Shown here piece by piece: positions 1 through 63,947 of a stretch of 63,947 nt of DNA. Every line of letters starts with the position of its first letter. Position 1 is the stretch's first letter. The notes under the pieces are model-generated. The model did no database searches. It saw only the letters and a program-made list of their open reading frames with translations, and had not been told where the DNA came from. The stretch is from SAR202 cluster bacterium AG-426-M11. GTDB lineage: Bacteria > Chloroflexota > Dehalococcoidia > Lucifugimonadales > UBA826. Where the stretch lies: the NCBI GenBank assembly GCA_003213095.1, contig QCNV01000006.1:1-63947 (forward strand), given 5' to 3'. Made by a program: the position numbers and the translations under genes.

Positions 1-288
1 TATGGTGTAGTCACTTCTGTAATTAGTATGGTTAGAACTGCTGGTAATTTGACTGGTACAGCTGTTGCAACTTCTGTAGTTGTATTAACTATGTCTTCAA
101 TGGGTTTTCAGCCAAACTTGTCTATTTTAGAATCAGTATCTGATCCTCAAAAAATTTCAGAAATCAGATTTGCATTTACTGAAGGTATTTCTAGAGCTTT
201 TACATTAGCAACAGCTATAGTGGTAATTTCTTTTAGTTTAAATATTTTTGGCCGTAACATTAAATTTGTTTCTCCAAAGACTAATTGA
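1..288 (+). CDS. MFS transporter, C-terminal fragment (gene begins outside the window)
   Basis: The frame is open from base 1, so only the last 95 residues are visible; an internal ATG at 28 is probably not the start. Two hydrophobic helices are seen (visible residues about 15-35 and 66-85). The first opens with RTAGNLTGTAVATS, resembling the R-x-x-G-N-x-x-G motif of late helices in DHA2-type (14-helix) drug-efflux MFS proteins. It probably exports a small molecule across the cytoplasmic membrane; substrate unknown. The gene stops just before a strong promoter for the next gene. Confidence 0.6.
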   Translation, partial: YGVVTSVISMVRTAGNLTGTAVATSVVVLTMSSMGFQPNLSILESVSDPQKISEIRFAFTEGISRAFTLATAIVVISFSLNIFGRNIKFVSPKTN

Positions 289-292
289 TTAT

Positions 293-321
293 TTAACAAA
301 TAATAATTACCCCTGTATAAT
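293..321 (+). promoter_or_regulatory. Sigma-70-like promoter for the methyltransferase-trpB genes
   Basis: TTAACA (293-298) is followed after exactly 17 bases by a perfect TATAAT (316-321). It lies between the MFS stop and the ATG at 354. The predicted transcription start falls near 328, inside a 14-bp palindrome. Confidence 0.6.
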
Positions 322-324
322 CAT

Positions 325-338
325 CTGTAAATTTACAG
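325..338. promoter_or_regulatory. Palindromic operator candidate at the predicted transcription start
   Basis: CTGTAAATTTACAG is a perfect 14-bp palindrome immediately after the -10 box. That position suits a dimeric repressor. No known regulator is recognised. Confidence 0.4.
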
Positions 339-353
339 TGAAAATATTTTTTT

Positions 354-1172
354 ATGACTACAAGCGATTACAATTTTTCTACATTTTCTAAAAACAGCTT
401 TTATGCTGAACTCAATGCGCGATTAATTGATATGGCAGATGTTGCTTCTGATATGAGAATTGTAGATTTAGCTTGTGGGGCAGGTGGTGTTACCAGATTA
501 ATTTTGGAAAGAATTAATAGAACTACAAACACAGTTGTCATTGCACTTGACCATTCTCAAGTCGCTTTAAAAACTGCTATGGATGATCTAAAAGATATTT
601 CTCATGGCGCAGTTAAATATGTTCAAAGTGGAGTAGAGAATATTTCAGATGCTATAAAAGAATCTGTTGACACTGTTGTTTTTTGTAATGCCATTCATTA
701 TCTACCAGATAAAGATGTTGTAGTTAGTGAAATTTCAAAGTCTTTATCTCAAGGTGGTAAGTTTGCTTTTAACACTTCATTTTATGAAGGGGGACAACAC
801 AAAGACTCTTTGTCTTTTTATTCAAAATGGATGTTTAAAGCCTTTAGAATTTTAAGGAAAGAATATGGTCTCAAACCTGAAAAATCTCTAAAAGTTGAAT
901 CAAGAAAACAATTAACTCCTGAAGATTATTCAGACTTGTTATCTAGGCATGGACTAAAAATCGAAATACAAAAAGTAGATACTGTACAGGTTCCGATTGA
1001 AGGCTGGTTAGACATTTGTGCCTTTTCTGATTTTATTGAAGGAACAATGCCAGGAGTTCCCTTAGATACTGCAAGCGAAGTATTGCAGGAAGGTGTTAGG
1101 CAAACTTATAAAGAACTTAATGTTACCCATGTACCAAGAAATTGGTTAGACATTGTAGCTAAAAAAATCTGA
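354..1172 (+). CDS. Class I SAM-dependent methyltransferase
   Basis: A 272-residue protein with the SAM-binding glycine motif [12 protein letters not shown] near residues 38-49, an acidic residue closing strand 2 (VIALDHSQ) and a conserved motif-IV region ([10 protein letters not shown]). This matches Methyltransf_11/25-type small-molecule or lipid methyltransferases; the acceptor cannot be told. The ATG at 354 has no clear Shine-Dalgarno but follows a strong promoter. trpB starts 8 bases downstream, so the two are probably co-transcribed. Nothing links the methyltransferase to tryptophan synthesis beyond position. Confidence 0.8.
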
Positions 1173-1180
1173 TAATTACA

Positions 1181-2389
1181 ATGGATGAGTTTTCAAAAGA
1201 TTCTAATAATCTTCCTGATCATGCTGGTAGGTATGGGATTTTTGGTGGCCAATATGTGCCAGAGACGCTAATTCCTGCATTAAATGAACTCGAATTAGAA
1301 TATGAGAAAATAAAGCAAGATTTAGATTTTCAACAAAATCTATCTAATATGTTAAAAACATTTGTTGGTAGACCTACAGAGTTATATTTTGCTCAAAATT
1401 TAACTGAAAAACTGTCCGGTGCTCAAATTTATTTGAAACGTGAAGATTTAGCTCATACTGGTGCTCATAAAATTAACAATGCCCTTGGCCAAGGTTTGTT
1501 AGCAAAAAAAATGGGTAAAAATAGAATAATTGCTGAAACTGGTGCTGGTCAGCATGGGGTTGCTACAGCTACTGTTTGCGCCAAACTAGGTTTAGACTGC
1601 GTCGTTTATATGGGAGAAGAAGATATAAGAAGACAAGCTCTTAATGTTTCTAGAATGAAATTATTGGGGGCAGAAGTTATTTCTGTAGATTCAGGCAGCA
1701 AAACACTAAAAGATGCTATCAATGAAGCTATTAGAGATTGGGTTACTAATGTTCAAACTACTCATTATTTAATTGGTAGTGCTGTTGGACCTCATCCTTA
1801 TCCGATGATTGTTAGAGATTTTCAAAGAATTATTGGAAAAGAGTCTCGATCACAGCTTTTAGGTTTAATAGGGAAGCTACCAGAATATGTTGTTGCATGT
1901 GTAGGTGGGGGAAGTAATGCTATCGGTCTTTTTTATGATTTTATTAGTGATGAAAAAGTAAAATTAATTGGTGTTGAAGCTGGTGGTGAGGGAATTTTGA
2001 CGGGAAAACATTCTTCTACAATTTCGGCTGGCAAAGTTGGGGTATTGCATGGGAGTATGTCTTATTTAATACAAAATGACGACGGTCAAATTATTGAGAC
2101 ACATAGTATTTCTGCAGGTCTAGATTATCCAGGAGTAGGTCCTGAGCACAGTTGGTTAAAAGATATAGAAAGAGCTGAATACGTTAGTGTAAGTGATACA
2201 GAGGCACTAAAAGGTTTTGAATTAATTTGTGAAACTGAAGGGATTATTCCTGCTTTAGAGCCTGCACATGCCGTTCATTATGTGTCACAGTTAGCTCCCA
2301 CTTTGTCAGATAATAATGTCATTTTATTAGGAATGTCAGGCAGAGGTGATAAAGATATGGAAACCGTTGCGCAGGCTTTAAATATTTAA
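1181..2389 (+). CDS. trpB: Tryptophan synthase beta chain
   Basis: Condenses indole with L-serine to tryptophan using PLP; normally works with TrpA. The N-terminal [15 protein letters not shown] block identifies the classic TrpB1 type. [15 protein letters not shown] carries the PLP lysine (K97), and a GGGSNAIG phosphate-binding loop lies near residue 242. Length 402 is normal and no key residue is missing. No trpA or other trp gene is in the window, so trpB is separated from the rest of the pathway here. The next gene starts 4 bases after its stop. Confidence 0.95.
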
Positions 2390-2393
2390 TAAA

Positions 2394-2924
2394 TTGATTA
2401 CGTTTAAAATCATCCTACCCATTTTAATTTTTGGGTTTTTATTTTTTCCTACGATAGAAGCAAATGGTTCAGTAAAAAATTATCAGGAAAATCAAATTGA
2501 TGAATTTTTGATTGGACTTGGATCAGTTCCTGATCAACCAACTAAGGGTCTTAATCATTTTGCGTTGTATCTAACAGATGCAAAGTCTAATGAGAAATTT
2601 CAAAATTTAATTGTTTATTTTTCAGCATATATGGAAAATCATGACAACTCTGAAGTTGTAAAATATGAAATGAAAAATACATTGTTTGATCCTGAGTATT
2701 ATGAAATTGATGTTTCTTTAGATACTGTAGGAAAGTGGTTTTTATTAGTTGAAATAGAAATTAACGACAATCAATTAGATGTACAAACATTTTCTACAGT
2801 ATTTGAAATTAATGTTGAATCTCCTAATCCCTTGAATTCTTTTTTAACTTTGGGGTTATTAGGATTTTTGATTATAATTTTGATTAGATCTATTTATAAA
2901 CTTTTATTAAGGCAATCAAAATGA
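2394..2924 (+). CDS. Secreted or membrane-anchored YtkA/FixH-like protein
   Basis: A 176-residue protein starting at TTG right behind trpB. It has an N-terminal signal or anchor helix (residues 2-22), a beta-rich extracytoplasmic domain, and a C-terminal helix (about 148-168) followed by basic residues. The pattern FALYLTDAKSN...VEIEINDNQLDVQTFSTVFEI resembles YtkA-like immunoglobulin-type domains often found with copper proteins. The family assignment is tentative. Its stop overlaps the next start (ATGA), so the two are translationally coupled. Confidence 0.55.
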   Translation: MITFKIILPILIFGFLFFPTIEANGSVKNYQENQIDEFLIGLGSVPDQPTKGLNHFALYLTDAKSNEKFQNLIVYFSAYMENHDNSEVVKYEMKNTLFDPEYYEIDVSLDTVGKWFLLVEIEINDNQLDVQTFSTVFEINVESPNPLNSFLTLGLLGFLIIILIRSIYKLLLRQSK

Positions 2925-3646
2925 AAAAAATTACCATTGTTTTATTATTCATATTTGTTTTGTTAATACTATTTTCTTGTTCTGAAATTGATATTGAAAT
3001 TCCTAAAATAGTAGAAACTGCTATATCTATTGAAGATGGACAAGTTTCAAATGGATTAGAGGTGATAACTTTAAAAAAAAATGATCAAGTAAAATTAACT
3101 TTTACTTCTAATAATGAAATTGAAATTCACCTACATGGTTATGATATAAAAAATTTGGTAAAACCTAATGAAACTTCGGTAATGGAGTTTAAGGCTATAG
3201 CTACTGGCAGATATAATGTTACTTCTCACTTTGATCAAGGTGATGGAAGTCATCATGATCATGATCATGATGAACATGGAGTATTGTTTGAATCTAAATC
3301 GCTTTTATTAGATGATTTTTATTCATATCAAGTTCCTGCTGATTTTGCTGATTTTCCCATCGTTTATCATGATCATATGGAACATAAGACTATAGGTACT
3401 ATAGAAATTTCAAAAAATAATCAATCCATTGATGAAGTTAAAATTTTGATTACTGAAAAACCTAATTCTCAAACATTAGTTTTTGATCCTGATCTTGTAT
3501 TTGTAAACCCAGGAACAAAAATTATTTGGGAGAATAAACTAGCTAGGAAAGTTAGAATTACTAGTGGACCCCCTCCAAGTGTTTCAAAACATTCTGGACA
3601 CCATGATGAGGAAACTACATTGTTTAGGATAGAGGTTTATCCTTAG
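2921..3646 (+). CDS. His-rich lipoprotein with cupredoxin-like domains
   Basis: A 241-residue predicted lipoprotein: signal helix, then lipobox LFSC with Cys20. Residues about 40-105 resemble a cupredoxin_1/EfeO-type beta domain (KKNDQVKLTF...HLHGYD). A His/Asp-rich run (SHHDHDHDEHG, near 110-120) and a second beta domain with FDPDLVFVNPGTKIIWEN (about 185-210) follow. His clusters recur near 150 and at HSGHHDEE near the end. This suggests extracytoplasmic binding of copper or zinc. It is the middle gene of an operon with the YtkA-like protein and a large membrane protein. Confidence 0.6.
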   Translation: MKKITIVLLFIFVLLILFSCSEIDIEIPKIVETAISIEDGQVSNGLEVITLKKNDQVKLTFTSNNEIEIHLHGYDIKNLVKPNETSVMEFKAIATGRYNVTSHFDQGDGSHHDHDHDEHGVLFESKSLLLDDFYSYQVPADFADFPIVYHDHMEHKTIGTIEISKNNQSIDEVKILITEKPNSQTLVFDPDLVFVNPGTKIIWENKLARKVRITSGPPPSVSKHSGHHDEETTLFRIEVYP

Positions 3647-3655
3647 GATAATATT

Positions 3656-5128
3656 TTGAAATTTTTTTCATTTTTATTTGTAATATGTTTTTTGATTTTT
3701 TCACCATTCCCAGTTAGTGCACATGGATTTGGAGAAAGATATGATCTTCCTTTACCTTTATCTTATTTTATGGTTGGGGCTGCTGCTACAGTTGGTTTAT
3801 CTTTCTTAATTATTGGGTGGTTTTTTTCACAATCTTCATATGCTAAATCATATTGGACATTAGACTTATTTTCATTGAAATATATGAAATTTATTTTAAA
3901 TTTGATTAGTTTTATTTTAGGTTTTGTCGCAGTGGGGATTCTTGTTTTATGTATTGTTGTAGGATTGTGGGGAACTCAAGAAGCTTTGGAAAGTTTTTCT
4001 CCAACTTTTGTATGGATTATATGGTGGGTTGGAATTGGATACTTTGTTGCTTTGGTTGGAAACATTTGGTTAGTAATTAATCCCTGGATGGTTTTATATA
4101 ACTACTATGAGAAGTGGAGAAAACCAATTCCCATACTTAAATGGCCTAACACATTGGAAGCATGGCCAGCATTGATACTATTTTTAATTTTTGGTTGGGT
4201 GGAAAATGTTTATAGTGGAGCATCGCAGCCATTTAATTTATCAATTTTGTTGATACTTTATTCTTTATTAACTTTTTTGGGAATGCGGTTGTTTGGTAAG
4301 CATGTTTGGTTAAATCATGCTGACCCGTTTTATATATTGTTTGGATTATTTTCTAGATTTTCTCCAACAGAAATAGAGAGTAAATGTGCTGATTCATCCA
4401 AATGCGTTGATAGTCTTGAATGTTGGGAAAAATCAGAAATTGGAAACAGAAAATTGAATATTAGACCTTTTTTTGTTGGTTTGGCATCAGGAGAAAAAAT
4501 AAAAACTTCCATTATGATATTCCATGTAACAGCATTAGCTACAGTTACTTTTGATGGCTTTGCTGAAACTCCTGCTTGGGTACAAATACAAAATTTGGTT
4601 TGGCCAATTATTGATACATTAAATTTAAATAATTCATCAGTGATAACTACATTGGGAAGTCTTTTTTTCCCATTATATTTTTCTTTAATTTATCTATTAA
4701 TTTGTTCTTGGACATCAAAAATTTCAAAAGGTAAGATTTCTACTGAAGAAGTTGCAAAAACCTTTGTTTTTTCTTTGGTTCCTATTGCTTTGGCTTATAA
4801 TCTTTCTCATTATTTTTCATTTTTAATTATTACTGGACAAAATATTATTCCATTAATATCTGATCCATTTGGGTTTAATTGGAATATGTTTGGTACAAAA
4901 AATTATATTCCCAATTTTTCTATAATTAATGCTAGATTTGTGTGGATTCTTTCAGTGTTTTCTTTAGTAGTTGGGCATATTATTTCAGTTTATATTTCTC
5001 ATAAAATCGCAAGTAGAAGCATTTCATCTAATAAATTAGTAATTCAAACTCAAATTCCGATGTTGTTTTTAATGGTTTTTTACACTGCTATAAGTTTATG
5101 GATTATTGCCCAGCCAATAGTGGAATAA
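3656..5128 (+). CDS. Polytopic membrane protein with AHGFGxRYDLPLPL N-terminus
   Basis: A 490-residue protein starting at TTG, with AGGA 8 bases upstream. A signal peptide ends in VSA; the mature N-terminus AHGFGERYDLPLPL is a motif I associate with uncharacterised actinobacterial and Chloroflexota membrane proteins (some database entries carry the name fenitrothion hydrolase, which I would not trust). About ten further membrane helices follow. A soluble loop near residues 242-260 has four cysteines (SKC..SKC..LEC-type spacing). It closes an operon with two metal-protein-like genes, so a role in metal transport or cuproprotein assembly is plausible but unproven. Confidence 0.55.
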   Translation: MKFFSFLFVICFLIFSPFPVSAHGFGERYDLPLPLSYFMVGAAATVGLSFLIIGWFFSQSSYAKSYWTLDLFSLKYMKFILNLISFILGFVAVGILVLCIVVGLWGTQEALESFSPTFVWIIWWVGIGYFVALVGNIWLVINPWMVLYNYYEKWRKPIPILKWPNTLEAWPALILFLIFGWVENVYSGASQPFNLSILLILYSLLTFLGMRLFGKHVWLNHADPFYILFGLFSRFSPTEIESKCADSSKCVDSLECWEKSEIGNRKLNIRPFFVGLASGEKIKTSIMIFHVTALATVTFDGFAETPAWVQIQNLVWPIIDTLNLNNSSVITTLGSLFFPLYFSLIYLLICSWTSKISKGKISTEEVAKTFVFSLVPIALAYNLSHYFSFLIITGQNIIPLISDPFGFNWNMFGTKNYIPNFSIINARFVWILSVFSLVVGHIISVYISHKIASRSISSNKLVIQTQIPMLFLMVFYTAISLWIIAQPIVE

Positions 5129-5222
5129 TTGATTGAAATAAAATTCTTAATTCTGACAGTTTTTTTTGTGATTTGTCTGATACTATCTATCGCAACTAAA
5201 CATTCTGACTGATTGGGGTTAA

Positions 5223-5459
5223 ATGATGAATTCTAACAATGAACCCGAGAATATTACTCAATATTCCTGTCCTAAATGTGTAAATAACACTTATGAAACT
5301 GGTGAAATTCGTACCACAGGTTCTGGTATTTCGAGATTTTTAGATATACAAAACCAAAAATTTGCTCACATCACATGTGATAAATGTGGATACACAGAAT
5401 TTTTCAAAAGACGAACAAGTGGAGTTGGAAATATTTTAGATTTATTTATGGGCGGATAA
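5223..5459 (+). CDS. Zinc-ribbon protein, DUF2082 family
   Basis: A 78-residue cytosolic protein with two knuckles, CPKC (about 17-20) and CDKC (about 54-57), forming one four-cysteine zinc ribbon; the FFKRRTSGVGNILDLFMGG tail is typical of DUF2082 (zinc_ribbon_13) proteins. The family is described as possibly nucleic-acid binding; its function is unknown. A GGGG-containing purine run lies just upstream of tandem ATG codons at 5223 and 5226, and either could be used. It precedes purF by 28 bases. Confidence 0.75.
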   Translation: MMNSNNEPENITQYSCPKCVNNTYETGEIRTTGSGISRFLDIQNQKFAHITCDKCGYTEFFKRRTSGVGNILDLFMGG

Positions 5460-5487
5460 ATTTGAACCACAATATTTTGATAATTAA

Positions 5488-6876
5488 ATGAAGGAAGCTT
5501 GTGGAGTTGTAGGTGTGTATTCCCCTGGTCAACAGGCCTCTAAAGCTGCTTTTTTTGGAATTCATGCCCTGCAGCATCGAGGTCAAGAAAGTGCAGGTAT
5601 TGCAGCAAGTTCTGGAACGAATATACAAGTCAAAACTCAGATGGGTTTGGTCACACAAGTTTTTCAGGAGAAAGATTTATCTGACTTAGATGGCTATATA
5701 GCTTTAGGTCATACTCGATACTCTACTACGGGTTCTAGTCACATTGATAATGCTCAACCATTTTTATCTAAAAGTGATTCTGTTGAAATCGCTTTGGGAC
5801 ACAATGGCAATCTTATTAACGCATTAGAATTGCGTAATGAGTTATTGGATTTAGGTGTGAATTTTCAATCTTCTGCAGATTCAGAAATTATAGCTCATTT
5901 GATTTCTCATGCTCCTGCCAGTTCGTGGGCTGAAAGAATTTCATATGCTATGAGAAAGCTCCATGGGGCCTATTCTTTAGGAATTATGACGAATGAGGAA
6001 ATTATAGGGGTTCGTGATCCTTTAGGGGTTCGCCCTTTATGTATTGGTACTTTACATGATGGATGGGTAATAGCTTCTGAATCATGTGCGTTAGACCATT
6101 TAGGAGCGGAATTTTATCGTGAAGTATTACCAGGGGAAGCAGTATTGGTTAATAAAGACGGTTTAAAATCTATTTATCAAAAACCCAATACTGATCATGT
6201 TTTAGGAAATTGTATTTTTGAACAGATTTATTTTTCAAGACCAGATTCATTATTAAACGGTGATCTAGTTTATACGTCTAGAATGAATATGGGTGCTCAA
6301 TTAGCTAAAGAATTTCCAGTAGACGCTGATGTTGTAATTGGGGTTCCTGATTCTGCTACAGCAGCTGCTGTAGGCTATTCTCAACAATCTGGAATTCCAT
6401 TTACTGAAGGTTTAGTAAAAAATAGATATGTAGGTCGAACCTTTATTTTTCCTGATCAACGATTGAGAGAATTAGGGGTTAGGCGTAAATTTAACCTTCT
6501 CCCCCAAATTTTAAAAGATAAAAAAGTTGTAGTGGTTGATGACAGTATTGTTCGTGGTACTACAACCCCGCATATTGTAGATTTGCTAAGAAAAGGTGGA
6601 GCTAAAGAAATTCATTTGAGAATTTGCGCTCCTCCAATTATTTCTCCTTGTCATTTTGGGGTTGATATGGCAAAAAAATCTGAATTAATAGCTAGTAATA
6701 TGACTGTAGAAGAAATTTCCGAACATTTAAAAGTTGATTCTTTAGGCTTTTTAAGTAATGACGGATTATTAAAATCTATTTCAGGTAACCGTGATCAATA
6801 CTGTATGGGATGTTTTACAGGAAATTATCCCATTCCTATTCAGCTTGAAATGGACAAATTAGTTTTAGAATCATAA
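5488..6876 (+). CDS. purF: Amidophosphoribosyltransferase
   Basis: Catalyses the first committed step of purine synthesis, PRPP + glutamine to phosphoribosylamine. The N-terminal MKEACGVVG has the nucleophilic Cys after a four-residue leader, fitting the class that is processed to expose Cys. The Ntn glutaminase domain is followed by a phosphoribosyltransferase domain with the PRPP motif VVVVDDSIVRGTT. Conserved Cys near the end (CAPPIISPCHFG, QYCMGCFTG) suggest the Fe-S-containing Bacillus type. Length 462 is normal. First of four consecutive pur genes. Confidence 0.95.
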   Translation: MKEACGVVGVYSPGQQASKAAFFGIHALQHRGQESAGIAASSGTNIQVKTQMGLVTQVFQEKDLSDLDGYIALGHTRYSTTGSSHIDNAQPFLSKSDSVEIALGHNGNLINALELRNELLDLGVNFQSSADSEIIAHLISHAPASSWAERISYAMRKLHGAYSLGIMTNEEIIGVRDPLGVRPLCIGTLHDGWVIASESCALDHLGAEFYREVLPGEAVLVNKDGLKSIYQKPNTDHVLGNCIFEQIYFSRPDSLLNGDLVYTSRMNMGAQLAKEFPVDADVVIGVPDSATAAAVGYSQQSGIPFTEGLVKNRYVGRTFIFPDQRLRELGVRRKFNLLPQILKDKKVVVVDDSIVRGTTTPHIVDLLRKGGAKEIHLRICAPPIISPCHFGVDMAKKSELIASNMTVEEISEHLKVDSLGFLSNDGLLKSISGNRDQYCMGCFTGNYPIPIQLEMDKLVLES

Positions 6877-6893
6877 GGAGACTACTAACTCTC

Positions 6894-7535
6894 GTGAATA
6901 ATTTTCCGTTGAATTTGGGGATTCTAGCTTCTCATGAGGGCACTAATTTACAAGTAATATTAGATGCTTGTAATCAAAAAACTATAAATGCATCAGTTAG
7001 TGTAGTGATTAGTAATAATTCTGCTTCTAGAGCCTTAAAAAGAGCTAGAGAATCTAATGTTTTGGGTCTTCATATGAGCAAAATGACTCATTTTAACGAA
7101 GAAAAATTGGATATTGCTATCACTGAAATCATGAAATCTAATCAAGTAAATTTGATTTTGCTAGCAGGGTATATGAAAAAAATTGGACCTTCACTCCTAA
7201 ATCAGTACAAAAACAGAATAATTAATAGTCATCCGTCTTTACTTCCTTTCTATAGCGGCCAAGGGATGTTTGGTGATTTAGTTCATCAAGCTGTTATAGA
7301 AAATAAAGAAGAGTTTAGTGGAATTACTTTACATTTAGTTGATCATGATTATGACCATGGCCCCAAAATAGCTCAAAAAACAGTAAAAGTTCTTCCTAAT
7401 GATGACATTATTTCTTTAAAGAAAAGAATTCAATTTATAGAACACCAATTTTGGATAGAAACTTTACAAAAAATTTGTCAAAAAGAAATTGATTTAGATG
7501 TTGTAGGTCTAGAAAAGGAGTCTTTTCAGGTATGA
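6894..7535 (+). CDS. purN: Phosphoribosylglycinamide formyltransferase
   Basis: Transfers formyl from 10-formyl-THF to GAR. It starts at GTG (6894) behind AAGGAG at 6875-6880. The folate and catalytic region is present: the NSHPSLLP block with the catalytic Asn-His pair and a later DHDYDHGPKIAQ block carrying the catalytic Asp. The N-terminal phosphate loop is SHEGTNLQ rather than the usual SGxGSNLQ. Length 213 is normal. It overlaps the purM start by 4 bases. Confidence 0.9.
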   Translation: MNNFPLNLGILASHEGTNLQVILDACNQKTINASVSVVISNNSASRALKRARESNVLGLHMSKMTHFNEEKLDIAITEIMKSNQVNLILLAGYMKKIGPSLLNQYKNRIINSHPSLLPFYSGQGMFGDLVHQAVIENKEEFSGITLHLVDHDYDHGPKIAQKTVKVLPNDDIISLKKRIQFIEHQFWIETLQKICQKEIDLDVVGLEKESFQV

Positions 7536-8572
7536 ATATTCATAAAAATGTTTCAAAAATTTATGCTTCATCTGGAGTCAATTTAAATAACTCTGAAAAA
7601 GTTAAAGACCAAATCAAAACTATTGCTCAAGATACTTATGATCAAAACGTGATGGGGGGCGTTGGTGGTTTTGGAGCTTTATATCAAATTTCTGGATATG
7701 ATCAACCAATTTTAGTATCTAGTACAGATCCTGTGGGAACCAAATTAAGTGTTGCAGGAATGGTAAATGATTATTCAAATATCGGAATTGATTTGGTAAA
7801 TGCATGTATAAATGATTTGATAGTTGTGGGAGCAGACCCATTATTTTTTTTAGATTACATAGCGACTTCAGTAATGGATCCTGAAATAGTGGTAACAGTA
7901 GTGAAAGGTATAGCTAAGATGTGTGAAGAATCTAACTGTGCCTTAATTGGGGGTGAAACCTCTGAAATGCCAGGGGTATTTCAAAATGGTAAATTTGATA
8001 TTTCTGGTTTTGTTGTAGGTGCTGTTGAATCATCCAAAATGTTAAATCCTCATCAAAATATTCGAATTAATGATGATTTAATAGGAATTCCGTCTAACGG
8101 TTTGCATACTAATGGCTATTCTTTGGTCAGACATGTTTTTAACTTAGAAGAAGACACTTCTCCTTTATTTCGCCAATTTAAAGGAATAAATAATTCTCTG
8201 GGTCAAGAATTACTTAAACCTCATATTTCTTATTACAAAACCCTTAAACCTGTTTATGAATTAGTTAATGGAATAGCTCACATTACTGGAGGAGGTTTAT
8301 TTGAAAATGTACCTAGAATTCTTCCCGATAATGTGATGGCCATATTTGACTCAACTACTTGGGATGTGCAAGAAATTTTTAATTTGATTCAAAATCAAGG
8401 ACAGGTAGATACAATTGAAATGTATCATGTTTTTAATATGGGATTAGGAATGGTATTGTCTGTAAACCCTTCTCAAACCGATGAAGTTTTAAATACTATT
8501 CCTACTTCTAAGATCGTTGGGAAAGTTGCAGAAAAAACTGGTGCAGATAGAGTAGTTATAGAAAATATATGA
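7532..8572 (+). CDS. purM: Phosphoribosylformylglycinamidine cyclo-ligase (AIR synthetase)
   Basis: Closes the imidazole ring using ATP. A glycine-rich GGVGGFGALYQI segment, the STDPVGTKL substrate loop, NDLIVVGADPLFFLDYIA and GGETSEMPG all match PurM. The C-terminal HITGGGLFENVPRILP segment is also conserved. Length 346 is normal. It is coupled to purN by a 4-base overlap and followed 14 bases later by purH. Confidence 0.95.
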   Translation: MNIHKNVSKIYASSGVNLNNSEKVKDQIKTIAQDTYDQNVMGGVGGFGALYQISGYDQPILVSSTDPVGTKLSVAGMVNDYSNIGIDLVNACINDLIVVGADPLFFLDYIATSVMDPEIVVTVVKGIAKMCEESNCALIGGETSEMPGVFQNGKFDISGFVVGAVESSKMLNPHQNIRINDDLIGIPSNGLHTNGYSLVRHVFNLEEDTSPLFRQFKGINNSLGQELLKPHISYYKTLKPVYELVNGIAHITGGGLFENVPRILPDNVMAIFDSTTWDVQEIFNLIQNQGQVDTIEMYHVFNMGLGMVLSVNPSQTDEVLNTIPTSKIVGKVAEKTGADRVVIENI

Positions 8573-8586
8573 AATTAGAGTGAAAA

Positions 8587-10110
8587 ATGAATGCAATAAT
8601 CAGTGTAAGTGATAAGACTCAAATAGAATTACTGGCTAATTCTTTCTCAAATAGCCAAATCAACATGATTAGTACTGGAGGTACTTATACTAATCTTCAA
8701 GGAATGGGGTTTAGTCCGATTCAGGTGTCTGATTTTACAAAATTTCCTGAAATTCTTGGTGGTAGAGTTAAAACTCTACATCCAAATATCCATGCAGGCA
8801 TTTTGGCTAAAAGAAATGATGAATCTCAAATGGGTACTATAAAAGAACTGAATATTCAGACAATAGATTTTGTAATAGTTAATTTATATCCATTTATTGA
8901 AACAGTATCTAATAAGGACGTTACCCTTGAGACAGCATTAGAAAATATCGATATCGGTGGTCCTACTCTTTTAAGAGCTGCAGCAAAAAATTTTCCAAGT
9001 GTTTTAGTAGTTGTAGACCCCAAAGATTACACTTGGATTTCAGAAAGAATTGATTCTGGTGGAGTTTTTTCTATAGATGAAAGAAAGAAATTGGCGAGAA
9101 AAGCTTTTCAGCATGTAGCTGTTTATGACACAGCTATATCAAGTTGGTTAAATGATGAATCTATATTGTCTCCTTCAGAAATATCGTTTGGATTAAATAA
9201 AATTGATGACTTGAGGTATGGAGAAAATCCTCATCAAACAGGGGCTGTTTATTCCAATTTGCTAGGAACAGGTGGTATTGTTAATTCTCGTCAAATTCAT
9301 GGCATGCCAATGTCGTATACTAATTATCTAGATGCTGACTCTGCTTGGACTACAGTAAATTCTTTTGATCAAAATGCATGTGTGATTGTTAAGCATACCA
9401 ATCCATGTGGTATTGCTTTAGATAATCAACAATCTCATGCGTTTAAAAAAGCTTTTGAAGGGGACTCTGTTTCCGCTTATGGTGGAATTGTTGGATTTAA
9501 TAACCACGTTGAGTTAGATACTGCCAACTCAATGAAAGGGATTCTTTTTGACATTATTATCGCACCATCTTATTCTCAAGAAGCTTTACAAGTTTTACAA
9601 AAAAGAAAAAGGACTAGAATTTTAATTGCAGAGAAATCTCTTGGAATTAATTCTAATATAAACCTTCGAACTATCTCGGGAGGATATTTGCTTCAATCAA
9701 ACAATGATTTAAATGAAGATCCATCTATTTGGAAAATTGTTTCTAAAAGACAGCCTACCGAAAAAGAATTGAATGATTTAACTTTTGCTTGGAAATGTTT
9801 AAAACATATCAAATCTAATTCAATAGTTTTGGCGAAAGATAATACCTTAACAGGTATGGGGGCCGGTCAACCAAATAGAGTAGTTAGTATTCATTTAGCA
9901 CTTCGAATAGCCGGACAAAAAGCAACTGGTTCTTGTTTGGCATCAGATGCTTTTATGCCATTTGCAGATAATATAGAAATGGCTCACCAGGGTGGAATCA
10001 AGGCGATCATACAACCAGGCGGCTCTATTCGAGATGATGATGTAATAAATTCAGTTAATGAATTTGATATGGCAATGGTTTTTACTGGTACTAGGCATTT
10101 TACTCATTAG
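8587..10110 (+). CDS. purH: Bifunctional AICAR transformylase / IMP cyclohydrolase
   Basis: Performs the last two steps to IMP. The N-terminal cyclohydrolase domain (residues about 1-190) has ISTGGTY and GGRVKTLHPNIHAGIL; the C-terminal transformylase domain has RYGENPHQ, KHTNPCG and the terminal SIRDDDVI and GTRHFTH blocks. Length 507 is typical. With purF, purN and purM it forms a compact late-purine operon; purD, purL, purQ, purS, purE, purK, purC and purB are not in the window. Confidence 0.95.
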   Translation: MNAIISVSDKTQIELLANSFSNSQINMISTGGTYTNLQGMGFSPIQVSDFTKFPEILGGRVKTLHPNIHAGILAKRNDESQMGTIKELNIQTIDFVIVNLYPFIETVSNKDVTLETALENIDIGGPTLLRAAAKNFPSVLVVVDPKDYTWISERIDSGGVFSIDERKKLARKAFQHVAVYDTAISSWLNDESILSPSEISFGLNKIDDLRYGENPHQTGAVYSNLLGTGGIVNSRQIHGMPMSYTNYLDADSAWTTVNSFDQNACVIVKHTNPCGIALDNQQSHAFKKAFEGDSVSAYGGIVGFNNHVELDTANSMKGILFDIIIAPSYSQEALQVLQKRKRTRILIAEKSLGINSNINLRTISGGYLLQSNNDLNEDPSIWKIVSKRQPTEKELNDLTFAWKCLKHIKSNSIVLAKDNTLTGMGAGQPNRVVSIHLALRIAGQKATGSCLASDAFMPFADNIEMAHQGGIKAIIQPGGSIRDDDVINSVNEFDMAMVFTGTRHFTH

Positions 10111-10112
10111 GT

Positions 10113-10868
10113 ATGGATATTAATGTTACATCCTTAGATATAGTGCTTCCTGTTTTAGATGAAGAAAAAACCATAGAGGCGTCTATAAGAAAATTAGTGA
10201 ATTTTTCTGAAGAATTTTTAATTAATTTTCAATGGAAAATAATAGTAGCTGATAATGGTTCTACAGATATGACTCCCGAGATTGTACGAAAATTATCTAA
10301 TGAATTTCAAAAAGTGAGTTATTTTAGATTGGACCAAAAAGGAAGAGGTAGAGCATTAAAAACAGTTTGGTCTTCTAGTGATAGCGATTTAATGTCATAC
10401 ATGGATATTGATTTATCCACTGATTTAAATGTTTTCCCCAAACTTTTACAAAGTGTGAAAAATAAAGATTGTTCAATAGCAGTAGGGTCTAGATTACTTA
10501 AATCATCTAATGTTATAGGAAGAAGTATAAAGCGAGCTTTTATATCTAGATGTTACAGCTTTTTGTTTCGCTCTATGTTCTTAGTTTCATTTAAGGATGC
10601 ACAATGCGGATTTAAGGTTGTTTCTAGAGATGTAGTTGATCAATTGTTGCCTCATGTTGAAGATACTGGGTGGTTTTTTGACACTGAGTTATTAATTCTA
10701 GCTGAAAAGACTAATTATTTGGTTGAAGAATTTCCTGTTCGATGGGAAGATGACCCATCCAGTAGTGTCAAGATAATTTCGACTGCTTGGAAAGATATTA
10801 AGGGATTAGTTAGAATGAGATTTGGTGGACTCGATTCTGTTAAAAGTCGACTAAGAAAATCTGATTAG
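10113..10868 (+). CDS. Family 2 glycosyltransferase (dolichyl/polyprenyl-phosphate mannose synthase-like)
   Basis: A 251-residue GT-A fold enzyme: DIVLPVLDEEKTIEASI at the N-terminus, ADNGSTDMT, a metal-binding MDIDLSTD motif near residue 105, and DAQCGFKVVSRD with WFFDTELL, typical of DPM1-type synthases that load a sugar onto polyprenyl phosphate. No membrane helices are evident, so it would act at the inner face of the membrane. It follows purH by 2 bases and is probably only a co-transcribed passenger of the purine operon. Donor sugar unknown. Confidence 0.8.
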   Translation: MDINVTSLDIVLPVLDEEKTIEASIRKLVNFSEEFLINFQWKIIVADNGSTDMTPEIVRKLSNEFQKVSYFRLDQKGRGRALKTVWSSSDSDLMSYMDIDLSTDLNVFPKLLQSVKNKDCSIAVGSRLLKSSNVIGRSIKRAFISRCYSFLFRSMFLVSFKDAQCGFKVVSRDVVDQLLPHVEDTGWFFDTELLILAEKTNYLVEEFPVRWEDDPSSSVKIISTAWKDIKGLVRMRFGGLDSVKSRLRKSD

Positions 10869-10869
10869 A

Positions 10870-10898
10870 TTGCACCTAATATGTCCTAAGAGTAAAAT
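10870..10898 (+). promoter_or_regulatory. Sigma-70-like promoter for nicotinate phosphoribosyltransferase
   Basis: TTGCAC (10870-10875), a 17-base spacer, and TAAAAT (10893-10898) precede the ATG at 10924. The -10 box lies in the loop of an inverted repeat. Confidence 0.5.
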
Positions 10899-10909
10899 AT
10901 GCTTTTAGG
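10885..10909. promoter_or_regulatory. Inverted repeat around the -10 box (operator candidate)
   Basis: CCTAAGAG (10885-10892) pairs with CTTTTAGG (10902-10909) over 8 positions, one of them G-T, enclosing the -10 box. A repressor here would block initiation of the NAD-salvage gene. It does not obviously match a known NiaR or NrtR site. Confidence 0.35.
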
Positions 10910-10923
10910 AATTTTATATATTT

Positions 10924-11949
10924 ATGACTACACCTCCTTTTGAAATACGGCCTTCTATAATTAAAGGTGATCCTGCAGATACTTATTTGCATTGGACTAA
11001 AGAGGTCATGCGTTTAGAATCTGTTAATCCTAAAGTTTTATTAGATTTTTCTGCTTCACGTGATGGAATTCTATGTGGAATTGAGGAAGTTAAAGCTTTG
11101 TTATCTAATGTTTTACCAACTTCTGAAAATGAAAATTTATCAGATTCTGATGTTGAGGTTTGGGGATTAGAGGAGGGAGAAGAATTTAAAGCTGGTGAGC
11201 CCATTCTGAGAATCATATGTAATTATGCATCTGTGGCTTTATATGAAACTAGCATTTGTGGCATTTTAGCTTCCTGCATTGCATGGGCAACTGCTGCTAA
11301 AGAATGTGTGGATGCAGCAGGAAATAATGCTACAGTAATTTCTCATGGTGCTCGTCACATTCATCCTAATGTAGCTCATCTATTAGATTATGCTTCAGTA
11401 ATAGGGGGATGTTCTTCAGTGTCAACGAATTTGGGATCTAAAACAGCTAGTAGAACTCCAGTTGGAAATATGCCTCATAGTTTGCCTTTAATTTTTGGAA
11501 ATACCGTAGATGCTGCTATAGCTTTTGACAAACATTTAGGCGTAGAGGTGCAAAGAATTGTTGTGGTAGACACTTTTCATGATGAAGCTGAGGAATCGTT
11601 AAATGTGGCAGAAGTATTACGTGAAAAATTAAGAGGAGTTCGTTTAGATACCCCACAGGAAAGAGGGGGAGTAACTCCTACTATGGTGTTAGAAGTAAGA
11701 AATAAATTGGACCAAATGAATTTTAAGCATGTAGAAATTTATGTTAGTGGAGGATTTAATCCTGAAAAAATTCAGGAATTTACGGACTTAAATATACCAG
11801 TTCAAGGATATTTAGTTGGAAGTTATATTTCAAGTGCTGCCCCCAATGATGTTCGAGCAGACTTATTAGAAATTGAAGATAAACCCATTTCTAAAAGAGG
11901 TAGATTGCCTGGCAGGTTACTTGGCCCTAGGCTTGAAAGATTAATTTAG
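10924..11949 (+). CDS. Nicotinate phosphoribosyltransferase (NAD salvage)
   Basis: A 341-residue enzyme converting nicotinate + PRPP to nicotinate mononucleotide. HGARHIHPNVAHLLDYASVIGGCSSVSTNLGS and the C-terminal ISGGF-like (VSGGFNPEKI) plus GYLVGSYISS phosphate-binding segments fit the NAPRTase/QPRTase alpha/beta barrel. It is shorter than E. coli PncB and closer to the archaeal-type NAPRTase length. Nicotinamide or another base cannot be excluded. It has its own promoter and is followed 15 bases later by cimA. Confidence 0.8.
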   Translation: MTTPPFEIRPSIIKGDPADTYLHWTKEVMRLESVNPKVLLDFSASRDGILCGIEEVKALLSNVLPTSENENLSDSDVEVWGLEEGEEFKAGEPILRIICNYASVALYETSICGILASCIAWATAAKECVDAAGNNATVISHGARHIHPNVAHLLDYASVIGGCSSVSTNLGSKTASRTPVGNMPHSLPLIFGNTVDAAIAFDKHLGVEVQRIVVVDTFHDEAEESLNVAEVLREKLRGVRLDTPQERGGVTPTMVLEVRNKLDQMNFKHVEIYVSGGFNPEKIQEFTDLNIPVQGYLVGSYISSAAPNDVRADLLEIEDKPISKRGRLPGRLLGPRLERLI

Positions 11950-11964
11950 CTATATGGATTATTA

Positions 11965-13539
11965 ATGTCTTTGATTCAACTTTATGACACTACTTTAAGA
12001 GATGGCGCTCAATATGAAGGGATTTCATTTTCTGTTGAAGATAAAATAAATATTTTAAAAAAATTGGATGAATTGGGGATTCATTTTGTTGAAGGCGGTT
12101 GGCCTGGATCAAACCCTAAAGATGCTGAATTTTTCCATCTTGCACAATCAATCAAACTTCAAAATTCAACCTTGACAGCTTTTGGTTCTACTCGTAGATC
12201 TGGAATTGATGTCAAAAATGACCCACAGATTCAAAGCTTGTTAGATTCTCAAGTGTCTGTGATTACTTTAGTTGGAAAAAGTTGGGATTTACATGTGACT
12301 GAAGTTTTGGAAACTACTTTAGAAGAAAATTTGTCTATGATTAAAGATTCTATAGAGTATTTACGTCACAATAATAAAAGAGTTTTTTTTGATGCAGAGC
12401 ATTTTTTTGATGGATATAAAAAAAATCCTGAATATGCAATGGATGTAATTTCTGTAGCAGCAGAATCTGGGGCAGAATGTGTAGTTCTTTGTGATACTAA
12501 TGGAGGAGCCATTCCTAGTGAAATCTCCACAATCATTACAAGAATTTCTGGTCAATTTGATATAAATTTGGGTATTCATACTCATAACGATACAGATATG
12601 GCTGTAGCCTCGTCTTTGGCAGCACTTGATTGTGGGGCGATTCAAGTTCAAGGAACTATAAATGGTTATGGCGAAAGATGTGGGAATGCGAATTTAATTT
12701 CTTTAATTGCAAATTTGAAATTGAAAAAAAATATTAATTGCATTTCTGATCAACAACTTGAAAAATTATCTGAAATTTCTAGATATGTAGCTGAAATTGC
12801 TAATATGCCATCAATATCTAACCAGCCTTTTGTAGGATCTACTGCTTTTGCACATAAAGGTGGTTTACATGCTTCTGCAGTGCAAAAAGTTGAAGATAGT
12901 TACCAACATGTATCACCTCATACTGTAGGAAATGAAAAAAGAGTTTTAGTGTCTGAATTATCTGGTAAAAGTAATATTTTATGGAAAACTGAAGAAAGGC
13001 TTGGTTTTAAGCTTGAACCTTCAAAAGCTACACAATTATTAGCTTTAATTAAAGATAAAGAAAACCAAGGGTATCAATATGAAGGAGCTGAGGCTTCTTT
13101 TGAATTATTAGTATTGAGAACTTTGCCGGAATATATTTCCCCTTTTAATTTAGTCGACTTTATGACGATTATTGAGAAGAAAAATGAAGCCATATCAAAT
13201 ATTTCTTCTCAGGTAATGGTTAAAGTTGAAGTTGATGGTAGAGAGATGCATACTGCTTCAAATGGTGATGGCCCAGTGAATGCGTTAGATAACGCACTAA
13301 GAAAAGCATTGCTAGAATTTTATCCTGAAATTGGTATAGTTCGATTAAATGATTACAAAGTTCGTGTAGTGGATCAACAGTCTGGAACTGGTTCTGTTGT
13401 TAGGGTTTTAATTGAATCTACTGATGGTGATGAATCTTGGACAACTGTTGGGTCTTCAGAAAATATAATTGAAGCTAGCTGGATTGCTTTGTCAGATAGT
13501 TTAGAGTGGTGGTTATTGAAAAGAGAAGGGAAGTTCTAA
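11965..13539 (+). CDS. cimA: (R)-citramalate synthase
   Basis: Condenses acetyl-CoA with pyruvate to citramalate, the entry to the threonine-independent isoleucine route. The N-terminus LYDTTLRDGAQYEGISFSVEDKI and VEGGWPGSNPKD mark the CimA branch of the HMGL-like/LeuA family rather than LeuA; HTHNDTDMAVA and GTINGYGERCGNANL carry the metal and catalytic residues. The C-terminal LeuA-type regulatory domain (about residues 370-524) suggests feedback control by isoleucine. Length 524 is typical. Its 3' end overlaps convergent metF by 27 bases. Confidence 0.92.
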   Translation: MSLIQLYDTTLRDGAQYEGISFSVEDKINILKKLDELGIHFVEGGWPGSNPKDAEFFHLAQSIKLQNSTLTAFGSTRRSGIDVKNDPQIQSLLDSQVSVITLVGKSWDLHVTEVLETTLEENLSMIKDSIEYLRHNNKRVFFDAEHFFDGYKKNPEYAMDVISVAAESGAECVVLCDTNGGAIPSEISTIITRISGQFDINLGIHTHNDTDMAVASSLAALDCGAIQVQGTINGYGERCGNANLISLIANLKLKKNINCISDQQLEKLSEISRYVAEIANMPSISNQPFVGSTAFAHKGGLHASAVQKVEDSYQHVSPHTVGNEKRVLVSELSGKSNILWKTEERLGFKLEPSKATQLLALIKDKENQGYQYEGAEASFELLVLRTLPEYISPFNLVDFMTIIEKKNEAISNISSQVMVKVEVDGREMHTASNGDGPVNALDNALRKALLEFYPEIGIVRLNDYKVRVVDQQSGTGSVVRVLIESTDGDESWTTVGSSENIIEASWIALSDSLEWWLLKREGKF

Positions 13540-14418
13540 TCTTTTTGTAAATTCTAAAATTGACTTGTAGTTGTTGAATGGTGGAATGTAATACATTCCC
13601 GCAATTTTTCCTTTAAATTGATTAACTATGTTAGAACTTATTTCCATTCCAGTTTTAATTGGAGATTTTGAAGATTCCATCAAACTCATGATTTCTGAGT
13701 TGATATTGATTCCTGGTACATGAGTTTGTAAGAATTGAGCATTTTTTATACTTCTTAAAGGTAATACTCCTATGATTAAGGGAATTGGGAATTCTCCAAT
13801 AATATTTAAAATATTTTGCAATGTTTTTGTAGAGTAAAAAGGTTGAGTGAGCAGAAAATCCGCTCCGGATTCAACTTTATGTTTCAGGTTTTGTATTTCT
13901 TTTTCTAGGTTTTGTGTAGAAGGATTGAATGCAGCTCCCTTATAAAAATTTGCTGATGATTTTAATTTTTCTCCACTGATTGAGATTCCTTTATTGAAAT
14001 TATCCATTAATTTTAAAGCTGAATTAGGTGTTAAATTTGAAAAAGTTGAATTAAAAAACGGAGAATCTTTTTTGGGTTTATCTCCCATGACGGAGAAAAT
14101 ATTTTTGATTCCTAAAGCATGTGCCCCCATTAAATCAGAATGAAGTGACAATAAGTTTCTGTGTCTTACTGCTATATGCATTATTGTTTCAATATCAAAT
14201 TGGTTTTGTATTAATGATGAAATAGCTAGGGGACTCATTCTTCCCTGTGCTCTAGCAGTGTCTGTTATGTTTAAAGCATCAATTGTTGTTTTTGATAAAA
14301 AATCAAATTTTGGAAAAAATGATTGTAAATCAAATTCATCAGGTGGACTGACTTCCATAGTAATAACAAACTCATTGTTTGTTAATTTGTTTTTAAAATT
14401 TGATTCTACAATGTTCAT
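13513..14418 (-). CDS. metF: Methylenetetrahydrofolate reductase
   Basis: Reduces 5,10-methylene-THF to 5-methyl-THF with FAD. EVSPPDEFD near residues 22-30, NITDTARAQGRMSPLA, SVMGDKPKK and the GADFLLTQPFYS segment are MTHFR signatures on a TIM barrel. Length 301 fits the bacterial catalytic-only form. It lies at the distal end of the minus-strand recA operon, 7 bases after tilS. Confidence 0.9.
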   Translation of the reverse strand: MNIVESNFKNKLTNNEFVITMEVSPPDEFDLQSFFPKFDFLSKTTIDALNITDTARAQGRMSPLAISSLIQNQFDIETIMHIAVRHRNLLSLHSDLMGAHALGIKNIFSVMGDKPKKDSPFFNSTFSNLTPNSALKLMDNFNKGISISGEKLKSSANFYKGAAFNPSTQNLEKEIQNLKHKVESGADFLLTQPFYSTKTLQNILNIIGEFPIPLIIGVLPLRSIKNAQFLQTHVPGININSEIMSLMESSKSPIKTGMEISSNIVNQFKGKIAGMYYIPPFNNYKSILEFTKRLELPFSFQ

Positions 14419-14425
14419 TATTTGA

Positions 14426-15877
14426 TTAAATTGAAAGTAATTTAAAATTAATTTTTAAACCCTCTTGATGATGATTTAATTTTGCTGTTTCTGAAGTGCG
14501 CCACCCCACTACCCATAAAATTTCGTCTTTTTCATTTACTAATAAAGGTATTCTGTCTCTATATTGTTGAGGTATTTTTTCGTCCACCATAAAATCTTGA
14601 ATTTTTTTATGATGAGTCATTCCTGATGGTATAAATTTATCACCCTTTTTCCTTTTTCTCACGTATAAGTGGTTTTGTTTAGAAATATATTTGACCAAGT
14701 CATCATTATTTTGGGTTTTATCGTGAATTAATATATTTTTTTGTGCAGTTGTAGTAATTTTCCATTTATCTATAAGCGTAGTGCCGGGAACATTTATACT
14801 AAAAAGCTTATCAATTTTAGGTAGTAAATAAATAGGTTTATCTACCGTACTGATGATTAGATGATTGTATTGTTTTGAGACAGTTAGACTTTTAGGTAAT
14901 TGTATTTTTTTGCCAGTCTCTCCTTTAATGAGATTTACAACCATTTTAATGTGAATCATTTCTATGTCTTGCTTATGATCTGTTAGAAGTGATAATGAAT
15001 GTTTTATGACTCTAAATAAAATTGAATCAGGAAGTTCTAACAATTTGTTGATTTCTAAAGTGATTTGACTTTGCTTTACTTCGGAAATTGAATTAAATTC
15101 ATTTATAGAAAATTCTTCTAAAAAATTTAAATCATTTTTTACTAATTCACTTAACCTGTATAAGCTTTTTTTGATTTCGGGATTATAAGTTTCTAGCTTA
15201 GGAAATAAAAAATGACGAATAGAATTTCTTCTATATTTTGTTGAGTAGTTTGAACTATCTGTTTGGAAATTTATGTTTTGTGCACAAAGATATTTTAAAA
15301 TGTTTTGATGAGAAATGGCTAAAAAAGGTCTAAAAATGTTTATTTCTTTATCGTTGATTTTTCTATTAGATATTTCACTCATTCCTTTAATTCCGTCTAA
15401 TCCAGAGCCTCTAATGATGTGGAGCATTATTGTTTCAGCTTGGTCATCTAAATGATGGCCTAATGCAACAAAATTTGCATTAAAATGACTCGCTGCATCA
15501 AATAGAAAATTATGTCTTTCGATTCTAGCTATGTTTTCCAGAGAGGTATATTGATGCTTGTAATTATTTTTTAAATCAATTTTTTTTGAAAGGAAAGGAA
15601 TCCCCATTTTTTTAAATATTTTTTCTACAAACTGTTGATCATTGTCGGCATCAATTGGTCTAATTCCGTGATTTAAATGTCCTCCAAAAATCGACAGATT
15701 ATATTTTTGTTTAATTGAATTTAATGAATGTAATAACGCCATTGAGTCTGGGCCTCCAGAAACGCCTACAACGATACTAGATCCTTCTAAATTGTTTGAC
15801 TCTACAGATAGTGAAATTGTTTGATTTAGATCTAATCTTGAATGAGTGTTTGTCATATCAATTGATATTTGATTCAT
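14426..15877 (-). CDS. tilS: tRNA(Ile)-lysidine synthetase
   Basis: Converts C34 of the CAU-anticodon tRNA-Ile to lysidine, so that it reads AUA. The PP-loop motif VVGVSGGPDSMALLHSL (about residues 37-53), GHLNHGIRP and LGHHLDDQAETIMLHIIRGSGL are diagnostic. The C-terminal TilS domain has VRKRKKGDKFIPSGM and KKIQDFMVDEKIP. Length 483 is normal. The start overlaps the upstream CNNM/CBS gene by 20 bases. Confidence 0.93.
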   Translation of the reverse strand: MNQISIDMTNTHSRLDLNQTISLSVESNNLEGSSIVVGVSGGPDSMALLHSLNSIKQKYNLSIFGGHLNHGIRPIDADNDQQFVEKIFKKMGIPFLSKKIDLKNNYKHQYTSLENIARIERHNFLFDAASHFNANFVALGHHLDDQAETIMLHIIRGSGLDGIKGMSEISNRKINDKEINIFRPFLAISHQNILKYLCAQNINFQTDSSNYSTKYRRNSIRHFLFPKLETYNPEIKKSLYRLSELVKNDLNFLEEFSINEFNSISEVKQSQITLEINKLLELPDSILFRVIKHSLSLLTDHKQDIEMIHIKMVVNLIKGETGKKIQLPKSLTVSKQYNHLIISTVDKPIYLLPKIDKLFSINVPGTTLIDKWKITTTAQKNILIHDKTQNNDDLVKYISKQNHLYVRKRKKGDKFIPSGMTHHKKIQDFMVDEKIPQQYRDRIPLLVNEKDEILWVVGWRTSETAKLNHHQEGLKINFKLLSI

Positions 15878-17159
15878 TTTCAGATACTGAATTATCTGTG
15901 GGATTTATGGTAATTAATATAGAATCAATTCTTAATTGATCCATATTGATGATTTCGAATGTTAAATTTTTGAAAGTAAAATTGTCTCCTGTATTGGGTA
16001 TTTCTCCTAATGTTGATAGCACAAACCCAGCAATCGTTTCGTATTCTCCATCAGGTAAATTTAAATTTAATTGAGAGTTAACTTCATTTATATCCATTCC
16101 TCCCTCAATTTGAAAGGTATTATGAGTAATGCTTTCATATTCATCTTCTAATGATTGGCCTTCTTCTGCTACTTTTCCGACTATAGCTTCAGTTAATCTT
16201 TTTATTGTAATTAATCCAGCAATTCCTCCATATTCATCTAAACAGATTGCCATTTGATTACCTGTTAAACGTAATTCTTCAAATAAGTCTGCTGCTAATT
16301 TTGTTTCCGGAACAAAATATGCATCTCTAATGATTTCGGTGACTGAGTCTTGGAAATTTAAATTATCTGATGATAAAACCCGTAAAACATCTTTTGTTGA
16401 AATAATTCCGATGATGTTTTCGTTAATTTCCTTATGAACAGGAAATCTTGTATGAGAATTTGTTTGGTAAATTTTTAAAAATTCAGATACAGAAGCGCCT
16501 TTTTCTATTGAAATAATTTCTGTTCTTGGGGTCATAATTTCTTTGACTTGAATGTCGCTAAACTTAAAGACGTTTTCTACCATTTCTGCTTCAGTTGGTT
16601 CAACAGTACCTTCAGCTTCACCTAAATCAATTAATGAAAGTATTTCACCCTCAGTGACACCCTCTTCTTGATCTTGATCTTGTCCAAAAATAGATTGAGT
16701 GATTTGAGATAACCATTGAAGAAAAATAGTAATTGGATATAAGCATGATTCTAAAATTTTAAGTGGTTTAGCAAACAAAAACGAAGTTTTTTCTGCATTT
16801 TTCACCGCGATACTTTTTGGAATAATTTCTCCGAATATCAGGAGTAGTATGGTTCCTATTCCTATAGCAAATGGTATTGCTAATGCAGAGCTTTCATTCA
16901 TCAAATCTACACATAATGCTGTAATTAATGCACTTAATGCGACGTTAACAAGGTTGTTACCCAATAAGATAGTTGCTAATAACCTTTCTGTGTTGTTTAT
17001 CATTTTTGAAATTCTTTTGGCGCCAGGTACTTGATTGTTTACTAAATAAGTCAATCGAGTTTTTTGTAAAGATAAAAATGCGGCCTCAGAACTGGAAAAA
17101 AAAGCAGACAAAACCAAAAATACTCCTATGAGAAATATTCGTAATAAGTCTCCGTCCAT
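15858..17159 (-). CDS. CNNM/CBS transporter-associated protein (hemolysin C/CorC family)
   Basis: A 433-residue membrane protein: DUF21/CNNM domain with about four helices (residues 1-180; AAFLSLQKTRL, LLGNNLVNVALSAL), two CBS motifs (MTPRTEIISIE and IIGIISTKDVLRVL), then a CorC_HlyC FAD-like C-terminal domain (IEGGMDINEVNSQL..., about 345-420). Such proteins are linked to Mg2+/Co2+ homeostasis; haemolysin is a historic label. It lies 55 bases after recX, with a hairpin next to its Shine-Dalgarno. Confidence 0.85.
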   Translation of the reverse strand: MDGDLLRIFLIGVFLVLSAFFSSSEAAFLSLQKTRLTYLVNNQVPGAKRISKMINNTERLLATILLGNNLVNVALSALITALCVDLMNESSALAIPFAIGIGTILLLIFGEIIPKSIAVKNAEKTSFLFAKPLKILESCLYPITIFLQWLSQITQSIFGQDQDQEEGVTEGEILSLIDLGEAEGTVEPTEAEMVENVFKFSDIQVKEIMTPRTEIISIEKGASVSEFLKIYQTNSHTRFPVHKEINENIIGIISTKDVLRVLSSDNLNFQDSVTEIIRDAYFVPETKLAADLFEELRLTGNQMAICLDEYGGIAGLITIKRLTEAIVGKVAEEGQSLEDEYESITHNTFQIEGGMDINEVNSQLNLNLPDGEYETIAGFVLSTLGEIPNTGDNFTFKNLTFEIINMDQLRIDSILITINPTDNSVSENESNIN

Positions 17160-17174
17160 TTTTATGCTTTCTCC

Positions 17175-17194
17175 TATAAGAAATTTCTCTTATA
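17175..17194 (-). promoter_or_regulatory. Hairpin in the leader of the CNNM/CBS gene
   Basis: TATAAGA (17175-17181) and TCTTATA (17188-17194) form a 7-bp stem with a 6-base loop between recX and the CNNM/CBS start at 17159. On the minus strand it directly precedes AGGAG, so it could modulate translation or stabilise an RNA end. Confidence 0.3.
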
Positions 17195-17214
17195 AGATAC
17201 CATGACTTAAAAAT

Positions 17215-17691
17215 TTATTCGTTTTCTTCTAGTAATTTTTTAATTGTTGATTTTGTTGTTGATAGGTTGAAACCTTTTCTTCTTAAAAAAGATTCTAGTT
17301 TTTTTTCTGATATTTCTTTTGGTAGATTTGTTAATGCTTTTATCTTTTTAGCCCCTGCATTATATGCATTTTCATCATTATCAACTTCTGATAATGCAAC
17401 CTCTATATTTTCATCAGAAATACCTTTTTGTTTTAACTCATATTTTATGTATTGTGTGCTTTTTTGATTCGATAAGCATCTAGAGGTTACCCATAATTTG
17501 GCGAATCTTAAATCATTTAATATGCCTTGTTCTATAAGATTACAAATCACATTTTTGACAACATTTTCGTTGAAACTTAATAAGAGTTTGTTTTCTACTT
17601 CCGATATGCTTCGCGGTCTATAAGCAATAAAGCTGTTAGCTTTTTTAATCGCTAAATCGGCTTCATTGCTCATAGTTTTTATATTATTCAT
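17215..17691 (-). CDS. recX: Regulatory protein RecX
   Basis: A 158-residue all-helical protein that modulates RecA filaments. The N-terminal [13 protein letters not shown], the central [11 protein letters not shown] and [10 protein letters not shown], and the last repeat ([23 protein letters not shown]) are typical RecX three-helix repeats. It follows recA with an 8-base overlap, the usual arrangement. Length is normal. Confidence 0.88.
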
Positions 17692-18730
17692 CTATTGTGA
17701 TGTCTTCTTCTGAAGACGGAATTACTACATCATTTAATGTGTCTGGATTAATTGAACTTTGTACTAATTCTTCTATTTCGTCAGTCAATACCGGATTTTC
17801 TTTTAAGAATAGTTTTGCTTGTTGTCTACCTCTACCAATTTGTATTTCACCAAACGAGTAGAATGCTCCGCTTTTCTTAACTATATCACTTGCAACTGCT
17901 AGGTCTAACAAGTCTCCTTCTTTACTGATTCCTTCATTAAACATAATGTCAAATTCTGCTGTTTTAAAAGGTGCTGCAACCTTATTTTTTACTACTCTTG
18001 CTCTTACTCTATTTCCTATAATATCTGTTCCCTGTTTTATAGATTCTATCCTTCTTAAATCTATTCTCACTGAGCTATAAAATTTTAGTGCTCTACCCCC
18101 TGGTGTTGTTTCTGGGCTTCCCCAAAATACTCCTACTTTTTCCCTGACTTGGTTTATAAATACTACAGCTGTATTAGACTTACTAATTGATGATGTTAAT
18201 TTTCTAAGAGCCTGGGACATTAATCGTGCTTGAAGTCCAACATGTGTATCTCCCATGTCTCCTTCTAGTTCTGCTTTTGGTACCATCGCTGCTACGCTAT
18301 CTATTACAACTACATCTACCGCGCTACTTTTTACTAAGTATTCACAGATTTCTAGCGCCTGTTCTGCTGTGTCTGGCTGAGTTATAAGTAAATTTTCTAT
18401 ATCTACGCCACACCTACCTGCGTAACTTGGATCTAGCGCATGTTCTGCATCTATATATGCTGCTGTCCCGTTGCTTCTTTGTGCTGATGCCATTATGTGG
18501 TAGGTTAGTGTTGATTTTCCCGATGATTCTGCTCCATATATTTCTGTCACTCGCCCTTTTGGAATTCCTCCTACACCTAATGCTGCATTTAGTGAAGGAG
18601 AACCTGTTTGGATCGAATCTACTGCTACATCTTGACTGTCACCCAGCTTCATTAGAGTGCCTTTTCCAAAATGCTTATCTATCTGGCTTATTGCTAAATC
18701 TATAGCTTTGTTTTTTTCCTCTTGGTTCAT
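17684..18730 (-). CDS. recA: DNA recombinase RecA
   Basis: ATP-dependent strand-exchange protein and SOS co-protease. Walker [10 protein letters not shown] at residues 66-74, [15 protein letters not shown] (Walker B) and [22 protein letters not shown] (loop L2 region) are intact. I place the start at 18730: GGGAGG lies 7 bases upstream, giving [10 protein letters not shown] and 348 residues; an upstream in-frame ATG at 18763 would include the Shine-Dalgarno in the gene. First gene of a recA-recX-CNNM/CBS-tilS-metF run. Confidence 0.97.
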
Positions 18731-18737
18731 TGGTGTT

Positions 18738-18743
18738 CCTCCC
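18738..18743 (-). promoter_or_regulatory. Shine-Dalgarno site fixing the recA start
   Basis: The minus strand reads GGGAGG, 7 bases before the ATG at 18730. It decides against the longer in-frame start at 18763. Confidence 0.8.
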
Positions 18744-18772
18744 AACTTTGAATAATTTTTCACTGTATGTTC

Positions 18773-18801
18773 ACACTAGCATATGAAAAATTAAATGTAA
18801 A
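18773..18801 (-). promoter_or_regulatory. Candidate recA promoter
   Basis: On the minus strand TTTACA (18801-18796), a 17-base spacer and TAGTGT (18778-18773) precede recA. The -10 box is a weak match. No clear LexA box is seen, only GAAC half-sites nearby. Confidence 0.35.
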
Positions 18802-18805
18802 CACA

Positions 18806-18839
18806 TTTGTTCTAATGTTTTTTTTTAATTTAGAACAAA
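18806..18839 (-). terminator. Inverted repeat after sucD, possible terminator or operator
   Basis: TTTGTTCTAA (18806-18815) and TTAGAACAAA (18830-18839) form a perfect 10-bp stem with a 14-base A/T loop, directly downstream of the sucD stop. The stem is AT-rich and the following U-tract is poor. Because the arms contain GAAC/GTTC it could instead bind a regulator of recA. Confidence 0.35.
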
Positions 18840-18843
18840 CGTA

Positions 18844-19719
18844 TTACCCAAGAGCTTCTTTTAGTGTAATTCCTATGTATGCTGGACCTGGAATGATCGA
18901 TACTCCTGCTGCAGATAGTGCTTTATTTTTTTCTTCTGCCTTACCTGCTGAGCCTGTGATGATAGCTCCTGCATGCCCCATTCTTTTCCCGGGAGGTGCA
19001 CTCTGCCCCACAATTAATGCTGCAACTGGTTTAGTGACATGATTTTTGATGAATTCAGCTGCCTCTTGTTCTTTACTGCCCCCAATTTCACCTATCATGA
19101 CTATACTGTCTGTATCTGGATCATTTTCAAACTTTTCTAAAATATCTATGAATGTAACGCCTGAAACGGGGTCGCCACCTATCCCAACACATGTAGACTG
19201 GCCTATACCTAGTTCTGTGAGTTGCCCTACGGCTTCATAGGTTAATGTTCCACTTCTTGACACAACTCCTGTTTTTCCAGGTATATGGATATGACCAGGC
19301 ATAATTCCCATTTTAAAATTTTCACCCGGTGAAATTATTCCTGGACAATTTGGACCTATTAGTGTGACATCTTTATCTTTTAAATATCTTACAACTTGAA
19401 TACTGTCTTGAACGGGTATTCCTTCAGTAATACATGCAATTACTTTGATTCCTGCATCTATTGATTCTACAATAGCGTCAGAAGCAAATGCTGGAGGAAC
19501 AAAAATTAGTGATGCGTCTGCTTTTGTTTCATGAACTGCCTGTTTAACAGTATCAAAAATAGGGACTGTGTTATTGAATTTTTGGCCACCTTTTCCTGGT
19601 GTTACTCCAGCAACAAGGTTTGCCCCGTATTCGGCAGATCTAGCTGCATGGTAGCTTCCTTCTTTGCCTGTAATTCCCTGAACTAATAATTTTGTGTTTT
19701 TATTTACTAAAATACTCAT
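18844..19719 (-). CDS. sucD: Succinate-CoA ligase alpha subunit
   Basis: Forms succinyl-CoA synthetase with SucC (TCA cycle, substrate-level phosphorylation). [15 protein letters not shown] binds Co[13 protein letters not shown] and GHAGAIITG (phospho-His loop) are intact. I choose ATG 19719 ([10 protein letters not shown], 291 residues), 10 bases after the sucC stop; an in-frame ATG at 19764 would start inside sucC and add non-homologous residues. It is transcribed with sucC. Confidence 0.95.
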
Positions 19720-19729
19720 TTGATATCCG

Positions 19730-20887
19730 TTATTTGATTTTGTTAATAGCTGTAGCAGCTTCATCTAAAGTGTTTACTAAAGTGATTTCTAAATCTGAAT
19801 TTGATAAAATTTCTCTACCTTCATCAGCATTAGTTCCCAACATTCGAACTATCATTGGTTTCATCATTTTTGGTTCTTCTTTAGATGCCATAATAAACCC
19901 TCTAGCTGCGATATCACATCTGAGAATTCCTCCAAATAAATTAACTAACACAACATCTACGCTTTGGTCTGATAAAACAAGTTTTAATGCTTTGGAAACT
20001 TTTTCTTCATCTGCTCCCCCTCCAATATCTAGAAAGTTTGCAGGTGATGCACCAGATGCACTAGCAACGTCCATGGTGGCCATAGCTAATCCTGCACCGT
20101 TTACTATACATCCAATATTTCCATCTAATTTCACATAATTAATATCGTTTTCTCTTGCCTCAACCTCTCTAGGGTCTTCTTGTGATGGGTCAGACATTTC
20201 TTGGATGTCTTTATGTCTAAAAACGGCATCATCATCAATATTTAATTTTGCGTCAGCAGCTATAATTTCACCACTTGTAGTAATAACCAGAGGGTTTATT
20301 TCGATTAGTGAGGCGTCTGTATTGACGAAAACGTTATACAAATTTTGAATTAAAGTAGTCGCGGGCCTGATTTGAGTTTGTTCCATTCCTAATCCGTATG
20401 CTATTTCACGTCCTTGAAATGGTTGAAATCCTAAAACGGGGTCAATCGGAATAGTAAGAATTTTTTCAGGAGATGTTTCTGCAATTTCTTCGATATCCAT
20501 TCCTCCTGCTTCACTAGCTATGATTACTATTCCTTTTGTTGCTCCGTCAATTACCATCCCCAAGTACAATTCTTTTTGAATATCTATTCCCTGTTCAATT
20601 AAAACTTTTTGTACGGGGACCCCCTCAGGGCCTGTTTGAAATGTAACTAGATTGGAGCCTAGAATAGCTTTGGCAGCTTTTTGAGCTTCATCTGGGCTAT
20701 GCACAACCTTAACTCCCCCGCCTTTTCCTCTCCCTCCTGCATGAACCTGGGCTTTTACCACTACAGTTTGTCCTAAATCTGATGCAGCTGTTTTAGCTTC
20801 TTGGGGAGTTTCGGCAGTGATACCATTTGGAACAGGAATGTTGAATTTTTTTAATATATTCTTCGCTTGATATTCGTGAAGTTTCAT
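19730..20887 (-). CDS. sucC: Succinate-CoA ligase (ADP-forming) beta subunit
   Basis: ATP-grasp subunit. [22 protein letters not shown] starts the family exactly; [16 protein letters not shown] is the nucleotide-binding loop, followed by [17 protein letters not shown] and [10 protein letters not shown]. Length 385 is standard. It starts 18 bases after the tRNA-Ser gene on the same strand, so the tRNA may lie in its leader. Confidence 0.95.
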
Positions 20888-20905
20888 ATCTTGTCCTTAT
20901 TAATT

Positions 20906-20995
20906 TGGCGGAGGGTGTGGGATTCGAACCCACGATACCCGTGAGGGTATGCCAGTTTTCAAGACTGGTGCATTCGTCCACTCTGCCAACCCTCC
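20906..20995 (-). tRNA. tRNA-Ser (anticodon UGA)
   Basis: A 90-base class II tRNA. Acceptor stem GGAGGGT/ACCCTCC with discriminator G and an encoded CCA end; D-arm GCAGAGTGG...; anticodon stem CCAGT/ACTGG with loop CTTGAAA giving anticodon UGA; a long variable arm (ATACCC/GGGTAT pairing) diagnostic of serine; T-loop TTCGAAT. It reads UCA and other UCN codons. Located upstream of sucC. Confidence 0.97.
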
Positions 20996-21055
20996 ATAAT
21001 CGTTGTATATTCTAGTGCTAACCTCTTGGTCTCAGCAACATGGGAAATGAATTAT

Positions 21056-21835
21056 TTAAACTAAAGGCCAAGGAATATCAGTGTTAGGGTTTAAAATTGG
21101 AATCATTGGGTTAGCAATTATCTGTTCCATTCTACTGATCAGTGAGGTGAATTCTTCATGAGAAAGTAATTTTTTTATTTCTTGGTTTTCTTTTAATTCT
21201 ATTAAAGCTTGTGATATGTCATGAATAAATTGGCTTGGAATTTTTTTACCACAAAATTCAAACATTACAGTTCTCAATTTAAATTCAGAATTAAAAGTTA
21301 GCCCATGATCTATGGACCAAATTACATTTTTACTATCAGAAATACAATGACCTGCTTTTCTGTCTGCATTATTTGTAATTAAATCAAAAATTGCTATAGG
21401 AAAAAGATCATCTAAATTTTTTTCTCTAATTTCAAAGAACGTAATTCTAGGGTCACATTCTATATAATTTTGAACAGACCCTAATCCATATGGACCATTT
21501 CTGATAATTGTTAATGGTATATTTGGCCATCCTAATATTTTGCTTAAAACGTATGATGCTCTTTCTCTTTTGTATAAGGTTTTGTTTTTGAAATCATATA
21601 GCGGTTTTTCTCCATCTCTTGGTTTGTAAATTACTCGTATACAATCTGAATCATCAACCTCTATCCACATCATAAATGTGTAATTGGACCCCCACGGCAT
21701 GGTGTGCCCGCCGATAAAATTACCACTTTTAATGTGATAACTTAATTCAGCTTCTTCTAAATCTGCAATGTGTTTGGGGGGAGTAGGAAATAAGTCTCTA
21801 GGATCAGAAGATTCATTTATATCATTTGAATTCAT
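21056..21835 (-). CDS. SCO1664 family protein (PI3/4-kinase-like fold)
   Basis: A 259-residue protein. It has an ATP-lysine-like IRVIYKPRDGEKPLYDF segment, then VLSKILGWPNIPLTII and the catalytic-type FDLITNNADRKAGHC and SIDHGLTF motifs seen in phosphatidylinositol-kinase-related folds. This matches SCO1664 family proteins, almost always next to DUF3090 genes in Actinobacteria and Chloroflexota. Substrate unknown. It follows the DUF3090 gene by 8 bases. The third partner often seen, a MSMEG_4193-type histidine phosphatase, is not nearby. Confidence 0.8.
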   Translation of the reverse strand: MNSNDINESSDPRDLFPTPPKHIADLEEAELSYHIKSGNFIGGHTMPWGSNYTFMMWIEVDDSDCIRVIYKPRDGEKPLYDFKNKTLYKRERASYVLSKILGWPNIPLTIIRNGPYGLGSVQNYIECDPRITFFEIREKNLDDLFPIAIFDLITNNADRKAGHCISDSKNVIWSIDHGLTFNSEFKLRTVMFEFCGKKIPSQFIHDISQALIELKENQEIKKLLSHEEFTSLISRMEQIIANPMIPILNPNTDIPWPLV

Positions 21836-21843
21836 TTTGGAAT

Positions 21844-22356
21844 CTAAATTATCAGTTCTTTTGAATGACCATTTCTGTAGTCACAGCAATGCTCATCTGG
21901 ATTAATTGGTTTGTGACACAATTCACAAATTGGTCTACCGGCAGAAACTATTTCTAGTCCTTGATTTATAAATGTTTTTAATTGATTTGTATCAATCCAA
22001 ATTCTTAATGTGGTTTCATCAGAACTACTTGATGGATCATATGCATCAATTAAAAACATCTTTGAGTTCTCATCGAATCCAAATGCTATCTTATTAGTCT
22101 TGAATTCAATTTTTGACAAGCCAGGAGCTTCCTTTTCTACAGGAGGAAATGTATATGCATTTTCATCTGGCTTAACATCTTTTATTAATTGATTCATACT
22201 TTTACATAATTCAGATAATTGTTCTTTTTCTACCCAAATTAAAGCGTTGCTACTAGCGCTATCTATGTTGATTCGAAATGTTCTCATTCCCGGATCACCA
22301 AATGTTTCGGGATAAAATTTTGAAATTTCAGTGAATTGAAAATCTGGTTCAGCCAT
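21844..22356 (-). CDS. DUF3090 family protein
   Basis: A 170-residue soluble protein of unknown function. FRINIDSASSNALIWVEKEQLSEL and the mirrored LRIWIDTNQLKTFINQGLEIVSAGRPICELCHKPINPDEHCC...NGH are the family's duplicated beta module and C-terminal zinc-knuckle signature. AAGGA precedes the ATG. It forms a two-gene unit with the SCO1664 protein and is divergent from rpsU across a 135-base intergenic region. Confidence 0.8.
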   Translation of the reverse strand: MAEPDFQFTEISKFYPETFGDPGMRTFRINIDSASSNALIWVEKEQLSELCKSMNQLIKDVKPDENAYTFPPVEKEAPGLSKIEFKTNKIAFGFDENSKMFLIDAYDPSSSSDETTLRIWIDTNQLKTFINQGLEIVSAGRPICELCHKPINPDEHCCDYRNGHSKELII

Positions 22357-22378
22357 ATTTTTCCTTTATAAAACTATA

Positions 22379-22399
22379 CATATGTAAAATTTGTATATG
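22379..22399. promoter_or_regulatory. Near-palindrome in the DUF3090-rpsU divergent region
   Basis: A 21-base dyad centred at 22389, with arms CATATGTAAA and TTTGTATATG and two mismatched positions. It sits just upstream of the DUF3090 start and could be an operator for one or both directions. Confidence 0.3.
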
Positions 22400-22443
22400 C
22401 ATTAATTGATATTTCAGCGATATGATTCATTATACCTATATGC

Positions 22444-22449
22444 TATACT
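22444..22449 (+). promoter_or_regulatory. Extended -10 promoter element for rpsU
   Basis: TGCTATACT (22441-22449) is an extended -10 with near-consensus TATACT, about 43 bases before the rpsU start. No good -35 box is seen at 16-18 bases, which is tolerated by extended -10 promoters. Confidence 0.45.
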
Positions 22450-22491
22450 CTAACCTCCCTAATTGGTAATTGTTTATTTTGGAGGAAAAAT

Positions 22492-22683
22492 TTGGCTTAC
22501 GTTAGTCTTCGAGAAGGAGAAGAACCAGAAGTTTTACTTAAAAGGTTTCAGACTCAAATGCAGAGGTCTGGAATTTTACGCGAGCTTCGTAATAGAAGAT
22601 TTTTTCGTTCCAAAGGTGAACAAGAACGTCTTGATAGACAACGAGGTATTCGAAGATTGAGGAGAAGAAGGACTAGAAGCTAA
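22492..22683 (+). CDS. rpsU: 30S ribosomal protein S21
   Basis: A 63-residue, very basic small-subunit protein. It starts at TTG behind GGAGG (22481-22485). VSLREGEEPEVLLKRFQTQMQRSGILRELRNRRFF matches S21, with the Arg-rich tail RLRRRRTRS. Another ORF over the same bases in a different frame is a shadow. The BioD/DRTGG gene follows after 31 bases. Confidence 0.92.
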   Translation: MAYVSLREGEEPEVLLKRFQTQMQRSGILRELRNRRFFRSKGEQERLDRQRGIRRLRRRRTRS

Positions 22684-22714
22684 TTGTCTAGTATTCTCCA
22701 AATAAGGGTTTAGT

Positions 22715-23644
22715 ATGAGTGTTTTATTTGTAACATCTACTTCTGTCGGATCTGGTAAGACGTTTTTTAGTTATTCTCTTTCTCAATGTTTAATTAATCA
22801 AAACAAAATTGTAGAGTTGATTCACTTAGTTCCTGACCAACAAAATGATTTGTTTGATCAAAGTTATGTTCCAGATTTGTTACCTTCTAAAATCATGTCT
22901 GTAAATGAATTTAATTTATCAATTAATGAACTCGACCAAAATAAAAACTTGATTGTAAAAGTTTCTCATCATATATCACTTGATGAGTTGAAAACTGTTG
23001 TACAAAATTGTCAGGGTAAAATAATTTCTGTTTTAGATTTTTCTAATTGTGTAGATCAAATTCAATATTTGTCAGAATTGGGTGATGAGTTATGCGGGGT
23101 AGTGGTTAATTTTGTCACTAAATTTGGCGAATCAAATTTAACTGAAGATATCATTCCCTCCTTTGTGAAATCAAATATTTCAGTGTTGGCAACTATTCCA
23201 GAGAACCGAACTTTATTGTCTCTTACTGTCCAACAAATATCAGATATATTAGGTGCGAGGTTTTTTAATGGTAATGATTACTCTAATCAATTGGTAGAAC
23301 ATTACATGGTTGGTGGTTTTGGAATGGATCCTGGTGAAATGATTTTTAATACTTTGGATGATAAAGCTGTAATTGTTAGAGGTGATCGTCCAGATGTTCA
23401 AATGTCGGCTTTATCTACAGAGATGTCTTGTTTTATTATGACAGGTGGGTTAGAACCAATAGAATACGTGAAGTATGAAGCAAATGAAGAGCAAGTTCCA
23501 ATTTTGGTGGTAGATTCTAATACTTTAGACACAATGGATCGAATAAATGAAATCCAAAATTTTTCAAAATTTGATCATCCAAAAAAATTAAATGTTGGGT
23601 GTGAGTTAGTTACTGATAATTTTAATTTTGAAGTTTTAAGTTAA
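22715..23644 (+). CDS. BioD-like P-loop protein with DRTGG domain (phosphotransacetylase family)
   Basis: A 309-residue cytosolic protein. Residues 1-190 form a BioD/CobB-like ATPase with P-loop STSVGSGKT; residues about 210-309 match the DRTGG domain (VGGFGMDPGEMIF, VIVRGDRPDVQMSAL, CFIMTGGLEPI). This arrangement resembles the N-terminal part of Pta and stand-alone phosphotransacetylase family proteins; the acetyltransferase domain itself is absent. Role likely regulatory or nucleotide-sensing, but unknown. Its 3' end overlaps convergent ggt by 9 bases. Confidence 0.75.
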   Translation: MSVLFVTSTSVGSGKTFFSYSLSQCLINQNKIVELIHLVPDQQNDLFDQSYVPDLLPSKIMSVNEFNLSINELDQNKNLIVKVSHHISLDELKTVVQNCQGKIISVLDFSNCVDQIQYLSELGDELCGVVVNFVTKFGESNLTEDIIPSFVKSNISVLATIPENRTLLSLTVQQISDILGARFFNGNDYSNQLVEHYMVGGFGMDPGEMIFNTLDDKAVIVRGDRPDVQMSALSTEMSCFIMTGGLEPIEYVKYEANEEQVPILVVDSNTLDTMDRINEIQNFSKFDHPKKLNVGCELVTDNFNFEVLS

Positions 23645-25348
23645 ACCCTGCGCGTATGCGGTGTGAAAAGAGTCAACCCCCGCTCTCAATTGATTATTTT
23701 TTCGAGTAATAGCTACAGGACTTGCAAACATATTTATTCCGGACCTCAACAACTCATCTGAAAGTTTGTTGATTTTGTGACCTTTTTGAATGAGTTCATT
23801 GATTGTATTTTGATCGATTCCAGAGGTCAGATCTGTAAAATCAGAACTACAGTCTACACGAGGAGAATCTATGGCTTCTTGAGGGTTCAAATTGTAGTCA
23901 ATCATTTTGACTAACAATGAAGTTACACAATTAGTTATACGTCTTCCTCCAGATGCCCCTACCGCTATTTCTACTCCATCATTTCCTAGTACGATACAGG
24001 GTGTCATGTTATTTAAAGGGTATTTTCCGGGTGCTACAGAGTTCACTCTGCCTGGAACAGGGTCGTACCACATCATTCCATTATTCATCACAACCCCAGT
24101 ACCTTTGGGAATGATTCCTGAACCAAATCCTGACATAATTGTATTTGTGATTGACACTGCATTGCCATCTCCGTCAATTACGGCCAAATGTGTGGTTCCA
24201 TTATCAGGGCTAGGGGTACTTGGATCAGCAAAAGTATTTGGCTCTCTACCTTCTTGAATCCAAGGATTTCCAAATTCAAAATTGTTAGGAGCAGTTTTTT
24301 TAATTTCTAATGCACGAATTTTTGAGTATTCATCTGAAACTAAGCCATTCCATGGTACATCTGTAAATTCAGGGTCTGCTAAATACTGGAATCTATCAGC
24401 ATATGCCATTTTGGCCGCACATATATAGTGATGAAGCATTTCGGGTGAGTTATGATCAAATTTTTTGAAATCTATATTATTTAAAATTTTTAAGGTCATT
24501 GCACTGGTAATTCCGGCAGAAGCATAGGGAGGAACACGTAGTGTTTTATTTCTATATTTAAATTCTAAGCCTTTCCATATGAACGGTTTATATTGATCAA
24601 AATCATCAAAATTTAAAATGCCACCATTTTCTTGGATATCTTCAACTATTTTTTTTGTAATATCTCCTCTGTAAAAAGAATCGATTCCGTGATCATGAAT
24701 TTCTATTAATGTTCTAGCTAAATCAGATTGTATTAATTTATTTTCACCGTTAGTCATATGAGCGAAATTTAAATTGCCATTTGGCAAAAAAGTTTTTCCC
24801 AATTCTGAGTACCGATTTAACATTGGTAACATACTTGCTAATTTATATAGAGAAAACCATTCTGGTTGAAACCCATTTTTTGCAAGTGTGATAGCAGGCG
24901 TAATAGTTTCTTTGAAGGGTAGTTTTCCAAATTTTTTATGTGCTTCGTATAAGCCTGCCAGACATCCAGGAACAGCTATAGATTTAAATCCATGTATATT
25001 TTCATCATTTTTAACTCCAGCCCATCCAAATCCTTCTGTAGATGCTTCTCCAGTAAGTTCAAACATGTTAGGAGTACCCTTAAGAGGTCCTTTCATAGGG
25101 AATCCTATAACTCCTCCTTCATTTCCAACTTGAAATACCATATATCCACCTCCACCAATTCCGCTTGATTCAGGTTCTACAACTCCTATCGCAAGACATG
25201 ATGCTACAGCAGCGTCTATAGCGTTTCCTCCTGCTTCTAACATGTCTATACCCGCTTGCGTTGCTAATCTATCTTTAGTCGCAACCATTCCTTTTGTGGA
25301 TTGAGGTTCAGATTTTTGAAATGTTAAGTTAGTTTGTAAGTTTGACAT
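23636..25348 (-). CDS. Gamma-glutamyltransferase family Ntn-hydrolase
   Basis: A 570-residue proenzyme. GGNAIDAAVASCLAIGVVEPESSGIGGGGYM is the large-subunit signature, and NGTTHLAVIDGDGNAVSITNT contains the autocatalytic Thr that becomes the small-subunit nucleophile. There is no signal peptide, so it appears cytosolic, unlike secreted glutathione hydrolases; it may be an acylase-like or amino-acid-processing GGT. Substrate unproven. It is convergent with the DRTGG gene and divergent from the nuo operon. Confidence 0.85.
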   Translation of the reverse strand: MSNLQTNLTFQKSEPQSTKGMVATKDRLATQAGIDMLEAGGNAIDAAVASCLAIGVVEPESSGIGGGGYMVFQVGNEGGVIGFPMKGPLKGTPNMFELTGEASTEGFGWAGVKNDENIHGFKSIAVPGCLAGLYEAHKKFGKLPFKETITPAITLAKNGFQPEWFSLYKLASMLPMLNRYSELGKTFLPNGNLNFAHMTNGENKLIQSDLARTLIEIHDHGIDSFYRGDITKKIVEDIQENGGILNFDDFDQYKPFIWKGLEFKYRNKTLRVPPYASAGITSAMTLKILNNIDFKKFDHNSPEMLHHYICAAKMAYADRFQYLADPEFTDVPWNGLVSDEYSKIRALEIKKTAPNNFEFGNPWIQEGREPNTFADPSTPSPDNGTTHLAVIDGDGNAVSITNTIMSGFGSGIIPKGTGVVMNNGMMWYDPVPGRVNSVAPGKYPLNNMTPCIVLGNDGVEIAVGASGGRRITNCVTSLLVKMIDYNLNPQEAIDSPRVDCSSDFTDLTSGIDQNTINELIQKGHKINKLSDELLRSGINMFASPVAITRKNNQLRAGVDSFHTAYAQGLT

Positions 25349-25486
25349 TTGTTGACCTTTGAATTTTTGAGTAGTTTATACAATTTTTAAGAAAAATGTT
25401 ACGAAGTATTTGTATTTTAAATTTTGCTTATTAGAAACCTTCTTATATGTTAAACTCATTCCTAGATTTTGAGATATTAATATGAG

Positions 25487-25867
25487 GTGTATTTCACTGA
25501 AATGTATGATGTAAATTGGACAGCTGTAATAGTGGTTGCCATTGTTGGAGTATTAGCAGCCTTAGGAATGTTTTTAGCCTCTAGGATAATTTCTCCTAGA
25601 AGGCCATCTGAATTGAAAGATACTCCATATGAATGTGGGATACCGGCGTCTCCGTATAATTGGTCTCAAATTCAAATTAGATATTATGTTTTTGCAATTT
25701 TATTCATAATTTTTGACGTAGAGGCTGTTTTTCTATTTCCTTGGGCCATGGTGTTTCTAAAAGATTTTGTTAGTGCTGCTGTTTTTTATGAAATGCTAAT
25801 ATTCATGGCTATATTATTTTTTGGTGTGATTTATGGTTGGAAAAAAGGTGTATTGCAATGGAAATAA
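25487..25867 (+). CDS. nuoA: NADH-quinone oxidoreductase subunit A
   Basis: Three-helix membrane subunit of complex [41 protein letters not shown] is the conserved NuoA segment with the quinone-site Cys. The start is ambiguous: GTG 25487 gives 126 residues; ATG 25502 (MYDVNWTAV) uses the GAGGTG at 25484-25489 as Shine-Dalgarno at a longish spacing. First gene of an eleven-gene operon. Confidence 0.92.
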
Positions 25868-26424
25868 ATGAAAATTCTCAATTTATTCCTCAAGAGAAAA
25901 TTCTAGGTCAAGGATATAAAGCTGGTGAAGGAAACAATCCTGCAGATAGTGTTTTCAATAAGGTTTTGCCCAATGCTTTGACTGTGAAATCAGATGAATT
26001 ATTTTCTTTAGCAAGAAAATCTTCTTTGTGGACACTTTCTTTTGGTTTAGCTTGTTGTGCTATAGAGATGATTAGTACTCATGCTTCTCATCATGATTTG
26101 GATAGATTTGGAATTGTTACTTGGCCATCTCCAAGGCAGGCTGATGTAATGATTGTTGCAGGTACTGTTGTTAAAAAGATGGCTGATCCTATTAAGCTTT
26201 TATACGAACAAATGCCCGATCCTAAATGGGTCATAGCTATGGGAAGTTGTGCTACAAATGGAGGTCCTTACTACAAGTCATATTCTGTAGTGATGGGTGT
26301 AGACCATTTAATCCCTGTAGATGTTTATGTGCCAGGATGTCCTCCCCGTCCAGAAGCTTTGCAGTATGGAATCTTGCAACTACAAGAAAAAATTAAATTA
26401 GACGCTCGCAATAGAGATGTTTAG
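25858..26424 (+). CDS. nuoB: NADH-quinone oxidoreductase subunit B
   Basis: Peripheral-arm subunit carrying cluster N2, the last Fe-S centre before quinone. Ligands are visible in [18 protein letters not shown] and [11 protein letters not shown] take ATG 25858 (MEINENSQF, 188 residues), which overlaps the end of nuoA and follows AAGGTG; an in-frame ATG at 25837 lies deeper in nuoA. Translational coupling to nuoA is likely. Confidence 0.95.
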
Positions 26425-26442
26425 TTAAATTAGGTGTAATAG

Positions 26443-27048
26443 ATGGCAGATCCCAAAAATCCAGATAGTGAAAAAATAGTAGACCCTACTGCGGCAGGCA
26501 AATCAGATTTAAAATCTGAGGTTAAAAAACCGGTTCGCAAAGAAAGAGAAGTGCCTACTGTACCTGTTAATTTAGACGAGAAAAGTGAACAACTTTCATC
26601 TTTTCTTGAATCGAATTGTCCAGAAAATATATCAGCATTGATTGGTGCTGAAGCAGATATTGTGACTATTACTGTGGATAAAAACAATTTAATAGATGCT
26701 TGTAATTATTTGAAAAATGACAACAAACTTCAATTTAATTATTTGTCTTTGGTTACTGTAGTTGATTATGAAGCAATTTCTGAAACTTTTGAATTAAATT
26801 ATCATTTAGTGTCACTGAAGTTTAGGCAAAAAATTGCTATCAAATGCAATCTGTCCGTTAATGATTTATCTATACCTTCAATTTCAAAAATTTGGACTAC
26901 AGCAAATTGGTTTGAAAGAGAGAGTCATGATTTATTTGGTGTGATTTTTGAAGGTCATCCAAATTTGGCTCCCTTACTTTTGTATGAAGAATTTGAAGGA
27001 TTTCCTGGAAGAAAAAGTTTTCCTTTTCATGATTATCAAGAGTGGTAA
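26443..27048 (+). CDS. nuoC: NADH-quinone oxidoreductase subunit C
   Basis: The 30-kDa type subunit. WFERESHDLFGVIFEGHPNL and FPGRKSFPFHDY are the conserved motifs (about residues 160-200). The first 45 or so residues are a charged, Pro/Lys/Glu-rich extension not needed for the fold. Length 201. It lies between nuoB (18 bases) and nuoD (3 bases). Confidence 0.93.
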   Translation: MADPKNPDSEKIVDPTAAGKSDLKSEVKKPVRKEREVPTVPVNLDEKSEQLSSFLESNCPENISALIGAEADIVTITVDKNNLIDACNYLKNDNKLQFNYLSLVTVVDYEAISETFELNYHLVSLKFRQKIAIKCNLSVNDLSIPSISKIWTTANWFERESHDLFGVIFEGHPNLAPLLLYEEFEGFPGRKSFPFHDYQEW

Positions 27049-27051
27049 ATT

Positions 27052-28173
27052 ATGCAAGTATCTCAATCAAAAATTAATGACGATGCGATAGATTTAATGA
27101 TTAATATGGGGCCTCAGCACCCTAGTACTCATGGTGTATTTAGGTTGGTTATTTGGGTAGATGGTGAAAAGATCCAGAAAGTTGAGCCACATATAGGATA
27201 TCTTCATAGAGGATCAGAAAAAATTTGCGAAAGTGAATCATACAATCAAATAATTACTCTTTTTGATAGATTAGATTATGTTGGTAACTTAAATAATGAA
27301 CTTGCATTTTCTTTAGCTGTAGAGAAATTAATGGATTTAGAAATTCCTGAAAGAGCTCAATATATTAGAGTGATTTTGTGTGAATTGAATAGAATTGCTA
27401 GCCACATGTTGTTTTATGGTGTTTATGGTTTAGATGCTGGTGCTACAACTCCAATGCTTTATGGTTTTAGAGAAAGAGAAAGAATTCAAGAGCTGTTTGA
27501 AAGTGTTACTGGTGCTAGATTAATGCACAATTACATTAGAATAGGCGGAATTAAAGAAGATGTTGAGAGTGATTTTAAAGATAAAGTTCATAAATTAATT
27601 AACGATTTGAAAAAAAGTGTAGATGAATGTGATGATCTACTTTCAAATAATGAAATGTTTTTAGTAAGAACTAAAAATATTGGAATCATTACTGCTGATG
27701 AGGCTATTGATTTGGGCCTTTCAGGGCCATCACTTCGGGCTTCAGGTGTTTTAGAAGATATTAGGGTGACTGATCCATATTCCATATATGATCGGTTTGA
27801 TTTTGGAATTCCTGTTGGAAGTAAAGGTGATTGTTGGGATAGGTATTTTGTCAGAGTTCAGGAAATGCGAGAGTCAATCAAAATTATAGAACAGGCTCTA
27901 GTTGATCTGCCTGAAGGTGAAATAATTACTCCAATTAAAGGAATGGTTAGACCGCCCAAAGGAGAAGTTTTTGTTCGAACAGAATCTCCTCGCGGTGATT
28001 TAGGAGTGTTTGTTGTTAGTGATGGATCCGACAAGCCGTATAGAGTAAAAGTTCGCCCTCCTTCTTTTGTTAATCTCCAGGCATTGGAGTTAATGCTTCG
28101 TGATACTTATTTAGCTGATGCCGTATTAGTTTTGGGGTCTATAGACATCATTATGGGTGAGGTGGATAGGTGA
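27052..28173 (+). CDS. nuoD: NADH-quinone oxidoreductase subunit D
   Basis: The 49-kDa, NiFe-hydrogenase-derived subunit forming the quinone pocket with NuoB. MGPQHPSTHGVFRLV, EPHIGYLHRGSEKICE, NELAFSLAVEKL and the C-terminal DIIMGEVDR end are conserved. The hydrogenase metal cysteines are absent as expected. Length 373 is typical. Its stop overlaps the nuoH GTG start. Confidence 0.95.
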   Translation: MQVSQSKINDDAIDLMINMGPQHPSTHGVFRLVIWVDGEKIQKVEPHIGYLHRGSEKICESESYNQIITLFDRLDYVGNLNNELAFSLAVEKLMDLEIPERAQYIRVILCELNRIASHMLFYGVYGLDAGATTPMLYGFRERERIQELFESVTGARLMHNYIRIGGIKEDVESDFKDKVHKLINDLKKSVDECDDLLSNNEMFLVRTKNIGIITADEAIDLGLSGPSLRASGVLEDIRVTDPYSIYDRFDFGIPVGSKGDCWDRYFVRVQEMRESIKIIEQALVDLPEGEIITPIKGMVRPPKGEVFVRTESPRGDLGVFVVSDGSDKPYRVKVRPPSFVNLQALELMLRDTYLADAVLVLGSIDIIMGEVDR

Positions 28174-29294
28174 ATTTTCAAGAAATTTTAAAATATTTTG
28201 TCTATGCAGGATTGATTTTCACTGTTTTAGCCGGAATCGCTGCTTATCTGACTTTAATGGAAAGGAAGGTTTTAGCTTGGATTCAACAGAGAATGGGTCC
28301 TAAATATGTGGGTTTTAAAGGTATATTACAACCCTTAGCTGATGGGATTAAATTAATCATCAAAGAGGATTTGTTACCTTCTTGGTCAGACAGGGCTGTT
28401 TATTGGATTGCACCTGTAGCAGTATTGGTTCCTGCATTATTAATGTGGGTGGCAATTCCTATTACTGAGGGAATTGTTCTGGATGATTCAGATTTAGGCT
28501 TGTTTTATATTACAGCCATTTCAGTATTAACTGTTATGGGATTAGTAATGGCTGGATGGGGTTCAGCAAACAAATGGGCTGTGATGGGGGGATTGAGAGC
28601 AGCAGGTCAGCTTGTTAGCTATGAAATTCCATTTATTATGTCAATATTAGCAATTGCTATGTTGGCTCAATCTCTCAACTTAACAGAGATAGTTAATCAA
28701 CAAAAAACTTTTGCATTTATTTTGAAACAACCATTAGCATTTGTAATATTTTTTATTGCTGGATTAGCTGAACTAGGAAGAATTCCATTTGATATTCATC
28801 ATGCTGAATCAGAAGTTGTGGGTGGACCATTTGTGGAATATAGTGGAGCTCATTGGGCTGTATTTTATTTGGCTGAATATATGAATACTTTTACTGTAGC
28901 TGTTTTGACTACAATTTTATTTTTAGGTGGTTGGGTTTGGCCTGAAATGCCATTTGAAGGAAGATTGCATGACTTTCTATCAATATTATTGTTTATGTTT
29001 AAAACTGTTTCAGTAATTTATTTAATTTTTTGGATTCGAGGCACATATCCGAGATTAAGAATTGATCAATTAATGGCATTTGGTTGGAAATTATTAGTAC
29101 CGTTATCATTTTTAAATGTAGTGATTACTTCAGTGGTTCTTTTTTATGGGTTTTCACATTTTGTTTTATCAGCAATTTCGATATTTTTGACTGCGGTTTT
29201 GTTTTATATGATTTCAAATAGATCGAAAAAATATGACTCAGGTGAAACAGTGAATGTTGTTTCTGCTTCTCAATTAAGAGATAGCCAAAGATAA
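28170..29294 (+). CDS. nuoH: NADH-quinone oxidoreductase subunit H
   Basis: Eight-helix membrane subunit linking the peripheral arm to the proton pumps. LMERKVLAWIQQRMGPKYVGFKG, LQPLADGIKLIIKEDLLPS and GLAELGRIPFDIHHAESEVVGGPFVEYSG are hallmarks. It starts at GTG with a 4-base overlap of nuoD. Length 374 is normal. Confidence 0.95.
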   Translation: MNFQEILKYFVYAGLIFTVLAGIAAYLTLMERKVLAWIQQRMGPKYVGFKGILQPLADGIKLIIKEDLLPSWSDRAVYWIAPVAVLVPALLMWVAIPITEGIVLDDSDLGLFYITAISVLTVMGLVMAGWGSANKWAVMGGLRAAGQLVSYEIPFIMSILAIAMLAQSLNLTEIVNQQKTFAFILKQPLAFVIFFIAGLAELGRIPFDIHHAESEVVGGPFVEYSGAHWAVFYLAEYMNTFTVAVLTTILFLGGWVWPEMPFEGRLHDFLSILLFMFKTVSVIYLIFWIRGTYPRLRIDQLMAFGWKLLVPLSFLNVVITSVVLFYGFSHFVLSAISIFLTAVLFYMISNRSKKYDSGETVNVVSASQLRDSQR

Positions 29295-29314
29295 CTAAAA
29301 TTTCAAGGAATAAT

Positions 29315-29926
29315 ATGATCTCACAATTAAAAAACATAGGATTTTTGAGAGGATTAGTTGTTACATTGAAAACAACATTTAGGTCTTCCGTGACTGCAGA
29401 GTATCCAAGAGTGGATAAACGTATTCAGGTAGCCGAGCGATTTATGGGATTTCCTGCGCTTCTTTGGGATTCAAATATAGTGGAACCTTATTGTACTGGA
29501 TGTATGGTTTGTGTTAGGAATTGTCCTACACAATGTATGTCTGCGGAGATGAAAGATAATCCGAAGTTTGAAGATGGCACTAGTGGTAGACGAAAAATAA
29601 TTAATGAATTTGAAATTAATTTAGGACGATGTATCCTTTGTGGGATTTGTGTAGATGTTTGTAATTTTGATGCTATAGAGATGTCTCATGAGCATGAGTT
29701 GAGTAAGTATCAAAGGAATGGTAATCGAGCTAATTTAGAGACATTGTTGAGAATGGGTATGGAATTCCAAAATAAAGTGAATTGGACTCCTAAACAGCCT
29801 GAAAAAAATAGTGGTAAACCTAAAGAAAAAGTTTCTAAATCTAAAACTTCTGAAGATTTGCCTAATCCTTTAAAGTTAGATAAAAGTTTAAATTCTGAAT
29901 CCTCAGAAAAGGATTCTTCTGAATAA
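29315..29926 (+). CDS. nuoI: NADH-quinone oxidoreductase subunit I
   Basis: Ferredoxin-like subunit with clusters N6a and N6b: CTGCMVCVRNCPTQC (about residues 63-77) and CILCGICVDVCNFDAIEM (about 108-125). The last 45 residues are a low-complexity Lys/Ser/Glu tail absent from most homologues. It overlaps nuoJ by one base. Confidence 0.94.
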   Translation: MISQLKNIGFLRGLVVTLKTTFRSSVTAEYPRVDKRIQVAERFMGFPALLWDSNIVEPYCTGCMVCVRNCPTQCMSAEMKDNPKFEDGTSGRRKIINEFEINLGRCILCGICVDVCNFDAIEMSHEHELSKYQRNGNRANLETLLRMGMEFQNKVNWTPKQPEKNSGKPKEKVSKSKTSEDLPNPLKLDKSLNSESSEKDSSE

Positions 29927-30423
29927 TGATTTCTACTGATCTTCTTCTGTTTTTTATTGCAAGTTCTCTAGTTGTAGGTGGAGGAGTTTTGGTGGTGACA
30001 GTTAAAAACATTGTTTATGCTGCGTTTGCATTGTTAGTTGCTATGTTAGGGACTGCAGGTATATTTTTGCTTGCGTTTGCTGATTTTTTAGCTTTAGTAC
30101 AAATTTTAATTTATGGTGGTGCGGTAGTAGTTGTAATTTTGTTTGCTTTAATGCTCACAAGGATAGAGGATTTCAAAGGATTGACTGATAATTCTCAAAA
30201 ACCTTTAGCTGTTTTGGCTTCTATAACTGTTTTAACTATTATGATGTATGCAATTGTTTCTACTGCAATGCCTTCTTCTAAATCAGATCCTGTGAGTATG
30301 ATTGATTTGGGAGTAAATTTGTTTCAAGATTGGGCAATTCCGTTTGAGGTAGCTTCTTTAGTTCTATTGGTTGCTTTAATTGGTGCTGTGGTACTCGTTA
30401 GACAAGATGATGAGGGTAGATAA
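29926..30423 (+). CDS. nuoJ: NADH-quinone oxidoreductase subunit J
   Basis: A 165-residue, five-helix membrane subunit. VVVTVKNIVYAAFALL and LALVQILIYGGAVVVVILFALMLT contain the conserved helix-3 pi-bulge region. Start ATG overlaps the nuoI stop (TAATG); the stop abuts nuoK directly. Confidence 0.92.
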   Translation: MISTDLLLFFIASSLVVGGGVLVVTVKNIVYAAFALLVAMLGTAGIFLLAFADFLALVQILIYGGAVVVVILFALMLTRIEDFKGLTDNSQKPLAVLASITVLTIMMYAIVSTAMPSSKSDPVSMIDLGVNLFQDWAIPFEVASLVLLVALIGAVVLVRQDDEGR

Positions 30424-30738
30424 TTGACTATAATTCACTTCCAATTTTTATCTGCAATTTTATTTTCTTTAGGTCTTTATGGTGTGTTGGCACGTAGAAG
30501 TGCAGTTTTAATATTGATGTCAATTGAACTTATGTTAAATGCAGTAAACATAAACTTAATTGGATTTGTAGCATTTAGAGGATTTGGGCAAGAAATTCAA
30601 ACATTTGGCCAAGTTTTAATTATTTTTGTTATTACTATCGCTGCAGCTGAATTAGCTTTAGCTATAGCTATAATTTTGAGAATTTATAGAAATAAAAATT
30701 CAGTCAATGTTGATGAAATGAATATTTTAAAAGGGTAG
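30424..30738 (+). CDS. nuoK: NADH-quinone oxidoreductase subunit K
   Basis: A 104-residue, three-helix subunit related to MrpC. SIELMLNAVNINLIGF and VITIAAAELALAIAIIL carry the conserved intramembrane Glu residues of the proton path. It starts at TTG directly after the nuoJ stop, without its own clear Shine-Dalgarno, so translation is probably coupled. Confidence 0.92.
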   Translation: MTIIHFQFLSAILFSLGLYGVLARRSAVLILMSIELMLNAVNINLIGFVAFRGFGQEIQTFGQVLIIFVITIAAAELALAIAIILRIYRNKNSVNVDEMNILKG

Positions 30739-30742
30739 TTTT

Positions 30743-32617
30743 TTGGATTTATTTCAAATAAATAATTTAATTTGGATGCTTCCTTTGATATGTGTTTTTG
30801 CATTTTTAAGCATAGGGCTTTTTAGTAAATTTTTACCTTCTGAAGGTGCAATAATTTCTATATTTTCTATTGGATTTGCGTTTATATTATTTATTTTTGT
30901 GTTGATAGATTTTATTTCAGGAGATTTAGCTGCTATTCATTCAAGTTTTACATGGATAGATTTAGGAGAGTGGACAATTTCCTGGGGGTTGTTAATCGAT
31001 AGAATTTCTATAGTAATGATCGGTTTAATCACCTTTGTTGCTTTTTTGGTTCAAATTTATTCTGTTGGATATATGAAAGGTGATTCAAGATTTGGGTGGT
31101 ATTTTGCAGTTCATTCTTTATTTGCTTCTGCAATGATGCTTTTGGTTTTATCTGATAATTTGTTGTTGTTGTATTTTGCTTGGGAATTAGTTGGATTAGG
31201 ATCTTATTTATTAATTGGTTTTTGGTATGAAAAAACATCTGCTGCAGAAGCTGCTAAAAAAGCTTTTGTTACTACAAGGATTGGAGATGTAGGATTATTA
31301 ATTGGAATAATAATTTTATTTAAAGCTACTGGAACTTTTCATATTTCTTCTATAATTCATGCTGCTCAAGAAGGTGGAATTTCAAATGAAGTTATTTTTT
31401 GGAGTTCTTTTTTGATTTTCTTAGGTGCCATGGGGAAATCTGCTCAGTTTCCTTTGCATGTTTGGTTGCCTGATGCGATGGAAGGTCCTACTCCGGTTTC
31501 TGCATTGATTCATGCAGCTACTATGGTAGCTGCAGGAATCTATTTAGTAGGAAGAATGTTTCCTTTATTTGAGTTGGGTCCAGGTATTTTGGTAATAATT
31601 TCTATTGTGGGAATTGTTACTTTTATACTAGCAGGTGCTATTGCTTTAGTTATGACAGATATTAAGAGAGTATTGGCGTACTCAACTATCAGTCACTTAG
31701 GATTAATGATGCTTTCTTTAGGGTCATTTGGGGTTCCGGCGGCATTTTTCCACTTAGTACTTCATGGGTTTTCCAAAGCGTTACTTTTTTTAGGTGCTGG
31801 AAGTGTAATGCATGGTATGCATGATCAAACTGAAGTTGAATTGATGGGTGGTCTTCGAAAAAAAATGCCTATTACTTCTTTGACATTTTTAGTTGGTAGT
31901 CTTTCTTTGGCTGGAATAGTTCCCTTAAGTGGTTTTTTTAGTAAAGATGAGATTTTGATTTCCATTTGGGAATATAATTCTTGGTTTTTGCCAATTACAT
32001 TGTTTGGTGTTTTTTTAAGCTCCCTTTATATGATTAGGCTTTATTGCCTAATATTTTTATCTACTGCTAGATCAGAATATGCTGAAAAAGCTCATGAATC
32101 TCCTAGAACAATGACTTATCCATTGATAATTTTGAGTATTTTAGCTTTATTTTCTGGTTTATTAGCATTTCCATTTCCGTTTACAGGGTGGGAAGGGTTT
32201 GCTGCTTTTATTGATGATCATCACAAATTCCACATGATTCCTTGGTTAACTGTAGTTTCAATACTAGTTGCGTTTTCTGGAGCTTTTTTGGGTTGGGTGA
32301 TCTATGGATCTAGAAGAATTGTAATCAATAATATTTCTAGTCCTTTAAAATTTTTATATCGATTAGTTTTCCGTAAATTTTTATTCGATGAAATTTATTC
32401 ATGGATTGCCAATAAAATTGTGTTTACTTTTTCTAGGTGGATAACAATATTCGATAGAGTAATTGTTAATGATACTGGAATAGATGGTGTAGGAAATTCT
32501 ACTAAAAAATCTGCAGATATACTTAAATATTTTCAATCAGGGTATTTATATAATTATTCATTAGTGATGGTAGTCGGTTTGTTTTTGATGGCAATTGCAT
32601 GGTGGTTAGTTGAATGA
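30743..32617 (+). CDS. nuoL: NADH-quinone oxidoreductase subunit L
   Basis: Distal antiporter-like proton-pumping subunit of 624 residues. FAWELVGLGSYLLIGFW with the key Glu, FPLHVWLPDAMEGPTPVSALIHAATMV, YSTISHLGLMM and SGFFSKDEIL are present, followed by the long lateral-helix region and a final helix. It starts at TTG behind AAGGG. The ATGA overlap with nuoM indicates coupling. Confidence 0.95.
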   Translation: MDLFQINNLIWMLPLICVFAFLSIGLFSKFLPSEGAIISIFSIGFAFILFIFVLIDFISGDLAAIHSSFTWIDLGEWTISWGLLIDRISIVMIGLITFVAFLVQIYSVGYMKGDSRFGWYFAVHSLFASAMMLLVLSDNLLLLYFAWELVGLGSYLLIGFWYEKTSAAEAAKKAFVTTRIGDVGLLIGIIILFKATGTFHISSIIHAAQEGGISNEVIFWSSFLIFLGAMGKSAQFPLHVWLPDAMEGPTPVSALIHAATMVAAGIYLVGRMFPLFELGPGILVIISIVGIVTFILAGAIALVMTDIKRVLAYSTISHLGLMMLSLGSFGVPAAFFHLVLHGFSKALLFLGAGSVMHGMHDQTEVELMGGLRKKMPITSLTFLVGSLSLAGIVPLSGFFSKDEILISIWEYNSWFLPITLFGVFLSSLYMIRLYCLIFLSTARSEYAEKAHESPRTMTYPLIILSILALFSGLLAFPFPFTGWEGFAAFIDDHHKFHMIPWLTVVSILVAFSGAFLGWVIYGSRRIVINNISSPLKFLYRLVFRKFLFDEIYSWIANKIVFTFSRWITIFDRVIVNDTGIDGVGNSTKKSADILKYFQSGYLYNYSLVMVVGLFLMAIAWWLVE

Positions 32618-34164
32618 TTGATTTATTTAATGAAACCAGTCTTTTAGCGTTAATAATTTTGCCTTTATTAGGCGTGGTTTTATTAATGTTAATTCCGAGT
32701 GCTTACAAGGATGTGGTTAGATATTCTGCTCTATCAATTTCTACAATAGTTTCTTTAATAGCTTTATTAGTTTATTTAAGCTTTGACCATTCGATCCAAG
32801 GCTATCAATTTTTGTATACATATTCTTGGTTAGATATACCAGGGGTATGGGGTGAAGGTTCTGGTGCAATTTCTTTAGATCTTGGGATTGACGGAATTGC
32901 AGCATTAATGGTTCTTTTAACTGGAATAGTTATGTTTACTGGAACAATAGTTTCTTGGAGTATTAAAGAAGATTTAAAAGACTTTTTTATATTATATTTC
33001 TTACTATTGTCGGGTGTGTTTGGTGTATTTGTTTCTCTTGATATGTTTTTCTTCTTTTTCTTTTATGAATTATCTGTACTCCCTATGTATTTATTAATTG
33101 GTAAATGGGGAAGTAGTAGTAAATTTCCTACATTTGCTAGATCTAAAGAATACAGTGCAATGAAATTAACCTTGGTGTTAGTAGCTGGTAGTGTTCTGAT
33201 TTGGGTAGCTATTATCGCTATATTTATTCAAGCAAATTTGGGTACTTTCAATATATTAGCAATAGAGAAAGTTATTTCTGAAAATCTATCTTCAGACTTT
33301 CAGAAAATTGCATTTCCTTTGCTTCTGATAGGTTTTGGGATATTGGCAGGTTTATGGCCGTTTCATACATGGTCTCCTGATGGACACGTTTCAGCCCCTA
33401 CTGCAGTAAGTATGGTACATGCTGGTGTTTTGATGAAGTTAGGTGCATTTGGCATTATAAGAATTGGAATGCTGTTATTACCTGAAGGGGCTCAATTTTG
33501 GATGCCGTTGTTAATAGTATTAGGTGCCGTGAATGTGATTTATGGAGCTATTTCAGCTATGGGTCAAACAGATTTGAAATATGTGATTGGCTATTCATCT
33601 GTTAGCCATATGGGATATGTCTTAATGGGAATAGCGACTTTGCACTATTTAGGATTAACAGGTGCAGTGTTACAAATGTTTTCGCATGGTGTGATGACTG
33701 CTTTGTTTTTTGCTGTTGTAGGGATGATTTACGAAAGAACTCACACTAGAGACTCCTTAGTATTGCAAGGTCTAGCTAAAAAAATGACAGTTACGACAAT
33801 ATTGTTTGGAATTGCAGGATTAACCTCATTAGGTTTGCCGGGGCTAAGTGGTTTTGTTGCTGAACTTTTAATTTTTATGGGTATATTTCAGAGTTACGGA
33901 TTTGGAGGAATTATTCTTGGAGCTTTTGCAGTTTTAGGAGCTGCTATTACAGCTATTTATATTTTACGGTTGATAGCTAAATCATTTTTTGGGCCAATTT
34001 CTACTCAATGGGAAGATTTAACTGATTCTAATTTGAGAGAAAGATTTGCAGCCGGTATTTTGGTTTTAACAATTTTGTTAATTGGGTTGTGGCCATATCC
34101 TTTTGTAGAAGTAATTAAACACGGTGTAGATCCTATTTTGTCTGGAATTTTGGGGGCTATATGA
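32614..34164 (+). CDS. nuoM: NADH-quinone oxidoreductase subunit M
   Basis: Antiporter-like subunit of 516 residues. FFFYELSVLPMYLLIGKWG with the conserved Glu, WPFHTWSPDGHVSAPTAVSMVHAGVLMKLG and YSSVSHMGYVLMG are typical. ATGA overlaps at both ends join it tightly to nuoL and nuoN. Confidence 0.95.
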   Translation: MIDLFNETSLLALIILPLLGVVLLMLIPSAYKDVVRYSALSISTIVSLIALLVYLSFDHSIQGYQFLYTYSWLDIPGVWGEGSGAISLDLGIDGIAALMVLLTGIVMFTGTIVSWSIKEDLKDFFILYFLLLSGVFGVFVSLDMFFFFFFYELSVLPMYLLIGKWGSSSKFPTFARSKEYSAMKLTLVLVAGSVLIWVAIIAIFIQANLGTFNILAIEKVISENLSSDFQKIAFPLLLIGFGILAGLWPFHTWSPDGHVSAPTAVSMVHAGVLMKLGAFGIIRIGMLLLPEGAQFWMPLLIVLGAVNVIYGAISAMGQTDLKYVIGYSSVSHMGYVLMGIATLHYLGLTGAVLQMFSHGVMTALFFAVVGMIYERTHTRDSLVLQGLAKKMTVTTILFGIAGLTSLGLPGLSGFVAELLIFMGIFQSYGFGGIILGAFAVLGAAITAIYILRLIAKSFFGPISTQWEDLTDSNLRERFAAGILVLTILLIGLWPYPFVEVIKHGVDPILSGILGAI

Positions 34165-35630
34165 CAAATAATTTTTCTTTATTAATTCCAGAATTTTTAG
34201 TCACCGGATTAGCTTTTTTAATCTTATCATTGGATTTGTTTATTTCAGAAAAAAGAAAAAATCATTTAGTGTGGGTAGGTGTGATTGGGTTATTTGGTAT
34301 TTTGATTATTACTTTATTAATTTTTTCTAATGGAATTTTGTATCAAGGTTTGTTGGTATTTGATGATTATACAAATCTTTTTAGAATTTTCTTTTTGATA
34401 GCAGGCATCATTGTATTAATTTCTTCAAATGAATTTGTGAAGTCTAACATTAAATATCAAGGTGAATTTTATGGAATTTTGATTTTCACGATTCTTGCGG
34501 CGATGTTACTTGCATCATCATCAGAGCTTTTAACAGCATATATTTCGTTAGAGCTACTTAGTTTTGGTTTATATGTTTTAGTATCTTTTGATAGGTATAA
34601 CCTCAAATCCAATGAATCAGGAGTGAAATATGTTCTTTTAGGTGCATTTTCTTCTGCGTTAATTTTATATGGAATTAGTAATATTTATGGAGTTTTGGGT
34701 ACTACAAGATTTGATGAGATTTCGTTGATGTTAGTTTCAATAAATGATTTGAATCCTTTCTTAATATTAGGATTTATATTTTTGTTTGCAGGACTTGCTT
34801 TTAAGTTATCGGCAGTTCCTTTTCATATGTGGGCTCCAGATGTTTATGAGGGATCACCTTTGCCAATTACGGCATGGCTTTCTGTTGGATCCAAAGTGGC
34901 AACAATTGCACTAGTTTTGAGACTGTTTTGTGAATCTTTATTGGAAATTGGTAATGAATGGCAACTGATAATTATTGTTCTTTCTGTTGCAACCATGTTG
35001 ATAGGCAATTTGGGAGCATTGGTTCAAACAAACATTAAAAGACTTCTTGCATTTTCTAGTGTAGGGCACATGGGATACATATTGATGGGAATTTCGGCAT
35101 TAATTTCTATTAATGAAGATGGTTCGATATCTACAGGCATGACTACGTTAGTTTTAAATGGGATAATTTTTTATGTAATAGCTTATGCAATTACTAATTT
35201 TGCAGCTTTTACCTCTGTGATCGCTGTATATAATCATACTGCAAAAGATTCAATTTCAGATTTTGCTGGATTATCAAAAAGAGCTCCCTTTTTATCCCTA
35301 GTTTTAGTCTGCTCTATGTTTTCTTTGGCTGGGTTACCAGTATTTGCAGGGTTTACTAGTAAATTTTATTTATTTAATGCTGTAGCTTCTCAAGATTTGT
35401 TGTGGCTTGTAGGTATAGGTATTGTGACTAGTTTAATTTCACTTTACTATTATTTGATGATCGCAAGGCAAATGTATATTGAGGAAGGGATTGATTTATC
35501 TTCTATAAATATTTCACTATCGATTAAATTAGTACTAGGAGTTCTTTTAGTAGGCATGATAGTAGGAGGTATTTTCCCATCCCCTTTAATGGATTTGATA
35601 GAACTAGCATCTGAAGCATTAATCAGTTAA
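34161..35630 (+). CDS. nuoN: NADH-quinone oxidoreductase subunit N
   Basis: Third antiporter-like subunit, 489 residues, ending the complex I cluster. LLTAYISLELLSFGLYVLVSF, VPFHMWAPDVYEGSPLPITAWLSVGSK and FSSVGHMGYILMGI are conserved. With nuoA-M this gives the eleven membrane and connecting subunits; the NADH-binding nuoE, nuoF and nuoG are not here. Confidence 0.95.
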   Translation: MTNNFSLLIPEFLVTGLAFLILSLDLFISEKRKNHLVWVGVIGLFGILIITLLIFSNGILYQGLLVFDDYTNLFRIFFLIAGIIVLISSNEFVKSNIKYQGEFYGILIFTILAAMLLASSSELLTAYISLELLSFGLYVLVSFDRYNLKSNESGVKYVLLGAFSSALILYGISNIYGVLGTTRFDEISLMLVSINDLNPFLILGFIFLFAGLAFKLSAVPFHMWAPDVYEGSPLPITAWLSVGSKVATIALVLRLFCESLLEIGNEWQLIIIVLSVATMLIGNLGALVQTNIKRLLAFSSVGHMGYILMGISALISINEDGSISTGMTTLVLNGIIFYVIAYAITNFAAFTSVIAVYNHTAKDSISDFAGLSKRAPFLSLVLVCSMFSLAGLPVFAGFTSKFYLFNAVASQDLLWLVGIGIVTSLISLYYYLMIARQMYIEEGIDLSSINISLSIKLVLGVLLVGMIVGGIFPSPLMDLIELASEALIS

Positions 35631-35642
35631 TTAGGAGAAAAC

Positions 35643-36374
35643 ATGTCAAATTCTTTGGATTGGCCAGAACATTACAAAAGAGGATTGGTAGTCACCGCTC
35701 ACGCTGATGATGCTGAATATGGTTGCTCGGGTACTGTCGCAAGATTAATAAGTGAAGGTTGGGATTTTGCTTACGTATTGTGTACGGATGGTAGTAAAGG
35801 GAGTAGTGATAGAAATATTACCGAAAAAGAATTGTCAGCTATTAGAAGAGAAGAACAAGAAAACGCTGGTAAAATTTTAGGTTTATCTCATGTTTCATTT
35901 TTGGATCATCCTGATAGTTATTTACAGCCGACTTTAGAGTTAAGAAAAGATATCTCTAGAGAAATTCGTAGGCACAAACCGGATGTTGTAATTTGTCAGT
36001 ATCCTATGAGAGTTTTAGACGGAGGATATGGGTCCGGACACCCAGATCATATTACAGCTGGTGATACTACTATGTCTGCAATATTTCCTGCTGCAAGAGA
36101 CCATATGACGTTTCCTGAATTAATTGATGAAGGTTTTGAACCTCATAAGGTATCTGAAGCTTGGATTATGGGGCATCCTGAGCCAGATTTGTGGATTGAT
36201 ATTAGTGAGCATATTGAAACTTCAGTGAAAGCTCTTTCTGCTCATGAATCTCAAATGGATGGAAGATCTTTTGATGAAATAATGGAACGGGTTAAAGTAA
36301 TGAAAGGTGAGAGGGGAAAAGGTAAGGGAATGCCTCTAGCTGAGACTTTCCGTAGGATTTATTATCGTGGTTAA
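35643..36374 (+). CDS. PIG-L (LmbE-like) family deacetylase
   Basis: A 243-residue zinc-dependent N-deacetylase. The metal-binding AHADDAEYGCSG near the start (family form AHPDD; here HADD keeps His and Asp) and GSGHPDHITAG near residue 125 are present. Family members deacetylate GlcNAc-inositol, N-acetylglucosaminyl-malate or antibiotic intermediates; the substrate is unknown here. It lies 12 bases after nuoN and overlaps a GNAT gene, a pairing that recalls mycothiol-type MshB/MshD but proves nothing. Confidence 0.82.
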   Translation: MSNSLDWPEHYKRGLVVTAHADDAEYGCSGTVARLISEGWDFAYVLCTDGSKGSSDRNITEKELSAIRREEQENAGKILGLSHVSFLDHPDSYLQPTLELRKDISREIRRHKPDVVICQYPMRVLDGGYGSGHPDHITAGDTTMSAIFPAARDHMTFPELIDEGFEPHKVSEAWIMGHPEPDLWIDISEHIETSVKALSAHESQMDGRSFDEIMERVKVMKGERGKGKGMPLAETFRRIYYRG

Positions 36375-36885
36375 AATTCAAAAACTAGATATGATTTCTG
36401 CTGCTGAGAATTCTGGTTCATTGGTTAGCCTTTTACAGGATTCAGTTAAAAATGGTGCTTCAGTTTCATTTTTAAATCCTCTATCAGATTCTGCTGCTGA
36501 GTCTTATTGGAGAGAAGTATTTTCAGAAATCAATTCTGCTCAAATCATTGTTTGGGCTGCGTTTGATGATTCTGATAATTTAATTGGATCAGTACAACTT
36601 GCCCCGGCTAAAATGCAAAATGCAAAACATAGAGCTATGGTTCAAAAGTTGATGGTAAATTCAAATCATAGGCGTGAAGGTATAGGCAATGCTTTGATGG
36701 ATGCGCTTGAATTGGAAGCAAAAAATCTTGGGAAGAAATTACTGATTTTAGATACTAGAGTGGGCGATCCTTCAGAAATTTTGTATCAGAAAAAAGGATA
36801 TGTGAATTTTGGTACTGTTCCTAGTTATGCTATGAATTCATCTGATGGTTTTGATGATATGGCCTTTTATTTCAAAATTATTTAA
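36367..36885 (+). CDS. GNAT family N-acetyltransferase
   Basis: A 172-residue protein starting at GTG inside the PIG-L gene. VQKLMVNSNHRREGIGNALMDALELEA is the acetyl-CoA pyrophosphate-binding motif A, followed by LLILDTRVGDPSEILYQKKGYVNFG (motif B region). It acetylates an unknown amine substrate. Its 3' end overlaps the convergent NHL gene by 8 bases. Confidence 0.8.
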   Translation: MVKIQKLDMISAAENSGSLVSLLQDSVKNGASVSFLNPLSDSAAESYWREVFSEINSAQIIVWAAFDDSDNLIGSVQLAPAKMQNAKHRAMVQKLMVNSNHRREGIGNALMDALELEAKNLGKKLLILDTRVGDPSEILYQKKGYVNFGTVPSYAMNSSDGFDDMAFYFKII

Positions 36886-37900
36886 CTATTCTGATTTTGT
36901 GATTTTCACTATCTGCGATAAATATGTGATTCGTTTTGTTTGTTACTACTCCGTGAGGTCTATCTAATCCTGCATCAAGTGCATTTCTTTCATCACCATG
37001 TGATCCTTTTATTCCACCTGCAATAGTGGAAATATTGTTGGTGGTTATGTCGAATATCCTTATGCAATGGTTTTCAGTATCCACAATTAATACATTTCCA
37101 TATTGGTCGCATCGGATTGCTTTGGGGCCATTAAAAGTACAATTTATAGCTAGTTCACCATCACCCGTGTAGCCTTTTTTTCCTGTTCCAGCTACCGTGG
37201 AAATGATATTGTTTTTATCTATTTTTCGAATAGTGTTACCTTCTCTCTCACAAACATAAGTATTCCCTGATACATCTACACAAATTGCACGAGCTCCAAA
37301 AATCCCGGCATTAATGGCTAAATTTCCGTCACCGGAATGTTCTTTAATTCCTGTGCCTGCAAAAGTAGTGATAATGCCTGTATTTAAATTAATTGATCTT
37401 ATTTTTTGGTCTTGAACATCAGCTACTAATAAATTGCCAGATCCGTCTAAGATGCAGTCATTTGGCTCAATAAATTGTGATTCAGTAGCAGGAATATGGT
37501 CTTTTCCTGAACCTTGAATTCCTGTTCCAGCAATAGTTACAATATTTCCTGAAGTAGCTTCTATTTTTCTAATACATGGATTAAATCTTTGACAAATGTA
37601 AACATTTCCATCTTCGTCAATTTGTAAAGCATAAATTTCATCTATGTCAGCTTCTAACGCTGGACCGTTGTCGCCACTGTGGCCTTGTATTCCTGTACCT
37701 GCGAAATCAGAAATTATGTTGGTTTTTAGATCTAGTTTTCTAATTTTGAAATTGAAGCAATCTGCTATGTATAAATATTTGTTTTGGTGATCAATTTCTA
37801 CATGAAAAGGGTTGTCTAATTTACAGTTAGTTGCAATTACATTGTTACCTTCATATCCTTGTATACCATTTCCTACAATACTTGATATTATTTTAGTCAT
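36878..37900 (-). CDS. NHL-repeat six-bladed beta-propeller protein
   Basis: A 340-residue protein made almost entirely of six NHL repeats, each starting near AGTGIxGxxGD and ending in a DxxNxxIRxID-like strand, enough for one closed propeller. I choose ATG 37900 (MTKIISSIVGNG) because AAAGGA lies just upstream and homology begins there; the longer in-frame start at 37954 adds an unrelated tail. No signal peptide is evident, unusual for such propellers. Function unknown: binding, or a lactonase-like activity. Confidence 0.7.
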   Translation of the reverse strand: MTKIISSIVGNGIQGYEGNNVIATNCKLDNPFHVEIDHQNKYLYIADCFNFKIRKLDLKTNIISDFAGTGIQGHSGDNGPALEADIDEIYALQIDEDGNVYICQRFNPCIRKIEATSGNIVTIAGTGIQGSGKDHIPATESQFIEPNDCILDGSGNLLVADVQDQKIRSINLNTGIITTFAGTGIKEHSGDGNLAINAGIFGARAICVDVSGNTYVCEREGNTIRKIDKNNIISTVAGTGKKGYTGDGELAINCTFNGPKAIRCDQYGNVLIVDTENHCIRIFDITTNNISTIAGGIKGSHGDERNALDAGLDRPHGVVTNKTNHIFIADSENHKIRIVK

Positions 37901-37923
37901 AAATTTTCCTTTGAGTGTTTTAT

Positions 37924-39252
37924 ATGAAAAATATGATTTTATTGGTTTTAACAATTTTTTTCATGATTGCCTGCAATCAAGATACATTATCTTCTATTAA
38001 ATTGGCATTACAAGAACAAAATTATTCTAGGCATACAAATTTGAATGTGACGGTAGGATATTCTTTTGAAGGATTTCAACAATCTTATCCTTTATTAATT
38101 GATGGGGATGTTTCTGAAACTGGAGATTTCTCAGGGTATATGAGTGTACAGGATCGTGTAGGGGGTGTGAATTTAGAAATCGATAGATTAATGACAGTAG
38201 TTAATGATGTTTATTATTTTAAATATCCAGATAGAAATAATTGGGCAAAGTTATCTGAGGGAGAAACCTCTTTAGAGCCCACTCAATTTATTAGTAAAGT
38301 AATTACTATGATTGAAAATTATAATGATGATGAAATTCAATTGATTAAAGATTCTGATCAATATGCCATCAAAGGTGATTTTGATTCAAATGTATTGGCT
38401 GAACTGATTCCTGTTTTGAAAGATACTTATTCTAAGCTAGATTTTGAATTAATTGTTGATCCAAATAATCAGTCTAATATTAAAAATATTAAAATTTCTG
38501 GAAAAATTCCGGCTGCTTCAACAATGACAGGTCCAAATGGCGAGAAGGTTGAATTGGATATAGATATACAATTAATCCAATCTGAATTTGGTAAAAATGT
38601 ATCAATTTTGATTCCCCCAATTCCTAATGAACCAAAAGCTTACTTTTTTGATAAACAAATTAAACAATTTGTTTGGGATGATGCATTTCGTTGGGACACA
38701 ATTCCAGAAAATAATTTAGATTCTCAAGTAGATTATTTTGCGGAAATTAAAATGTTTGATGGAGGAGTGATTTTGATTGATTTATATGAAAAATTAGCTC
38801 CAATTACTGTTAATAACTTTGTTTTTTTATCAGAGAATGGATTTTATGATTGGGTTACTTTTCATAGAGTAATTCCAGGTTTTGTAGCTCAAGGTGGTGA
38901 CCCCACTGGTTCAGGAATGGGTGGACCTGGGTATAAATTTGATAATGAAATTAATACTAATGCTAGACATGATTCTGAGGGAATTATTGCAATGGCTAAT
39001 TCTGGAATACAGAATGGTGCGGGAACTAACGGTAGTCAATTTTACATCACGTATGTCCCACTTCCTCAATTAGATGGATTTGATGAAAATGGATTAGAAA
39101 AAGATTGTGATGTACCTGGACAATCATGTCATCCCGTTTTTGGGAAAGTAATAGAAGGTATGGATGTAGTGAGGAAAATTGCTCCAGTTGATCCCTCTAG
39201 AAACGGGCCTCCCGGAGATGCGATTGAAACTATTACAATAATTAAAAAATAA
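37924..39252 (+). CDS. Lipoprotein peptidyl-prolyl isomerase (LprG-like domain + cyclophilin)
   Basis: A 442-residue predicted lipoprotein: signal helix with lipobox MIAC (Cys17). Residues about 30-235 are a beta-rich domain resembling the LppX/LprAFG lipid-binding fold. Residues about 270-442 form a cyclophilin with FHRVIPGFVAQGGDPTGSGMGG and GSQFYITYVPLPQLDG. A Cys-containing insertion (EKDCDVPGQSCHPV) precedes the last strand. I choose ATG 37924 over GTG 37915. It probably folds secreted proteins at the outer face of the membrane. Only 23 bases separate it from the divergent NHL gene. Confidence 0.8.
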   Translation: MKNMILLVLTIFFMIACNQDTLSSIKLALQEQNYSRHTNLNVTVGYSFEGFQQSYPLLIDGDVSETGDFSGYMSVQDRVGGVNLEIDRLMTVVNDVYYFKYPDRNNWAKLSEGETSLEPTQFISKVITMIENYNDDEIQLIKDSDQYAIKGDFDSNVLAELIPVLKDTYSKLDFELIVDPNNQSNIKNIKISGKIPAASTMTGPNGEKVELDIDIQLIQSEFGKNVSILIPPIPNEPKAYFFDKQIKQFVWDDAFRWDTIPENNLDSQVDYFAEIKMFDGGVILIDLYEKLAPITVNNFVFLSENGFYDWVTFHRVIPGFVAQGGDPTGSGMGGPGYKFDNEINTNARHDSEGIIAMANSGIQNGAGTNGSQFYITYVPLPQLDGFDENGLEKDCDVPGQSCHPVFGKVIEGMDVVRKIAPVDPSRNGPPGDAIETITIIKK

Positions 39253-39281
39253 CCTCAGATTAATTCATTTAATCTGAGGTT
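39251..39281. terminator. Bidirectional intrinsic terminator
   Basis: AACCTCAGATTAA (39251-39263) and TTAATCTGAGGTT (39269-39281) form a perfect 13-bp stem with a 5-base loop between the convergent cyclophilin and SDR genes. The minus-strand reading continues ATTTTTT, a good U-tract; the plus side is T-rich further on. Confidence 0.85.
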
Positions 39282-39297
39282 ATTGAATTTAATGTTT

Positions 39298-40227
39298 TTA
39301 TTCTTTGGGTGCTTGCACAGGTGCAGGGTTGACCATGTCCATGCCCAATGTTCCAGCAAACATTGCATCTATTTCTTCAACAGACCAACGTCCAACCTTT
39401 CTGAGTGTTCGTTCTTCGTAAGGATTGCTCATCAAAGAGATTTGACCGCCCTGACAATGGAAAACTTGTCCATTTACGTCGTTGGCTTCGTCTGAAACTA
39501 ACCACGCTACCATTGGTGCAACATCTTCTGGGTCTCTATTTAGTTCTAGAGGTGTAACTGCTGATTGTGCTTCTATTCCACTTGCAGCTCGAATATCTCT
39601 AGCAGACTGAGGAACACTTTGGGTCATTCTAGAATCAGCTCCTGGAGATATAGCATTTGCAGTAACTCCATAACGTCCTAGGTCTCTAGCAATTCCTCTT
39701 ATCAGTCCAGCTATACCATCTTTTGCAGCTCCATAGTTTGCTTGACCCGAGTTTCCATATAGTCCGGAAGTTGATGAAAATGCAATTATCTTCCCACTTC
39801 GTTGTTGTCTGAATAGAATTGAAGCAGGTTTTACTACTGAAAAAGTACCTTTGAGGTGAACTGCAATTACAGCGTCCCATTCTTCTTCAGTCATGTTGAA
39901 TAGCATTCTGTCTCTTAAAATACCTGCTACTGCTACTACAATATCGAGCTTCCCAAAATTGTCTAAGGCTGTTTTGATGATGTTTTCGCCGCCTTCCATT
40001 GTTGCTACAGAATCTCCATTAGCTACAGCATCACCGCCTTTGGCTTTGATTTCATCAACCACTTCTTGAGCAGGAGTGGTTGAGGCTCCTTCTCCGTCTA
40101 CAGAGCCTCCTAAGTCATTAACAACAACTTTAGCTCCTTCTTCAGCTAGTAATAATGCTATTCCTCTTCCGATTCCTCTACCTGATCCTGTTACTACTGC
40201 TACTTTATCTTTAAGTAGGTCTCCCAT
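39298..40227 (-). CDS. Short-chain dehydrogenase, MFE-2-type 3-hydroxyacyl-CoA dehydrogenase-like (copy 1)
   Basis: A 309-residue NAD(P)-dependent SDR. TGSGRGIGRG is the cofactor motif; NDLGGSVDGEG and AGILRDRMLFNMTEEEWD match the hydroxyacyl-CoA dehydrogenase domain of peroxisomal-type multifunctional enzyme 2; catalytic Ser-Tyr-Lys appear in FSSTSG and NYGAAKDG. Probable role in fatty-acid or steroid side-chain oxidation. It follows a close paralogue by 30 bases in the same operon. Confidence 0.82.
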   Translation of the reverse strand: MGDLLKDKVAVVTGSGRGIGRGIALLLAEEGAKVVVNDLGGSVDGEGASTTPAQEVVDEIKAKGGDAVANGDSVATMEGGENIIKTALDNFGKLDIVVAVAGILRDRMLFNMTEEEWDAVIAVHLKGTFSVVKPASILFRQQRSGKIIAFSSTSGLYGNSGQANYGAAKDGIAGLIRGIARDLGRYGVTANAISPGADSRMTQSVPQSARDIRAASGIEAQSAVTPLELNRDPEDVAPMVAWLVSDEANDVNGQVFHCQGGQISLMSNPYEERTLRKVGRWSVEEIDAMFAGTLGMDMVNPAPVQAPKE

Positions 40228-40257
40228 ATTTTTCTCCTATTTATAAATTATTTTCCA

Positions 40258-41184
40258 CTATGCAGTTTTAGGTGCTTGTGGAGGTGAAGGATTAACTAAA
40301 CCTTGTGTGAGGTGTTGAGGAGCTAATTTTCTAAGTTCTTCAACTTCCCATCTTCCTTGTTTGAATATAGTTCTAGTTCTTCTAGGTAGGGCTAGTTTTG
40401 TGATTGTTCCGCCATAAACTAAAAATGTTTGTCCATTAATGTTTGAGGCTTGATCAGATGCCAAATAAGCAACCATTGGAGCGACATCTTCTGGATTCAT
40501 GGCCTCACTCTCTGGTACTTCTTCACGATCTGACGGTCTTTCTGCTCTCAATTGTCTAGATGAGTCAGGTATTGATTGAGTCATTCTAGTGTTGGCTCGT
40601 GGGCAAATTGAGTTTGCAGTAACTCCATATCTACCTAAATCTTTTGCGGCTACTTTTGTAAATCCTGCTATACCAGATTTAGCAGCAGCATAATTTCCTT
40701 GCCCTGTATTGCCGATAAGTCCAGATTCAGAAGCAAAAGTAATTATTCTTCCACTTCTTTGCTGCCTAAAAAGAATTGATGCGTATTTGCAGACGGTAAA
40801 TGTTCCTTTCATATGAACTCGAATGACATCATCCCATTCTTCTTCAGTCATATTAAAAATCATTCTATCTCTCAGAATTCCTGCAACAGTCACTACAATG
40901 TCTAATTGACCATATGTATCTAATGCTGATTGAACTAAACCTTCTCCACCTTCCATAGTTGAAATATCATTGTAATTTGCGGATGCTTCTCCACCCAATG
41001 CTTTTATTTCGTTGACTACTTCTTCAGCTGGAGTGTTTGAAAGTCCTTCTCCATCAAGAGCAGCGCCTATATCGTTTACTATTACTTTAGCGCCTTCAGC
41101 AGCTAATTGCTTAGCAACACCTGCTCCTATTCCTCTGCCGGCACCAGTGACAATTGCCACTTTTCCATTTAGGTAATTAGCCAT
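40258..41184 (-). CDS. Short-chain dehydrogenase, MFE-2-type 3-hydroxyacyl-CoA dehydrogenase-like (copy 2)
   Basis: A 308-residue paralogue of the next gene, alignable end to end: TGAGRGIGAG, NDIGAALDGEG, AGILRDRMIFNMTEEEWDD and NYAAAKSG. I choose ATG 41184 (MANYLNGKVA) because AGGAGG (41196-41191) sits 6 bases upstream; an in-frame ATG at 41232 would place that site inside the gene. Its C-terminus carries the same PPQAP(K) end as copy 1. Probably a beta-oxidation-type dehydrogenase; chain specificity unknown. Confidence 0.82.
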   Translation of the reverse strand: MANYLNGKVAIVTGAGRGIGAGVAKQLAAEGAKVIVNDIGAALDGEGLSNTPAEEVVNEIKALGGEASANYNDISTMEGGEGLVQSALDTYGQLDIVVTVAGILRDRMIFNMTEEEWDDVIRVHMKGTFTVCKYASILFRQQRSGRIITFASESGLIGNTGQGNYAAAKSGIAGFTKVAAKDLGRYGVTANSICPRANTRMTQSIPDSSRQLRAERPSDREEVPESEAMNPEDVAPMVAYLASDQASNINGQTFLVYGGTITKLALPRRTRTIFKQGRWEVEELRKLAPQHLTQGLVNPSPPQAPKTA

Positions 41185-41239
41185 ATTATTCCTCCTAGAA
41201 TTCTTGCAACTATTCCAATTGAATAATTGCATAGATGGT

Positions 41240-41254
41240 TATTGTGCCACAATA
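41240..41254. promoter_or_regulatory. Palindrome between the SDR operon and trmL
   Basis: TATTGTG-C-CACAATA is a perfect 7-1-7 palindrome in the 118-base divergent region, 56 bases upstream of the first SDR. It has the size and symmetry of a GntR- or TetR-type operator. No regulator gene is adjacent. Confidence 0.4.
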
Positions 41255-41291
41255 GAGGTAGATTTGTCATAGGTTTCAAAAATTATTTCGT

Positions 41292-41297
41292 GAGGTG
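41292..41297 (+). promoter_or_regulatory. Shine-Dalgarno site for trmL
   Basis: GAGGTG lies 5 bases before the ATT codon at 41303 and overlaps a TGA stop (41291-41293) in the trmL frame. It is the main evidence that translation starts here and not at the internal ATG at 41417. Confidence 0.55.
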
Positions 41298-41302
41298 ATT
41301 TA

Positions 41303-41800
41303 ATTTTCAATATAGTTCTTTTTAATCCAGAAATTCCAAATAACACAGGAAACATTATTCGGCTGTGTGCGAATACAGGTTCTGATCTACATATCATTAA
41401 TCCTACGGGTTTTGATATGACTGAAAAAAAGTTGAGAAGAGCTGCTTTAGATTATTCTGATCTCACGTCAGTTTATATGTACGATTCATTTGAAGAATAT
41501 ACTAATCTATTGTCGGGTAGGCTATTTATGACCTCTTCTAAAGCAGGAACTAAATACGATCAAATTGAATATCAGGTAGGAGATACTTTTGTATTTGGCC
41601 CAGAATCTGTAGGGTTGCCACAAGAAATACTAAATTTATCTAAAAAAGAAAATCAGCTTTATATTCCTATGACTCCTGCAAATAGAAGTATGAATTTAGC
41701 TAATGCAGTGTCTATAATAGTTTATGAGGCTTGGCGTCAAAATGATTTTGGTGGAAGCATACTTTCCGGTGACAAAAATGACGGAGAATATTATGACTAG
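41303..41800 (+). CDS. trmL: tRNA (cytidine/uridine-34-2'-O)-methyltransferase, apparent ATT start
   Basis: A SPOUT-class methyltransferase modifying the wobble base of tRNA-Leu. Reading the frame upstream of ATG 41417 restores the family N-terminus: FNIVLFNPEIPNNTGNIIR, LCANTGSDLHIINPTGFDM. The C-terminal SAM-knot has FGPESVGLPQEIL and IPMTPANRSMNLANAVSI. The frame opens after TGA at 41291 and holds no ATG, GTG or TTG before these residues; ATT 41303, 5 bases after GAGGTG, is the best start, giving 165 residues. Starting at ATG 41417 would delete the conserved first 38 residues. Confidence 0.85.
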   Translation: MFNIVLFNPEIPNNTGNIIRLCANTGSDLHIINPTGFDMTEKKLRRAALDYSDLTSVYMYDSFEEYTNLLSGRLFMTSSKAGTKYDQIEYQVGDTFVFGPESVGLPQEILNLSKKENQLYIPMTPANRSMNLANAVSIIVYEAWRQNDFGGSILSGDKNDGEYYD

Positions 41801-41927
41801 ATCAAATTGGCACTATGATCATCCTCCAGCATGTACTTGCGTTGAGTGTGCAGAGAGACGGCTGAATAAGAAAGATAATTTTTTTAATAGGATTATCTTT
41901 AAAATCAAGAAATTATTAAATATTTAG
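41793..41927 (+). CDS. Miniprotein with CxCxxC motif
   Basis: A 44-residue basic protein whose ATG overlaps the trmL stop (ATGACTAG) and follows GGAG at normal spacing. It contains W-H-Y-D-HPPACTCVECAERR, a compact three-cysteine, histidine-bearing motif that looks metal-binding, then a Lys-rich tail. I recall similar HPPxCTCVxC segments in Chloroflexota proteins but cannot verify it. Function unknown. Confidence 0.5.
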   Translation: MTRSNWHYDHPPACTCVECAERRLNKKDNFFNRIIFKIKKLLNI

Positions 41928-41940
41928 TTGGTATGAATTT

Positions 41941-42351
41941 ATGATTACTGTTAAGCAGGCTATAGTTGATGAAATGATATCTCATTCAAGAGAACATAAT
42001 CCAAATGAGTGTTGTGGAATTTTGTCAGGTATAGATCAACAAGTTACAAAATTGTATAGAATAAAAAATTTAACTCCTTCTCCATATAGATATGTTATGG
42101 ATCCTAAAGAACAAATGGAAGCAGAAAGAGATTCTGATAATCATAATTTGTCTTTTATAGCTTTTTATCACTCACATACTCACACACCAGCTTATCCTTC
42201 AGATACTGATGTCAGAATGGCTCAGGAGTCTGGGTGGCTAGATTTTTATTATGTGCTAGTTTCTTTAGAAGATAACGAAAATCCAGTAGTCAACTTTTTT
42301 TGGGTTGATTTTGATGCAAAAGTCTCTCAAGTTGAATATCGAATAGTTTAA
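41941..42351 (+). CDS. JAMM/MPN (M67) metallopeptidase
   Basis: A 136-residue zinc protease of the Mov34/JAMM fold. The catalytic Glu lies in NECCGILSG (about residue 23); the zinc motif is HSHTHTPAYPSDTD (about 78-91), matching HxHx(7-8)SxxD. Bacterial members such as mycobacterial Mec+ cleave adducts from ubiquitin-like sulfur carriers. A CysM-like synthase lies 9 kb away; no ThiS/CysO-like carrier is in the window. It follows the Cys-miniprotein by 13 bases. Confidence 0.85.
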   Translation: MITVKQAIVDEMISHSREHNPNECCGILSGIDQQVTKLYRIKNLTPSPYRYVMDPKEQMEAERDSDNHNLSFIAFYHSHTHTPAYPSDTDVRMAQESGWLDFYYVLVSLEDNENPVVNFFWVDFDAKVSQVEYRIV

Positions 42352-42362
42352 AAATTTACTTA

Positions 42363-42953
42363 CTAAGTAAGTACAGGTCCTTCTTGATTAATGATTTTTC
42401 CGTCTTTAATTTCTAAAAATAATCTCACTCCGGGATTAGGCGATCCAGGAGTTTCTCCTAATGGAAAAATATCTATTTTTAAATGATTAGGGAATAATTC
42501 TAGCAACCCTACCGTACCCAATCTGATTTCTTTATGTTGTGGGAATGTGATGCTACCAGTATTGATCATCACTATTCCGTCTCTGAATTCCAGTCTTTCC
42601 TGATGAGTATGTCCTGAGATCATGATATCTACAGGTTCAGGGAAAAAGCTTAATAAGTCTTCAGTAGGTTTAAATTGGCCTTCTAAACTATGAATCATTC
42701 CAATTTTCCATCCTTCAAAAGTTAAAATTTGAACTTCTTTCATTCTTGGATCAGGAATCGGATCGTTATTTCCGGTTGAGCAAAAAACTGGAGCAATTTC
42801 TTCACACCAATCTAGTACTTTCGGAGATGTTAAATCGCCAGCATGCAATATGTAGTCTACTGAAGAAAGGAATTGTCTGGGTAATTCACCCAATTCATCT
42901 AAAGTAATTATTTTGCCCGGTAAATGTGTATCTGTAATTAGTCCAAAACGCAT
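42363..42953 (-). CDS. YfcE/MJ0936-type metallophosphoesterase
   Basis: A 196-residue calcineurin-like phosphodiesterase. The metal ligands appear in order: DTHLPG (residues 8-13), HAGDLTS, STGNNDP and SGHTHQERLE. It probably hydrolyses phosphodiesters or small phosphorylated metabolites in the cytosol. Length fits the small YfcE family. It lies downstream of the CPBP protease (7 bases), on the same strand. Confidence 0.82.
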   Translation of the reverse strand: MRFGLITDTHLPGKIITLDELGELPRQFLSSVDYILHAGDLTSPKVLDWCEEIAPVFCSTGNNDPIPDPRMKEVQILTFEGWKIGMIHSLEGQFKPTEDLLSFFPEPVDIMISGHTHQERLEFRDGIVMINTGSITFPQHKEIRLGTVGLLELFPNHLKIDIFPLGETPGSPNPGVRLFLEIKDGKIINQEGPVLT

Positions 42954-42960
42954 TATGAAA

Positions 42961-44031
42961 CTATATCAGACTCGCAGATGATATAGATTTATTACTTTTA
43001 CTAAAATTGAACCATTTATATTTTAAACTAAACACTACAAACATTATTGAAAACTGAATCAGGCTAGGAAGGAAAATAGATTCGTATTGAATATTTGAGG
43101 TAGTAATTAAAAATAGTGAAGGAGTATTAATTACACTGTTTTCTAATCCAACTACTAAGTGCACCCAAAGATTGTTAGCAATATGGAGTCCCATAGCTAA
43201 TTCCATGCCTCCATCTATTAAAGTGATAGTAGACATGAAAAGCCCCATCATAAATATTGCTAGTAGATAAGGCCCAATTCCATAATTCCAAGGTTCTGGA
43301 TTTGATAGGTGAACTACAGAAAATATGGATGCAGTTGAAAGTGCAAGAAACACCCTGTTATTTATTAATAGAGAAAGAGCGTGTAGCAAGTATCCCCTAA
43401 AAATTATCTCTTCTAATCCAGCTTGTATAGGTACTAACAATACAGCTAAAACAAGTAATAAACCCCAATCTAAACTAAATCCCTGATATTTAATTGCTAA
43501 TGGAATATTGTTTGAATTGGAGATAATTAGTTCAGCGGAAAGGCCGATTGAGTAGAAAATGAATGCTATGAGCATTGCAAAAGCAATTCTCTCTGCATCA
43601 ATTCGTTTTCTTCCGGTAATGATTTTTTTCAGAGGTTTTTTTTGAATAGTATTTGATAATAACCAAAACCCAAACAAACCAATCACAAAAACTAAATGCA
43701 ATAATAAAAAATTAGGTGCAAATGAGGGCCCTTTGATTGAAGGGGTAGAAGAATTCAAGTCACATGAATAACCCCAAGATGATTGATTATTTAAAATATC
43801 GCATACGGACATCAGTGGAATTCCGCCAATTATCTGCCAAAAAAATAAAGTTAAAATTCCTGTAGAAACCCATCTCAGTAGACTGTTTTTGCCAATGCGC
43901 GCATTGTTAAGAAATTTCATTGAATATGGAATTCTCTCGTCACAGATAGGGCACATTAATGGGTTAAGTGGTATTAATTTACCCCTGCATTTTATGCAAA
44001 ACCTATCTGGGGAATATTGAGAACGATTCAT
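42961..44031 (-). CDS. CPBP intramembrane protease with N-terminal zinc ribbon
   Basis: A 356-residue protein. Residues 12-34 hold two CxxC knuckles (CIKC and CPIC). About eight membrane helices follow. The Abi/CPBP (Rce1-like) signature is EEIIFRGYLL, followed by SVVHLSNPEPW and a later HIANN. Such proteases cut within membranes, in protein maturation or bacteriocin immunity; target unknown. It is transcribed divergently from the thiolase-like gene. Confidence 0.8.
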   Translation of the reverse strand: MNRSQYSPDRFCIKCRGKLIPLNPLMCPICDERIPYSMKFLNNARIGKNSLLRWVSTGILTLFFWQIIGGIPLMSVCDILNNQSSWGYSCDLNSSTPSIKGPSFAPNFLLLHLVFVIGLFGFWLLSNTIQKKPLKKIITGRKRIDAERIAFAMLIAFIFYSIGLSAELIISNSNNIPLAIKYQGFSLDWGLLLVLAVLLVPIQAGLEEIIFRGYLLHALSLLINNRVFLALSTASIFSVVHLSNPEPWNYGIGPYLLAIFMMGLFMSTITLIDGGMELAMGLHIANNLWVHLVVGLENSVINTPSLFLITTSNIQYESIFLPSLIQFSIMFVVFSLKYKWFNFSKSNKSISSASLI

Positions 44032-44056
44032 AATATGATTTTACAGAAAACAAAAT

Positions 44057-44093
44057 GTAGCGTCACTATTTCATTTGAATTGACGCTACGTCA
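44057..44093. promoter_or_regulatory. Operator-like inverted repeats upstream of the thiolase-like gene
   Basis: GTAGCGTCA (44057-44065) and its exact complement-inverse TGACGCTAC (44081-44089) are 24 bases apart. The right arm also belongs to a second perfect dyad, TGACG-CTA-CGTCA (44081-44093), overlapping the -35 box. The GC content stands out from the surroundings. Confidence 0.5.
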
Positions 44094-44108
44094 CCTGTGT
44101 GCTATTTT
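44080..44108 (+). promoter_or_regulatory. Promoter for the thiolase-like/DUF35 genes
   Basis: TTGACG (44080-44085), 17 bases, then TATTTT (44103-44108), the latter preceded by TGC as in extended -10 promoters. AGGAG lies shortly before the ATG at 44150. Confidence 0.6.
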
Positions 44109-44149
44109 CACGGCATAAAGCAAAGAAAAATCCATTTAGGAGCTAAATT

Positions 44150-45340
44150 ATGTCCCAAACAAGAGAAGTGGCAGTAGTTGGTATTCATGAATATCCACTT
44201 AGAGTTGCACCTGGAGTTAGTGCTCTACAGATTAAAGCTGAATCTGCATCCAAAGCTTTGGCTGATGCAGGATTGAGCTGGCAAGATGTTGATGCAGTTT
44301 ATGATAATGGTCAAAATCAAAATATTGGGGGATTGAGCATTTCAGAATATTTTGGTTTCAAGCCAAGATTGATAGATGTTACAAGTGTGGGCGGTACTTC
44401 ATATGAATTTCAGGCTCATCATGCGGCAACTATGATTGCTGCAGGAAAAGCAAATGTAGCAGTTTTGACTTATGGCTCAACAGCTCATTCGAATAGAGTT
44501 GCGATTGGAACTGCCGGTGCCACAGGTCAAGGAGCGCCCACTCCATTTAATAATATGGAAGACTCTTGGGGTATGACTGGTATTGCAGGATATGGAATGG
44601 TGAAAGCTAGGCATATGCACCAATATGGCACTACTAATGAACAGTTTGCAGAAATTTCAGTTGCTACAAGGTATCACGCCATGAGAAATCCTGAAGCTGT
44701 AAAAGCGATGACAGATTTGGAGTTTGTGGGGGTAAATGAAATTACTGTTCAGGACGTTGTTGATTCAAGGATGATAGCGTGGCCTTTACACTTATTGGAA
44801 TGTTGTATGGTTTCTGATGGTGGTGGAGCGGTTGTAATCGCATCCAAAGATGTTGTTAAAAATACTAAGAAAAAACCCGTTTGGATTATTGGTGGTGGTG
44901 AAGCTACTAAGTATAGAGAAAATGGTGGCGATATTACTGTCAGTGCTGGTGCTCAATCAGGTCCTGTAGCATTTGCAGATGCTGGAGTTACTCCAAGCGA
45001 AATAGATGTATTGATGGCTTACGATTCCTTTTCTATTACTGTGATGTTAATGATAGAAGATCTTGGATTTTGTAAGAAAGGTGAAGGTGGAGACTATGTT
45101 AGTAGTGGGATATTAAAATTTGATCAATCTGGTGGTCCTGCTTTAAATACTGACGGGGGAGGTCTTTCATCAAATCACCCTGGAGAACGAGGAATATTTT
45201 GTATTTTGGAAGCTACTAGACAAATGAGAGGTGAATCTACCTCACAAGTAGATAATGCAAAATTAGCCGTTGCAGTAGGAAATGGTGGTCAGCTTGGAGC
45301 TCGTCATGCCACATCACCAATTATTTTAGCTGCAGATTAA
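44150..45340 (+). CDS. Thiolase-fold protein lacking catalytic Cys (SCP-x/Ltp2-like)
   Basis: A 396-residue thiolase-superfamily protein. The nucleophilic Cys position reads VTSVGGTSYEFQ, with Ser/Thr and no Cys; the second Cys position reads AVAVGNGGQLG. The His of the GGGLSSNHPGERG loop is kept. This pattern, with an adjacent DUF35 partner, recalls the steroid side-chain aldolase Ltp2 rather than a true thiolase. It probably acts on a CoA thioester in lipid or sterol breakdown. The DUF35 gene follows 14 bases downstream. Confidence 0.78.
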   Translation: MSQTREVAVVGIHEYPLRVAPGVSALQIKAESASKALADAGLSWQDVDAVYDNGQNQNIGGLSISEYFGFKPRLIDVTSVGGTSYEFQAHHAATMIAAGKANVAVLTYGSTAHSNRVAIGTAGATGQGAPTPFNNMEDSWGMTGIAGYGMVKARHMHQYGTTNEQFAEISVATRYHAMRNPEAVKAMTDLEFVGVNEITVQDVVDSRMIAWPLHLLECCMVSDGGGAVVIASKDVVKNTKKKPVWIIGGGEATKYRENGGDITVSAGAQSGPVAFADAGVTPSEIDVLMAYDSFSITVMLMIEDLGFCKKGEGGDYVSSGILKFDQSGGPALNTDGGGLSSNHPGERGIFCILEATRQMRGESTSQVDNAKLAVAVGNGGQLGARHATSPIILAAD

Positions 45341-45354
45341 TAAGGAGAAATACT

Positions 45355-45768
45355 ATGACTATGAGACCTCAACCAAGATTTCCAGAACCAGATACACAAC
45401 CTTTTTGGGATGCAACAAAGGAAAAAAAATTAATTTATCAAACTTGTGATGATTGTCCTGAAGTAATTTTTTATCCAAGAGCCCACTGTACAAAATGTGG
45501 AAGTTTAAATAACACATGGAATGATTCAAAAGGATTGGGAACTGTATACACTTTTAGTGTAGTGATGCAAAGTAGGCATCCTGCATTTAAAGATATTGGT
45601 CCTTATGCTGTGGCTTATGTAGATTTAGATGAAGGTTTTAGGATCATGACCAACGTTATTAATGTGGATGATCCTGTAAATGACATTAAAATCGGTATGA
45701 GAGTGAAGCTTGCATGGTTAGATCAGGGTGAAGGTGAAATTGCCTTGCCTATGTTTGAGCCAGCTTAA
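45355..45768 (+). CDS. DUF35 OB-fold/zinc-ribbon acyl-CoA-binding protein
   Basis: A 137-residue partner protein. The N-terminal rubredoxin-like ribbon has CDDCPEVIFYPRAHCTKCGS (about residues 26-45), followed by the OB-fold strand pattern GLGTVYTFSVVMQSRHPAF. In thiolase-like complexes this subunit binds the CoA part of the substrate. AAGGAG precedes the ATG. It is convergent with a membrane-protein gene that starts its 3' end at the next base. Confidence 0.85.
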   Translation: MTMRPQPRFPEPDTQPFWDATKEKKLIYQTCDDCPEVIFYPRAHCTKCGSLNNTWNDSKGLGTVYTFSVVMQSRHPAFKDIGPYAVAYVDLDEGFRIMTNVINVDDPVNDIKIGMRVKLAWLDQGEGEIALPMFEPA

Positions 45769-46173
45769 TTATTTTTTGATAATTACTGATAAAAGTAATA
45801 AAAGTCCAACAGGAACATAATAAAGTCCTGTTGGACTTAAAAACATATATGTTCCCATTAACAAAACTGTTCCCCATGTGTAGAGTTTCCATCGAAACCT
45901 AATAGCATTATTTGATGACTTTTGTGTGGCCATCAAGTTGGAAATGAGACAAACTCCTGAAATTATCCAAGGAAATACAATTATTGGTAACGACAGTGAG
46001 AAGTTGGATTCTAAAATAGTTTGATAGGATTGAATTGATTGTGTAAACCCTTGGCTATTACTAATTATTTCAGTTGCTGGTACTACTGGGAAAATTAATA
46101 ATATTAGTCCTGTAGGGATACTAAGTAAGTGTGCTGCGCCTGCAAAAATTGTAGAAATAGAAAAACTTTTCAT
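45769..46173 (-). CDS. Small four-helix membrane protein of unknown function
   Basis: A 134-residue hydrophobic protein with four predicted helices (about residues 8-30, 60-80, 95-112 and 115-132) and no recognised motif. Its start overlaps the recF stop by 4 bases (ATGA), so it is coupled to recF. A perfect 13-bp inverted repeat lies inside its 3' end, encoding the LSPTGLYYVPVGLL region, and may act as the operon terminator. Confidence 0.55.
   Translation of the reverse strand: MKSFSISTIFAGAAHLLSIPTGLILLIFPVVPATEIISNSQGFTQSIQSYQTILESNFSLSLPIIVFPWIISGVCLISNLMATQKSSNNAIRFRWKLYTWGTVLLMGTYMFLSPTGLYYVPVGLLLLLSVIIKK
45802..45838 (-). terminator. Perfect 13-bp inverted repeat inside a coding sequence (terminator candidate)
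   Basis: AAGTCCAACAGGA (45802-45814) and TCCTGTTGGACTT (45826-45838) flank an 11-base loop. On the minus strand the stem is followed by TTATTACTTTT, a loose U-tract. It falls about 33 bases before the end of the recF-coupled membrane gene and could terminate that operon, or oppose the convergent DUF35 transcript. Confidence 0.45.
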
Positions 46174-47327
46174 GTTTTTTTCTCTGAAATTTCACCATTA
46201 TTAATTTCTAAAAGGTTTGATTGGTTTTTAAATGATTGACTAATTATTTCAGGTTCAGCAGTAGTAATAATCGATTGATCAAACATTGTTGTCATATCTA
46301 AAATTTGTTCCCTTCTTTCTAAATCTAGCTCTGAAAGTAAATCGTCTAGTAACAAAATTGGAGTAGTGTTTCTTGATCGTTTCAGAATTTCTGCTTCTGC
46401 AAATTTTAATGCTAACACTGCAGTTCTGGCTTGTCCCCTCGAAGAAAACCTATGTGAATCTAAATCATTAATAAAAATTTGAAAATCATCTCTGTGGGGC
46501 CCGATTGATGTTGTTCCTGCAGAAATATCTCTTGATCTATTGGAAATCAGTTGTGAAGAGATAAAATCAAAACACTTTTCAGGATTCATTGGGTATATTT
46601 CCTTAGTACTGGGTAGATATGAGCAATACATGTTTTCTTTTAAATTACTCATTTCTTTATGTATGGGGTTGGATAAATTAGATAAATTTTCTAATATCTC
46701 AACTCTTTTAATAATTAAATCAGTTGCTAATTTGGCAGATTGCGAATCCCAATATGACAATTCATTGTCCTGAGAATTACCCTCTCGAATTAACTTAAGA
46801 AGACTATTTCTTTGAGAGTTGATTTTTTGAAAATCTAATAGATTTTTTAAATAAATTTTGTCAATTTGTGAAATTAAAATATTTAAATACCTTCTTCTCG
46901 AGCTGGGAGTACCAAAAACTAAATCTAATTCAGCAACTGAAAATAAAACGGAATTTAAATTACCAACAAAATCGCTGGCACGTTTAGGAATTCCATTAAT
47001 TTTTATGAATTTTTGTGCTACAAATCCATCTTTGTTATCAAATGGCTCGCATTGATAGTGTATTTCTAGCTTTGTACTTTTTTCTTGAAGTTGAATGTCA
47101 CAAGCAATTTTAGAGTAAGACAAGCCGTTTACAGAACCTTCTGTGATGAGGTCTCTTTCAGTATTTCCTCTGTATGATTTTGCTACAGAAAGCATATAAA
47201 TTGCTTCAAGAAAATTACTTTTTCCTTGGCCATTATTTCCCATTAAAAGAGTAACTTTATCTGGCAAATTAATATCTAGGTTTTGATAGTTTCTGAAATT
47301 TCTGAGCGAGAGATTTGAAATATGAAT
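46170..47327 (-). CDS. recF: DNA replication/repair protein RecF, apparent ATT start
   Basis: ABC/SMC-like ATPase that loads RecA at gaps. The N-terminus reads HISNLSLRNFRNYQNLDINL, the typical RecF first strand, and is in frame upstream of TTG 47267. The frame opens after TAA (47345) and holds no ATG, GTG or TTG before it; ATT 47327 follows AAGGA by 8 bases, giving MHISNLSLRN and 385 residues. Walker A GNNGQGKSN then falls at 30-38; SRGQARTAVLALK and LLLDDLLSELD carry the signature and Walker B. Starting at TTG 47267 would remove a conserved strand. Confidence 0.9.
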   Translation of the reverse strand: MHISNLSLRNFRNYQNLDINLPDKVTLLMGNNGQGKSNFLEAIYMLSVAKSYRGNTERDLITEGSVNGLSYSKIACDIQLQEKSTKLEIHYQCEPFDNKDGFVAQKFIKINGIPKRASDFVGNLNSVLFSVAELDLVFGTPSSRRRYLNILISQIDKIYLKNLLDFQKINSQRNSLLKLIREGNSQDNELSYWDSQSAKLATDLIIKRVEILENLSNLSNPIHKEMSNLKENMYCSYLPSTKEIYPMNPEKCFDFISSQLISNRSRDISAGTTSIGPHRDDFQIFINDLDSHRFSSRGQARTAVLALKFAEAEILKRSRNTTPILLLDDLLSELDLERREQILDMTTMFDQSIITTAEPEIISQSFKNQSNLLEINNGEISEKKT

Positions 47328-47335
47328 GATTAGAA

Positions 47336-47340
47336 TCCTT
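47336..47340 (-). promoter_or_regulatory. Shine-Dalgarno site for recF
   Basis: The minus strand reads AAGGA, 8 bases before the ATT codon at 47327. The annotatable TTG at 47267 has no such site. Confidence 0.55.
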
Positions 47341-47423
47341 ATTTATGACTCGGTATCACGATTTTAGCATGAGATACAATCAAGATTCATATAAACTGGA
47401 TTCATTAACAATAGGAGGATTTT

Positions 47424-48343
47424 TTGAGTAAATTCGTTGCTCTTGCTGGAGGTGTTGGTGGAGCAAAACTAGCTTTAGGACTTACTGAAATTTTGTCTCC
47501 AGAACAATTATCTATTGTGGTTAATACTGCAGATGATCAGGAATTTTATGGACTTCATGTATCTCCGGACTTAGATACTATGATGTACACCCTTTCTGGT
47601 AAGTCTAATGAAAAATTAGGGTGGGGAATTAAAGATGAATCGTTTAGAACTTTATCTGAATTAAAGAAACTTGGGTTAGATTCATGGTTTCAGCTGGGAG
47701 ATTTAGATTTTGCTACCCATATTTATCGAACTAATTTAATTAAACAAAACATGACATTGTCAGAAATTACTGACAAATTATGTAAAGCACATGGATTAGA
47801 GTTTCCAATTATTCCTATGACAGATGATAGGGTTAGAACCATTTTAACTACTGAGAGTGGGGATTTAAATTTTCAAGAGTATTTCGTCAAATATTTTTGT
47901 GAACCGCAAGTCACTACTATCAGATTTGATGGGATTCAAAATGCTAAGCCTTCTCCCAATTTTTTAACTGCTTTGGAAGAGGCTGATTATTTGTTGTATT
48001 GTCCTTCAAATCCTTTTTTGAGTTTACATCCTATAATTTTTTTACCAGGTGTATTGGACTTGTTGAAATCTTTTGACGGTAAAAGAATAGCAGTTAGCTC
48101 TATCGTGAATGGAGATGCCATCAAAGGTCCAACTGCTAAATTGCTTAAAGAATTAGGTGAAGAGATTTCTGCGTTTGGTATTGCGAAACATTTTGCAGAA
48201 ATTTGCGATTATTTTGTTTTAGATGACATAGATTCTCATTTGATTCCTAAAATTAATAGTTTAGGAATTAAATCCTTTCAAACTAATATCATTATGAATT
48301 CGTTAACAGAAAAGACCAATTTAGCAAAATTTTTATTGAATTT

Positions 48344-48353
<10 letters not shown>
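47424..48353 (+). CDS. cofD: 2-phospho-L-lactate transferase (F420 biosynthesis)
   Basis: Transfers the phospholactyl (or phosphoenolpyruvyl) group to Fo, making the F420-0 core. It starts at TTG behind AGGAGG. LAGGVGGAKLALGL at the N-terminus, VNTADDQEFYGLHVSPDLDTMMYTL and CPSNPFLSLHPI match CofD. Length 309 is typical. Overlap with cofC by 10 bases shows coupling. Confidence 0.93.
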
Positions 48354-50984
<2,631 letters not shown>

Positions 50985-51075
50985 TTAACTGTCCGATTTA
51001 TAATGGATAGACTCTAGATTAAACTTTTTTACGATTAATGCATAGAATAAAAAAATTACTTTTGAAGGATAATCA

Positions 51076-51996
51076 TTGCCATATTCTGAAAAAATCCAAG
51101 ATTTCATACAAAATTTTCCTACACTTTCCTCTATTGGGAATACTCCGTTAGTTAAATTGGACTTGCCTTGGGATATTGGAGAAGCTTCAATTTATGCAAA
51201 ATTTGAGCAATTAAATCCTGGTGGATCGATTAAAGATAGGCCTGTTTTACGAATGCTTTCAGAGGCTGTACTTAATGGGGATTTGAAGCCCGGCAAAACT
51301 ATTTTAGATGCTACATCAGGTAATGCTGGGATCGCCTATGCCATGATAGGGGCTGTTTTAGGCTACCCGGTTGAATTGGTAATGCCTGAAAATGCGAGTG
51401 AAGAGAGAAAAAAGAGATTGTTAGCTCATGGTGCCAACTTAATTTTTACTGATGCCCAATTAGGTTATGATGAGGCTTTATACGAAGTAAAACGACGGTA
51501 TGAAGCAGATCCTGCCAAGTATTTTTATTGTGATCAGTATTCAAACCAAAATAATCCTCAGGCTCACTATGAAACTACAGGTTATGAGCTAATTCAACAG
51601 GCTCCTTTTATTACTCATTTTGTTGGTGGAGTTGGAACAGGGGGTACTATTTCAGGAATTGGTAGAAGGTTAAAAGAAACAAATCCAGATATTCAGGTTG
51701 TTTGTATTGAATTTGATGAATGGCCAGGAGTTGAAGGACTTAAGCCTCTCAGTGAAGGTCATATTATTCCAGAAATTTTGGATAAAACCATCATAGATAG
51801 AATGCTTGAAATAGATGTTATTGAAGCATATGAAGTTTCGAAAGTTTTGGCTCGCCAGGGAATATTTGTAGGTCAGTCTTGTGGAGCCTATCTGTTAGGG
51901 GCTAAAAATTTAGCTGAAGAGTTAAAAACTGGACATATAGTGACAGTATTTAATGACATAGGCGAAAGATATTTTTCTACTTCAATGTGGGACTAA
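51076..51996 (+). CDS. PLP-dependent cysteine synthase, CysM-like
   Basis: A 306-residue fold-type II synthase. IGNTPLVKLD, LNPGGSIKDRP (PLP Lys in SIKD), TSGNAGIAYAM and GGVGTGGTISG are typical. The C-terminal end GERYFSTSMWD resembles CysO-dependent CysM of actinobacteria more than CysK, so O-phosphoserine or a protein thiocarboxylate may be the sulfur route. It starts at TTG behind GAAGGAT. It ends one base before convergent gyrB. Confidence 0.82.
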   Translation: MPYSEKIQDFIQNFPTLSSIGNTPLVKLDLPWDIGEASIYAKFEQLNPGGSIKDRPVLRMLSEAVLNGDLKPGKTILDATSGNAGIAYAMIGAVLGYPVELVMPENASEERKKRLLAHGANLIFTDAQLGYDEALYEVKRRYEADPAKYFYCDQYSNQNNPQAHYETTGYELIQQAPFITHFVGGVGTGGTISGIGRRLKETNPDIQVVCIEFDEWPGVEGLKPLSEGHIIPEILDKTIIDRMLEIDVIEAYEVSKVLARQGIFVGQSCGAYLLGAKNLAEELKTGHIVTVFNDIGERYFSTSMWD

Positions 51997-51997
51997 T

Positions 51998-53962
<1,965 letters not shown>

Positions 53963-53966
53963 TCAT

Positions 53967-53981
53967 CATAAAATTTTTATG
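53967..53981. promoter_or_regulatory. Palindrome in the gyrB leader
   Basis: CATAAAA-T-TTTTATG is a perfect 7-1-7 palindrome about 30 bases upstream of the gyrB start. AT-rich, so chance is possible. Confidence 0.25.
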
Positions 53982-54018
53982 AGTAATAGTTGCGATAAAA
54001 AAGGGGGGAGTTTGCTTT

Positions 54019-54040
54019 AGTAAACTGTTTCAAGTTTACT
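54019..54040 (-). promoter_or_regulatory. Stem-loop in the gyrB leader
   Basis: AGTAAACT (54019-54026) and AGTTTACT (54033-54040) form an 8-bp stem with a 6-base loop between the candidate gyrB promoter and its start. A run of G (plus strand 54003-54008) lies close by. Confidence 0.35.
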
Positions 54041-54091
54041 GAAATAAATAAAGTAAATTCTTGTAAAATTCCAAGCTTTTTCACGATCCAT

Positions 54092-54121
54092 ATTGTACCA
54101 TTTTTACTTGGTTTTTCTCAA
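54092..54121 (-). promoter_or_regulatory. Candidate gyrB promoter
   Basis: On the minus strand TTGAGA (54121-54116), 18 bases, then TACAAT (54097-54092) preceded by TGG. It would give a leader of roughly 145 bases before gyrB. Confidence 0.45.
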
Positions 54122-54150
54122 TATGTTGTGTTCCTATTTTATGCGTAATT

Positions 54151-54921
54151 TTATTTTGATTTAAATAGGGATTTTGAGCGGAAAATAATTGGCAATAAAA
54201 TCATTGATAATAATGCTAATCCATCATTTCCGGGACTGTTACAACTTCCACTGGTACTCGGTGCTTCTTCGGGGGTTGAATCCATACCTATTGCACGACC
54301 AGAACTTCGACTAAAGAAAGACGACCACCTGGATCTTCTAGTTGGTGTAGGTGTTGGTCGGACTTCCGTTTTTGTATCTAAAGATTTCTTAATTTGAGAT
54401 CTTTGTGGCACTGCAATTCTTGTATTTGGAGTAGGAGTAGCTTTAATTTGAGATCTTTGTGGCATTGTTAATCTATATTTTGGAGTAGCAGTAGGTTTTG
54501 CAACTTTAGTTTTGGGAACAGGTGTTTCTTTTACTTCGGGTTTTGAGTTTTCTTTAGATTGCTTGTTTGTTTCTGTAGTAATTTTTTCTTCGACCATTAT
54601 TTTAATAGTCTTACCAGAAGTAGATTTATTCAAAGTGTTGTCTGCTGTTAGAGCAATTTCTTCATCTAAGTTAATTTGAAACGCTTGAGGTGCGAGAGAT
54701 TTGTTAAATGTGTTATCTGCTGTTAGAGCAATTTCTTCATCTAAGTTAATTTGAAACGTTTGAGGTGCAAGAGATTTGTTAAAAGTGTTGTCTGCTGTTA
54801 GAGCAATTTCTTCATTAATGTTGATTTCCACAGTTGGATCAGAAGCATATGTTTTTGTTGGACACAGAAACATGAATGAGAAAACTAAGATAAAAATTAT
54901 TGAACTTTTAATTTTTAGCAT
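54151..54921 (-). CDS. Secreted repeat protein with Cys-containing C-terminal anchor
   Basis: A 256-residue unknown protein. Signal peptide (residues 1-26, ending TYA); three near-identical 25-residue repeats (residues 32-106, core DEEIALTADNTFNKSLAPQ) and a decayed fourth; a Thr/Pro/Lys-rich stalk containing PQRSQIK twice; then SGSCNSPGNDG, a hydrophobic helix and a basic end (IFRSKSLFKSK). That tail has the layout of CTERM-type sorting signals. It probably sits on the cell surface. It follows another secreted-protein gene by 7 bases. Confidence 0.6.
   Translation of the reverse strand: MLKIKSSIIFILVFSFMFLCPTKTYASDPTVEININEEIALTADNTFNKSLAPQTFQINLDEEIALTADNTFNKSLAPQAFQINLDEEIALTADNTLNKSTSGKTIKIMVEEKITTETNKQSKENSKPEVKETPVPKTKVAKPTATPKYRLTMPQRSQIKATPTPNTRIAVPQRSQIKKSLDTKTEVRPTPTPTRRSRWSSFFSRSSGRAIGMDSTPEEAPSTSGSCNSPGNDGLALLSMILLPIIFRSKSLFKSK
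54604..54828 (-). repeat. Three tandem 75-bp repeats in a coding sequence
   Basis: Three in-frame units of 75 bases encode the 25-residue repeats of the surface protein. Units differ by few bases (for example TTTGAAACG followed by T or C), implying recent duplication or gene conversion. Confidence 0.85.
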
Positions 54922-54928
54922 CTAATTT

Positions 54929-55624
54929 TTAAAATATATTAGTTTGGTTAAATGAAAATCTTACTGTAATCTCTATAGTGTCTCCTGGAGATACTGAGAT
55001 ACTATTCATCCCCAAGACTTTAACAGTTAGTTTTTGTAATGTGCACTCGTCTTTACCTAAACAATTTAATCCTCCTCTGAAGTTCCATGGATTCTTAGGT
55101 ATTCCTTTGTTTAACTCAACATAAGTATAGACTGAGTCTATTTGATCTTCAGTATCACCAATATATTCGCATGTGGTTGTTACAGATATAGCAGCACCTT
55201 GTGAGTCGTCCATGGAATATGTTGGAATTAGAGTGTTCCAATTGGCATTAGAAACGCTCCCTTGCATGTTCCAGCTAGGTTTGCTAGTAGTATTTGCACA
55301 AACTTTACTGAGGTCTTCAGGTCCTACATTATAATTTACCTGACTGTAAAACAAGGGTAATGGGACGGGTGGTGATTTTACAGAAGTTTCACCAGATAAT
55401 AGCGCTGTTAGAACCCATGCTCCTGGTGTAGTTAATGCATTTTTAAAAGCAAACACTTCACTAGATCCGTCAGGGTCTATGATTTTAACTTCCCAGTCTC
55501 CATGAACATTTATTCCTTCATTACCCATGTTTTGAGATTGGGTCATGTCTGAATCGTTATTTAAGGTAGCCCATGCAGAAATAGCTAATAGAATTACAAA
55601 TCCACTGACAAATAAAGTTTTCAT
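54929..55624 (-). CDS. Secreted beta-rich protein of unknown function
   Basis: A 231-residue protein with a signal peptide (residues 1-19, ending AWA). The segment VHGDWEVKIIDPDGSSEVFAF, then KNALTTPGAWVLTALLSGE, recalls a conserved start in uncharacterised secreted proteins. Four cysteines (CANTT, TTCEY, GLNCLG, DECTL) could form disulfides, and the end is a beta sandwich-like ISVSPGDTIEITVRFSF. AGGTG precedes the ATG. It is the first gene of a two-gene unit with the repeat-anchor protein. No function can be given. Confidence 0.6.
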   Translation of the reverse strand: MKTLFVSGFVILLAISAWATLNNDSDMTQSQNMGNEGINVHGDWEVKIIDPDGSSEVFAFKNALTTPGAWVLTALLSGETSVKSPPVPLPLFYSQVNYNVGPEDLSKVCANTTSKPSWNMQGSVSNANWNTLIPTYSMDDSQGAAISVTTTCEYIGDTEDQIDSVYTYVELNKGIPKNPWNFRGGLNCLGKDECTLQKLTVKVLGMNSISVSPGDTIEITVRFSFNQTNIF

Positions 55625-55795
55625 TATTTCACCTCGCTGATCATTGTAATTGAATATTATTTATTATCTAGGGTGATTCTACCTATTAAGTAAAATTTGC
55701 ATACAAATGTTATAGTTTATCGGCAGCCAATCAACTGATGGTGAGCAGTTTTTCATTTATTGTTCTATTGCTTTGCCATCGAATTTAGGTAAGTA

Positions 55796-56614
55796 ATGAG
55801 AATTGGAATAAATAAATTTCAGAAAATGAAAAATAATGGTGAGTTAATCCCCATGGTCACCGCATATGACTACACATCTGCTGTATTGTCCGAGCAAGCT
55901 GACATTCCCTTGATATTAGTAGGTGATAGTTTAGGCATGGTAGTTATGGGATTAGATAGTACTATCCCAGTAACTCTTGAAAACATGATTCATCATACCC
56001 AAATGGTGGTTAGGGCTACAGAAAAAAGCCATATCGTCTCTGATTTACCATTTATGTCTTATCAAATCAGTCCTGAGCAAGCTATAGAAAATGCCGGACG
56101 TTTAATTAAAGAATCAGGTTGCCAATCTGTCAAACTAGAAGGTGGTTCAGCTGTTAAGTCATCCATTAAGAAAATTGTAGATGCTGGAATTCCAGTTATG
56201 GGACATTTGGGTCTAACTCCACAATCTATCAATCAATTTGGTGGATTTAAAGTACAAGGAAAAACAACAAAATCAGCACAACATTTAATTGATGAAGCTT
56301 TAATTGTTCAGGAAGCTGGTGCATATTCGCTAGTTTTGGAATTAGTTCCTGAGGAATTATCTCAAATCATTACTGAAAAATTAGATATTCCTACTATAGG
56401 AATCGGAGCTGGTAAATCCTGTGATGGCCAAGTACAGGTTTTTCATGATTTATTAGGTTTATATACGGAATTTTCTCCCAAACATGCTAAAAAATATGCT
56501 GATGTTGCTAGTCTTATGAAGAAATCTTTACAAGATTATGTGACTGAAGTGAAATCAGGTGAATTTCCAGATGAAATTCATATGTCTCACGCTGATTTAT
56601 CTGATTTAAATTAG
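55796..56614 (+). CDS. panB: 3-methyl-2-oxobutanoate hydroxymethyltransferase
   Basis: First step of pantothenate synthesis from 2-oxoisovalerate, on a TIM barrel. VTAYDYTSAVLSEQADIPLILVGDSLGMVVMG has the metal and substrate residues; SVKLEGG, GHLGLTPQSINQFGGFKVQGK and GIGAGKSCDGQVQVFHDLLGL are diagnostic. Length 272 is normal. panC follows 7 bases later. TGTTATAGT (55708-55716) could be an extended -10 upstream. Confidence 0.95.
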   Translation: MRIGINKFQKMKNNGELIPMVTAYDYTSAVLSEQADIPLILVGDSLGMVVMGLDSTIPVTLENMIHHTQMVVRATEKSHIVSDLPFMSYQISPEQAIENAGRLIKESGCQSVKLEGGSAVKSSIKKIVDAGIPVMGHLGLTPQSINQFGGFKVQGKTTKSAQHLIDEALIVQEAGAYSLVLELVPEELSQIITEKLDIPTIGIGAGKSCDGQVQVFHDLLGLYTEFSPKHAKKYADVASLMKKSLQDYVTEVKSGEFPDEIHMSHADLSDLN

Positions 56615-56621
56615 GTTAAAA

Positions 56622-57455
56622 ATGCAAATCATAGAATCTATAGAAGATTTTAGGAAAATTTCTCATAAAAAAGAGACTAAAGTCGGCTTAGTTCCAACTA
56701 TGGGCGCCCTACATGAAGGGCACTTAAGTTTAGTTCGAGCAGCTAGAAGAGAAAACGACATCGTTTTAGTCACAATTTTTGTTAATCCGACTCAATTTGG
56801 ACCTGAAGAAGACTTTTTACAATATCCTAGAAATATTGAAAGAGATTTGGATTTTTTAAAAAAAGAAGGTGTTGATCTTGTTTTAATTCCTACTGTAGAT
56901 GACATGTACCCTGATGGATTCTCCACTACAGTAAATGTTGGAAAATTATCAGAAAAATTTGAAGGACAATTTCGCCCAGGTCACTTTAATGGAGTAGCTA
57001 CAGTAGTTACTAAATTACTGTCTATTTGTCGACCAACTATTGCTTATTTTGGTGCTAAAGATGCACAACAATGTGCGGTCATAACGAAAATTAATAAAGA
57101 ACTAAATTTAGGTGTCGAAATCTCTATTCAACCTACTATTAGGGATGAAAATGGACTAGCTTTGAGTAGTAGAAACTATTATTTGTCAGGTTCAGAAAAA
57201 TCTACTGCTAATTTGATATTTCATACTTTGGATGAGATGAGCAAATCTTGGAAGAACGGGAATAAGAATTCGAAAATATTGATTGATCAAGCTATATCGA
57301 CCCTACAGTCTGATCAATCAATTAAATTAAATTATTTAGCTATAGTTGATTCTGAACATTTTGAGGAAGTTGATACTCCTAAGTATGATGATTTGATTAT
57401 TATAGCTGTCAAAATAGGGTCTACTCGTCTTATAGATAATATAACCTTAACTTAA
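56622..57455 (+). CDS. panC: Pantoate-beta-alanine ligase
   Basis: Joins pantoate and beta-alanine via a pantoyl-adenylate. VGLVPTMGALHEGHLSLVRAA (HxGH nucleotide motif), VTIFVNPTQFGPEEDFLQYPR, FGAKDAQQCAVI and DENGLALSSRNYYLS (KMSKS-equivalent) are complete. Length 277 is standard. panD is not in the window. Confidence 0.95.
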   Translation: MQIIESIEDFRKISHKKETKVGLVPTMGALHEGHLSLVRAARRENDIVLVTIFVNPTQFGPEEDFLQYPRNIERDLDFLKKEGVDLVLIPTVDDMYPDGFSTTVNVGKLSEKFEGQFRPGHFNGVATVVTKLLSICRPTIAYFGAKDAQQCAVITKINKELNLGVEISIQPTIRDENGLALSSRNYYLSGSEKSTANLIFHTLDEMSKSWKNGNKNSKILIDQAISTLQSDQSIKLNYLAIVDSEHFEEVDTPKYDDLIIIAVKIGSTRLIDNITLT

Positions 57456-57506
57456 GATTAAATTTTATTAATCGATTTAGGTGTAATCTGTAATAAAGGT
57501 GGGATT

Positions 57507-58289
57507 ATGAATATTTTATTAACCAATGATGACGGAATTCACTCTGAAGGTTTATGGGCTATTGCTGAAACCCTTTCAGATATTGGGTCCGTAACTATAG
57601 TTGTTCCAGATAGAGATCAGAGTGGAATGGGGTCGTCTACTACGCTGTTAACTCCTTTAACAATACAAAAAAATCCTAGTCGTGTTTCGAAAATAACTGA
57701 AGTTTATACCGTTGATGGTCGCCCAGGTGATTGTGTGATTGTGGGGAAGGAAGTGTTGATGAACGATAATATAGATTTGGTTGTTTCGGGAATAAATCAG
57801 GGAGCTAATTTGGGTTTAGATGTCTTTAATTCTGGTACTTTTGGCGCAGCTCTGCATGGATATTTTCGATCGATTAATTCTATTGCAGTTTCAGTTAAAT
57901 ATGATGAAAGGGGAGTGATTAATTTCCCAAGTGCTAAAGTTGGAGCCCATATAGCAAAATATGTATTGGATTTAAATCCCGAAAATAAACTTCTATTAAA
58001 TATTAATCTGCCACCTTGCCAACTTGATGAAATTCAAGGAGTAGAAATGACCACTTTAGGTGGGAGGGCTTTTGCTGAGAATGTAGAAGAAATTCAAAAT
58101 GGTAGAAGAACACATTATTGGATTAAACATAATCGGGAAGTTGAAATGAAATGGCCAAAAGGTTGTGATGTTGATGCTATCAATAGGGACTGTATTTCAA
58201 TTACATCTGTTTATCCCTATTTGCCTGAAAATAATTCAGATTTAGATAAACATCAAATATTATCTGAATTAGAAAATCTGATTAAGTAA
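57507..58289 (+). CDS. surE: 5'/3'-nucleotidase SurE
   Basis: Metal-dependent nucleoside monophosphatase used in stress and nucleotide turnover. MNILLTNDDGIHSEGLWAI has the paired Asp metal ligands, followed by VVPDRDQSGMGSS, VSGINQGANLGLDVFNSGTFGAA. AAAGGTGGG precedes the ATG. Length 260 is normal. Confidence 0.93.
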   Translation: MNILLTNDDGIHSEGLWAIAETLSDIGSVTIVVPDRDQSGMGSSTTLLTPLTIQKNPSRVSKITEVYTVDGRPGDCVIVGKEVLMNDNIDLVVSGINQGANLGLDVFNSGTFGAALHGYFRSINSIAVSVKYDERGVINFPSAKVGAHIAKYVLDLNPENKLLLNINLPPCQLDEIQGVEMTTLGGRAFAENVEEIQNGRRTHYWIKHNREVEMKWPKGCDVDAINRDCISITSVYPYLPENNSDLDKHQILSELENLIK

Positions 58290-58324
58290 TTTCATAAAAA
58301 TGCTGTAGTTTTAAATTGATTTAA

Positions 58325-58356
58325 TGATCTTTTGATATGAACATATCAAAAGATCA
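58325..58356. promoter_or_regulatory. Perfect 14-bp inverted repeat spanning the MFS start codon
   Basis: TGATCTTTTGATAT (58325-58338) and ATATCAAAAGATCA (58343-58356) enclose the 4-base loop GAAC. The ATG at 58337-58339 lies at the stem-loop junction, and a second in-frame ATG (58358) follows immediately after the repeat. It could be an operator or an RNA hairpin controlling initiation. Confidence 0.6.
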
Positions 58357-59632
58357 AATGAAATTATTTCCTGAAGACTCAAAAATTGTTAATAAACTGC
58401 CATTTTTTTATGGTTGGGTGATTGTTTTTGTTTCAGGAATAATTCTTTTTTGTTCTGCACCCGGCCAGACATATGTGAATTCTGTTTTTTTAGAACCGAT
58501 GCTTAATGAGCTTGATTGGTCGAGGACTACATATTCTGCTACTTATACTATGGGCTCTTTAACAGCGGCCGTAATGATGATAATAGTTGGAAGGGTGTTA
58601 GATAAATTTGGGTATAGATTAATACTATCAATTTTATGTATTTTGATGGGATTATCTACATTATGGATGAGTAATGTGGATTCAATTTATAAATTATTTA
58701 TAGCTTTTGCTCTGCTAAGAACTATTGGGCAAGGATCTTTTCAATTAGTTTCAACGAATTTAGTTTCAACTTGGTTTATTAAAAGAAGAGGATTTGCCAC
58801 AGGTATTTCTTCATTAGGACAAGGCGCTAGTATGTTTGTTTTTCCTTTACTAGCACATTTGTTGATTCAAAATTTTGGATGGAGATCATCTTGGCAAATT
58901 TTGGGAATTATAGTGTTGGGAATATTGTTACCTCTAGCTATATTTTTTGTGAAAGACAGCCCTGAAAAAGTAGGATTGCTACCAGATGGTGTCCAAAAAG
59001 ACGAAACAGATCTTGATGAAGAAATTACAAATGAAATTAATTTTACTTTTGGAGAAGCGATTGTTACCAAAACTTTTTGGTTTTTAGTATTTTCTGTTGT
59101 TGCCACCCCTTTAATAATTACAGGTTTACATTTTCATCATGTGTCAATTTTAGCTACAAAAGGACTTGGATCTGGGTTTGCTGCTTTTACAATGAGTTTA
59201 TTTGGTCCAACTGCTTTAATTTCAAATTTCTTTTGTGGGTATTTGGCAGATAAAATACCTAACAGATTTTTGATGGCTTGTGGTCAGATATCTTTAATAT
59301 TAACCATGTTATGGTTAGTAACAATTTCTGAAACATGGCAAGCTGTTATTTATGTTTCTATGGCTTCACTTAGTATGTCTTTAGTTCACACAAGTTATAC
59401 AGTTATTTGGGCAAATTATTATGGTCGCAAACATTTAGGAAGTATCAGAGGGTTTTCTTCTTCAGCCACTGTAGGGTTTTCTGCTCTAGGCGCATTACCA
59501 TTTGGGATCATTTACGATAGAACACAATCATATGACCAAGCATTGTATTATTTAATATTAATTCCGATATTTTGTTGTATTTGTAGCTTAATGGCTACAA
59601 AGCCATCTAAACGATTGGTTATAGAAAAGTAA
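58337..59632 (+). CDS. MFS transporter, monocarboxylate-carrier-like
   Basis: A 431-residue protein with twelve predicted helices. FYGWVIVFVSGIILFCSAPGQTYVNSVF, then LDWSRTTYSATYTMGSL, and DKFGYRLILS (motif A-like) match the MCT/oxalate-formate branch of the major facilitator superfamily. It probably carries an organic acid; direction unknown. The start may be ATG 58337 or 58358 (MKLFPED), the choice depending on the hairpin that covers the first. Its 3' end overlaps the convergent membrane gene by 14 bases. Confidence 0.78.
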   Translation: MNISKDQMKLFPEDSKIVNKLPFFYGWVIVFVSGIILFCSAPGQTYVNSVFLEPMLNELDWSRTTYSATYTMGSLTAAVMMIIVGRVLDKFGYRLILSILCILMGLSTLWMSNVDSIYKLFIAFALLRTIGQGSFQLVSTNLVSTWFIKRRGFATGISSLGQGASMFVFPLLAHLLIQNFGWRSSWQILGIIVLGILLPLAIFFVKDSPEKVGLLPDGVQKDETDLDEEITNEINFTFGEAIVTKTFWFLVFSVVATPLIITGLHFHHVSILATKGLGSGFAAFTMSLFGPTALISNFFCGYLADKIPNRFLMACGQISLILTMLWLVTISETWQAVIYVSMASLSMSLVHTSYTVIWANYYGRKHLGSIRGFSSSATVGFSALGALPFGIIYDRTQSYDQALYYLILIPIFCCICSLMATKPSKRLVIEK

Positions 59633-60158
59633 AGATATCTTTTAATACAGAGATTAAATCACCCATAGCATAATTGTCTAAAAATTTATTCCAATGAAGA
59701 ATCCATTCTTGAGCTAATTTTAGAATTGTTACTAGAATCAGGATGAAAATCATGTGTTTAAATTTTAATAATGTGTGTTTAAATTTAAGTTGATAAAAAC
59801 AAACACCAACAAACCAAAATTCAAAAATATTAGGGAAATAAAATAGAAAAATTCTGCTATCAGTTACTTCGTATAAAATTAATCCCATTAATCTGAAAAG
59901 AAATAAAAAAATAGAAATATTTCTTTCTAATTTTGACCATCTTAATGAAACTACTAGAAAGGTCAGCATGTAAGAAAAATCAAGAATCTTATCTAATTTT
60001 TGATAACTTTGAACTCCTCCAAGATCTAGATTTCCTATAATAAATAAATCTGAAAGATCAATTAATATTGCAAATATCGATCCAAAAAACGGGAAAAAAA
60101 GTACTGGAATTGCTCCTGAAAGCCTAACAGTAATTACAATTATTTCTTCTATCGTCAT
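59619..60158 (-). CDS. Small multi-pass membrane protein of unknown function
   Basis: A 179-residue protein with about five hydrophobic segments: IPVLFFPFFGSIFAILID, MLTFLVV, ISIFLFLFRLMGLILYEV, FWFVGVCFYQ and MIFILILVTILKLA. The recurring ...W...RN-like and DSRIFLFYFPNIFEFWF segments suggest an integral membrane protein but no family is recognised. It follows nudC in genome order on the same strand and overlaps the convergent MFS gene. Confidence 0.5.
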   Translation of the reverse strand: MTIEEIIVITVRLSGAIPVLFFPFFGSIFAILIDLSDLFIIGNLDLGGVQSYQKLDKILDFSYMLTFLVVSLRWSKLERNISIFLFLFRLMGLILYEVTDSRIFLFYFPNIFEFWFVGVCFYQLKFKHTLLKFKHMIFILILVTILKLAQEWILHWNKFLDNYAMGDLISVLKDIFTFL

Positions 60159-60182
60159 TAAACAAGATTACTAAATTTAGAT

Positions 60183-61112
60183 TTAGATGTTTTGATAGGC
60201 CCAGTCTTTTAATAAATGGTGAGCAATAGCTATTTTCATTGGTACACGAAGATTTTCACTTTTCCCTTCTAGAGCTAAAAGAACTTCTTCTCGGGTAAAC
60301 CACTTAACATCAGTCATTTCTTCAGTATCCATATTGATGTTTGTAGAAGCAGCTTCAGCGTGGCATCCGATCATAATTGAATAAGGAAGTGGCCAAGGTT
60401 GAGAAGAGTGATATTTGACATTTTTAACTTCAATTCCAGCTTCTTCCATAACTTCTCGTGCTACAGCTTCTTCTATTGATTCTCCTTGGTCCATAAATCC
60501 GGCTAAAGCTGAGTATGTATTTGTACTTCTCAGCCTACCTTGAGATTGCCCTAATAAGCATTTGTCACCATCATAAACGACTACAATTATTACAGGATCT
60601 GTTCTGGGGAAATGGTCAGTAGAACATTTATCACAGTGTCTTACTTGACCACCTCTTTTCATTTCAGTTTTATATCCACAAGATGAACAATAAGCATATT
60701 TGTCATGCCAGTTCATTTGAATCCTAGCTTGAGCAGCAATTCCTGAGTCTTCAGATTGTAAAAGTTCTCCGCAGGTTCTGATGTCAGTGAATCTATAACT
60801 TGGATTAGTTTTTAAAAGTTGTTGATCAGGAAATTGATCTTGGGTTACTGAAACTGCAAAGTGATAAATACCATCTAAAATACCTAAGAAAATTGAAGGA
60901 CTGTTAACATCTTTTTGATCTAATTCTTCTCTAGTAAGCCAAACTAGTTTAGAAGATGAAGTATCGATTAATAGGTTTAAGTCTCTCATCACAATAAATA
61001 AACTATTTTGATCAGAGCTTTTTTGGTTAATTAATTCTTCATCTCTTCTTTCTACTTCTCCTCTATTCAGAGGGTTCCTAGAAAAGACGTGTCCATATCC
61101 TTGTACACTCAT
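60183..61112 (-). CDS. nudC: NAD(H) pyrophosphatase / NADH-capped-RNA hydrolase
   Basis: A 309-residue Nudix hydrolase. A four-Cys zinc ribbon (YCSSCGYKT and CDKCSTDHFPR, about residues 135-165) precedes the Nudix box GFMDQGESIEEAVAREVMEEAGI, and the NudC-specific SQPWPLPYS motif follows. It hydrolyses NADH and may decap NAD-RNA. It overlaps the E2 gene by one base (TAATG-type junction). Confidence 0.92.
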   Translation of the reverse strand: MSVQGYGHVFSRNPLNRGEVERRDEELINQKSSDQNSLFIVMRDLNLLIDTSSSKLVWLTREELDQKDVNSPSIFLGILDGIYHFAVSVTQDQFPDQQLLKTNPSYRFTDIRTCGELLQSEDSGIAAQARIQMNWHDKYAYCSSCGYKTEMKRGGQVRHCDKCSTDHFPRTDPVIIVVVYDGDKCLLGQSQGRLRSTNTYSALAGFMDQGESIEEAVAREVMEEAGIEVKNVKYHSSQPWPLPYSIMIGCHAEAASTNINMDTEEMTDVKWFTREEVLLALEGKSENLRVPMKIAIAHHLLKDWAYQNI

Positions 61113-62389
61113 TAAATGACCATGCTCATTGGATTTTCTAGTAGTGCTTTAACTTCCACTAAAAATTCTGCACCCTCTGCACCATCTACTATTCTGTGAT
61201 CGGCAGAAATTGTTCCAACCATAGTTTGTCCTATTACTATTTCTCCATTTTTTACTACAGGTTTTTCGGTTACTGTTCCTACAGCTAAAACGGCCGATTG
61301 AGGTGGGTGGATTATGGCAACAAAGCTTGTCACGTCATACATCCCTAAGTTGCTGATTGCAAACGTTCCTCCGGTATACTCCTGTGGGCTCAGTGTTCCA
61401 TTAGAAGATCTTTGAGCTAAATCTTTGACCATTTGAGAAAGTTGTCTGAGAGATTTGTTACCACAATCTAAAATTGCAGGAACAATTAATCCTTCATCAT
61501 CAGAAATTGCAATTGCAATATTGATATCATCGTTATAAACAATCCCATCTTCGTGATAATAAGCATTAAATTTTGGAAATTTTTTAAGTGTCTCTATAGT
61601 TGCTTTCACAATTAAATCATTAACGGTGATTTTTACTCCTTCTGGAGCAAGTTGTTCGTTAATTTGTTTTCTTAAGGCCATTGATTTTGTCATATCAATT
61701 TCAGCTGAAACATAAAAATGAGGTTTTTCTGATTTGCTTTTTACTGTAACCCTAGCAATTTGTTGTCTCATTCTACTGAGCGGCTGTTTTTCGCCAGAAA
61801 CAATAGGACTTGACGCCTCTGAAGAAGGTTGGGGTTTACTTTCAGGTATTTGTTGAATTGGCGAGCTATTGGTAGAAATATTTTCATTGTTAGTATCTTC
61901 GAAGTTTTCTACATCCGTTTTAGTGATTCTTCCATTTGGTCCTGATCCTGAGATTTTGGATAAGGAGATTCCCATTTCTTCAGCCAATTTTCTTGCTATT
62001 GGAGATGCAATGATTGTTGTACTTTCGGGAGTACTTGGAGGTTGTTGGGCAGGTTGTTTATCTTCTACTTGAACTTTTTCAGTGGGTTGGGTTTCTTGAT
62101 TACCTGAGTTTTGATCGATTTGTGGTGGCTCTGTAATGGTAAACTCTTCTCCTTCAGCACCAACTACAGCAATTGTTTGACCTACAGGAATTACTGATCC
62201 TTCACTGGCTAATATTTTTAATATCGTTCCTTCTGTTTCTGTTTCAAATTCGACCACAGCTTTATCGGTTTCTATTTCAGCTACAGGTGCGTTTCTTTTT
62301 ACGGTTTCACCCTCTTGCACAAGCCATTTGACTACTGTTCCTTCTTCCATGTCATATCCCATTTGGGGCATTCTAAGTTCTATAGCCAT
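61112..62389 (-). CDS. 2-oxo acid dehydrogenase complex E2 (dihydrolipoamide acyltransferase)
   Basis: A 425-residue core subunit. One N-terminal lipoyl domain with EIETDKAVVEFETE (lipoyl Lys at about 44), a Pro/Gln-rich linker, a peripheral subunit-binding domain (ASPIARKLAEEMGISLSKISGSGPNGRITKTDV) and a catalytic domain ending with SADHRIVDGAEGAEF (catalytic His and DG). Probably pyruvate dehydrogenase E2, though branched-chain specificity cannot be excluded. Follows E1 alpha and beta in one operon. Confidence 0.92.
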   Translation of the reverse strand: MAIELRMPQMGYDMEEGTVVKWLVQEGETVKRNAPVAEIETDKAVVEFETETEGTILKILASEGSVIPVGQTIAVVGAEGEEFTITEPPQIDQNSGNQETQPTEKVQVEDKQPAQQPPSTPESTTIIASPIARKLAEEMGISLSKISGSGPNGRITKTDVENFEDTNNENISTNSSPIQQIPESKPQPSSEASSPIVSGEKQPLSRMRQQIARVTVKSKSEKPHFYVSAEIDMTKSMALRKQINEQLAPEGVKITVNDLIVKATIETLKKFPKFNAYYHEDGIVYNDDINIAIAISDDEGLIVPAILDCGNKSLRQLSQMVKDLAQRSSNGTLSPQEYTGGTFAISNLGMYDVTSFVAIIHPPQSAVLAVGTVTEKPVVKNGEIVIGQTMVGTISADHRIVDGAEGAEFLVEVKALLENPMSMVI

Positions 62390-62401
62390 AACTTACTCCT
62401 A

Positions 62402-63379
62402 CTATAAACCGAAATTGTACTTAACTTGATCAAATATCCATGTAGCTTTGGGGATCATCAATTGTTCTAAATTTTTTGCATATGGAGCTGGTACATCAGG
62501 GCCATTAATTCTTAAAACTGGACCGTCTAGATAGTCAAAAGCAGCTTCTTGAAGATCGCTAGCAATTGTTCCAGAAAATCCTCCTGTTTTCCAGGTTTCT
62601 TCTATCACTACAGCTCTACTGGTTTTTTTCACAGAATTAACAAGAGTTTCTAGGTCTAGAGGAGACAATGTTCTTAAATCAATTACCTCAGCAGAAATAT
62701 TGTTTTTGTAAAACATTTCTGCTGCCTCTTCAGCTACTTTTACCATTCCAGAGTAAGCTATAAGTGTTACATCTGAACCTTCTTTGGCTATCCTGGCTTT
62801 TCCTAATGGTATTTCATAATACTCATCTGGAACTTCACCTCTTACTCTATAGAGCATTGCATGTTCTGCAAATATTACTGGGTTATTGTCCTTTCTACTT
62901 GCTCTAAATAAGCCTAAAGCATCGTAAGGAGTTGAGGGCACTACAACTCTTAATCCTGGAACAGAAGCGTACCAGTTTTCAAAACTTTGTGAGTGAGTTG
63001 CTGCAAGTTGTCCGCCACCTCCCGTGACAGTTCTTAAAATTAAAGGGACTTGAAATTGTCCATTGGACATATAGCTCAACTTAGCTGCGTGATTGACTAT
63101 TTGATCAATTGCAACAAGTGTGAAGTTAATCGTCATCACTTCTATTATGGGCCTCATTCCTATCATCGCTGCGCCTGCACCTGCGCCTACAAAAACTGAC
63201 TCAGATATAGGTGTATCGCGAACTCTTTCCTCCCCATATTCTTCTAGGAATCCCTTGGTGACGGCATAAGCGCCTCCATAAGCTCCAATATCTTCGCCCA
63301 TTAAGAACACTCTATCGTCTTGATCTAAGGCTTCTCTGAGAGCTTTTGACATCGCGTCTCGTAATATCATTTCACTCAT
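62402..63379 (-). CDS. 2-oxo acid dehydrogenase E1 beta subunit
   Basis: A 325-residue subunit of the heterotetrameric TPP-dependent E1. REALDQDDRVFLMGEDIGAYGGAY, RDTPISESVFVGAGAGAAMIGMRPI and a C-terminal transketolase domain are complete. It overlaps the E1 alpha stop by 8 bases and is followed by E2 after 12 bases. Most likely pyruvate dehydrogenase. Confidence 0.93.
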   Translation of the reverse strand: MSEMILRDAMSKALREALDQDDRVFLMGEDIGAYGGAYAVTKGFLEEYGEERVRDTPISESVFVGAGAGAAMIGMRPIIEVMTINFTLVAIDQIVNHAAKLSYMSNGQFQVPLILRTVTGGGGQLAATHSQSFENWYASVPGLRVVVPSTPYDALGLFRASRKDNNPVIFAEHAMLYRVRGEVPDEYYEIPLGKARIAKEGSDVTLIAYSGMVKVAEEAAEMFYKNNISAEVIDLRTLSPLDLETLVNSVKKTSRAVVIEETWKTGGFSGTIASDLQEAAFDYLDGPVLRINGPDVPAPYAKNLEQLMIPKATWIFDQVKYNFGL

Positions 63380-63947
63380 TGTTTGATTCCTCTTCAGGTT
63401 GTGCGTAAATGTGAGAATATAGTTCTATTTCTTCAGGTTCAGGGCTAGATTCTGCAAAGTCTCTTATATCGTCAATCTGATGATCAATTGCCTCATCAAT
63501 GTTAGAAATTTCTTCACTTGTTGCTAAATTAGCACTAAATAAACTTTCTTTAAATATCTCTATAGGGTCTCTGCTTCTATTTTCTTCTACCTCTTCATTA
63601 TCTCTGTAGTTTGAGGGGTCAGCTACAGAATGCCCATGAAACCTATATGCCATTGATTCAATAAAAATAGGTGTTTGGTCTCTGCGAACTTTTTCTATCC
63701 CTTCAATTACAGTGTCTCTTACTTCAATTAAATTCATCCCATCTATCTGAACTGCGGGGATTAAATAAGGTTCTGCAGCTTTGTAAATATCTGGTCCTCC
63801 AGCTCTAGATCGATTGACCTGAGTTCCCATTCCATATAAATTGTTTTCAAGCATGAAAACAATTGGAAGTTTCCATAGGGAAGCTAAATTCATAGCTTCA
63901 TGGAATTCTCCTTCATTTACTGCACCATCACCAAAAAAACACATTAC
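63372..63947 (-). CDS. 2-oxo acid dehydrogenase E1 alpha subunit (partial, cut by window end)
   Basis: Only the last 191 residues are seen; the frame is open to base 63947, so the N-terminus lies outside. FFGDGAVNEGEFHEAMNLASLW ... ENN is the TPP-binding motif (GDG...NN). YRFHGHSVADPSNYRDNEEVE is the phosphorylation-loop region typical of pyruvate dehydrogenase E1 alpha. Not a broken gene, merely truncated by the window. Confidence 0.9.
   Translation of the reverse strand, partial: VMCFFGDGAVNEGEFHEAMNLASLWKLPIVFMLENNLYGMGTQVNRSRAGGPDIYKAAEPYLIPAVQIDGMNLIEVRDTVIEGIEKVRRDQTPIFIESMAYRFHGHSVADPSNYRDNEEVEENRSRDPIEIFKESLFSANLATSEEISNIDEAIDHQIDDIRDFAESSPEPEEIELYSHIYAQPEEESNNE

Follow-up and report, generated by a model that had tools for sequence, protein, structure and literature searches.

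A conserved AUH start codon at recF of SAR202 bacteria that may hold RecF synthesis low

Where does translation begin in a gene whose conserved N terminus lies upstream of every conventional start codon? The question is raised by recF of SAR202 cluster bacterium AG-426-M11, which lies on the minus strand of the 63,947-nt stretch of DNA analysed here (the window). Comparison with named genomes places the window, contig 6 of its MAG, in the SAR202 cluster (Chloroflexota, class Dehalococcoidia), closest among named records to SAR202 ALOHA_A2.5_119 and an uncultured Chloroflexi MAG, at 93–94% identity. From an in-frame stop codon onwards this strand reads TAA (47345) ATA AGG ATT CTA ATC ATT (47327) CAT ATT TCA AAT CTC TCG CTC AGA AAT TTC AGA AAC TAT, which translates as *IRILI-IHISNLSLRNFRNY. 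A first-pass annotation had noted that there is no ATG, GTG or TTG (NTG) from TAA 47345 to the conserved RecF N terminus and that AAGGA stands 8 bases before ATT 47327 (47340–47336, spacer 8 nt); a reading of the sequence bears out both points. The features of the window on which the argument draws are the following.

46170..47327, minus strand: recF coding sequence, 385 amino acids read from ATT 47327, assigned by its TIGR00611 match and by alignment with 14 RecF proteins of the same family
47325..47327, minus strand: predicted recF initiation codon ATT; the homologous codon is AUH (AUU, AUC or AUA) or NTG in relatives
47336..47340, minus strand: recF Shine–Dalgarno (SD) motif AAGGA, spacer 8 nt to ATT 47327, with equivalents in 63 of 71 AUH loci
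47343..47345, minus strand: in-frame TAA upstream of the recF start, from reading the sequence
47361..47369, minus strand: probable extended −10 element TGCTAAAAT, 33 nt before the recF start, proposed from its sequence
41303..41800, plus strand: trmL, with start ATT 41303 and SD motif GAGGTGAT at 41292–41299

The product scores 299.7 bits against the RecF equivalog model TIGR00611 (cut-off 172), which identifies it as RecF, and it matches solved RecF structures with an E value of 1.5e-76. All 14 aligned RecF proteins of the family share its start position, at the same Ile codon. The codon common to all relatives is the one at 47327 and not ATC 47330, a second AUH codon that lies directly 5′ of it in this genus only and that the first-pass annotation had missed. 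Judged by comparison with relatives, translation of recF almost certainly starts at ATT 47327. The true start might instead lie elsewhere, at TTG 47267 downstream or at an upstream codon reached through a frameshift or readthrough; this TTG is the first NTG of the frame, and an ORF call restricted to NTG begins there. However, it lies twenty codons into the conserved domain, and starting there would cut off the conserved IHISNLSLRNFRNY strand. Among relatives, the first NTG comes 44 codons in at locus L024 and there is none in the first 30 codons of L010 and L235. Many loci have stops directly upstream, and the distance from the probable promoter to the start is mostly 19–98 nt. We regard a start elsewhere as very improbable.

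The alignment of RecF orthologues that had been proposed as a check, looking for ATG at the homologous codon, returned ATT in 11 and ATA in 4 of the 15 same-family relatives and NTG in none; these starts are nearly always preceded by GGAG- or AGGA-type motifs. A wider sample comprised 88 distinct recF loci whose N terminus could be read; the start codon is AUC in 33, AUU in 27, AUA in 11, AUG in 10 and GUG in 7. AUH at the homologous codon in 15 of 15 relatives and in 71 of 88 distinct loci strongly supports the original proposal that recF starts at ATT. No alternative NTG occurs in codons −12 to +8 at 56 of the 71 AUH loci, an in-frame stop lies at most six codons upstream of the AUH in 22 of them, and at L179 and L213 the AUH codon comes directly after a stop. 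Matches to the SD sequence of at least 4 nt at a spacing of 4–11 nt accompany 63 of the 71 AUH loci, compared with 4, 7 and 11 of 71 in controls that shift the search interval upstream by 10, 20 and 30 nt, and 4 of the 17 NTG loci. The recF SD motifs are moderate, mostly matching over 4–6 nt, and the genome carries a canonical anti-SD motif, GGATCACCTCC, close to its rRNA region. An AUH start predicted at 71 of 88 loci, with an SD match at 63 of the 71, is more than chance would give.

These counts also bear on the possibility of a sequencing or assembly error in which ATG was misread as ATT. The one point in its favour is that the genome is a draft MAG, but the same kind of codon is seen at 71 distinct loci whose sequences come from unrelated projects. 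One of the sources is a complete genome assembled from PacBio data, that of Ca. Lucifugimonas marina JH1073 (PMC10444878), whose recF (L185) reads TAA GGC ACT CCG ATC TTT CTA, with an ATC start and a TAA four codons upstream. The AUH codons in relatives and in JH1073 thus exclude an assembly error, to which we give a negligible probability.

Within the order, recF starts with AUH in sampled families f1, f3, f6, f16, f17, f23, f24, f27, f29, f31, f34, f36, f37, f39 and f11 (the last from L244) and with ATG, GTG or TTG in f4, f5, f7, f8, f10, f12–f15, f19–f21, f25, f26 and f30; with NTG starts in about half of the sampled families, the weak start is evidently not indispensable. Outside the order, 20 recF loci of the same class divide into TTG 8, GTG 5, AUH 5 (one with a nearby GTG) and ATG 2. 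Other Chloroflexota classes gave 19 readable loci and no AUH start among them: 18 have NTG at the same codon (ATG 9, GTG 7, TTG 2) and the remaining one has an ATG three codons earlier. These NTG codons act as a control, indicating that the comparison looks at the genuine start position. The AUH label needs 4 changes on a RecF tree, a quick one with some long branches, compared with 15.9 for shuffled labels.

Across the 69-row AUH group, the third base of the start codon has changed 15 times among AUU, AUC and AUA, and none of these changes is to AUG. Which base is used tracks local GC, with means of 0.52 for AUC, 0.39 for AUU and 0.32 for AUA loci. Position 3 of the protein is another frequent Ile, but there I, L and V replace one another freely, so it is not the start. 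The third base of the putative start codon varies like a silent site from which G is barred, the pattern expected from selection against AUG. Throughout the AUH clade, the comparison shows a predicted start position that is conserved, a conserved SD motif and no AUG at the codon. Neutral retention would explain the codon without selection, through an old drift from AUG or UUG to AUH that was tolerated thanks to a good SD motif; weak starts could be tolerable in small populations or streamlined genomes, and isolated AUH starts do occur in other genes, as in trmL of this genus. By contrast, the absence of any change to G among 15 third-position changes would arise at equal rates with a probability of about (2/3)^15 = 0.2%, a rough figure, and the recF SD motif has been maintained. 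We find neutral retention rather improbable.

We consider it probable that recF carries a weak, SD-directed and conserved start that keeps RecF low. Its AUH codon would be used in ordinary SD-directed 30S initiation with fMet-tRNA, the CAU anticodon being mispaired at the third base, and a near-cognate codon combined with a good ribosome site would give a low output of RecF. RecF is needed in very small amounts. Excess RecF would be harmful, so that the strength of the start codon would provide a simple way to hold its level low, and the weak codon would be kept by selection as it lowers RecF synthesis. In E. coli, RecF overexpression is extremely toxic through destabilisation of the replisome, and overexpression of its ATPase mutant is not (PMC10287930). 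We infer selection for lower RecF synthesis as the reason for the weak codon, within the limited reach for SAR202 of toxicity data that come from E. coli only. Regulation through the AUH start is plausible, given its conservation, a third position that is never G and the conserved SD motif. The literature that we searched holds no report of AUH starts for recF, an absence that proves little; genes preferring non-AUG starts are the subject of a preprint (Gvozdjak and Samanta 2020, cited in PMC9845219).

The surroundings of the gene would allow such control. SAR202 recF does not follow dnaN and is divergent to a gene that, from reading its sequence, we take to be cofD; beside it, recF appears to have its own promoter, so that start-codon strength could set the level of RecF. 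Extended −10 elements of the TGCTAAAAT type stand 27–65 nt before the recF start in the family, and most AUH recF loci have a TGNTANAAT-type element upstream, mostly 19–98 nt before the start. The predicted recF leader is about 27 nt long. No conserved leader fold or hairpin was found across the AUH loci, where the mean folding z is 0.0, and on this value we rejected a regulatory leader hairpin. We also set aside an upstream mini-ORF, ATG CTA AAA TCG TGA, which is probably untranscribed, as its ATG overlaps the probable −10 element. Several recF genes with AUG or GUG starts have a different arrangement: at L171, L172 and L176, and also at L275, a −10 element of the TGCTACAAT or TACAAT type is found 6 nt before the start codon, a spacing that suggests leaderless recF mRNAs in those Chloroflexota. 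Initiation on leaderless mRNAs probably requires a canonical start.

Is AUU, then, a regular start codon of this lineage, as the first-pass annotation had proposed from a second AUU start in the window, that of trmL? The trmL start itself stands: ATT 41303 follows GAGGTGAT, and the TrmL models NF007683 and TIGR00185 match the product from residue 2, with scores below their cut-offs. The two AUU starts differ, however, that of recF being conserved over many families and that of trmL being restricted to the genus, where it is ATT in 3 of 3 (L294–L296), with GTG, ATG or TTG in other genera. We rejected trmL as a member of a conserved AUH set for this reason.

The broader proposal of lineage-wide AUU usage did not survive a genome-wide comparison. 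We compared, frame by frame, 0.82 Mb of this genome (G000; 1.16 Mb, 78% complete), which is 71% of the assembly, with 1.28 Mb of G015, from another genus of the family; the sensitivity of this survey is limited where an NTG lies upstream by chance. Among the 608 non-overlapping orthologue pairs assessed, recF alone showed, in both genomes, homology extending far 5′ of every NTG once rRNA-region shadow frames, the prfB frameshift and short leader alignments had been filtered out, and larB surfaced when one-sided cases were inspected. A scan for conserved AUH codons with an SD motif, from which genes with a conserved canonical start had been removed, gave 18 ATH sites, compared with 13, 11 and 11 for the control sets AAH, TTH and GAN. 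AUH starts with SD motifs are not clearly enriched genome-wide over control codon sets, and only recF and larB are convincing conserved AUH starters among the 608 pairs.

Several other candidates are less convincing. Those seen only in G000 (uracil-DNA glycosylase, a glycosyltransferase and prmA) or only in G015 (an MFS transporter, a DEAD helicase and an SRP-type GTPase) had a weak SD motif or none, or were without support from the second genome, and glyS has a plausible TTG start with an SD motif in both. The prfB gene (G000:C1, minus-strand frame 80743) has its usual programmed frameshift site, and in both genomes compared the frame begins CVFDIEGM after an upstream stop.

The start of larB, whose product acts in nickel-pincer cofactor biosynthesis (NF033503, 294 bits), is ATA or ATC with an SD motif in all 16 family genomes, mostly after AAGGAG- or GGAGG-type motifs, and its SD motif is the best of all in the scan. 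AUH starts for larB occur in most of the sampled families of the order (G000:C5:39808, which is L309, and L310–L354), more broadly than those of recF, with ATG seen at L336 and L352. The classical AUH case is infC, whose start is AUH in some other bacteria too; it starts with ATA, followed by CCT AAA or AAG (IPKNYRVN), in 15 of 15 family relatives (L027–L041). Although infC is missing from this MAG, as fits its completeness of 78%, every one of the 15 relatives has it, as do all 33 well-completed genomes sampled from the order, and we rejected a loss of IF3 that would relax start choice.

IF3 rejects AUH codons, and infC has an AUA start of its own here, so that RecF output may follow IF3 activity, a weaker part of our proposal. 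Taken further, recF and infC, and larB with them, could form an IF3-responsive set whose translation rises when free IF3 is low, tying RecF to ribosome state or growth. The ATA of infC in all 15 relatives and the ATA or ATC of larB, with its SD motif, in all family genomes and most sampled families of the order are in keeping with such a set, as is the E. coli precedent, cited in PMC1780047, that changing the infC AUU to AUG abolishes autocontrol (Butler 1987). By contrast, LarB and RecF have no known functional link, and any AUH start would respond to IF3, whether or not this served a purpose; we think the IF3-responsive set unlikely. Slightly less likely still is a small ancient SAR202 set (infC, recF and larB) kept on AUH with its output set by IF3, which would tie the recombination capacity provided by RecF to the translation state of slow-growing cells.

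Experimentally established AUH starts are few. On the AUH position, its conservation across relatives and the SD spacing, all of which are found at recF, the predicted SAR202 start is an addition to the known genes with a conserved AUH start (infC, pcnB and ccpN). E. coli infC (IF3; AUU, autoregulated by IF3) likewise combines AUH with an SD motif and is conserved across relatives; unlike IF3, RecF is not a translation factor, and no autoregulatory loop is evident at recF. The AUU start of E. coli pcnB limits expression, according to Binns and Masters 2002 as cited in PMC13009471 and PMC1780047. Like recF, pcnB (poly(A) polymerase I) joins a weak start to a product that is probably needed at a low level, but it is another gene in another phylum. 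Over many families the recF codon has shifted between AUU, AUC and AUA, and its limiting effect is putative. The AUA of ccpN in S. aureus and B. subtilis and the AUU of staphylococcal cvfC1 resemble recF as conserved non-canonical AUH codons directed by an SD motif (PMC13009471). In S. aureus, ccpN (AUA), cvfC1 (AUU) and citZ (AUA), with extended SD motifs, give about 10% of the output of AUG in poor medium (PMC13009471). The SD motifs of ccpN and cvfC1 are extended, whereas that of recF is moderate, and the recF start is predicted from sequence comparison.

The DNA-repair gene recF has retained a putatively weak start across many families, with a third base that moves between U, C and A without ever becoming G. 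It would be a clear natural example of selection for weak initiation, one that the cultured Ca. Lucifugimonas marina makes testable. For annotation, the consequence is that in many SAR202 genomes gene callers limited to ATG, GTG and TTG will call recF and larB too short or in the wrong place, and a shortened recF lacks the strand with which the RecF ATPase domain begins.

Two recF loci are irregular in other ways. That of G012 (L025 and L026, G012:C6:35579-36720) is split into two overlapping frames by a frameshift or an assembly error. A second recF-like gene (L012, G002:C56:2472-3566), with 40% identity, occurs in the MAG of a congener, for which 8% contamination is listed, and probably represents contamination from another SAR202 family.
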